This document shows, one piece after another, positions 1 to 34,720 of a DNA stretch of 34,720 nt. The number at the start of each line of letters is the position of its first letter. Position 1 is the first letter of the stretch. The notes below the pieces were generated by a model, which saw only the letters and a program-made list of their open reading frames with translations, searched no databases and was not told where the DNA came from. A program made the position numbers and the translations under genes. This DNA is from a virus. Location: the IMG/VR virus record IMGVR_UViG_3300033144_006022, positions 1 through 34,720 of that record; one strand, written 5' to 3'.

Positions 1-44
1 AAATAAAGAATTATGGAGTTTACATACCTAAAGGAGTAAAATAA
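1..44 (+). CDS. 3' end of an upstream gene (partial)
   Basis: Reading from base 3, an open frame ends in YIPKGVK and stops at TAA 42-44, just before the ATG at 46. The ending resembles the EGVK end of the next gene, and its last codons overlap that gene's AAGGAG site, the same layout seen at the next junction. Only 13 codons are visible, so the product cannot be named and the frame is uncertain. Confidence 0.35.
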   Translation, partial: IKNYGVYIPKGVK

Positions 45-45
45 A

Positions 46-462
46 ATGACAAAAAAAGAATTATTAAAAATGTCAAAAGAAGAAATTCGAAAAACTTCTT
101 TACAAAAAAGAAATAAAGAAAATTCGGATTGTTACGATTGTTGGGATTGTTCGGGTTGTTCGAGTTGTTCGGATTGTTCGGATTGTTCGGGTTGTTTGAG
201 GTGTTCAGATTGTTTGGACTGTTCAGATTGTTCAGTTTGTTTTGATTGTTCGGATTGTTCAGATTGTTCGTATTGCTCAGATTGTTCAGATTGTTCACGT
301 TGTTACAATTGCTCAAGTTGTTCGAGTTGTTCGTATTGTTCGGGTTGTTCGAAGTGTTCAGATTGTTCGTGGTGTTTGAATCAACATAATAAACATTATA
401 TGGTTTTAGATATACAATTAACTAAAGAAGAATATTTTGAGTGGAAAGAAGGAGTAAAATAA
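46..462 (+). CDS. Cys-X-X triplet-repeat protein, copy 1 (28 Cys)
   Basis: A 138-residue protein in three parts. Residues 1-28 form a basic, probably helical head starting MTKKELLKMSKEEIRK. Residues 29-110 are an unbroken array with Cys at every third position, 28 cysteines in all, the other two positions mostly Ser-Asp, Ser-Gly or Ser-Ser with occasional Leu, Phe, Tyr, Trp, Arg or Lys. Residues 111-138 form a tail containing YMVLDIQLTKEEYFEW. AAGGAG with good spacing precedes the ATG. No signal peptide or membrane segment is visible, so it should be cytoplasmic. The DNA is a degenerate 9-bp repeat (TGT TCG GAT type). I do not recognise the family. A period of exactly three could align all thiols on one face of an extended helix or build a narrow solenoid; metal or Fe-S binding or disulfide stacking are inferences. 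A related broken copy lies at 1260-1573. Confidence 0.8.
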   Translation: MTKKELLKMSKEEIRKTSLQKRNKENSDCYDCWDCSGCSSCSDCSDCSGCLRCSDCLDCSDCSVCFDCSDCSDCSYCSDCSDCSRCYNCSSCSSCSYCSGCSKCSDCSWCLNQHNKHYMVLDIQLTKEEYFEWKEGVK

Positions 463-463
463 T

Positions 464-1246
464 ATGGGAATGACAAAAAATTTACGGAAAATTAATAAAC
501 AATTCGGCGCTGTAACTACTTTATATCATGGAGAATACGGGGTCGGTAAAACTACATTAGCTTCTCAATACCCAAAAGCATATTTTATTATGTGTGAAAA
601 TAATAATATTTACGGTGATAAACTGTACATGGATAATGCGGGATCTTGGGAAAATTGTATGTCTTTAATTCAGGAATTTCGTGAAGGGAACCACGACAGG
701 CTAACTTTAATTATAGATAATGCAGCTGAATTTTACAGTTTAGCCGTAGCATATTTTTTAGAAAAGTTTAATTCCACTTTGAAATCAAATGAAGCACCGG
801 CGATTAGTTTAACAGACGCGCGTTTAGGGTTTGGGAAAGGTTATGATGCGGTAGATATTCTCATCAAAACGGCATTAAATCCTTTAGATATGCATGAAAA
901 GTTTAATTTGGTTATTATTGCACATACAGAAACACGGGAGATAGAAAATTTAGACGGTAAGTTTTGTAAATTATGTCCTTTGTTACCTGGAAAAAGGGCA
1001 AGAAAATATTTTTTCACGATTGCAAGGGATATATACTATTACTATTATTCAAAAGGAAAACGGTATTTAAATATAGTCGGCAATGATTTTGTCATGGCTA
1101 AAAATAGTGGCAATGGGCATTTTAAAACAACAGAAGGGAAAAATGTAATTAATATACCTATGGGTGATAGTGCAGAAAACGCATTTAAATACCTACAAGC
1201 AGCATATAATAATCAACTAAAAAGCACTTATGATCATATTAAGTAA
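464..1246 (+). CDS. Sak4-like RecA-fold ATPase (phage recombination, AAA_24 type)
   Basis: A 260-residue P-loop NTPase. Walker A is GEYGVGKT at residues 23-30, Walker B is TLIIDN at 81-86, and IIAHTE at 151-156 fits the sensor strand seen in phage nucleotide-binding proteins of the Sak4/AAA_24 group. These RecA-like ATPases act in single-strand annealing and recombination-dependent replication, usually beside an ssDNA-binding protein, which fits the gene at 1589. The start at 464 is preferred over the ATG at 470 because AAGGAG (449-454) is 9 bases upstream of it. It follows the Cys-triplet gene by one base, so the two are probably co-translated. The family level is well supported; the exact role in this phage is inferred. 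Confidence 0.82.
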   Translation: MGMTKNLRKINKQFGAVTTLYHGEYGVGKTTLASQYPKAYFIMCENNNIYGDKLYMDNAGSWENCMSLIQEFREGNHDRLTLIIDNAAEFYSLAVAYFLEKFNSTLKSNEAPAISLTDARLGFGKGYDAVDILIKTALNPLDMHEKFNLVIIAHTETREIENLDGKFCKLCPLLPGKRARKYFFTIARDIYYYYYSKGKRYLNIVGNDFVMAKNSGNGHFKTTEGKNVINIPMGDSAENAFKYLQAAYNNQLKSTYDHIK

Positions 1247-1259
1247 GGAGTAAAATAAA

Positions 1260-1573
1260 ATGACTAAAAAAGAATTACTAAAAATGTCAAAAGAAGAAAT
1301 TCGAAAAGTTTCTGTACAAAGAAGAAATAAAAAAATGTAAATTGTTACGGTTGTTCACGTTGTTCAGGTTGTACAGATTGTTCGGGTTGTACAGATTGTT
1401 CGTATTGTTCAGGTTGTTCAGGTTGTTTGTGGTGTTCGGATTGTTCGGATTGTTCAGGTTGTACAGATTGTTCGGATTGTTCATGGTGTTTGGATCAATA
1501 CAACAAGCAGTATATGGTTTTAAATATACAATTAACAAAAGAAGAGTATTTTGAATGGAAAAATAAAAATTAA
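1260..1573 (+). pseudogene. Cys-X-X triplet-repeat protein, copy 2, frameshifted at an A7 tract
   Basis: A second copy of the gene at 46-462 with the same ribosome site and nearly the same head (MTKKELLKMSKEEIRK). The head runs into a stop at 1338-1340 just after seven As (1329-1335). The Cys array continues in another frame: from the TGT at 1343 there are 17 Cys-X-X units, then a tail with YMVLNIQLTKEEYFEW and a stop at 1571-1573. One extra base in the A tract would rejoin everything into a protein of about 104 residues reading NKKNVNCYGC across the join. The array and tail remain clean, so the break is recent, is bypassed by polymerase slippage, or is a sequencing error. Called pseudogene only because no single frame spans it. 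Confidence 0.7.
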
Positions 1574-1588
1574 CAAAGGAGTAAAAAA

Positions 1589-2527
1589 ATGTCAGATAAT
1601 ATCTTAGCAGCTTTAAAAAGTTATGATCGTTTGTTTAAATCGGCCCAACTAAAATCCAAAGAAAACGGAGAAGAAATCGAATATCCATCAGGAAATTTTA
1701 CAGGACGTATTAAGCACTTTGAACTTGTTCAATTAACTAAAGACAAAAAATTGGCTTTACGCCGTGTCTTTACTATGGTGAAAGCGACCACATCAGAATA
1801 TGACGGTTGTACTGTATCTGATCTAAAATTCATGACAACTGACGGAGCTATCGGGTACGTAATAAATACCTTTAAATATTTAGGTATTTCAGAAGCGTTC
1901 AATATGGCTGGTATGTCCGATTTTATGACTTTAGTAAATAAAGCAAATAAATTACGAGATATTTTTTCATGTAGTTTAACGTATAAGGAGTATAACGGAA
2001 AGAATAGATCTAATATAAATGTTTTGAGTAAATTATCGAATACCGATATACTTACCTCAGAAGTAACCGAAACAATTCAAGAAGATATTTCAGAAGATAT
2101 TTCAGAAGATATTCAAGAAGATATTCAAGAAGATATTCAAGAAGATATTTCAGAAGATATTTCAGAAGATATTATAGACGATTTTGCAAAAGATTTTAAG
2201 GAAGAATCTGAGGTTATTGAGACTGAAAACGACGCAGATTCCACAGGTTCCGGGATGTATGATGGCCCTGTACCAGAAATTCCAGAATTAAAAATCGAAA
2301 AAAAACAAGAAGAACCTAAAGCTAAGCTAAATAAATATCTTAAAAAGCTACAGTCTTTTTGTTTTACTCAAGATCTGGAGATAGAAAACCTTAAAAACCA
2401 AAGTATAGAGAATTTAATAGTCGCCATGAAAAGTGTAGCTACTCATGGTTTTAATGATAGTGAATTAGAAAAATCAGAAAAAACATTACTAAAGAATGTA
2501 GGTCTAGAAGATCTTATAAATAAATAA
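1589..2527 (+). CDS. probable ssDNA-binding protein (DUF669-like) with acidic repeat linker
   Basis: A 312-residue protein. Residues about 1-150 resemble phage DUF669-type proteins found beside Sak4 ATPases: an N-terminal module with EYPSGNFTGRI, then a helical part (GYVINTFKYLGISEAF). Residues about 165-196 are a tandem EDIS/EDIQ repeat, followed by more acidic residues and a Pro/Glu-rich stretch. A lysine-rich helical C-terminal domain covers about 235-312. A role binding ssDNA produced or used by the neighbouring ATPase and polymerase is inferred from position and weak resemblance. Acidic tails in SSB proteins recruit partners, and the linker here may do likewise. AAAGGAGTAAA lies just before the ATG. 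The gene is followed by a strong terminator. Confidence 0.6.
   Translation: MSDNILAALKSYDRLFKSAQLKSKENGEEIEYPSGNFTGRIKHFELVQLTKDKKLALRRVFTMVKATTSEYDGCTVSDLKFMTTDGAIGYVINTFKYLGISEAFNMAGMSDFMTLVNKANKLRDIFSCSLTYKEYNGKNRSNINVLSKLSNTDILTSEVTETIQEDISEDISEDIQEDIQEDIQEDISEDISEDIIDDFAKDFKEESEVIETENDADSTGSGMYDGPVPEIPELKIEKKQEEPKAKLNKYLKKLQSFCFTQDLEIENLKNQSIENLIVAMKSVATHGFNDSELEKSEKTLLKNVGLEDLINK
2081..2176 (+). repeat. 12-bp coding tandem repeat (EDI-Ser/Gln)
   Basis: Eight consecutive 12-bp units of the form GAAGATATT followed by TCA, CAA or, in the last unit, ATA. The order is TCA, TCA, CAA, CAA, CAA, TCA, TCA, ATA. Units keep the reading frame, so copy-number change would lengthen or shorten the acidic linker by four residues at a time without breaking the gene. 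Confidence 0.92.
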
Positions 2528-2546
2528 ATTTTTATACTTAGGATTA

Positions 2547-2587
2547 AAAAAAAACACCTATATTTATTATGTATAGGTGTTTTTTTT
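2547..2587 (+). terminator. rho-independent terminator between ssDNA-binding gene and DNA polymerase
   Basis: An 8-bp core stem CACCTATA/TATAGGTG extends by eight A-T pairs on the outside around a 9-base loop. The T8 run after the stem gives a plus-strand terminator, and the A run before it would also work in the opposite direction. It lies 20 bases after the stop at 2527 and 14 bases before the polymerase start, so polymerase is probably made by read-through or from another promoter. Confidence 0.88.
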
Positions 2588-2601
2588 ATCAGGAGATTTA
2601 T

Positions 2602-4638
2602 ATGAATCATATCTTTTTTTTAGACTTAGAGACCTACTCTTCTATTCCTATTAAAAACGGAGTATATAAATACGCCGAAAAAGCAGAGATATTGCTGTTT
2701 GCATACGCATTAGATAATAACTCAGTGAAGGTGTGGGATTGTAAAACTGCAAAAATACCTGAAGATTTACGTCAGATATTAAAACGGAAAGATACTGTAT
2801 GGTGTGCTCATAACAGCCAATTTGACAGGGTTATACTGGAAAAGATTTTAGGTATTAGGTATCCATATTGGATAGATACTATGGTTATGGCCCGCCAACA
2901 TAGTTTACCAGGAAAACTATCAGATCTGTGCGATTTTTTTCAATTACCTACAGATAAAGCTAAAGATAAAAAGGGAAAAAGTTTAATCCAATTATTTTCC
3001 AAACCTCTTGGTAAGAACAGGAAATTAAACCGAGCTAATAAATTAACCCATCCTACCGAATGGGAAGAATTTATTACCTATGCATCTTCTGATATTATCG
3101 CTATGCGGGAAATTTTACAAAAAATACCTAAATGGAATTTTACCTCGTTCGAGAGGAACGCATGGAATTTGGATCAGATTATAAACAATCGAGGTATGGC
3201 CGTGGATGTAGATTTTGCAATAAAAGCTATAGAGCTATTAAATATCGAAAAACAACGTTATAATAGGGATATAAGTATATTAACAAAAAAAGAAATTAAA
3301 ACTACACAACAAATAGATAAAATTATTAATTGGATTAGAAATAATTACGATATTACCATACCAGATCTACAGGCCAGTACTGTAAGAACTCTGTTAGATA
3401 CAAAACTACCTAAAGGCGTGAAAAAAATATTAGAATTACGTGCTATATCTTCTAAAACGAGTGTGAAAAAGTATAGTACCTTATTGTCTGCTACTAATAA
3501 AGATAGTAGATTGAGAGGTACTTTATTATTTTGTGGTGCACATAGAACAGGCCGGTGGAGTGGGAGAGTATTTCAACCACAAAATTTACCTCGACCTAAA
3601 TTCAAAAACGAAGAAATAGAAAATTACATTAAAAATATTAAGAGTAATTCGTTAATGCACAGTGATATTAATAAAGTGTGCTCCTCTTCTATTAGAGGAT
3701 TAATAATACCTTCTAAAGGTAATAAATTAGTTGTTTCTGATTATTCAAGTATTGAAGGTCGAGTACTTGCTTGGTTGGCAGGAGAAGAATGGAAAATAAA
3801 GGCGTACGAAAAAATAGATAAAGGTGAAGGTTTTGATATGTATGAACTTACATATGCAAACACTTTTAATGTAAATCCGTCTACGGTAACAAAAGAGCAG
3901 CGTAGTTTGGGAAAAATTTTAGAATTAGCCCTTGGATACCAGGGTGGTGCAGGAGCTTTTGCAAAATTCGCAAAAAATTTTAATATAGATTTACAAGATA
4001 TTGTAACTCAAGTAGATATACCTGCACGGGTTATGTCGGAAGCAGAAAATTTTTTCGGCTTCGCTGTAAAAAATAATATGATAGGTGATCTAACATACGA
4101 AGAATTTACAACTTGCGATAGTATCAAGCGTATATGGAGAGAAAAAAACCCAGCTATAGTACAGATGTGGTCAGATCTTCATAATACAGTGAAACTTTCA
4201 ATTCAATGTAGGCAAAATAATATTGCAGGATATTGCACTATTAATCATGAAAATAATTATCTACGAATAAAATTACCTTCGGGACGATATCTGTGTTATC
4301 CTTTTGCATGTATAGATGAAAAACAAAACATTAGGTATTTCGGAAAAGATCAATACTCTCGTAAGTGGACTATGCTTTATACTTACGGAGGTAAACTTGC
4401 TGAAAACATAACTCAAGCAGTCGCACGAGATATACTAATTTATGGGATGTTTAACACTGAGAAAAAAGGGTATAAGATAGTACTAACAGTACATGATGAA
4501 TTAATTACGGATGTTCCAGATACACCAGCTTTTTCCCACGAAGATTTGAGCCGGTGTATATCAGTTTTACCTAAATGGGCACATGGATTACCTTTATCTG
4601 CTGAAGGTTTTGAGTGCTACAGATATCGAAAACAATAA
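2602..4638 (+). CDS. family A DNA polymerase with 3'-5' exonuclease domain
   Basis: A 678-residue replicative polymerase. The exonuclease motifs are intact: LDLET with D8/E10, AHNSQFD with N71/D75, and YASSD with Y160/D164. The polymerase domain shows motif A around D380 (SDYSSIEGRVLAWL), motif B (RSLGKILELALGYQGG) and motif C (VHDE, H631-D632-E633). No 5'-3' exonuclease domain is present, as usual in phage members. The ATG at 2602 is chosen over an upstream in-frame ATG at 2569 because AGGAGA (2591-2596) directly precedes it and the upstream one lies inside the terminator hairpin. It is the replication enzyme of the left-arm module. Confidence 0.93.
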   Translation: MNHIFFLDLETYSSIPIKNGVYKYAEKAEILLFAYALDNNSVKVWDCKTAKIPEDLRQILKRKDTVWCAHNSQFDRVILEKILGIRYPYWIDTMVMARQHSLPGKLSDLCDFFQLPTDKAKDKKGKSLIQLFSKPLGKNRKLNRANKLTHPTEWEEFITYASSDIIAMREILQKIPKWNFTSFERNAWNLDQIINNRGMAVDVDFAIKAIELLNIEKQRYNRDISILTKKEIKTTQQIDKIINWIRNNYDITIPDLQASTVRTLLDTKLPKGVKKILELRAISSKTSVKKYSTLLSATNKDSRLRGTLLFCGAHRTGRWSGRVFQPQNLPRPKFKNEEIENYIKNIKSNSLMHSDINKVCSSSIRGLIIPSKGNKLVVSDYSSIEGRVLAWLAGEEWKIKAYEKIDKGEGFDMYELTYANTFNVNPSTVTKEQRSLGKILELALGYQGGAGAFAKFAKNFNIDLQDIVTQVDIPARVMSEAENFFGFAVKNNMIGDLTYEEFTTCDSIKRIWREKNPAIVQMWSDLHNTVKLSIQCRQNNIAGYCTINHENNYLRIKLPSGRYLCYPFACIDEKQNIRYFGKDQYSRKWTMLYTYGGKLAENITQAVARDILIYGMFNTEKKGYKIVLTVHDELITDVPDTPAFSHEDLSRCISVLPKWAHGLPLSAEGFECYRYRKQ

Positions 4639-4714
4639 ATCAGCAACACTATATTTTTTATATTACATTAATAATAAATCATCATATTCTTACACACTTT
4701 ACACCGAGGTTAAT

Positions 4715-4975
4715 ATGCATACTTATGAATTATCTTTCGCTCCTAACGTAATCATCCAAGGTACTATTGATTTAGACTTAGGCACTAAAGGAACTGTAAC
4801 TCCTTCAGTCGGCGATTCTATGACTTTAAATCAATGCCGACTGGTTCAGAAATTATTTGAGGCTATATCAAAATTCCATTTATCCGCTGGTGCTATAACA
4901 AGCATTGAGTTCAATGTCACTATCTTCAGTACCCACATGAGTTGTATTGTATCTAAAAGACCCATTTACTATTAA
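4715..4975 (+). CDS. small protein of unknown function after DNA polymerase
   Basis: An 86-residue frame beginning MHTYELSFAPNVIIQ, with GAGG 8 bases before the ATG. The frame is open further upstream (to 4583) but that part lies inside the polymerase gene. The sequence alternates hydrophobic and polar residues, as in a small beta protein with one helix (NQCRLVQKLFEAISKF). Its last 96 bases overlap the 3' end of the convergent fibre gene on the minus strand, which is unusual and lowers certainty. No family recognised. Confidence 0.5.
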   Translation: MHTYELSFAPNVIIQGTIDLDLGTKGTVTPSVGDSMTLNQCRLVQKLFEAISKFHLSAGAITSIEFNVTIFSTHMSCIVSKRPIYY

Positions 4976-6994
4976 AACGTCATCGATTTCACTTGTGTCT
5001 GTTTCTAAATTAAGTAGGAAGCATACTCGATCTCCCGCATCTATTACATTGCTTACAGCATCGTGGTCGATTGTAAAGGACGCATTATACATTTTATATT
5101 GTGTACCGTCGGTTACGGTAGCTACTTCTACGGTTTGTGTTTTCGTAGCGATATCACCTATACCCATATAATAGCATACTAATTTTAGATCTACAGTATC
5201 ACTTGGGCTCCCTGAAGCTAACAATTGAAAACTTAATTCTACTTCCATATCACTGGCTCCATCCCAATCACTGTGTACATCTGTGCTAAACTCTAGTGTT
5301 TCTCCTGCGGCGTTTAACTGCCACCCACACAAATTATTTGCAGAAGCACTAGTCCATGTTGCTCCGCTTAGTCCTGGATCGAAAGAAGCGAGAGATAGGT
5401 GGTAATATCTTCTGTATATAGAAGTTGTACTTCTTATGTGGTCGCCTATTTCTACAGTTCCGGTTACTTTTGCATTGCCGTCTACATGTAACTTTTCTGT
5501 AGGAATAGTTACGTTTATTCCTACATCCCCAGCTGCGTTTATTCGGATTTGTTCAGCTATCCCTCCTGAATAAGTATGAAATGCCATTCCTATATTCCCA
5601 GATGATTCCGCTATAGCTTGTATTTTTCCGACAACAACATTAGCAGTGGTAGTGAAATTAATACTTACATCTTCACCGGCCGATCCCATCCCTGTCGCGG
5701 AGCCAATTATGATAGCCCCACCATCAGCAATATCAAAAACGTGAAATTTGTCTTGAGGAGTGGCTGTATCTATTCCTACATTACCACCATTAAACACAAA
5801 ATCACCACTACCAACTTCTTGAGAATTAAAAACCATGTTTTCGCCAGGATAGTCATAGGTAATACTTGCCTCGTCTGATCCTCCGAAATAGTTTTTTTGA
5901 TTAGCGCTGTCATGGTATATGTGGCCTCTACCGATTATATTTCCTTGTACGTCTAATTTTTGCGTAGGAGAGACACTTGAACCAATACCTACGTTACCGC
6001 CATTAAAAATAAAATCACCACTACCTACTTCTTGGGAATTAAAAACCATGTTAGTGGCGTCATAATTTATACTAGCGTCGTTTGCTTCTCCGTAATAATT
6101 TTTTTGATCATCTTCGTTATGGTATATATGACCTCTTACTATAGCGTTACCCTGCACATCTAACATTTGCGTAGGTAAACTTGAACCAATACCCACTTGC
6201 TGAGTCGCGTCTATGTATACTGCTTGTGTACCAGAGGACTTCAATATCATTGTAGATCCAGCTTTATTCGCTCCTATTTCAAATGCGCCTCCTGTATAAT
6301 TCCAGGCTATATAAGCACCGTTCTCTTTAGAAGGAGAACCAAAAAGAATAATTGAAGAATTAGCGTCAGGTGTTAGAATAGATAACCCCGCATCGTCATC
6401 TTCTTCAATAACTACGTTATCCGCAACGGTCAACGCGGTTACGGCTCCTGCGTCTTCTGTATATACATGCACTTTTCCTTCGAATTGTGCGTTTTGCGAA
6501 TCATCTAAAGTTAGTGCTAAATCACTCGCATCTGTATAAAACTTCATTATAGCGCCAGAATTATCTGTTTTCAATTGCAAATGATCGCTGTCGTGGTTAT
6601 ATGTAATCGCTGCACCTATAGCATCAGAAGGAGACCCAAAATAAATAGAACAGTTTTGGTCGTCAGGAGCTAATATAGTCATTCCACAATGCGCTGAGTT
6701 TTCTAATACTAACTCATTGGCTGCAGAACTAGCGTCTACTGTTCCTGCACTACCTGAATATATATGCAGTCTTCCGTCCATAGTATCCGTAGTTATACCA
6801 CCATTACCATTAGAATCCCAGATTAACCAACTATCTTCTGTACTGGCAAACCATTGCATTGATATACCATCCTTCATGAGATGGCCTAGTCTATTAGTGT
6901 CAATTGTAAAACCTAACTGACCAGCAATTAATGTGTTAGGTAGATCTGCTTCTAGAGCTTCTACTCTTATAATGTCAATATTTTGATTTCCCAT
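4880..6994 (-). CDS. tail fibre / receptor-binding protein with LDVQGN-type repeats
   Basis: A 704-residue protein, last in the structural run. It is a chain of short beta repeats of the GNVGIGSS...TQKLDVQGN type, common in phage fibres and adhesins with a beta-prism or beta-helix shaft. Two repeats (roughly residues 275-405) are nearly identical, with NGGNVGI and MVFNSQEVGSGDF in both. The C-terminal 170 residues (from about YYHLSLASFDPG) look like a jelly-roll tip with alternating strands, suited to carbohydrate binding. No S74-type self-cleaving chaperone motif is visible. The gene begins just after the hub gene, so it probably encodes the distal fibre. Host specificity is inferred. Its 3' end overlaps a plus-strand gene. 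Confidence 0.72.
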   Translation of the reverse strand: MGNQNIDIIRVEALEADLPNTLIAGQLGFTIDTNRLGHLMKDGISMQWFASTEDSWLIWDSNGNGGITTDTMDGRLHIYSGSAGTVDASSAANELVLENSAHCGMTILAPDDQNCSIYFGSPSDAIGAAITYNHDSDHLQLKTDNSGAIMKFYTDASDLALTLDDSQNAQFEGKVHVYTEDAGAVTALTVADNVVIEEDDDAGLSILTPDANSSIILFGSPSKENGAYIAWNYTGGAFEIGANKAGSTMILKSSGTQAVYIDATQQVGIGSSLPTQMLDVQGNAIVRGHIYHNEDDQKNYYGEANDASINYDATNMVFNSQEVGSGDFIFNGGNVGIGSSVSPTQKLDVQGNIIGRGHIYHDSANQKNYFGGSDEASITYDYPGENMVFNSQEVGSGDFVFNGGNVGIDTATPQDKFHVFDIADGGAIIIGSATGMGSAGEDVSINFTTTANVVVGKIQAIAESSGNIGMAFHTYSGGIAEQIRINAAGDVGINVTIPTEKLHVDGNAKVTGTVEIGDHIRSTTSIYRRYYHLSLASFDPGLSGATWTSASANNLCGWQLNAAGETLEFSTDVHSDWDGASDMEVELSFQLLASGSPSDTVDLKLVCYYMGIGDIATKTQTVEVATVTDGTQYKMYNASFTIDHDAVSNVIDAGDRVCFLLNLETDTSEIDDVLIVNGSFRYNTTHVGTEDSDIELNACYSTSG
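5781..6052 (-). repeat. direct repeat pair inside the fibre gene
   Basis: The blocks at 5781-5839 and 5995-6052 are nearly identical (both encode MVFNSQEVGSGDF and NGGNVGI), and the sequence between them also aligns with that after the second block (GRGHIYH versus VRGHIYH). The repeat period is about 213 bases. Recombination between copies would remove one shaft module in frame. Confidence 0.85.
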
Positions 6995-6997
6995 TTA

Positions 6998-9900
6998 TTA
7001 TCCTTCTGTTATTGTGTCGCTTTGTGAACCAGACTCACTAATTGTTTCCGGTGCATCACCTGTTTCTATTATTAGTCCATCACCTGTTATATCTTCTATA
7101 CCTTCGGCGTAAGTAGACACTAGAGTTAGTTCTAAATCTATTTTTGAATTGTTCATATCCACTGCTATTTTTGTCACCCATCCGTTTAAAGTTACATCAT
7201 TTGTATATACTGGATCGGTAAAACTTATATAGTCTAATAATTCTGTAGTTATATTAGTTGAGGTAACAGGGATGCTTATATGTACTTGGTTTTTTGGTAA
7301 AGTAGTCCATTCAATTAAATTTTGTAAATATAAAATTGGCGCTGAAAAAGTTGGAATTACAGATGAATCGAACCCATGAAATGCAGAGGCGTCATTAAAC
7401 CAATAACTCTTCATTATATTGTCCGGAGCATTTCTTACTATTTTTGTTTTTGTATAAGCGTAATGGCATACTTCCCACATTTTTCTTGATGTACCGTAAG
7501 ATTTTAGACCTTCAACATATGTCATCCATAGTGGTGTTCCGCTTGGCTCTTTAAGTACCACTGCGAAGGTAATATCACCTGTAACTACGTAATGGTTATT
7601 AAATATCGCATCTTTATATTTAATTTCTGTCGTATCTACATCGTATACATAAGCGAAATACACATGCTCCGCGGCAGGAGCTCCAGAGTCTCCGTACATT
7701 ACATAGTAAGTTATGTAATCACCGATAGATAAAGTACCTGAAACGTCGTCATCAAAAGTTATTGTACCTACTCCGTCTCCGTAAAATTTTATATTTGTCA
7801 CATTCGGTGAGGATATTTCTTCAGCTTCTCCTTCAGTAGACGTGAGATAATCTGGAAAAACGGTTTGGTCTACATTAGTAATCCCTACAGCTTGGTCGAA
7901 TTTTTTTGATCCTGGGTTATAACCCCAATATAATTTATATTCATTGTAACAATTTAAAAGGGATGTTTTTTTAAAGTTTTTTATAGAATCTTTAATTATA
8001 TTTGCATCAGTATAAGAGGCTTGTATCGACTGAAGTTCTCTGAATGCTGTTACTTTCAAGTTACCGGTACGTTTCTGGAACATACCAAGAAAAGCAAACT
8101 GACATAATTCTTTATAATAATCTAATGAGTTTTTTTGCTGTGTTATTTGTCGGCCTATTTCCCATCCGTAGCTCCATTTTCGTGTGGTATCTATGTTACC
8201 GTAGTCAGGACTAGTGTGATGGATACCATCGTAATACTCGATCATATGCCTAATTGCATCATACACAGAATAAGTGGCGTCGTTCATATTACGTAATTCC
8301 CCGCCTTCTACTTTCATGAATAAGGCATTATTATTTGTTTTTGTTTGTTGGTACGAAAACACACCTAATTGACGTAATCGTATATCACTAATAGTTATAT
8401 CGGTTGTTGAACTTATTTTTAAACGTAATCGCACAGCGCGCACAGATCTTTTTTTTATCATGTCTTTTAATTCGTCAGGAAATTGAAGGTATGATTTTAC
8501 TGTGTTTCCATCACCGTCTAATTCCCCAAATAAAGAATCAGTTCCTGCAAGTCCTGTTGTGCCGTTTCTATAATAGTCTGTCGGGAGAAAATTCCACCTT
8601 ATTTGATCGGTAAAGAGAGTATCTGATTCTATTTCATAGGTATATTGAGCGCCCATATTAGTAGTAAGTACATGCGCTCGTTCATACATGTCTATAAGCA
8701 AAAATTCAAAACCAATACCTACATCCTTAGTTTCAACTAACGAATCTACGTATACATCAAGGTCTATACCTATAAAAATTTCTTCTGAATCTCTTAAATC
8801 AAAATTTAATAGCTCTAAATCGAACACATGGTTTGTTAGTATATATGGGTTACTTGGTGTGCTAGCCGCTGTTACTATTAAAGTTTCCCCTGGATTTAGT
8901 ATGTTATCTGTTTCTGAAGTTTTATTCATATCAGAAGCGTTAGCTTGGTTTGCTAAATATAAAAAATTAAACCCATCTAAGACGTAAAATTTACTACCAT
9001 GTGGTACCATATAAATAATAGTGCCGTCTTTATTTACGTCCGTTAATAACAATTCTACACTATTTCTGTTATTTCTATAAGCCACACGAGTTACTAGTCC
9101 GTGAGCGTCAACCATGTCTTCTTTATCTCTGTCGTAGTTAAACATGAAGTATTGACCGTAATCGTCCTTTTTAAACCCTTCCACTTCTATATTACTGACA
9201 ATATGTCTGCTACTAGCATCAATAATCCCAAACCACCATGTTTTGTCTACACCGTCTTTCACATTAGCCCATTTATACGTGTATTCGGTATTAAAAGTTG
9301 TGTCGTTAATATCATACTGAGACGCTAATTGTAGGCTTGTTCGGTAATACCATATCCAAGAATAGGTAGCATCTTGTTCCCATACAGAAGCAGAATTACC
9401 TATAATCTGAATTAATTTTTCAGTTTCTGCATTTTCTCCTGAAAGGCATGTAAGGTATGTATTAGCAAATTGATTTGCTCCGAATGATTTTCTCATAGTA
9501 ATAATATCAAATTTTACTGATGCTTCGTATTCTAAACACGCACATACATATATTATATCCTCTGGTAACACTTTTATTTGCCCACCATGATATCTTCCTG
9601 TCGCATAATCTAAGGATAAGTCAGTACTGGATCCAGTTATATTAAATAGTTGCGCATAAGGAATATTACCTAAACATACCGGTATAGGATTACCATATGA
9701 CGATTTTTTAGCCTTTGGATATACATTTGGCGCAATTTGTTGAGGAGGAAAGGTTTTGTGAATTTTTCTGTAATTTGACACGCATTTTATTTGTGTTTGT
9801 ATTTCTTCATACGGGTCATTCTCTATTATGCCTGACCAACACGTATAGAATTTATCATCTATGACACAAAAAACAGTAATATCGGTATTCAATATAGATA

Positions 9901-10222
9901 TATCAAGATCTTCTATTACTTTCCAGAATTTCATAGCATTATGTATTCTAAAAGAAAAGCCAGAAACTGTGCCGTAATTTCCTCCTTTTTCGATATCTAT
10001 TCTTCTGTTAGGAGGGGAAAACCCTTTATCGAGGATAATTCCTTGATACCAAATATGTGTATTATTAGAATCATCCTCCCATACTGGATAAGTAGGAGAT
10101 CCGTTATATGCCGGACGACCAGTTATGATTCTAATATACCCATCGGTTGTAAGGCCAATAGAGGTATTATAAGATCCTGTAACTTCTGTATTTATCTCTA
10201 TAGCGTAGTTTATAACTGGCAT
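6998..10222 (-). CDS. large tail hub / tail-tip protein (Tal-like position)
   Basis: A 1074-residue protein, the largest in the window, between the distal-tail gene and the fibre. The N-terminus (MPVINYAIEINTEVTG) and a following beta-rich region, a middle with jelly-roll-like stretches, and a C-terminal part with YISFTDPVYTNDVTLNGWVTKI fit a central hub or baseplate protein of siphophages. I see no lysozyme, peptidase or glycosidase catalytic motif. The start overlaps the previous stop in TAATG, so the two genes are translationally coupled. Function is from position and size, not a diagnostic motif. Confidence 0.6.
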   Translation of the reverse strand: MPVINYAIEINTEVTGSYNTSIGLTTDGYIRIITGRPAYNGSPTYPVWEDDSNNTHIWYQGIILDKGFSPPNRRIDIEKGGNYGTVSGFSFRIHNAMKFWKVIEDLDISILNTDITVFCVIDDKFYTCWSGIIENDPYEEIQTQIKCVSNYRKIHKTFPPQQIAPNVYPKAKKSSYGNPIPVCLGNIPYAQLFNITGSSTDLSLDYATGRYHGGQIKVLPEDIIYVCACLEYEASVKFDIITMRKSFGANQFANTYLTCLSGENAETEKLIQIIGNSASVWEQDATYSWIWYYRTSLQLASQYDINDTTFNTEYTYKWANVKDGVDKTWWFGIIDASSRHIVSNIEVEGFKKDDYGQYFMFNYDRDKEDMVDAHGLVTRVAYRNNRNSVELLLTDVNKDGTIIYMVPHGSKFYVLDGFNFLYLANQANASDMNKTSETDNILNPGETLIVTAASTPSNPYILTNHVFDLELLNFDLRDSEEIFIGIDLDVYVDSLVETKDVGIGFEFLLIDMYERAHVLTTNMGAQYTYEIESDTLFTDQIRWNFLPTDYYRNGTTGLAGTDSLFGELDGDGNTVKSYLQFPDELKDMIKKRSVRAVRLRLKISSTTDITISDIRLRQLGVFSYQQTKTNNNALFMKVEGGELRNMNDATYSVYDAIRHMIEYYDGIHHTSPDYGNIDTTRKWSYGWEIGRQITQQKNSLDYYKELCQFAFLGMFQKRTGNLKVTAFRELQSIQASYTDANIIKDSIKNFKKTSLLNCYNEYKLYWGYNPGSKKFDQAVGITNVDQTVFPDYLTSTEGEAEEISSPNVTNIKFYGDGVGTITFDDDVSGTLSIGDYITYYVMYGDSGAPAAEHVYFAYVYDVDTTEIKYKDAIFNNHYVVTGDITFAVVLKEPSGTPLWMTYVEGLKSYGTSRKMWEVCHYAYTKTKIVRNAPDNIMKSYWFNDASAFHGFDSSVIPTFSAPILYLQNLIEWTTLPKNQVHISIPVTSTNITTELLDYISFTDPVYTNDVTLNGWVTKIAVDMNNSKIDLELTLVSTYAEGIEDITGDGLIIETGDAPETISESGSQSDTITEG

Positions 10223-10953
10223 TATATCGCCTCTGCAAGTTTAATTTTGATAGCCCAATAATTTAGGTTAATTAATTGGTCTTGAAAATCCAGCCAGTAA
10301 GTAGAAATCGGAGTAGTAGGTCTTTTAGTTCCAAAAATATTAGGGACTCCTTGTATACCTAGTATGCCGAGATAACTCCCTCTAGTGGTTGATAATAGCA
10401 TCTTTCTAAATTTTGTAATTTCAACGTGATTCATCAGAAAAATACCTTCAAAAATACCTGAATCAGTGTTGTAGTCTATATAAGTAAAAGTATTATCATA
10501 AGTACTTATTTTTTTTAATGTCCAATTAGAATCTGCTACATATCCTATCAAGGGCCGTAAAGTAGGTAACTGAGCAGCGGTAGCATTATAAATATAAGGA
10601 TCTTCTGTTAGTTGTAACAGTACACTTAAAGTAAATGTTTTAAATTGCTTTTGTTTTCGCTTTTTCCATTCTATTACGGTTACGTCGAGATCTGATGAGT
10701 AATCTATGTTTGCACCGAATAGTTGGTCATCTACACCATTAAATTGCATAATATTAAAGAAATTAGCCCCATTCTGTCGGTTATTTTCAAATTGATCAAT
10801 AATGTTATCGATTTCAGCTTCATCTCCATAAAAATTTACGTTTTTCCAATTTTTATCCGCTACTTGTATCCATTTAATCGCGGGTATAGTTTTCGGTTTA
10901 GAGTTAAATCTTAAAACTCTAAAAGGGGTCATTCCTGCGCCGCTGATCCACAT
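10222..10953 (-). CDS. distal tail protein (Dit-like position)
   Basis: A 243-residue protein directly after the tape measure gene, with TAATG overlaps at both ends. The order tape measure, about 240-residue protein, large hub, fibre is the usual siphophage tail-tip arrangement, so a Dit-like adaptor joining tail tube and hub is the best guess. Sequence features are beta-rich with aromatic residues (WIQVADKNWKNVNFYG, TYWLDFQDQLINLNYWAIKIKL). A second ATG lies eight codons in. No signature motif was found. Confidence 0.58.
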   Translation of the reverse strand: MWISGAGMTPFRVLRFNSKPKTIPAIKWIQVADKNWKNVNFYGDEAEIDNIIDQFENNRQNGANFFNIMQFNGVDDQLFGANIDYSSDLDVTVIEWKKRKQKQFKTFTLSVLLQLTEDPYIYNATAAQLPTLRPLIGYVADSNWTLKKISTYDNTFTYIDYNTDSGIFEGIFLMNHVEITKFRKMLLSTTRGSYLGILGIQGVPNIFGTKRPTTPISTYWLDFQDQLINLNYWAIKIKLAEAI

Positions 10954-13370
10954 TAAAAGTCTACTCCTGATATTCTTCCCGATTCAGAAAGTTCAAGAAG
11001 AGTTTGCCGTACTTCTTCATTTCTATCCTGTAATGTAGTGTCTATCTGGTCTAATGTATCTTGAGTTACATTACCTTGTATATTAATTATTGTGCTTTCT
11101 ATATTAACATTACTACCCATACTTTTTTGCTGTTGTTTTGTTAGTACCATTTCTCCTGGATTAGCTCTAACCAAATGCTGATCTCCAAAAGCTGATTTAC
11201 CTGCTTCCTGTTTTACTATACCACCTTTAGCAAACTTCTGCGATGCTATTACCGCTATATTCGCCGCGGTCATAACTCCTTGAAGAATTAATAAGGGTAT
11301 GGCAGCGGGTAATGGAGTTTGTGTTAATACTTTTGTAGCACCTAATGCACCATTAATTATAGCTTGTATAATAGATCTTCTTTTATCTTTCTCGAAAGCC
11401 GCTTTTTCTACGGCTTCAATTGCTTTCGCTTTTTCTTCCTCTGTTTTTTTTGAATTTTTAATACCTTCTATTTGTTGTTTTTTCTCTCTCGCTAATTTTT
11501 TATTTCCTATAGTGAATACTGCGTTACTAACTATCATAGCGCTTTGTATACCCGTGACCATCATTTGTTTACGAAAATTTTCTTCGTCGGCTGCACGCTT
11601 AGCAAGAACTTCTTCATTCTTTTGAGCTAATTCATCTAACCAAGCTTTCTTTTTTTCTAGCATTTCTAATTCACGTTGTTCTTCTTTAGCTTGGTATTCT
11701 GTCTGAATTAATTCTTTTCGTTCAAGATAAGAGCCATCTACTATAGACAACATTTCTTTATGGTTCGCAAACTTTTCTGTTTGGGCAGCGTACCATTGAT
11801 CGAGAGCGAGAAGATCTCGTTCTTGCCCAGATACTTTCATTAATGCTGTTTGTTCTTGAATTTTTTGGGTTTCGGCTGCAAGTTTTTTTTGGGCAGCTAT
11901 TTGTTTTTCAATGTTTATCCCTCTACCAGAAGCTATTGTTGATGCTTTTGTAACATTGGTAGTAGTAGTAGAGACCGAGGATTCGATAGCTACTTTCTTC
12001 GATCCAATACCCCTAAAATTTGCGTCGAGATTTTTTATTTCAGTATTAATAGTTTCTATATTATTCAAAGCGTCAGTCAAAGTGTCTTGACTAAATAGAG
12101 TACCTTTTTGAGCCTGCATAGCCAATTGGGTATTACGTATTTCTTCGTATTCTACTCTTAGTTTTCTAAGTTCTTGCATTTCGACTATAACAGAAGCGTT
12201 AAATTCATCTTGTTTTTTACGGTCTTTAGCAGATAATAAGAACTTCCATGCGTTCGCAAGATCTGTTATTTCTTGCATTACAGTTCTTAACGCAGGAGCC
12301 AGTACATTTTTTGTTGTTAATGCTAAACCTTCTAAAGCACTTTTCATTATTGTTGCCGCTCCTGGTAGAGAATCCAACATAGTTTCAGCCATTTGTTTAG
12401 CCGCTCCATCAGCGTTTTTATATTCTTCTGCTAACATAGAAACACTATCTGCGTTTTCTATAAGTACTTTCGCCGCTGTACTGGCTATTATACCAAACAT
12501 ATCAGTCGTGTCAGTAAGACTGAGATTCATTTTATTTAAGTCTTTTAATTTTTCTTCAACTGTAGTAGCTGAAGATCCAGATTTTTTTAATGCTTCAGAT
12601 ACTTTGCTGGATGAATCCGCCAATTCAAGAAATACTCGCCTTGTGGTAGTACCCGCCATAGAAGCATCAATTGCTCTGTCTGCTAACACTGAAAGTACTG
12701 CAGTTACAGCTTCTATTTCTTCTCCTGACTCTTTACCAATAGTACCTGCAAACTTCATAGCTTCACCGAATTTTACTGCATCTAATGCAGAAGAAGTAAA
12801 AGATTTCGCCATCACATTTACTACTCTGTCAGTCTCTTCTGCAGTAAGTTCAAATTGATTCAGAGTTTGAACAGTCATTTCGGCTGCGTCAGCTAAGTTA
12901 AGTTGAGCCATAGCAGCAAGATTTAGTATAGAATTTCCTGATGCTAATATTTCATTAACTTCCTGCCCTAATTTAGCTTGCTCTGTAAATGCATCTAATA
13001 CTTGACTTGCTGTAAAAGCAGTCGTAGATCCTAAATCTAATGCTGCTTTTTCTAATGATTTAAATTCCTCTGTGGTAGGCTGGACTATAGCTTTTAATTT
13101 AGCCGAAGCACCGGAGAAATTAAAAACTGCTTGGGTAGTAAAATCAAAAGCTTTTTTCGTGGCAATTAATACTGTACTTATTCCTCCTATTAATGCTGCT
13201 CCTTTTAATAGAGATGGAGCCATACCTGAAATAGAAGATCCAAAACCTTTTGCGCTTTTTCCTGTTTTGGAAAATTTAGTGTCATTTTCATCAAGCTTTT
13301 TATTAATCTTTTTTAATTTTGCTGAAACTTCATCTACTAATTCTAATGCATATTTTACGGATTCTGCCAT
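10953..13370 (-). CDS. tail tape measure protein
   Basis: An 805-residue protein. Residues about 1-45 form a charged helix, 50-95 a hydrophobic stretch (LLKGAALIGGISTVLIA), and 95-345 match the TP901-type phage minor tail core (ALDLGSTTAFTASQVLDAF, VNVMAKSFTSSALDAVKFGEAMKF, LPGAATIMKSALEGL). A long charged coiled coil follows (about 390-660), then hydrophobic helices, then FAKGGIVKQEAG and HLVRANPGEMVLTKQQQ, typical of tape measure C-termini. It sets tail length and contributes to DNA ejection. At roughly 0.15 nm per residue (general rule) it predicts a tail near 120 nm. Its start lies inside the end of the frameshifted T domain, as in lambda-like phages. Confidence 0.9.
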   Translation of the reverse strand: MAESVKYALELVDEVSAKLKKINKKLDENDTKFSKTGKSAKGFGSSISGMAPSLLKGAALIGGISTVLIATKKAFDFTTQAVFNFSGASAKLKAIVQPTTEEFKSLEKAALDLGSTTAFTASQVLDAFTEQAKLGQEVNEILASGNSILNLAAMAQLNLADAAEMTVQTLNQFELTAEETDRVVNVMAKSFTSSALDAVKFGEAMKFAGTIGKESGEEIEAVTAVLSVLADRAIDASMAGTTTRRVFLELADSSSKVSEALKKSGSSATTVEEKLKDLNKMNLSLTDTTDMFGIIASTAAKVLIENADSVSMLAEEYKNADGAAKQMAETMLDSLPGAATIMKSALEGLALTTKNVLAPALRTVMQEITDLANAWKFLLSAKDRKKQDEFNASVIVEMQELRKLRVEYEEIRNTQLAMQAQKGTLFSQDTLTDALNNIETINTEIKNLDANFRGIGSKKVAIESSVSTTTTNVTKASTIASGRGINIEKQIAAQKKLAAETQKIQEQTALMKVSGQERDLLALDQWYAAQTEKFANHKEMLSIVDGSYLERKELIQTEYQAKEEQRELEMLEKKKAWLDELAQKNEEVLAKRAADEENFRKQMMVTGIQSAMIVSNAVFTIGNKKLAREKKQQIEGIKNSKKTEEEKAKAIEAVEKAAFEKDKRRSIIQAIINGALGATKVLTQTPLPAAIPLLILQGVMTAANIAVIASQKFAKGGIVKQEAGKSAFGDQHLVRANPGEMVLTKQQQKSMGSNVNIESTIINIQGNVTQDTLDQIDTTLQDRNEEVRQTLLELSESGRISGVDF

Positions 13371-13819
13371 TGTTTTGCTTCTTTTAGTATTCTAATGTTT
13401 TTACTTTGTTCATTTATATCAATTTTATCTTGTTTGCATTTATCTAAATAGTATGTATAAAAATCAATCGCTTCAAAAAATTTAGGGTTTGTACTATTAA
13501 AGTTTAATTTTTGACATATTCCTTTTTTAATCTGGTTATATTTATTATACCAACTTTTAATCTGAGGTGATATAAAAGCTAAAGGACAAATAAAAAAACT
13601 GTACTCATCTATTACCCAAACTGGCATTTGTGTAGGCTGCTCACAACCTCTTTGTTTTTTTATTAGGTCATTCGTGCATTCACCACAATGACTTGTAATC
13701 ATGCCAGAATGAATGCCAGCCAAAACTATAAACCCATCGTCTCCCCTGTGGTTAACCCTGAAATACTGGACAAACAGTAATATATAGATGATTGCGTAGT
13801 CTTTGGTATTGACTTCCAA
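13355..13819 (-). CDS. T domain of tail assembly chaperone, read by -1 frameshift (gpGT-like)
   Basis: This frame overlaps the previous gene by 94 bases and has no ATG or ribosome site near its 5' end. Only the part from 13729 down is likely translated, by a -1 slip from the upstream gene. The resulting fusion has 268 residues, 124 from this frame (IVLAGIHSGM...WQNP). It contains Cys residues (HCGECTND, QRGCEQPTQMP) and a C-terminal basic helical part. In siphophages the G and GT proteins wrap the tape measure during tail assembly and are dropped from the virion. Its stop overlaps the tape measure start by 16 bases, the standard arrangement. Confidence 0.72.
   Translation of the reverse strand: MEVNTKDYAIIYILLFVQYFRVNHRGDDGFIVLAGIHSGMITSHCGECTNDLIKKQRGCEQPTQMPVWVIDEYSFFICPLAFISPQIKSWYNKYNQIKKGICQKLNFNSTNPKFFEAIDFYTYYLDKCKQDKIDINEQSKNIRILKEAKQWQNP
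13676..13735 (-). promoter_or_regulatory. programmed -1 frameshift signal G GGT TTA with possible stem
   Basis: On the minus strand the heptamer GGGTTTA (13735-13729) obeys X XXY YYZ in the frame of the upstream gene and is followed at once by its TAG. After a -1 slip the next codon is ATA (13729-13727), and the frame then stays open to 13355. The same heptamer is used by the yeast L-A virus. Twelve bases downstream GCATTC (13716-13711) can pair with GAATGC (13681-13676), extended by one A-T and two G-T pairs; this stem is only a possibility. Confidence 0.7.
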
Positions 13820-14160
13820 GTACTAATAGATATACAACCTTCTTCTTTTTCTACCTTGATAAATTCATTTTTACCTAAATCATACAGTCGTTCTATGTCG
13901 ATTACGTTAAACCGTACAGAATCATTTAGTTGCTTATTAAGTTCTATTTTTTTTGAATCGTCACCGTCTATCATTTTTTGAGCTATTAACACCGCATTAT
14001 CTTTTTGTTCTTGGTTCCAAGGTTTTAGATGGAAAATAGGTTTGAAGTCTTCTGGAATATCTTTATTTGAAAACTCTTTAGGCGTATATTTTTCAATAGA
14101 ATTTTCATCAAAAGGTAATAAACCCAACATTTTTTTTCTTAAATTTTTGTCTAATTTCAT
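13726..14160 (-). CDS. tail assembly chaperone (gpG-like)
   Basis: A 144-residue, mostly helical acidic protein (MKLDKNLRKKMLGLLPFDE start, IFHLKPWNQEQKDNAVLIAQKM) between the tail tube gene and the tape measure. Position, length and the overlapping -1 frame identify it as the G-type chaperone. Its last codons ATG GGT TTA TAG contain the slippery heptamer G GGT TTA at 13735-13729, immediately before the stop. The ribosome site is CAGGGAA. A terminator-like hairpin lies just upstream, between it and the tail tube gene, which may keep chaperone levels below tube protein levels. Confidence 0.72.
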   Translation of the reverse strand: MKLDKNLRKKMLGLLPFDENSIEKYTPKEFSNKDIPEDFKPIFHLKPWNQEQKDNAVLIAQKMIDGDDSKKIELNKQLNDSVRFNVIDIERLYDLGKNEFIKVEKEEGCISISTWKSIPKTTQSSIYYCLSSISGLTTGETMGL

Positions 14161-14197
14161 TTTACTATTCCCTGTAGTTAATGGTTGTTTTATATAA

Positions 14198-14229
14198 AAA
14201 TAGTCATTAGACTTATCTAATGACTATTT
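14198..14229 (-). terminator. terminator after the tail tube gene
   Basis: A 14-bp stem (AAATAGTCATTAGA paired with TCTAATGACTATTT, written on the minus strand) closes on a 4-base loop at 14212-14215. The minus-strand transcript continues as a T run and TATA, giving a rho-independent terminator or attenuator between the tail tube and chaperone genes. Confidence 0.85.
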
Positions 14230-14258
14230 CCGGAGTAAAATATATAAAAAAAGGTCTG

Positions 14259-15284
14259 TTATGCTCTAGCTCCTTGTAATATCTCAAAAGTAGCTTCATT
14301 CGGTATGGTTGCTAATATTGCAGCCAAACCATTATGATTCCTTTGACATATATAATTTTGTTCGTAATTTATTAATCCTTCTCGCTCTGCTAAAGAGTAC
14401 GGCATTAATTGAGCTCTTGGTACATACACAGTTATATGTGAACTCGCTGTGGCTATAGTTATAGGGTAATTCGAATCCGCTAAAGTTCGAGCGTGAACAT
14501 CATCTGTAGCAATAGTTAATTGCAAAGGATTAGTAGATATTCTAGGTTTTCTTGATGCAATATAAAAATACTCATATCCTGTGACTTCAGATTGATCTAT
14601 TACAGGTTGTATATCATTACCTATATCTAATGAAAAAGAAGATATAAACTGTGTTACACTGTTAATAGTTACGGCTGCATTTAGTAGTTTTTCGGCTAAA
14701 GGTGTTTGCATTCCTGTGGGTTCTGGGATGTTAGCATTAGCTACTGTTACCATATCAACATACTTACCTGTAAAAGTACAATTAACCATCAATTTTCCAT
14801 TATTTTCTACACTCAAGACAGGGTTTCCTGCACATCCAGCAAAAAGATATACTTTAGAATCAGGAGTTGCACCACCTAGGTCCATATCGAATACTGCAAT
14901 AGTTAGTGTATTTATATCCATTTGTTTTAAAGGCTGCCACCCTATACCAGTTGCACCGTAAGCGTTTTCATATAACCCGCATCCTTGAAGTATTTTACTC
15001 CAATTAGGAGAGGTATCTACAGCGCCACCCCAATGAAGAGGAAACGAAAAAGTTATTTGACCAGATTGTTTTCCTGTTAATCCAGATAATTCACCATGAT
15101 CGCCTGTGGATATATTTGCCACATCTTCATCGAATTCTATATTTGGGGAAATTCCAATGTCATATATACGGTTGTTAAACTCCGCATCAGCGGGAAAAGA
15201 CGCAGCTAAATCCCATTCCGGGGTTCCCGGTGAACTTTCTTCTTTGCAAACTGCGAATCGTAAATTTTTACTCGTAAAAGCCAT
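14259..15284 (-). CDS. major tail (tube) protein
   Basis: A 341-residue beta-rich protein beginning MAFTSKNLRFAVCKEESSPGTPE, with HGELSGLTGKQSGQITFSF typical of tail tube proteins that start with a capsid-proximal loop and strand pairs. Its place between the tail terminator-like gene and the G/GT pair is the canonical position of the tube subunit. GGAAGG precedes the ATG. A strong hairpin terminator follows, as expected for a gene needing high output. I see no contractile sheath gene nearby, which argues for a siphovirus. Confidence 0.75.
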   Translation of the reverse strand: MAFTSKNLRFAVCKEESSPGTPEWDLAASFPADAEFNNRIYDIGISPNIEFDEDVANISTGDHGELSGLTGKQSGQITFSFPLHWGGAVDTSPNWSKILQGCGLYENAYGATGIGWQPLKQMDINTLTIAVFDMDLGGATPDSKVYLFAGCAGNPVLSVENNGKLMVNCTFTGKYVDMVTVANANIPEPTGMQTPLAEKLLNAAVTINSVTQFISSFSLDIGNDIQPVIDQSEVTGYEYFYIASRKPRISTNPLQLTIATDDVHARTLADSNYPITIATASSHITVYVPRAQLMPYSLAEREGLINYEQNYICQRNHNGLAAILATIPNEATFEILQGARA

Positions 15285-15314
15285 AGTTTAACCTTCCTAT
15301 TATGTTCTATTTAT

Positions 15315-15329
15315 TAATATACTATATTA
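15315..15329. promoter_or_regulatory. AT palindrome upstream of the tail tube gene
   Basis: TAATATA-C-TATATTA is a perfect 7-bp palindrome in the 62-base gap before the tail tube gene. It could be a protein-binding site or part of a promoter, but no good -35/-10 pair is visible and AT-rich palindromes arise easily by chance here. Confidence 0.25.
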
Positions 15330-15346
15330 TTGATTGTTTTTCATAT

Positions 15347-15853
15347 TTATTGCGAAATTATTTCAGGGTTTTCTCTGTCTTGAAAATACCACACATCTAA
15401 CTCTACTCTTAATATTACAGGAGTAAACCTGTCTCCTTTACGTAGTGTGTCTTCTATTATATCAGAACCCTTATACTGAACGTTAGATGCATACACTGAG
15501 TTAAGAGAAGGGTATTTACCAAAAACACGTTTGATATCTTCTTGAGCCAAATATAATCTTTTTCTTGCATCGAATTTAGGCTTAGAGCTTTCAGAGGTTA
15601 ATTGAACCCGACAATCTATATTGTATGTGGCTTTATTGCTGTATGCTCCTGCGTGCACCATATTTACATCGTCGTGATTTTCTTCAGCTACAAAATATAC
15701 ACAGGCAAAACAACCATAAGATGTGTTGTCTTCCAAAGCTCTATCTTCAAAATTTACTGCGGCCCAGTTGAGTCTATAACCACCTACAACAGTTAACCCA
15801 GAAAGAAAAGTTTCTATTTCTTGTTCTATAAGTGATATTATTGGGTCTGCCAT
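15347..15853 (-). CDS. tail terminator / tail completion-like protein
   Basis: A 168-residue protein directly upstream of the tail tube gene. The N-terminus (MADPIISLIEQEIETFLSG) looks like the opening helix of tail-terminator proteins, followed by beta strands (FACVYFVAEEN, YNIDCRVQLTS) and an end with FTPVILRVELDVWYFQD. In tailed phages this slot usually encodes the ring that caps the tube and joins it to the head. The assignment rests on gene order, size and general pattern, not a signature motif. Confidence 0.5.
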   Translation of the reverse strand: MADPIISLIEQEIETFLSGLTVVGGYRLNWAAVNFEDRALEDNTSYGCFACVYFVAEENHDDVNMVHAGAYSNKATYNIDCRVQLTSESSKPKFDARKRLYLAQEDIKRVFGKYPSLNSVYASNVQYKGSDIIEDTLRKGDRFTPVILRVELDVWYFQDRENPEIISQ

Positions 15854-15859
15854 AATATA

Positions 15860-16213
15860 TTACCACAAAGGCCAAATTTTTCCGGTAAAAGTAGAACCGG
15901 AAGTAAAAATCGATCTTATACGTTCACCCACGAATTCTCTTATATTACCTTGCTCTTCACTCACAAAGAAAGGAAGTGTTGCTTTACCTCCGCCTTCATA
16001 TTCAACTGCAAGGTTACCTGAACCTTCTCCTAATCTAATAGCGGACATTATTAAACTAACTCCGTCACTATTGATTGGAGTGAAATCATTTGAGGAGACA
16101 TCTATACCTCCTGTAGCGGTGTAATCTGTATCGCCAACATGCAAACAATCCACTATTTGAGTCGATTTACCAAATTTTCTTTCGCCTAAATTTATTATTG
16201 CACTTACTGTCAT
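15860..16213 (-). CDS. unknown structural-region protein
   Basis: A 117-residue Gly/Ser/Thr-rich protein with predicted beta strands (SLIMSAIRLGEGSGNLAVEYEGGG) and an end in GKIWPLW. AGGAGA precedes the ATG. It lies between a LamG-like gene and the tail terminator-like gene, so a minor virion or neck protein is likely. I do not recognise the family. Confidence 0.6.
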   Translation of the reverse strand: MTVSAIINLGERKFGKSTQIVDCLHVGDTDYTATGGIDVSSNDFTPINSDGVSLIMSAIRLGEGSGNLAVEYEGGGKATLPFFVSEEQGNIREFVGERIRSIFTSGSTFTGKIWPLW

Positions 16214-16225
16214 TTTTATATTCTC

Positions 16226-17065
16226 CTATAGTCCTAATCCTTGAGGAAAAGCATTAGCACCAAAATTTTGATTGTTTTGCCGTAATAGACCACCTCCTGA
16301 AAAAGCGCCTATAAAATTGGCTAATATATTTGGTTGATAAAACATCGCATAAGGTTTTTTATAAATACTGTAAATTAGGTTTTCTGGTAAAGCATAATTA
16401 TAAAAATATAAATAATACATTATACCATGAGCTGACCATAAAAGATTGTCTTTATCACCTAAAACACTTAAAGTATTGTGTATTGTAAAATTATTCCAAG
16501 AAGAAGCATTAGCGCTCCCGGAAGGTGATATATGTTTGCCATCTATATTAATTAACATTTTATCAGTACCAAGTAAATTTTTATTTCTATTCCATTGTAA
16601 AGTAATTTGATGCCCTGAAGTGTTCCAGTTATTTAGATTTTCTGGAGCGATATAAATATAATGTAAAGATCCATCATTTAATATAAAATAATAATAACTA
16701 CCTGTAGTACCTTTATATGATAAAAAATCACCATAATTGTTAGAAAGACCGGCATTGCTAAGAAGTCTAAAATTAGCAATAGTAGTAATATCTTGAAAAC
16801 ATTTAAATTTAAATATAACTGTGCCTACTTCTGAATTTACTAAAGCATTATTTATGTTACTTATTAAACCATAATCAGAATTTGAATCTGAAGAATACCC
16901 TTTAGGTGTACAAGTATTACCTATAATATTCATATTTAAACTATGACCGGTTCTATCATAAACAAATTTACTATTATCGTTCATTGTATACGCAGCCCCA
17001 AGACCTTTAGCATGAGGGTGTGATTTATTTAAAAAACAAGGTGATCTTAAAGGTTTTTGATTCAT
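16226..17065 (-). CDS. LamG / concanavalin A-like lectin-fold virion protein
   Basis: A 279-residue protein whose residues about 25-235 follow the layout of Concanavalin A-like (LamG) modules: VYDRTGHSLNMN near the start, GTVIFKFKCF, a central WNTSGHQITLQWNRN, KMLINIDGK, and a last strand HGIMYYLYFYNYALPENLI. The family binds glycans or caps structural proteins. The C-terminal tail, from about 238, is rich in Gly, Asn and Gln. Its place among connector and tail genes suggests a virion surface decoration or adhesion protein. No catalytic residues are visible. Fold call is moderate; function is inferred. Confidence 0.6.
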   Translation of the reverse strand: MNQKPLRSPCFLNKSHPHAKGLGAAYTMNDNSKFVYDRTGHSLNMNIIGNTCTPKGYSSDSNSDYGLISNINNALVNSEVGTVIFKFKCFQDITTIANFRLLSNAGLSNNYGDFLSYKGTTGSYYYFILNDGSLHYIYIAPENLNNWNTSGHQITLQWNRNKNLLGTDKMLINIDGKHISPSGSANASSWNNFTIHNTLSVLGDKDNLLWSAHGIMYYLYFYNYALPENLIYSIYKKPYAMFYQPNILANFIGAFSGGGLLRQNNQNFGANAFPQGLGL

Positions 17066-17068
17066 TTT

Positions 17069-17503
17069 TTAACTCGTTGCTATCTCAAAACGCCAGTAAT
17101 ACCCTTTAACTTCGATATCAAAAGTATCATTAGAGCTTTCAGATTGCATAGAAAACCTGTAATGACCCGCTCCATACTGTAAAGCATCTATAACATATGA
17201 ATATATGTCCTCACTGCCGTCATTATCTATCTCTATCTCATCAATCAGGATTTCATTGTCGTCCCAAGAAGATGTATTATTACGAAATAATTTTAATATT
17301 AAATTATCAGTAGATCCTGACGCATCAAATTTAAAATTTATGTTTATTCCTGTTTTCGCAATAAGGTCTATATTTTGAGTATACCCATCTGTATCGTCTA
17401 CAGGAGCAGTATTGTCTAAATCAGCATCTGAACCACTATATAAATTAGTTGCATATAAAATGGTCGCGCTATCATCAAATTTTAATTGTGGATAATTAGC
17501 CAT
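17069..17503 (-). CDS. beta-rich virion-associated protein, unknown
   Basis: A 144-residue acidic protein with repeated beta-strand patterns (ININFKFDASGSTDNLILKLFRN, HYRFSMQSES, FDIEVKGYYWRFEIATS). Its layout resembles small jelly-roll or carbohydrate-binding-like modules and the end of the fibre protein in this window, but similarity is only in style. AAAGG precedes the ATG. It sits next to the LamG-like gene, and the two may act together on the particle surface. Confidence 0.6.
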   Translation of the reverse strand: MANYPQLKFDDSATILYATNLYSGSDADLDNTAPVDDTDGYTQNIDLIAKTGININFKFDASGSTDNLILKLFRNNTSSWDDNEILIDEIEIDNDGSEDIYSYVIDALQYGAGHYRFSMQSESSNDTFDIEVKGYYWRFEIATS

Positions 17504-17527
17504 GTAAATTTACCTTTATTATTTAGA

Positions 17528-17842
17528 TTATTGGTCCCATCCTGCAAAATCTGAAAACATACTATTTACAGCAAATTCAAGCTCACTATCTGTCGGTTCT
17601 GATCCACCATTTATGGTGGTAGCTATCGTAGCATTTGTTACAACACCTACTGCATATTCATATATGCTCGCTGTACCGTCTAATATATCGTTTGCGTAAG
17701 CTACTCTCGCTACGTGTTCGTCTCCTATAGGTAATTCTTCCCCTAAAACCGCTAAAGATGCTTTTTGCATGAAATATTTTATTTTTGCTTGAAAACCATT
17801 TTTATCTTTTGCTCGGTTCATACAATTTAATGATATTGCCAT
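17528..17842 (-). CDS. head-tail region protein, unknown
   Basis: A 104-residue protein from the ATG at 17842, which has AAAGGA seven bases upstream. It begins MAISLNCMNRAKDKNGFQAKIKYFMQKAS with an amphipathic helix, and the middle has LPIGDEHVARVAYANDIL. The same frame stays open upstream to a TTG at 18025, adding a very Lys-rich segment (start MKIKTQKKIKQKKVKAQK), but the ribosome site favours the short form. No family recognised; the position suggests a connector or neck accessory. Confidence 0.6.
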   Translation of the reverse strand: MAISLNCMNRAKDKNGFQAKIKYFMQKASLAVLGEELPIGDEHVARVAYANDILDGTASIYEYAVGVVTNATIATTINGGSEPTDSELEFAVNSMFSDFAGWDQ

Positions 17843-18031
17843 AAGTGAGTCCTTTAGATTAAGAGTGTTTGTAAATTTTTTATTGTTTATTATGTATGTT
17901 GTGTTTTTCTTTTTTTTTATTTTTAAATGTTTATATGCGTAATTAAGTAATTCTGTATTACAAAATTTAAATTTTTGCGCTTTTACTTTCTTTTGTTTTA
18001 TTTTCTTTTGCGTTTTTATTTTCAAGATATA
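17843..18031 (-). other. A-rich 189-base gap with open Lys-rich frame
   Basis: On the minus strand this stretch is very A-rich and contains an open frame joined to the next gene, encoding about 60 mostly Lys/Asn residues from a TTG. It may be a non-coding leader, a promoter region, or a basic N-terminal extension. No convincing promoter was seen. Confidence 0.35.
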
Positions 18032-18430
18032 CTATCCTCTGTATAAATACCCTGCGTTAGAAGCTGTATTTAGTCTAGATGTAATATCATTCATTAGTAT
18101 ATTTTTTGTAATTCGACCTTGCATTATATCTACCTTTTTACGGTATATTTCGTATTTAACCATATATTTTTCCTCATCTGCTAACGAGTTATCATTCATA
18201 CCCATCTTATCAAGAAATAATTCCATACAAAACCAATTTACCGCATATCTTTTTAAAAATGTATTAGTAACGTAGTTGTTTACATCTACTGCTATATCGG
18301 ATGAATCCACTTGCTCGCCTTCGGCTAACTCTTCTATATGCTCGTCTACTGCGGTATGGTAAGTTGAAAAAGAGGAAGTGAATTGTTTTGCTAACATATC
18401 ACGTATATCTGAATTTGCAATATATGCCAT
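18032..18430 (-). CDS. head-tail connector protein (adaptor-like)
   Basis: A 132-residue helical protein beginning MAYIANSDIRDMLAKQF, with VNNYVTNTFLKRYAVNWFCMELFLDKMGMN. The pattern of short helices and the position after the coat and gp10-like genes fit adaptor proteins of the gp6/head completion type, which form a ring below the portal. The start overlaps the gp10-like stop in TAATG, so they are coupled. Assignment by position and helical pattern. Confidence 0.5.
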   Translation of the reverse strand: MAYIANSDIRDMLAKQFTSSFSTYHTAVDEHIEELAEGEQVDSSDIAVDVNNYVTNTFLKRYAVNWFCMELFLDKMGMNDNSLADEEKYMVKYEIYRKKVDIMQGRITKNILMNDITSRLNTASNAGYLYRG

Positions 18431-18789
18431 TATTTCATTCGATTCATTTTTTGTTTAATTAATTTTTTTAATTGTTTGGTTTTTTTTTCGAAAGGTTTTT
18501 CAAGAAATTTATCTGCCTTCCAGGAATGAAAACCCCCGTGAATCCATTTACCGTAGTCTGCTATTCTGTCTTCTAATTTGAATACTGAAATTATTTTGTT
18601 TTTTGATATTTTAATATGGTTCATTACAGAACGTTCTAAATCACCGCTTCGAGGCTCAAATTTATGGTGTGCTTTAGCCTCTAACACTATATCTAATGAA
18701 ATATTTTCAACTAAATTTTGAAGTTTTTTAAAACCAAACTTAGAAAAAGGAAACGGATCTTGTTTTATCTTTTTAAATTTAACAGTCAT
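18430..18789 (-). CDS. HK97 gp10-like neck / tail completion protein
   Basis: A 119-residue basic protein with features of the HK97 gp10-like group: an N-terminal helix, EPRSGDLERSVMNHIKI, and YGKWIHGGFHSWKADKFLEKPFEKK near the C-terminus, corresponding to the family pattern of a Gly-Asp-Leu stretch, an aromatic-plus-Gly patch and a Pro-Phe helix. These proteins join the head to the tail. No Shine-Dalgarno is visible upstream; a hairpin terminator lies there instead, so it may depend on read-through. Confidence 0.6.
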   Translation of the reverse strand: MTVKFKKIKQDPFPFSKFGFKKLQNLVENISLDIVLEAKAHHKFEPRSGDLERSVMNHIKISKNKIISVFKLEDRIADYGKWIHGGFHSWKADKFLEKPFEKKTKQLKKLIKQKMNRMK

Positions 18790-18801
18790 TTTGTATATAA
18801 A

Positions 18802-18832
18802 AGTAGGGTTAACCGTAAAGATTACCCCTACT
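18802..18832 (-). terminator. terminator/attenuator after the decoration-like gene
   Basis: AGTAGGG (18802-18808) pairs with CCCTACT (18826-18832), then one mismatch, then three more pairs around a 9-base loop. On the minus strand the stem is followed by TTTTATATA. It lies after the gene at 18849-19199 and would reduce transcription into the connector genes. Confidence 0.75.
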
Positions 18833-18848
18833 CTCTATCTATCAACCA

Positions 18849-19199
18849 TTAATCAGGTAATTCGAAAACGCTTAATTCGCCTGTCATACCGGCTGCTACT
18901 GTAAATTCAATCGACCCGTCACTATTGACGTGTCTTGCACCTTCGAGATTGATTGCAAAGGGGATATTCTGAGGAAGAGTAAATGTTGAATCACCCTGCC
19001 CTAATGCATATCCAAAATCTGAAGCTTTGAATGTAATATCTCGTTGAGTAGCAGTATTTTTTGCCCAAACCACAAGATTTTTTTCACGACCTATTCCTGT
19101 AATTTCGTGTTCTGTAGCTCCAGCTAAAGCACTCATATCTGACGTAAAAGTGCCCGCGCCCACGTTTGAAGTTAATTTAGTTACGCTTATTGTTGACAT
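18849..19199 (-). CDS. capsid decoration-like protein
   Basis: A 116-residue small beta protein (MSTISVTKLTSNVGAGTFTSDMSAL start, GYALGQGDSTFTLPQNIPFAINL) immediately downstream of the coat gene and bounded by a terminator, so it is probably made in amount similar to the coat protein. That fits capsid decoration or head-stabilising proteins. No defining motif. AAAGGA precedes the ATG. Confidence 0.5.
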   Translation of the reverse strand: MSTISVTKLTSNVGAGTFTSDMSALAGATEHEITGIGREKNLVVWAKNTATQRDITFKASDFGYALGQGDSTFTLPQNIPFAINLEGARHVNSDGSIEFTVAAGMTGELSVFELPD

Positions 19200-19242
19200 T
19201 TTATATTGTTCCTTTAATATTTACGTTAAAAATGATCAAGGG

Positions 19243-20133
19243 TTATTGTCCTTCTGCACCTTCTGTAACATAAGAAAGCATTAATTGATCTGGACGTACA
19301 GTTTTAAGACCGTATACATATAGGGTTTTGATATAATCTTTGAAAAAATTCTCCCTACGTCCTGGTTCCATTCTGGTAATTTGATCTGCAAGCGTAATAC
19401 AATTTCTATTACCTGCCATTACTCTAAATTTAGTAGAAGTATCAGATACGTTATTTGATATCAAGATATTAAATCCGTAAGCATTTTGAACTTCACCCTG
19501 GATATATGTACCGTCATTATTTACACCACGAGGGTTAACGATTTTGTCCATTACCATTTTTTGGTGTAACCAAGGAGGTACAATTGTAGATTTAGGAAGA
19601 GAATCAGGTAATTTTCCTTCAACTGCTCGTCTACCTAATCGAGCAAGCCATTCACTTACTTTTACAGAAGTTCCCCCGCCATCTACTGTGATCTCAAGCG
19701 GTGTACCTGTAGTACCTAAAGCTGCTTGTCCTGATCCACCAAAAATACCTGCTTTTGAGTACTCGGCTGCTATAGCCTGGTCTCTAAGGTCTAGGAATTC
19801 ATATGTACCGTGCTCTATACCTTTTGCCATCAATTCCCCACCATTTGCAACTTGAGCTTTATCAATATCGTCAACTTGAATAGCAAAGTATTTTTGTTGA
19901 TCGATAAGTAAAGATTGACTAGTAGAGGATAAGTCTTCGAAAGTAACACCTGTTGCTTTAACGTAGTCACCAACAGAAGGTGAACTTATCTGATTTATTA
20001 CTACGGTATCCCCACCATTCCTAATTTCGCCTTCATAATCTCTATTCGTAAGTGCCGCGAAATTGTGGTTGTTTTTTAGGATAGGTAATGTTTTTGCGAT
20101 CCACATTTGAGGAATAAAAGAATTCCAACTCAT
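19243..20133 (-). CDS. major capsid (coat) protein
   Basis: A 296-residue HK97-fold-type coat protein. It starts MSWNSFIPQMWIAKTLP, typical of the P22 coat-like and related families (N-arm with a helix, then NRDYEGEIRNGGDTVVI), and contains YFAIQVDDIDKAQ, KSTIVPPWLHQKMVMD, GFNILISNN and a C-terminal YIKTLYVYGLKTVRPDQLM. Position right after the scaffold gene, and length, agree. AAAGG is upstream. High expression is expected, though the gene is preceded by no promoter of its own in the short gap. Confidence 0.85.
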   Translation of the reverse strand: MSWNSFIPQMWIAKTLPILKNNHNFAALTNRDYEGEIRNGGDTVVINQISSPSVGDYVKATGVTFEDLSSTSQSLLIDQQKYFAIQVDDIDKAQVANGGELMAKGIEHGTYEFLDLRDQAIAAEYSKAGIFGGSGQAALGTTGTPLEITVDGGGTSVKVSEWLARLGRRAVEGKLPDSLPKSTIVPPWLHQKMVMDKIVNPRGVNNDGTYIQGEVQNAYGFNILISNNVSDTSTKFRVMAGNRNCITLADQITRMEPGRRENFFKDYIKTLYVYGLKTVRPDQLMLSYVTEGAEGQ

Positions 20134-20153
20134 ACTGTTATTTACCTTTCAAT

Positions 20154-20918
20154 TTAATTTGATTGCTCTTGAACAACTTGCATCATTTGTTTATTTTGAT
20201 CTGGCGACAATTCTGAAATTTGTTTTGCCGACATAGCTTTTATTTGAGCAATATCTGTTATTTGTTTTGGTACTTGAAAATTAGTCCCTCCAGGTTTTGT
20301 TTCTGCACCGGATTTTGACTGATTTTTAACTTGATTCGGGTATACTTTTTTATACTCTCCAACGATTTCATTTATTCCAAAAACTATATCTCCATCGTCG
20401 AGTTTAAATCCCGTTTTATCGTTTTCAACTATAAAAGGGTTTTTGTTTGAATTAACAAGAAGATCAAGTACAGTCTCCCCATTCGAAATATTATCTTTAA
20501 AAACAGATAGCAAAGAATTTATAATCTCTTTTTTCTCACTTTTATTTTTTAATTCTGCGTTTTCTCGGTCATCGTTTTCACTCTTCTTTTCGAGCTTTTC
20601 AAGTTGCTTTTGCAGTTTGATATATGGAAGCTGCTTAGTAAAATCAACATCAGTTGAATTATTAGCTTTTAATGATGCTATGAAATCCGATACTGATTCA
20701 TTTATATCTGCATCTTCTGCTATATCCAGCCCGTTTTTTGAAAGAGCTTCTATCACGGGATTCTTTTTTGATAACTTTGATTCAGCTTCTTTTAGTCTAA
20801 TCCGAAGGTTCTTTGCTTCGTTATTAGGTTTTGAAAGCCTAGTTTTAACTGCGTTGACTGCATCCTCGCCGAAATCTTCACTTTCAGATAACTTTTTCAT
20901 TAATTCTTCGAAATCCAT
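20154..20918 (-). CDS. capsid scaffolding protein
   Basis: A 254-residue, highly charged, mostly helical protein, with a coiled-coil rich first half (KNLRIRLKEAESKLSKK; LQKQLEKLEKK) and a Gln-rich C-terminus. These features and the place directly before the coat gene define a phage scaffold (GP20-like type), used as an internal core for procapsid assembly and then removed. AAAGGAATATAAATG gives a clear start. It is the first gene after the divergent promoter region at 20935-21078. Confidence 0.8.
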   Translation of the reverse strand: MDFEELMKKLSESEDFGEDAVNAVKTRLSKPNNEAKNLRIRLKEAESKLSKKNPVIEALSKNGLDIAEDADINESVSDFIASLKANNSTDVDFTKQLPYIKLQKQLEKLEKKSENDDRENAELKNKSEKKEIINSLLSVFKDNISNGETVLDLLVNSNKNPFIVENDKTGFKLDDGDIVFGINEIVGEYKKVYPNQVKNQSKSGAETKPGGTNFQVPKQITDIAQIKAMSAKQISELSPDQNKQMMQVVQEQSN

Positions 20919-20966
20919 TTATATTCCTTTCTAAAGGACCGTTGGTTAATAATTGATAGTAGAGGC

Positions 20967-20978
20967 ATAATACCCCTT
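20967..20978 (-). promoter_or_regulatory. minus-strand AAGGGGTATTAT motif, possible late promoter
   Basis: On the minus strand AAGGGGTATTAT sits 48 bases before the scaffold start. It mirrors the plus-strand AAGGGGTATAAT at 21032-21043, which is part of a good promoter. Here no -35 resembling TTGACA is seen at normal spacing, so activity may need a phage factor or the match may be structural only. Confidence 0.4.
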
Positions 20979-21014
20979 CATTATATATGGAATATATCGG
21001 TGATAAAAAAATAG

Positions 21015-21043
21015 TAGACATTATTATAAAAAAGGGGTATAAT
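21015..21043 (+). promoter_or_regulatory. sigma-70-type promoter for the plus-strand small-gene cassette
   Basis: TAGACA (21015-21020), a 17-bp spacer, and a perfect TATAAT (21038-21043). The gene at 21079 starts 36 bases downstream. The spacer ends in GGGG, and AAGGGGTAT forms an inverted repeat with ATACCCCTT at 20970-20978. Confidence 0.82.
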
Positions 21044-21078
21044 TAAATAACGTTAAAACTTAAACAAAGGAAATAAAA

Positions 21079-21243
21079 ATGGATAACTTAGGAACTTTTT
21101 TGATGGTTTTGGGACTCGGAATATTTTTCGTAGGTTTAGTAGTGTTTTTATCAGATCAATCAAGATTCTTTTTTGGTCGTTTTCCTACAGACCCAATTAT
21201 TCACGTTCTTGATGAATCTCAATTTGAGATAGATAGGAGTTAA
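21079..21243 (+). CDS. 54-residue single-pass membrane protein
   Basis: A short gene with AAAGGAAATAAAAATG at the start. Residues 3-25 form one hydrophobic helix (LGTFLMVLGLGIFFVGLVVFL), followed by a basic/aromatic patch (SRFFFGRFP) and a polar tail ending in FEIDRS. A single-span membrane protein with unknown partner. It is the first gene of a plus-strand cassette inside a minus-strand structural region, so it is likely expressed early or constantly from the promoter just upstream. Confidence 0.72.
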   Translation: MDNLGTFLMVLGLGIFFVGLVVFLSDQSRFFFGRFPTDPIIHVLDESQFEIDRS

Positions 21244-21245
21244 AA

Positions 21246-21551
21246 ATGAAAAAACAAATAAATATTTTATTATGTAAATTTTTAATGGTTATTTACCGTT
21301 GTTTTAGTCACTTATTGCTAAAACCATTACACGCCCATTACAACGTAAATACAATAGGTACAAAAAGTTACTCATATATATTAACTGTAGTCACGGGTAC
21401 ACATGTAGATGAGTTAAGTTTTAAGCTTAGAAAAACAGTAGGATTGTTTATATATGAAAATAAACCGAAGGTAGGTGATGCCTTTTCTATTGAAGACTTA
21501 AATAATAAACTTTTATTCGCTAAATACATAGCTTATAAACAAAAAGAATAA
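21246..21551 (+). CDS. 101-residue protein with hydrophobic N-terminus
   Basis: Begins MKKQINILLCKFLMVIYRC, a basic start followed by a hydrophobic stretch that could be a membrane anchor or signal, then a soluble part (YSYILTVVTGTHVDELSFKL, VGDAFSIEDLNNKLLF). AGGAG lies just upstream and overlaps the previous gene's end. No family recognised; second gene of the cassette. Confidence 0.65.
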   Translation: MKKQINILLCKFLMVIYRCFSHLLLKPLHAHYNVNTIGTKSYSYILTVVTGTHVDELSFKLRKTVGLFIYENKPKVGDAFSIEDLNNKLLFAKYIAYKQKE

Positions 21552-21585
21552 CACTTGTAATAATTAAAAACAAAAGGAGTTAAAA

Positions 21586-21765
21586 ATGGGTAAGAGAGAA
21601 TGGAGCATTTCTAAAGAAATAAATTTAAACATTAAAATAGAAAATCCTAAAACAAAAATTTTTATAATTGAAACTAGTGAAGACGGTATAGACATAGAAT
21701 GGTTATTAGGTTATTTACCTCAGAATATTTGTGATTCAAACTTTAATATTGAAAGAGTACAGTAA
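21586..21765 (+). CDS. 59-residue protein, unknown
   Basis: A short gene after AGGAGTTAAAAATG. The sequence (MGKREWSISKEINLNIKIEN start, IFIIETSEDGIDIEWLLGYL middle) looks like a small soluble alpha/beta protein without Cys or membrane segment apart from one Cys near the end. Third gene of the plus-strand cassette. Confidence 0.6.
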   Translation: MGKREWSISKEINLNIKIENPKTKIFIIETSEDGIDIEWLLGYLPQNICDSNFNIERVQ

Positions 21766-21807
21766 TAACTTGTAATTATGTAAAACAAGCAAGAAAGGTT
21801 GTAAAAA

Positions 21808-21933
21808 ATGAAAAAACGTTTAATATACAGAATTGCAGAAAGTAAATGGTATGGGATTTTTATTATCGCTATAGGAACATTAACCGCATTAATTTGGGTA
21901 ATTGCGACCATATTAAAAAGCACAGGGGTATAA
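21808..21933 (+). CDS. 41-residue small membrane protein
   Basis: Starts MKKRLIYRIAESKWYG, then a single hydrophobic helix (IFIIAIGTLTALIWVIATIL) and a short basic tail. AAAGG lies 9 bases before the ATG. Its stop overlaps the sequence GGGGTATAAT, which is the same ten bases as the cassette promoter's -10 region. Last gene of the cassette, ending 24 bases before the convergent Mu F-like gene. Confidence 0.6.
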   Translation: MKKRLIYRIAESKWYGIFIIAIGTLTALIWVIATILKSTGV

Positions 21934-21934
21934 T
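21925..21934 (+). promoter_or_regulatory. second GGGGTATAAT element at the cassette end
   Basis: This ten-base sequence is identical to that at 21034-21043 and falls at the other boundary of the plus-strand cassette. No -35 match or downstream plus-strand gene is apparent, so it may be a recombination footprint, a protein site or chance. Confidence 0.3.
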
Positions 21935-21956
21935 ATAGTATTATATGACAGAATTA

Positions 21957-23015
21957 CTAAGTCGTCGGTTTTCTAATCTTATGAAATTTATTAGTCAAAA
22001 AAGGTATTTCACCTTTTTTATTTTCAAGGGTAGGTTTTATTTTTACGAATTTATTAATTTGACGCGTCCGGTTAACTTTCTTAGTACGCTGTATTTGATT
22101 GTTAGTAACAGGAACTAAACTACACATGCATTGAACGTGATAGGGGAAGGGAGGAACTTTTCCTTTAGGGAACACCCCTTTTCCCATTCCATATTGATTC
22201 ACACTGTGGTGTACGTCACAAATATCTATGATTTTATGTCTACTGGACAATACAGATCTCACACCAACTATTCTTTCATCTTTTTTAGCATTATACAAAA
22301 CAGCGTTTCCGTAAGCACTTGCTATTTCTGTTCTTGCAATACGTTGAGCATAGTAATGAGTTTTCGCTTTTATGGCTCTTTCTATTCCTTTATCTAACCC
22401 ATCTATAGATCCTTTTTTAACCTGCTTAATAATATTATTATACGCTTTTTGTAATCGAGGGGTTTTATATCCGAGATTAGTTAATTTATCTATTTGTTTT
22501 TGGTATTTCTTTACTGACTTATTAAAATCTGCAATTAAAGCGGGATCTTGAAGAGCTTTTTTCCCTAATCTAACAATTTCATTCATGTATTTTGGGAGCT
22601 CAACAGGAAGGTCTTTTAGCTTATATATTTTTTGAGCAGATTTTTGCCAGTTAACGGAATGGCCTAAATTTTCTTTAAGTATTGAAGCAATACCTACTTT
22701 AGTCTTTTTTATGTTTTTATGAATTCTCTCGCTTAAATTTAAATCATCTTCAAACCAATTGTTTTTTAGTAACCATTTTTTTGTGGTATCGTATGTTACT
22801 TTAGACCCTCCAACTACAAAAGCATCAATAGAAAGGTCTATTATTACGTTCGTGACTCTTTTTTCTATTTGATGAGTAGAAAATAATTTATTTATTAAAG
22901 CGTCGATGTTTTTTTCTGTGAAGTTTTGCTTCTGTAACTCTTTAATAATTGGATCTAATATTTTTTCATATTTTTTTTTGAACTCATCAAAAAGTTTATG
23001 ATTCGGATTCGGCAT
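21957..23015 (-). CDS. phage Mu gpF-like minor head protein
   Basis: A 352-residue protein with the family C-terminal core: RIARTEIASAYGNAV (around 225-239), VGVRSVLSSRHKIIDICDVHH (250-270), PPFPYHVQCMCSLVPV (288-303). The His/Cys residues (H260, C266, H269, H293, C296, C298) are placed as in Mu F-like domains and could bind a metal. These proteins join the portal complex inside the head and are often injected. The start overlaps the portal stop by 20 bases. The first 210 residues are charged and helical. Confidence 0.88.
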   Translation of the reverse strand: MPNPNHKLFDEFKKKYEKILDPIIKELQKQNFTEKNIDALINKLFSTHQIEKRVTNVIIDLSIDAFVVGGSKVTYDTTKKWLLKNNWFEDDLNLSERIHKNIKKTKVGIASILKENLGHSVNWQKSAQKIYKLKDLPVELPKYMNEIVRLGKKALQDPALIADFNKSVKKYQKQIDKLTNLGYKTPRLQKAYNNIIKQVKKGSIDGLDKGIERAIKAKTHYYAQRIARTEIASAYGNAVLYNAKKDERIVGVRSVLSSRHKIIDICDVHHSVNQYGMGKGVFPKGKVPPFPYHVQCMCSLVPVTNNQIQRTKKVNRTRQINKFVKIKPTLENKKGEIPFLTNKFHKIRKPTT

Positions 23016-24468
23016 TATTTTCTACGTCCTGGTCGTTTTCAAATTCAGGTTCTTTATTTTCTTCTAACCAAATTTGTAATTCTTTAAGTCCTTTTTCATC
23101 TTCTGGATAATCTAACATGTATTTTTCTTCCCACATTTTATCTTGGTAAGGTTTCGGACACCCTGGAATTTCTATAGTTTCTTTTATCTCTTTGTGTCTC
23201 TCTGCATCTTTATTAGGCTTAAAATCTCGTGGATAAGTTATCTCATATTTAATGTTTTCATTGGTCCAATCATTAAACAACGATACTATTTTTTTTTCTG
23301 TGTCTTCAGCTAACCGAGAAGAGTCTCGTAGTGTAGACTCGTAAGCAAAAAATTCAAAAGCATAAGCAAGACCAGATTTTGCGTCTTTGCTTTTTGTAAC
23401 TCCTTGAACCCCGCTTTGTTCTGCTACAGCAATTAATGACTCCATTGTGGAATTACGTTTCTCAGAAAGTGCCGTAACTAATGATGGGTCCACAGAAATC
23501 ATTGCCGGTGGATGTCGGGAATCCGGTGGAAAGGTAAGAAAGTTATTTGTTCCAATTGTTTTATCTTGGTCTTCTCCACTTGGATCATCAGGAACAGTAA
23601 GGATACCAAAACCTTGGTCCCTCTCAACAGTTCTGCCTTCAGAATCCTGGTTGAAAATTGTATGGTTAACTTTCACTAATTGATATCGGCTAGGTTCAGC
23701 AAATAATTTTTTCGGGTTATCTAATATTTCTTCATACATCAAAAAACAAGGTAGTCTACCTAATAGATTAGGTTGCGTTTCTATTATATTGTATTTAGAT
23801 TCAAAAGCGTCACAATCCTCTGCACTTTTATTTTCTCTGTATAGAACTGTCTCTTTATCGCTCCATTGTCTGTATATATTTACCGACTCTTTATTCTCGT
23901 CTTCTTCTGTATGGTCGAAGTACATAACAGTTAATAACTTACCAAATTCATCAAATTTAGTACCATCAGAGTTAATTTCGTATGCTTTTTTTATATAACA
24001 ATAAGGATGTTTTTTGTTTTTGATTAATTCTGTACGTAATTCGATACCGTCGGTGTTTTTATTATCTACCACTACTAAAACCATGCTATGCATTCTAACA
24101 TATTTCACTACTAATTTCACGAATTCAGTAAGAGAACCTCCCGATGAAGTGCAATCTAACTCGAAATTATCAAACATATCATTTTTGGTGTCACGTACAA
24201 TTGGCTCATTAAAACAAGCTTTATACATTGCAGTAACAATAGGTCGTATATAATTCGTATAATGCGAGTATTGTCTCCTTTTTCCATAGAAAATTTCTCG
24301 GTGGTGGGCAACTAAATATGTACCAGTTTTAAAACCTCCAGTCCCTTCAAATGCTTCCTCCACAAGTTGATAAGGATTTACACGCATTACATTAATTGCA
24401 TCTGCGCCTGAGTCTATATCTGGGTGTTGAGTATCGCCTGTTTCATCAAAAGAGTTTTCTTTAGCCAT
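22996..24468 (-). CDS. portal protein
   Basis: A 490-residue protein at the correct length and place for a portal: upstream of the Mu F-like gene and downstream of terminase. It starts with a short disordered part, then YLVAHHREIFYGKRRQYSHYTNYIRPIV and TEFVKLVVKYVRMHSMVLVVVDN, and has a stem/crown region with LTALSEKRNSTMESLIAVAEQSGVQ (typical long portal helix) and an acidic C-terminal tail. It forms the ring through which DNA enters and leaves. AAAGGAATTAAAATG precedes it. Confidence 0.85.
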   Translation of the reverse strand: MAKENSFDETGDTQHPDIDSGADAINVMRVNPYQLVEEAFEGTGGFKTGTYLVAHHREIFYGKRRQYSHYTNYIRPIVTAMYKACFNEPIVRDTKNDMFDNFELDCTSSGGSLTEFVKLVVKYVRMHSMVLVVVDNKNTDGIELRTELIKNKKHPYCYIKKAYEINSDGTKFDEFGKLLTVMYFDHTEEDENKESVNIYRQWSDKETVLYRENKSAEDCDAFESKYNIIETQPNLLGRLPCFLMYEEILDNPKKLFAEPSRYQLVKVNHTIFNQDSEGRTVERDQGFGILTVPDDPSGEDQDKTIGTNNFLTFPPDSRHPPAMISVDPSLVTALSEKRNSTMESLIAVAEQSGVQGVTKSKDAKSGLAYAFEFFAYESTLRDSSRLAEDTEKKIVSLFNDWTNENIKYEITYPRDFKPNKDAERHKEIKETIEIPGCPKPYQDKMWEEKYMLDYPEDEKGLKELQIWLEENKEPEFENDQDVENNAESES

Positions 24469-24495
24469 TTTAATTCCTTTTATGTGAGTATACTA

Positions 24496-25038
24496 TTAAT
24501 ATATCCGTTTTTCACCTCGAAATCTTGGTTTTTTCTTAAACACATGGTAGAGCATCGCTAAACAATCTACCATATCATCGTGCACTCCGTTAGGGAACAG
24601 AGCGCATTCATTTATAAATGCTTGGTTCCACGGAGCTTTAATAATGTAAACGTTTCCTGCTTCAAACAAAGGTCGTAAAGGATCTGCTTTAGCTTCTTTG
24701 TTTCCTGTCAGTGTCATAGGTACAACAGTTCTGCTACCCATTAACACATCTTTTATGATGTTATAAGTATCCTTGTACGCCCCAAAAGTTTCTTTATACA
24801 AAGGGTAATTATATTGGTGTAAATAATCTATAATTAATTTGTTACGTTTTACAGCTTTTTCACGAAAACGCAATATATCTGTTACAAAAATTTTTGGAGT
24901 AGCCCCCTCATATATCATTCCTCCTCGCAGTAGCACCGTATAATCAGGATCTGATTTTTTCTTTTGATCTTTTTCACTTGAGGCTAAATCACATGTGATT
25001 ACCTGCCTTATATTTTTTAGTTTGTTAATTACTTGCAT
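24496..25038 (-). CDS. large terminase, nuclease part (separate ORF)
   Basis: A 180-residue RNase H-fold nuclease domain. D17 in VITCDLASSEKD is the first catalytic Asp, the middle has LYKETFGAYKD (E83), and GVHDDMVDCLAML (D154, D155, D158) is the C-terminal catalytic motif. DPDYTVLL and EKRIY are typical as well. In normal terminases this domain follows the ATPase in one chain; here it is a separate frame beginning inside the ATPase ORF (14-base overlap). No good ribosome site precedes the ATG, so translational coupling or a frame change is needed. Confidence 0.85.
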   Translation of the reverse strand: MQVINKLKNIRQVITCDLASSEKDQKKKSDPDYTVLLRGGMIYEGATPKIFVTDILRFREKAVKRNKLIIDYLHQYNYPLYKETFGAYKDTYNIIKDVLMGSRTVVPMTLTGNKEAKADPLRPLFEAGNVYIIKAPWNQAFINECALFPNGVHDDMVDCLAMLYHVFKKKPRFRGEKRIY

Positions 25039-25960
25039 AAGGGTATACTTTATTGTTATCTATGTCCATAATCTGAATTCCGTTGACTTGAAACAAATTA
25101 CCTCCTCTAAGAGTAGGTGATTGCTGGTATAAAGACATCCAACCGTACTCTCCTAATATCTCTTTTTGTTCTTCGTAGAATTGTTTAGAGTACAATTCCG
25201 GGAAAAGATATTGTTCTGGGTAATCTTCGTGCTCTGCAGGAAAGGAAAGTATTTCTGCTTTCGGGAAACAAGGATTTCTCTCCATAAGATCTTTATATCG
25301 TCCGATTAGATCATCCACATCCCATTGTGTTGCTAACATAATAAAAATAGAGGGATCATGTCTTCTAGTCATCATACCATCAGTGAATTCACTCCATACT
25401 TTTTCCCGTATTACAGGGCTGTCAGCATCTTCTCGGGTCCGAAAATAATCATCTAAAATTACGCAATCACCGCCGTTTCCTGCTATACCAGATTGAATAC
25501 CAAACCATTGTGCTTTTCCTATCCCGTTAGATAATTCCCAATTTTCCACACTTTGTGAATCACAAGCCAACTCTATATCATACAACTCTTTAAATTGTGC
25601 GCTATTTTTAACTAAATTCCTTCCAAACCTCGAAAATTTATACGCTTGTTTTGCTGTGTGAGAGGCTATAACTAATTCTTTTTCTGGGAATTCCCCTAGA
25701 AATCTAGGAGGTAAATATCTAGAAATTATGTCACTCTTGCCGTGTTGTGGTGGCATCTGAACTATACCAAACGTGCTTTTTCCTCTACGGTACTCTGAAA
25801 AGGCATGGTCAATGTACTCACAAATAGGTTTGGTGTGTTGCCCTACTATAAAAGGGGAAGTTTTTTTGTTTTTTACCCAACAATATTTAATAAATTCTAA
25901 ATGCTCACGTCTCGCAAGTTCACGCTTTAGCTCTTTTTCTTGGTAGTCGAAATCTGACAT
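25025..25960 (-). CDS. large terminase, ATPase part (separate ORF)
   Basis: A 311-residue packaging ATPase domain from the ATG at 25960. Walker A-like PPQHGKS (70-76), Walker B CVILDD (166-171) and the coupling motif ATQWDVDDLIGR (210-221) are intact, followed by EEQKEILGEYGWMSLYQQSP and the linker GNLFQVNGIQIMDID that normally leads straight into the nuclease. The frame is open upstream to a TTG at 26017, but the ATG at 25960 sits one base after the previous stop and gives the usual N-terminal helix (EKELKREL). The stop TAA at 25025 cuts the gene before the nuclease domain. Confidence 0.85.
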   Translation of the reverse strand: MSDFDYQEKELKRELARREHLEFIKYCWVKNKKTSPFIVGQHTKPICEYIDHAFSEYRRGKSTFGIVQMPPQHGKSDIISRYLPPRFLGEFPEKELVIASHTAKQAYKFSRFGRNLVKNSAQFKELYDIELACDSQSVENWELSNGIGKAQWFGIQSGIAGNGGDCVILDDYFRTREDADSPVIREKVWSEFTDGMMTRRHDPSIFIMLATQWDVDDLIGRYKDLMERNPCFPKAEILSFPAEHEDYPEQYLFPELYSKQFYEEQKEILGEYGWMSLYQQSPTLRGGNLFQVNGIQIMDIDNNKVYPYASN

Positions 25961-25961
25961 A

Positions 25962-26189
25962 TTAAAGTTTGGGTTCCCAGGTCTTACAAAGGCCCGGTCG
26001 TATTGAATCATCACCAAACCTTACTACATAACTTTCATTTAAGCCTATACGTTTAAAAGTTCCAGGCAGTACTATCTTCGGTAAGTCATGTGCCTCAGAC
26101 CACTTACACTTACCGTGACGCACAGAAGTAGGTGCTTCTTTTTCAGGCCATATAGGTTCATATTTACATGTTAAGCATATTTTACTCAT
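25962..26189 (-). CDS. small Cys-containing protein between terminase genes
   Basis: A 75-residue protein with ICLTCKYEP at the start, GKCKW in the middle and GLCKTWEP at the end. Four Cys could hold a zinc (CxxC plus two later Cys), which resembles rubredoxin-like or zinc-ribbon mini-proteins. AAAGGGGTAAC precedes the ATG. It is placed between small and large terminase, where small accessory packaging proteins occur in some phages. Function unknown. Confidence 0.6.
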   Translation of the reverse strand: MSKICLTCKYEPIWPEKEAPTSVRHGKCKWSEAHDLPKIVLPGTFKRIGLNESYVVRFGDDSIRPGLCKTWEPKL

Positions 26190-26192
26190 ACG

Positions 26193-26603
26193 TTACCCCT
26201 TTAATATCTTGATTAATTTTAATGATTGTTTTATATCTCCGTTGGACACACTTTTAAGGCTTTCTTTAAAATCTATTCGAGCACTTTTTTCTGTAGGTTT
26301 ATTCATACCAGGAAACATTTCACTTTCACTAAGGTTTACATCCCCAAAACCACGTTTCTTACCTTTAGCTTTCAGATAAGTGATTAACTCATTTCCTCCG
26401 TTTGCGAGACCTAAACGTAAAAGCATGCTTTCTGCTCGATCCACAAAACCTTCACATATTTCCCAAAAACGAATACGAAAATCTCTATCTTTTTGGGCTA
26501 AATGCATTACTTGCCAACGGGTTACACCTACCGTTCGGCAAGCGGCATTAAAATCTCCAAAGCTATTTTCGAATTCTTCAAGAAATAAGTCTGATTTTTT
26601 CAT
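26193..26603 (-). CDS. small terminase subunit (DNA-recognition)
   Basis: A 136-residue helical protein. Residues 5-60 carry a helix-turn-helix of the TerS type (FNAACRTVGVTRWQVMHLAQKD then FRIRFWEICEGFVD), followed by RAESMLLRLGLANGGNELITYLKAKGKKRGFG, the coiled oligomerisation part and Lys-rich stretch. The C-terminus is short and basic. Position just before the large terminase supports the call. No clear Shine-Dalgarno. Confidence 0.78.
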   Translation of the reverse strand: MKKSDLFLEEFENSFGDFNAACRTVGVTRWQVMHLAQKDRDFRIRFWEICEGFVDRAESMLLRLGLANGGNELITYLKAKGKKRGFGDVNLSESEMFPGMNKPTEKSARIDFKESLKSVSNGDIKQSLKLIKILKG

Positions 26604-26612
26604 AATAAATAC

Positions 26613-27365
26613 TTATATAATAAAAGTTTTTTCGTGTCCTATTTCAACACCTATATCCACATGTACTTTAAATCCTTTTTCTTTAGCCAACATACATAGA
26701 GATGTGTCGTCACCCATGAAGTCAGTTATGTCTGTTCCAGGTACTTTAAAAGGTACAGGTCTAAACCACGGGTATCCTATTTTCTCAAACACACCCTGTT
26801 TAATCAGTAAAAAGCCTGTTCCAGTGTACGCAACTTCGAGAAGAAAATCGTCTAATTCTGCTTTATTCTTCAATTCTCCTCTTAACTGTTCTATTACTGA
26901 AGGCGTAAGAAATTGAAATTGACTGTTATTAGCTTTATAGTAATCCCAATCTAAATCTGTTACAGTAGCATAACGTTTATTGTCCGCCATTTTATATAAC
27001 GCTCCGACTATATCTTTGTCGTGGCTTATTAACCTTTTCAATGTATTATAATTAGGTATGTTATCACTATCTAACCATAGGATGTATTTATAATCTATAC
27101 CATTGAAGGGTTTTTGATCTTTACCTTTTAAATTGTTACCTAATAAACAGCTATTACGCACGTAATACAAATTAGGATTATATTGGTTAAAAAAAGCCAA
27201 TTTTAGACCGTCTTGCATAGATTGAATAACTAAATTAGTCCATGCCGCCAGCCAATTATTTGAGAATTCTTTTCCTGGAATACAAATAACTACATCAAAA
27301 GAAGGTCTCTCTTTTTTTTGTAAATCTGTTATTTTAGTTTTAGTATTCGTATTTTTTTTGGACAT
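26613..27365 (-). CDS. glycosyltransferase-like protein (GT-A fold)
   Basis: A 250-residue protein from the ATG at 27365, which has AGGAG about ten bases upstream; a TTG at 27371 is too close to that site. Residues about 20-110 show FDVVICIPG, then LLGNNLK, and YKYILWLDSDNIPN with a DSD at 99-101, the metal/nucleotide-sugar motif of GT-A enzymes. Later VPGTDITDFMGDDTSLCMLAKEKGFKV fits the acceptor and base region. It is overlapped by another glycosyltransferase gene and likely belongs to a glycan-modifying set. Confidence 0.75.
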   Translation of the reverse strand: MSKKNTNTKTKITDLQKKERPSFDVVICIPGKEFSNNWLAAWTNLVIQSMQDGLKLAFFNQYNPNLYYVRNSCLLGNNLKGKDQKPFNGIDYKYILWLDSDNIPNYNTLKRLISHDKDIVGALYKMADNKRYATVTDLDWDYYKANNSQFQFLTPSVIEQLRGELKNKAELDDFLLEVAYTGTGFLLIKQGVFEKIGYPWFRPVPFKVPGTDITDFMGDDTSLCMLAKEKGFKVHVDIGVEIGHEKTFII

Positions 27366-28161
27366 ATTCAATAAACTCCTCTGTTAATGATTGACGTAGA
27401 TTTCTAGTTTTAATTTTATGTATTAAAATTAAATCATCAAACCAATTTTGTGGGTATCTCGATAAAAATATTTTAGCGTTTTTTCTTAATGCAGATCCGG
27501 AGTCTTGGCTATAGGATTGGTTCCCGTGGTGGTACACGAAATTATATTTTAAAATTTCAGCTTGAAAACCTAATAGTTTAGCACGTAAAGAATAATCGTC
27601 CTCACTGCCGTAATGAGGAAAATGTGTTTCATCTAGATACCCTACTCTTTGGAATACTCTATTTGATATTATATAACAAAACCCGTTGATAAGATCCACT
27701 TTTAAATTATCGCCATTATTTTCCATGCAGAATTGTTCTATGTTTGGTAAGTCTTTAACATCAGCGCATATCATAGATTGGTATGCTGCATTATTGGAAA
27801 TTGGGCTACATAAATCCTGTGTCCCTATACCATCAAGCCATCCATGTGTTACTATTGTGTCCGAATTAAGCCACACATAATATTCTGAATCTTGATTAGC
27901 GGATTGCATTCCACTATTTATTGCTCTTGAAAACCCAGGATTTTTATCATCCCTAATTATTTTAAGTTGTTGGTACTCAAATTGAGATGTATAGTCAAGA
28001 TGCCCGTAGTACTCCGAAAGCTTTCGGTTAGATCCTGAATCAGATAATACTATTTCATACTGGTCATTGGTGTTTTTTAAGACACTTTGTAGGCACTGGT
28101 CTAGTAAGCCAAATTGATCATGGACCGGTATGATTATTGAAAATTTTAAATTTGTTGCCAT
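27340..28161 (-). CDS. family 2 glycosyltransferase
   Basis: A 273-residue GT-A enzyme. FSIIIPVHDQFGLLDQCLQSVL is the classic GT2 start, VWLNSDT (NSD at 99-101) the metal site, and VGYLDETHFPHYGSEDDYSLRAKLLG the downstream ED motif. It transfers a sugar from a nucleotide donor. It could modify virion proteins, phage DNA or host surface glycan. The 3' end overlaps the next gene by 26 bases. AT-rich base composition matches its neighbours, so no recent transfer is suggested. Confidence 0.88.
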   Translation of the reverse strand: MATNLKFSIIIPVHDQFGLLDQCLQSVLKNTNDQYEIVLSDSGSNRKLSEYYGHLDYTSQFEYQQLKIIRDDKNPGFSRAINSGMQSANQDSEYYVWLNSDTIVTHGWLDGIGTQDLCSPISNNAAYQSMICADVKDLPNIEQFCMENNGDNLKVDLINGFCYIISNRVFQRVGYLDETHFPHYGSEDDYSLRAKLLGFQAEILKYNFVYHHGNQSYSQDSGSALRKNAKIFLSRYPQNWFDDLILIHKIKTRNLRQSLTEEFIEYVQKKYEY

Positions 28162-28580
28162 AAACTTTCATTCTGAAAATGGTTGATTTTTTTTATATAA
28201 GTATTTTTAAAACCCTTAGAATATAGATAATCGAATACATAATCTTGCGTAGTATAAAACCCATATAAATTAGAGGTTATGTGCAAATGCGTAACGTACG
28301 TGAAATCTATATCAAATAGGTCATTATATCTATTTAAAATAATAAAAAAACGCTGTTTTAGCCGAAATAATTTACTGTATTTAGCTATAAAAGAAGTGTA
28401 AGACGATAAAAAGTAAGGTAAAAAATACTGTCTGCATTTTTTTTTTATTTTATAGTTATCCCCTATTATATATATTTGATATAAAGGAAAATTTATCGTC
28501 TTACATATTTTTATTAATTTCTTGAAGTCATAATTTATAGAAGGATTTACAACAAAAATATGTTGGAAGTCGTTAACCAT
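28146..28580 (-). CDS. hypothetical protein in glycosyltransferase cluster
   Basis: A 144-residue protein, rich in Lys, Tyr, Phe and Ile (IFVVNPSINYDFKKLIKIC, LYQIYIIGDNYKIKKKCRQYFLPYF). The start resembles the nucleotide-binding strand-loop of a Rossmann-like domain, but it is too short for a full glycosyltransferase. It overlaps the upstream metallophosphoesterase by 8 bases and the downstream GT2 gene by 16. It may assist the neighbours or be a degraded enzyme. Not recognised. Confidence 0.6.
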   Translation of the reverse strand: MVNDFQHIFVVNPSINYDFKKLIKICKTINFPLYQIYIIGDNYKIKKKCRQYFLPYFLSSYTSFIAKYSKLFRLKQRFFIILNRYNDLFDIDFTYVTHLHITSNLYGFYTTQDYVFDYLYSKGFKNTYIKKINHFQNESLWQQI

Positions 28581-29460
28581 AAAAAGGAAACCATTCCACC
28601 TTACATCTAGAAATACCTACTTTATTTATTTGTAATTCTACGATATGGAATCCTGCGTGATTAGTCAGTCTTTTACTCCTCATCCAAGTAGACTGAGAGC
28701 AAACTGCACCTGCACTTAATACGTGAATATGCCTTTCAAAGAAATACCCCTGTTTGTGCACGTGTCCTGTTAATAATATATCAGGTTTTTCACCTCCTGT
28801 AAATGACTCAATAACTTTTTGAAGTCTATAACTTGTGGCGTAACTTGACCCGTCTTCTCCGTGCCATACCCTGAGTTTCGCACTATTAAGCTTGATATCA
28901 GCACAATCATGCCCTAAAAACTCTGCAAAAGGTAACTCTTTAGCAATATCTTTTACTATTAACGCTCCATTTGATTTAATATACCACCTATCGTGATTTC
29001 CATCAATGAAAAACATCTTAATTTTTGAGTTATTAAATTTAGCAAGTATTTCAATAGTGTATTTTTTTTGCTGATCATACCCCACATGAGTAAGTTCATA
29101 TACGTGCCCTGGCCGATTACTCATTCCTTCTACTACATCACCGCAATGGCAAATAAATTCACACTGCTCTTTTTTAAATTGAATAAATGCTTCCTTTAAC
29201 CATTCTTCATGAAAAAATACACTTCCTATATGAGTATCAGATATAACACCAAACTTTATCTTCTTCCCTGTAAAGTTAATTTTCGGGTATTTCGCTTCAA
29301 TTGGTTTTTCATGCAATTTCCCACTTTGTAGAATAGTTTGTATTTCTTTTTTTGAAAATTCCTTTAAGAGTTTTTCTGATAGTTTTTGGTTTTTTAAAGG
29401 TATATTTTGCGATTTTTGGGTTTTTTTTAATTTTTTAATAGGTAATTTTTTAGCTGTCAT
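28573..29460 (-). CDS. calcineurin-like metallophosphoesterase
   Basis: A 295-residue protein with all metal-binding motifs: DTH (75-77), GDVVEG (107-112), GNHDR (154-158), WHG (H200) and GHVH (232-235). The first 60 residues are a Lys-rich, probably flexible extension not needed for the core fold. The family hydrolyses phosphate esters, including nucleic-acid ends and small nucleotides; which substrate applies here is unknown. Phage members are often placed near replication or DNA-modification genes; this one lies beside glycosyltransferase genes. Confidence 0.9.
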   Translation of the reverse strand: MTAKKLPIKKLKKTQKSQNIPLKNQKLSEKLLKEFSKKEIQTILQSGKLHEKPIEAKYPKINFTGKKIKFGVISDTHIGSVFFHEEWLKEAFIQFKKEQCEFICHCGDVVEGMSNRPGHVYELTHVGYDQQKKYTIEILAKFNNSKIKMFFIDGNHDRWYIKSNGALIVKDIAKELPFAEFLGHDCADIKLNSAKLRVWHGEDGSSYATSYRLQKVIESFTGGEKPDILLTGHVHKQGYFFERHIHVLSAGAVCSQSTWMRSKRLTNHAGFHIVELQINKVGISRCKVEWFPFYG

Positions 29461-29461
29461 A

Positions 29462-29668
29462 TTATATCTTTCTGTATTTAGTATCTATAGACGAATATGT
29501 TCTCTCAGGAAAGAACTCGGCCATTAACTTTTTATTTCCGCATATTGTTGAGACGTAAATTCCCGCTTTTTTTAATGTTTTTAAATAGTCTACTTCTTCA
29601 GTTGACCACCATTTATTTTTATTATGTACGCTTTTTATAATATTATTTAATTCTTTAGTTTTTTGCAT
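29462..29668 (-). CDS. Myb/SANT-like small DNA-binding protein
   Basis: A 68-residue protein. After a short basic head, KWWSTEEVDYLKTLKKAG, then CGNKKLMAEFFPERTYSSIDTKYRKI, shows the spaced Trp and the RT-S-I-K-R ending of Myb/SANT helix-turn-helix modules found in phages. The core residues W19/W20 and the final basic helix are consistent with DNA binding. GGAAGG precedes the ATG, and the previous stop is just upstream. Confidence 0.65.
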   Translation of the reverse strand: MQKTKELNNIIKSVHNKNKWWSTEEVDYLKTLKKAGIYVSTICGNKKLMAEFFPERTYSSIDTKYRKI

Positions 29669-29669
29669 A

Positions 29670-30026
29670 TTATACCTTCCTATCTATTGCTTGAAATTTC
29701 TCGCCTTTTTTTCTTCCCCAATACCACCTTAACTTAAGCATATTACTTCCATCAAGTAAATGTTCCAAATTTTTATCATCGTCGAATAAATCAAGTCTTT
29801 TTTTACACTCCCCTGTTAAATCGTAGTTATCAAAATTTTGGTCTTCTATCGGTCCATAACGGAAAGCACCCATTACTAATCTATTGTTTGCTAACTCATC
29901 AAACTCAGGGACTTGTTGTTTTTTCCTTAACTCTTCTAATGGGGGAAGTTTCTTAATGGTAGGTTTCGGTATTCCCCACATATCGTTTAAAAAATCCCTC
30001 TCACTCCAAGTATTATAATCGTTCAT
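29670..30026 (-). CDS. conserved phage-type protein, unknown function
   Basis: A 118-residue protein with NNRLVMGAFRYGPIEDQNFDNYDLTGECKKRLDLFDDDKNLEHLLDGSNM. The pattern of an RYG-containing helix, then an Arg-Leu helix and NLEHLLDGSN resembles a phage protein family seen beside nucleotide metabolism genes, but I cannot assign a reaction. AAAGGAGTAAAAC ahead of the ATG is the standard site in this genome. Confidence 0.6.
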   Translation of the reverse strand: MNDYNTWSERDFLNDMWGIPKPTIKKLPPLEELRKKQQVPEFDELANNRLVMGAFRYGPIEDQNFDNYDLTGECKKRLDLFDDDKNLEHLLDGSNMLKLRWYWGRKKGEKFQAIDRKV

Positions 30027-30039
30027 ATGTTTTACTCCT

Positions 30040-30294
30040 TTACAGTATAATTTTATGGATGATGATGGCGAGATAACCCAATGTAACGAAAATATTAATT
30101 ATCGTGGTTTTATACAATCGCAAAGAAAATGTGGATGTCGATATACCCACCATACCTACGAATGTTACTACTAAAAATTGCCAATCTAATTCTACAACAT
30201 TGTTGTTTATGTTGTATACTATCTGGGCGAGTATACCGTAAAGAAAACCAAATCCTCCAACACTCATTACATAATCTTGCCATCCTTTTTTCAT
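30040..30294 (-). CDS. three-span small membrane protein, holin-like candidate
   Basis: An 84-residue protein with three hydrophobic stretches: residues about 9-28 (VMSVGGFGFLYGILAQIVYN), 37-57 (DWQFLVVTFVGMVGIST) and 65-84 (NIFVTLGYLAIIIHKIIL). Size and three spans suit a small holin or antiholin, but no endolysin is beside it, so this is only a possibility. AAGGAGTAAAGTGT precedes the ATG. Confidence 0.62.
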   Translation of the reverse strand: MKKGWQDYVMSVGGFGFLYGILAQIVYNINNNVVELDWQFLVVTFVGMVGISTSTFSLRLYKTTIINIFVTLGYLAIIIHKIIL

Positions 30295-30315
30295 ACACTT
30301 TACTCCTTTGTAAAA

Positions 30316-31275
30316 TTAACTCATGAGATCTATAAACTTTTTATCAAACTGTTTAAATGCTTTTTTCCATTGTTCATCTTTCAGTAATTCTTTTTTAATA
30401 CACCCATATGTCTTATTTCTGTTAGGGCTTATATGGTCTCCTGGAAGAATTCTTTCATTATCCTTCGTGAGTTCTTCAGGCTTTCCGAAAGCCTCTAAAA
30501 TAAAACTATAAAGAAAACCTTCATCACCTAAAGTGTTAATATCTCTTTCGAAATTTTCATGATCTTTTTTAAAGATAGCTAAAAATTCTTGCAATTTCAG
30601 ATAATATTTATTATTATCAACAAAATGGATTCCAGAAAGCTTAAGTTGATTTTCTCTTACGAAATTAAAAAAGCAAGTATTATTTCTTTCCATACCTTCT
30701 AAATTATTCTTTATTGCTTTTTCATACTTATCTCCGTCTTGTGGGAATACCCGTAAAAAACGTTGAGTATGTGGTATAATATTTTTCATATCGCTCTGAA
30801 AAATAACAAATCTATCAGAGATAAGTTTGTCAAATGTATTTTCTATATTTGCTATTTTTTTACCGTACAGATCGTAAAAACTTTTAGTATCTTCTACCAT
30901 TATTCCTATATCTGCGTCTGTATTCTTTAACGCACTAAACAAAAAAGGCAGAACAAAATGATAATAATTTTGGTCTGCGTAAGTAAAAAGATATATTTTT
31001 GGTTTATTTTTCATCCTTTTTCCTGTGTTTAAAATAATTTTTAAATTGGAGAGTACATTTTGCTTTATATTTATTTTCTTCAATTTGAACCTTTCTTCAC
31101 TTGTCAGAAAAATCTTATCGTAATTTTCTCTGTACTTTTTCAGATCAGTTTGCATTTGTTGTGTTTTTAATGCCATACATTTACTCCTTTTTACATTACT
31201 TAAGTATTTTGTGCACCAACTTTTTATATTGTTTTCGTTTAAACTAATGGGTTTTTCAGGTGAACCTAAATCCAT
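30316..31275 (-). CDS. glycosyltransferase-like protein (GT8-like), two possible starts
   Basis: A protein of 319 residues from the ATG at 31275, or 286 from the ATG at 31176, which has AAAAAGGAGTAAATG just before it, the genome's usual ribosome site. The longer start overlaps the previous gene by 10 bases and has only GAGG. The core (KPKIYLFTYADQNYYHFVLPFLFSALK, then ADIGIMVEDTKSFYDLYG) looks like the opening of a GT8-style glycosyltransferase, and later RFLRVFPQD fits such enzymes, but no firm DxD is seen. A helical C-terminal part ends in KQFDKKFIDLMS. Confidence 0.6.
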   Translation of the reverse strand: MDLGSPEKPISLNENNIKSWCTKYLSNVKRSKCMALKTQQMQTDLKKYRENYDKIFLTSEERFKLKKINIKQNVLSNLKIILNTGKRMKNKPKIYLFTYADQNYYHFVLPFLFSALKNTDADIGIMVEDTKSFYDLYGKKIANIENTFDKLISDRFVIFQSDMKNIIPHTQRFLRVFPQDGDKYEKAIKNNLEGMERNNTCFFNFVRENQLKLSGIHFVDNNKYYLKLQEFLAIFKKDHENFERDINTLGDEGFLYSFILEAFGKPEELTKDNERILPGDHISPNRNKTYGCIKKELLKDEQWKKAFKQFDKKFIDLMS

Positions 31276-31478
31276 TTTTCTGTTACCTCGTTATTTCTAT
31301 ATGGGCCATAAAAGATATTATTATAATTGATAGCTGTTTGAGACCACATGTTGTAATTAAAATCTTGAAGATTTCTATATATAACACATCGGCATTGAGA
31401 ACACATTTGTTGCCCTCTGAAATTATATTCCCATAAACTCGCGCCATGACTGCACCCATAATTAATTTCTTTTTTCAA
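31266..31478 (-). CDS. small CxxC protein
   Basis: A 70-residue protein with GCSHGASLWEYNF and MCSQCRCVIYR; the spacing of Cys and His suggests a small zinc-binding knuckle. It is aromatic-rich (YNFRGQQ, NYNMWSQ, NYNNIFYGPY). It overlaps both neighbours by 10-17 bases, as expected in a packed operon. Function unknown. Confidence 0.6.
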   Translation of the reverse strand: MKKEINYGCSHGASLWEYNFRGQQMCSQCRCVIYRNLQDFNYNMWSQTAINYNNIFYGPYRNNEVTEKWI

Positions 31479-32301
31479 ATTTTACTCCTATAATTTTACC
31501 TAATTTTTTTAATACATTTTCCCAAGTATGTTTTTTCAAACTACGCTTTATGTCATTATACTCCATAATTTTGAAATTATCATATATTTCTTTTGGTTCA
31601 GTGATAAACTTACAATTTTTCCCGTCTTGGTATATTTCACACCCATCTACTATATATGGTTTGCACCCACACAACATAGCTTCTATTCCTGGTCGGTTTA
31701 AGCCTTCAGTAGTAGATAAAGACATATATTTCTTAGTATTAGAGAATACCCATCTCACCTGATCAACGTCAGCATTAAAAAACACTTCTTTCGCTCCGTC
31801 TAAATTGAACCCAGTATTACGAGCACCGAAAAGTACTATTTTCATATCTTGCGATTTACAAAAATCAAAAGCTTCTTTAAATTTTTTATCAGTAGCCCTG
31901 TGAATCATTAATGCTACATCGAATTTTCGCTGATTTCTAAATGTATTCTCATAGTCCCATACATGGGGATCGCTTGTAATTTTATGAGCTATATGATAAG
32001 TAGAACAACATATAAGAGTATCTGGGTGATCTATTACTTTTCTTTCCCTGTCTAAAACCATGCCGTAAGATAATTGATACACTATAACTTTAGCTTGCCT
32101 ATACGCAGCTTGTTGGCACAATTTATCAATTCGTGGATTATCCGAATAAGTTATTATGTAATCAAATAACTCCGGAAAAGCGTCATTAGGTAAATGTAAC
32201 TCACACTCACAATGCTCTTTTAGAACACTCTGCATTTCAAGCATTCTTTGTACTCCGCCAGATAATGGATGTTTACTTGGTATATCTATTATAATTTTCA
32301 T
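31462..32301 (-). CDS. GT4-type glycosyltransferase (GT-B fold)
   Basis: A 279-residue protein from the ATG at 32301, which overlaps the upstream stop in ATGA. An upstream TTG would give five more residues but has no usable ribosome site. MKIIIDIPSKHPLSGGVQRM has the N-terminal Gly-Gly of GT4 enzymes, and STTEGLNRPGIEAMLCGCKPYIVDG (196-220) is the conserved donor-binding EG..RPGIEAM motif with E199 and E207. It transfers a sugar from a nucleotide donor. The protein is shorter than typical GT4 enzymes (350 or more), so the N-terminal Rossmann domain is reduced. Confidence 0.85.
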   Translation of the reverse strand: MKIIIDIPSKHPLSGGVQRMLEMQSVLKEHCECELHLPNDAFPELFDYIITYSDNPRIDKLCQQAAYRQAKVIVYQLSYGMVLDRERKVIDHPDTLICCSTYHIAHKITSDPHVWDYENTFRNQRKFDVALMIHRATDKKFKEAFDFCKSQDMKIVLFGARNTGFNLDGAKEVFFNADVDQVRWVFSNTKKYMSLSTTEGLNRPGIEAMLCGCKPYIVDGCEIYQDGKNCKFITEPKEIYDNFKIMEYNDIKRSLKKHTWENVLKKLGKIIGVKFEKRN

Positions 32302-32831
32302 ATTGTAAATGAACAACTCCCATAATAGTATTTATAATCCCTTTCTACTTTAGCTTTTTTACTATGGTGTTTTGCATAAGCCCATAAAATAGCTTTTTCT
32401 AAATCATATGAATCACTATTGTGTAGCTTAACAACAGATTTTGTTTTGTCTTTAAAATGTAAAACAGTAGTATGGGGTTTGTATATTATTTTTTTAACTT
32501 CAGGAAGATATTTAAGCATGTTTTTTACAATTTCAACGTTGCTTATATGATGCTCATCTGTCTGATCATCACGTTCTATCATATGATCCATGCATGCGTC
32601 ACATACATCCATCATCTTTCCTAATTTGTTATCATATATAGAACCTATGGCGGGTTTAAAACATACATCACATTCTCCCATGTATATTTTTTCAGTACCT
32701 ATAAAATCTTTATAATCTCTAATAGTAGGCCGACATTTATCACAACAATAATACGCTCCTCCGTTGCTTCCATACCATATACTTATTTCTTGATCGGGCC
32801 GATCTTCTTTACACTTATCACATGCTTTCAT
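32298..32831 (-). CDS. zinc-ribbon-like Cys-rich protein
   Basis: A 177-residue protein with CxxC pairs at C4/C7, C30/C33, C54/C57 and C77/C80, giving two likely zinc-binding modules in residues 1-80. The C-terminal part (KPHTTVLHFKDKTKSVVKLHNSDSYDLEKAILWAYAKHH) has the pattern of small phage regulatory or nucleic-acid proteins in which a DGTKT-like strand precedes a YD-EKAI helix. AAAGGAGTGAAAT precedes the ATG. DNA or RNA binding is likely but not shown. Confidence 0.68.
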   Translation of the reverse strand: MKACDKCKEDRPDQEISIWYGSNGGAYYCCDKCRPTIRDYKDFIGTEKIYMGECDVCFKPAIGSIYDNKLGKMMDVCDACMDHMIERDDQTDEHHISNVEIVKNMLKYLPEVKKIIYKPHTTVLHFKDKTKSVVKLHNSDSYDLEKAILWAYAKHHSKKAKVERDYKYYYGSCSFTI

Positions 32832-32845
32832 AATATTTCACTCCT

Positions 32846-33127
32846 TTATAAATTATTATTCAAAAATATTAAATCCTCCTGGAATTGGGGAATCCAAAGA
32901 GAATGAACAACTTTAAAACCTTTATCACCCATAAATTTTACTATATCGTCTTTGATTTTTTGATTGCCATATATATCTTTTATTTCGGTCTCTACATGTA
33001 ATATTTTAACATCTTGCAGATACTTTCCAAACCCTTCAAGTACTTCATATGATTTACCTTCTACGTCGATTTTCACTACATCAGGGTTTAGAACTACAAC
33101 CATGGTGGCAATTAGCCTTAAGATCAA
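32846..33127 (-). CDS. FkbM-like methyltransferase, C-terminal part in another frame
   Basis: This frame carries PDVVKIDVEGKSYEVLEGFGKYL then VKILHVETE, the second half of an FkbM-type methyltransferase (KIDVEG is a conserved family motif). The first 15 residues before PDVV are unlikely to be real. It joins cleanly to the frame at 33081-33407 when one base is skipped after CCC at 33084-33086, giving a protein of about 186 residues. The combined enzyme would methylate a sugar or polysaccharide hydroxyl using S-adenosylmethionine, which fits the glycosyltransferase genes nearby. Confidence 0.75.
   Translation of the reverse strand: MILRLIATMVVVLNPDVVKIDVEGKSYEVLEGFGKYLQDVKILHVETEIKDIYGNQKIKDDIVKFMGDKGFKVVHSLWIPQFQEDLIFLNNNL
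33081..33086 (-). promoter_or_regulatory. CCC-TGA, candidate +1 frameshift site
   Basis: On the minus strand the N-terminal methyltransferase frame ends CCC TGA. A +1 slip of tRNA-Pro from CCC onto CCT would skip the stop and continue as GAT GTA GTG AAA, giving P-DVVK with no lost motif. Pro codon followed by a slow stop codon is the type of site known to favour +1 slips. A plain one-base insertion would look the same. Confidence 0.5.
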
Positions 33128-33407
33128 TGGCGTTAAAACTCGTACACCCGTTATAATCTGTTATTGCACAATGTAGCACATTCACACCACGATTTTGGCA
33201 ATGCCGGATCATGTCAGGATGAGCTTCGAATGCATATCCGTTTTTTACAGAAACACCAAACTCATCACATAACTCTTTTAAATCTACTGAGTTATAAGAA
33301 CCAATATCAAATATAATCTTAGGTTTAATGTCTGCTTTTCTAATTTCTGCAATAAAAAACTCCATCGAATTTAGCCGACGGAGTTCTTCAGGGGGTAATT
33401 TGTTCAC
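33081..33407 (-). CDS. FkbM-like methyltransferase, N-terminal part
   Basis: A 108-residue first part with GTG start at 33407 (AAGGAGTAAAATAAC just upstream). IIFDIGSYNSVDLKELCDEF is the SAM-binding Gly motif, YAFEAHPDMIRHCQNRG the acidic strand end, and CAITDYNGCTSF the next conserved strand. The frame ends in SSKP and TGA (33081-33083), immediately before the continuation in the +1 frame. Family members usually have about 30 more residues in this region, so the join may be short. Confidence 0.78.
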   Translation of the reverse strand: MNKLPPEELRRLNSMEFFIAEIRKADIKPKIIFDIGSYNSVDLKELCDEFGVSVKNGYAFEAHPDMIRHCQNRGVNVLHCAITDYNGCTSFNAIDLKANCHHGCSSKP

Positions 33408-33413
33408 GTTATT

Positions 33414-33635
33414 TTACTCCTTTATTTCTATTTCTTTCAATTTTTCGATTAATTCAGTTTTTGTAAAAGAATTTGTTGTGAAAGAATCCGTCCCCTCATA
33501 TAAAAATATTAATAGACTGCCATCCTCATTTTCCTCAAAATCTTGTATTAAATGATGTTGAATAATTCGTTTAGTTTGCCAGCCATTAATACATGCAGGT
33601 GACGTAAAATTTATAGTTTCGAATTCTAAGAACAT
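33414..33635 (-). CDS. small protein of unknown function
   Basis: A 73-residue mainly beta-plus-helix protein (MFLEFETINFTSPACINGWQ start, LLIFLYEGTDSFTTNSFTKTELIEKLKEIEIKE end). The final acidic helix with SF-T-TELIEKL resembles small phage proteins often near regulatory genes. No family name. Its start lies one base after the stop of the membrane-protein gene, so coupling is likely. Confidence 0.58.
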   Translation of the reverse strand: MFLEFETINFTSPACINGWQTKRIIQHHLIQDFEENEDGSLLIFLYEGTDSFTTNSFTKTELIEKLKEIEIKE

Positions 33636-33636
33636 A

Positions 33637-33858
33637 TTACTTTGCTACCAAAGAGTCTACAGATTTTTTAATATCTAAAAGTATACCGTTATACTCTTCT
33701 ATGCTTTCGATTTTATTTTCTGTAGTTGATAATTTTTGTCCAAAACTAAAACTAACTACAACTGCAGATAATAGTACTGCAATTAATATAGGTACAAAAA
33801 TTTTATTCTGCACAAAAATATCCTTACATTTATGAAATTGATCTTCAATTTGCTTCAT
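33637..33858 (-). CDS. single-span membrane protein with coiled-coil tail
   Basis: A 73-residue protein with one hydrophobic helix (IFVPILIAVLLSAVVVSFSFG, about residues 20-40) preceded by a charged head and followed by a helical acidic tail (KIESIEEYNGILLDIKKSVDSL). Topology resembles small spanin-like or holin-associated proteins, but evidence is weak. It overlaps the upstream gene by 14 bases. Confidence 0.55.
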   Translation of the reverse strand: MKQIEDQFHKCKDIFVQNKIFVPILIAVLLSAVVVSFSFGQKLSTTENKIESIEEYNGILLDIKKSVDSLVAK

Positions 33859-34456
33859 GAAACTCTCTCCAATTTATTAGGTAGTTTAAAAATTTAATAA
33901 GAAACAATAGGTTAGTTTGTAGAGAGTACGATTCGATGCCTACAACTTTGTTCAATAGTTCATCTTTGTTTTTATCTAACATTTTCGAACATTTTTTTCT
34001 GTATACGCAGTTTTCGGTGCATTCCGGTACCATACAAACAATGTGTCCTAATACACTATCTATAGTACTGCGAAATAATGCTTTATATTGTCTGTCTTCC
34101 GATACTTGGTTGATTGAATGTGGGTTTAGTAATATTCTAAGGGAATCGTAAGCACGTTTGTCTTTAGCCTGCAGTTGGTCTGTTATGCACTTAGGTAAAA
34201 AAATTAATTCCCTGTGCATGTACATTTTTATTCGGGCAAAAACTCTTTCTTTAAATTCAGATACACTAGATTGACTTGAGTAACCGAGAACAGGAACAAT
34301 CTCCTGCTCTGACATACCTAAAAAGTAGTAAGACTGAATAAACAGTAAATCTTTTGTCGGTAAATACTCTAATATATCTGTCATAATTTTCTTATAAACG
34401 CTATTTTCGTCTATATCTTGCCAAATTAATTCGTAATTTTTGTTGTCGTAATACAT
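33845..34456 (-). CDS. sigma region 4-like regulator with C-terminal four-Cys cluster
   Basis: A 203-residue protein. Residues about 35-80 (LLFIQSYYFLGMSEQEIVPVLGYSSQSSVSEFKERVFARIKMYM) have the helix-turn-helix pattern of sigma-70 region 4. Residues 141-156 contain C141, C146, C150 and C156 (CMVPECTENCVYRKKC), a candidate zinc or Fe-S site. No region 2 core-binding motif is obvious, so it may be an activator or partial sigma factor for late genes. No Shine-Dalgarno precedes the ATG; TATAAT lies directly against it. Confidence 0.6.
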   Translation of the reverse strand: MYYDNKNYELIWQDIDENSVYKKIMTDILEYLPTKDLLFIQSYYFLGMSEQEIVPVLGYSSQSSVSEFKERVFARIKMYMHRELIFLPKCITDQLQAKDKRAYDSLRILLNPHSINQVSEDRQYKALFRSTIDSVLGHIVCMVPECTENCVYRKKCSKMLDKNKDELLNKVVGIESYSLQTNLLFLIKFLNYLINWREFHEAN

Positions 34457-34475
34457 ATTATATAATATAGCCCAA

Positions 34476-34706
34476 TTAGCATATATTAGCAGGGAAATTC
34501 TTCAAATTCATATCTATTTTTAAATTTGTAATTTCGTCTTTTTGGATTATTGTGTCTCTGTTAGGTAATAACGAAGTAATGTATTTAAAAGCTGACGCAT
34601 TACCTACTCTTGCCACATTAACGGCTACAGACCGTTGAATAACGTTTTTGTTTATTTTAGTTTCTAAGCTGAAGAGAGGTTTTAGATAACCTTTTCGATT
34701 AAACAT
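34476..34706 (-). CDS. small protein of unknown function at the right edge
   Basis: A 76-residue protein starting MFNRKGYLKPLFSLETKINK with AAAAGGAGAATAAAATG. It has a mixed alpha/beta pattern (VIQRSVAVNVARVGNASAFKYITSLLP) and ends in NFPANIC. No family recognised. It is the first gene of the minus-strand run visible here; upstream genes lie beyond the window. Confidence 0.55.
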   Translation of the reverse strand: MFNRKGYLKPLFSLETKINKNVIQRSVAVNVARVGNASAFKYITSLLPNRDTIIQKDEITNLKIDMNLKNFPANIC

Positions 34707-34720
34707 TTTATTCTCCTTTT

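Follow-up and report, generated by a model that had tools for sequence, protein, structure and literature searches.

Phage proteins with strictly period-three cysteine arrays: a recurrent family with a possible thiol-cored rod

Described cysteine-rich and repeat proteins compared with the window protein

Metallothioneins have a very high cysteine content and no hydrophobic core, their cysteines are placed at mixed spacing, and both cysteine loss and varied spacing are tolerated in them. Pentapeptide-repeat proteins (PF00805, e.g., WP_306230003.1) form beta-solenoid rods with a period of five residues, with Leu and Ala inside and few or no cysteines. The beetle antifreeze protein TmAFP (1EZG) is a secreted, disulfide-bonded beta-helix with 12-residue coils and a TCT ice-binding face, in which the inward residues occupy positions 2, 5, 8 and 11 of each coil (PMC8038014), i.e., every third position, half of them being cysteines. 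The closest sequence cluster, PHROG 15341, has a profile that covers the Cys array (in relatives, head and array), and it carries no name, structure or role.

The protein analyzed here is encoded at the start of the window, i.e., the whole stretch of DNA studied, which is an entire IMG/VR virus record of 34,720 bases (Table 1). The translation of its ORF, which has AGGAG directly upstream, agrees exactly with what the sequence-only reading had described: 28 consecutive cysteines at residues 29, 32, ... 110, in an unbroken period of three, between a basic, Lys/Arg-rich head of 28 residues and a tail. The array thus holds 28 cysteines per 82 residues; the second position of its units is mostly Ser, the third is Asp in 13 units, and only three basic residues are present. 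Since the probability of such an array arising by chance is about (1/32)^28 (two TGY codons among 64), chance is excluded. The protein resembles metallothioneins in its cysteine content, whereas its strict period of three differs from their mixed spacing and no Pfam metallothionein match was obtained; nor did it match PF00805, its period being three and not the A(D/N)LXX period of five. The earlier statement that neither family accounts for the protein was therefore upheld. DNA mimicry was considered in view of the 13 Asp and three basic residues of the window array and was set aside, since across all arrays the composition is no more than mildly acidic.

Table 1. Features of the Cys-array locus in the window
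Feature	Position	Strand	Basis
Cys-array protein, copy 1	46..462	+	138 aa ORF, ATG start; phrog_15341 match
Basic head, residues 1-28	46..129	+	AF2; related heads in L027, L008, L011
28-unit Cys-x-x array, residues 29-110	130..375	+	sequence
Tail, residues 111-138	376..459	+	AF2; related tails in L008, L011, L191, L230
Sak4-like recombination ATPase, 260 aa, between both array genes	464..1246	+	PF13479 E 1.7e-20, phrog_124 E 1.1e-20
Copy 2 head, in frame, stop just after A7 run	1260..1340	+	sequence
A7 run, site of copy 2 frame change	1329..1335	+	sequence
Copy 2 array (17 units) and conserved tail, in a frame differing from that of the head	1343..1573	+	phrog_15341 E 2.0e-10

A second copy of the array gene, absent from the earlier entry on the first, lies just past the Sak4-like gene (1260-1573). 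Its tail is conserved in the frame of its array. A comparison of the two copies shows 7 differences in 75 bases of the head and, in the tail, five synonymous and four nonsynonymous codon changes. The frame change in copy 2 may be due to recent mutation, to an error in sequencing or to programmed frameshifting. Downstream of copy 2, at 1589-2527, the window encodes a protein with an acidic EDISEDIQ repeat, for which no significant Pfam or PHROG match was found.

Family membership, heads and tails

The Cys-array protein belongs to a recurrent phage family and is not a singleton: arrays of up to 53 units were found in dozens of phage contigs, combined with several kinds of heads and tails. The PHROG 15341 profile matched copy 1 of the window (E from 4.5e-17 to 2.8e-14), all 10 of the members tested and 37 of 38 records (all but a Bordetella record that bears pentapeptide repeats); no model for the family exists in Pfam or NCBIfam. 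The sequence-only reading had named placement in a known, described repeat family with a defined role as evidence against itself, and this came about only in part: the protein does belong to an existing cluster, but that cluster is undescribed and without a role. In the literature covered, which leaves subscription journals and preprints mostly outside, no description of such Cys arrays was found.

When IMG/VR was scanned, the window protein returned 30 loci and the exact pattern at least 120 stretches, many of the latter being off-frame or simple repeats, with clear further members among them. The head types include a short hairpin and helix (WxxDxNGN...), with a different head in members like that of phage FL-1, and the tail types include one with a conserved WHTCETTHCRAGW motif, as well as others. 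The type found in the window is common to the loci L008, L011 (two genes), L027, L191 (two genes) and L230. The earlier reading had made its case depend on conservation of the head and tail elsewhere, and a search with the array masked revealed conservation that was weak but specific: against 29,125 ORFs, the array-free head and tail gave weak E-values, with the top head match and the top three tail matches all being Cys-array ORFs. Two tail alignments, including that of the window's tail type, were too poorly conserved for scanning.

Among isolates, Flavobacterium phage FL-1 (KY421186.2) has such an array; the annotation places its gene, at L267:4500-5204, in a different frame, and the frame changes within the tail. 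Some contigs contain up to 15 profile matches; in L018, L019 and L216, with 14-15 matches per contig, most share one head type while the arrays differ. In bacterial genomes, nearly all of the exact-pattern matches listed were off-frame or simple repeats. PHROG 15341 was also searched for in 795 genomes drawn from two orders; hardly any of the loci fetched were genuine, the one clear relative being L371, a short Cys array in a genome from the bacterial order that includes Paraburkholderia. The tblastn search of the full window protein against named phages gave no match, probably owing to masking of the array as a low-complexity region, and PADLOC gave no match either.

Cysteine invariance, rod exchange and the possible fold of the array

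Cysteine conservation was assessed in 69 arrays that had been located by means of a tail domain alone (a type other than that of the window) and not by the array pattern. Cysteine was present at 1939 of 1942 in-register positions, the three exceptions being Ser, Ser and Arg, whereas the positions beside it varied far more; in a search of the member loci, spacing other than three occurred at only four places inside arrays. As both the cysteine and the period are nearly invariant, any explanation has to make the thiol and the spacing matter alike. In a set of 123 non-redundant arrays (3295 units), the second unit position was Ser in 73.5% of units, the third was Asp, Gly, Arg, Tyr, Asn or Ser in 94%, and proline was nearly absent, while Ser, Asp and Gly were numerous. 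Thr accounted for 2.8% of second and 0.2% of third positions, i.e., a TCT ice-binding ladder is absent; ice binding was rejected, there being too little Thr.

Among the best 80 relatives of the same tail domain, 78 lay behind Cys arrays and the other two ended at a contig edge. The domain was also found in Bordetella bronchiseptica plasmid pA, where a pentapeptide-repeat array (PF00805, E = 4.5e-57) precedes it, and a search with this Bordetella tail yielded 11 loci, ten with pentapeptide arrays and one with a Cys array. The pentapeptide and tail combination occurs in at least six backgrounds, with the Bordetella-like group counted once. Moreover, PHROG 31265, which spans the pentapeptide part and the tail, matches both the tails of Cys-array proteins and the pentapeptide protein; for the tail domain itself, a PDB profile search found nothing relevant and Pfam gave nothing. 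Since the same tail domain sits behind either array, in relatives with this tail type a Cys array occupies, judging by the sequences, the slot of the pentapeptide beta-solenoid, a known rod. The window's own tail type was not seen with pentapeptide arrays. Both kinds of array expose a similar range of residues, namely Asp, Gly, Arg, Tyr and Asn.

Structure prediction, which the sequence-only reading had proposed as a check, was run with AF2 for the protein at 46-462 and did not predict a fold for the array. The head and tail of the window protein had a pLDDT of about 80 and the array of about 30-40; the head contained a helix at residues 11-27 (pLDDT about 80 up to residue 20), and the tail two strands and a helix. 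In the relative L020, the head and tail were likewise predicted confidently and the array had a pLDDT of 24-44; a Foldseek search with this model gave no match. The sole match of a sequence search against the PDB was the beetle antifreeze protein 1EZG, at an E-value of 0.0017, which is weak and inflated by cysteine content. The window array nevertheless follows the every-third-position rule of TmAFP, with its cysteines presumably pointing inward; the fit to this in-out rule is one of analogy and not of homology. The phage arrays have no Thr ladders and would bear cysteine at all inward positions. A lag test of array periodicity, meant to reveal the coil length, gave slightly raised values at lags 4 and 10 but no clear coil period; true pentapeptide arrays showed no coil signal either, so that the test is without power.

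The explanation favored here, to which an about even chance is given, is that of a phage accessory protein of three parts (head, Cys-x-x rod and tail), in which the array is a narrow thiol-cored solenoid. The array would fold as a very narrow beta-solenoid with every third residue, always Cys, facing inward and with Ser and the Asp, Gly, Arg, Tyr or Asn residues facing outward. By analogy with the beetle antifreeze protein, each coil would comprise about 12 residues and four cysteines, so that 28 units may form about seven coils. The thiols would constitute the core, held by bound metal or by disulfides, and such a core would explain the near-exclusive presence of Cys at its positions; metal would be the more plausible holder, as the protein is probably cytoplasmic, its head being unlike a signal peptide. 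The rod may be an exchangeable stalk or a surface for binding, like the pentapeptide rods of relatives. Of the two folds proposed by the sequence-only reading, the narrow solenoid thus gains support from the rod exchange in relatives and from the TmAFP-type rule. Against it stand the array left unfolded by AF2, the absence of a Foldseek match, the weakness of the 1EZG match, the observation of the rod exchange for another tail type and the near-absolute conservation of Cys, which fits plain metal binding as well. A further step, that this is a new tandem-repeat fold, with a core made of stacked thiols only and a continuous metal row or disulfide ladder, forming a cytoplasmic rod of up to 53 units that replaces pentapeptide rods, is put forward only tentatively. 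Should the proposed reading be true, the family would be a widespread phage repeat protein, as yet undescribed, whose solenoid rule (one Cys per three residues) is among the simplest possible and which is exchanged with a known rod; it would offer a test case for narrow protein rods held without a hydrophobic core and, possibly, a one-dimensional metal-thiolate scaffold.

The main rival, considered unlikely, is a metal-buffering, metallothionein-like protein, in which a flexible thiol chain would bind soft metals with no regular rod. The 28 cysteines in 82 residues, their near-absolute conservation and the lack of a confident AF2 structure for the array are all consistent with it, but it does not account for an array that hardly varies in either the spacing or the identity of its cysteines, nor for relatives in which a tail domain shared with Cys-array proteins follows pentapeptide arrays almost without Cys, and no family match supports it. 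The strong selection on the thiols themselves would also suit a redox or thiol-sink protein, e.g., one that counters oxidative stress or a host defence that depends on thiols; this is improbable, as no redox-domain or defence-related model matched and the neighbourhood examined contains nothing pointing to redox chemistry. Slightly less probable still is the other fold of the sequence-only reading, a thiol ladder in which an extended helix turns once every three residues and the thiols all lie along a single face. A period of three geometrically fits a polyproline-II or 3-10 helix; however, the exchange of the array with a beta-solenoid repeat in relatives and the scarcity of proline among the many Ser, Asp and Gly residues speak against such a helix, and this part of the reading gained no support, nor did the metal-binding or redox function that it proposed.

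Two other explanations were given much lower weight. Three weak HxsA4 matches among the relatives (E from 0.0001 to 0.007) recall a modified-peptide precursor akin to the His-Xaa-Ser repeat proteins, which is nonetheless highly improbable: the best relative scored 23.1 bits against a curated cut-off of 55, the window protein had no match, a His-Xaa-Ser pattern is absent, and the neighbouring genes tested were DNA metabolism genes. As the reverse strand is likewise open across the window array, the array could also be a DNA- or RNA-level repeat with an incidental open frame. The chance of this is negligible, because across the 123 arrays the fraction of TGC among the Cys codons climbs from 0.32 to 0.97 with the GC content of the locus and Ser is encoded by TCN and AGY codons alike, while the protein pattern is constant; the pattern is thus maintained at the protein level.

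Recombination genes near the arrays

The sequence-only reading had linked the array protein to a recombination ATPase, and this link was corroborated. The neighbouring gene of the window is Sak4-like, with no relative found for its product in IMG/VR. A Sak4, YqaJ, RecT or ERF gene was detected in 12 array contigs (two recombination-gene matches fall below the family cut-off), and 10 of the 12 have it on the strand of the array, within 3 kb. The eleventh contig qualifies only if it is circular, and in the twelfth the gene is 5.2 kb away on the opposite strand. A combined position test with strand ignored gave a modest p of about 0.001. In the remaining array contigs none of these four genes was found, which may reflect the contigs being fragments. 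The pentapeptide-repeat proteins are also found near recombination genes, as in Bordetella, where the protein lies near YqaJ and RecT genes. The array gene would thus travel with phage recombination genes, and a role of the array protein beside them is a lead only; if the proposed reading holds, it would be a lead on the role of accessory proteins at such sites.

In the same gene block of the window, positions 2569-4638 encode a family A DNA polymerase with a 3'-5' exonuclease domain. Near another array gene, L012:2018-2683 encodes a period-two Ala repeat with Asp, Asn or Tyr, which has no PHROG match and whose Asp, Asn and Tyr resemble the residues exposed in the Cys arrays.
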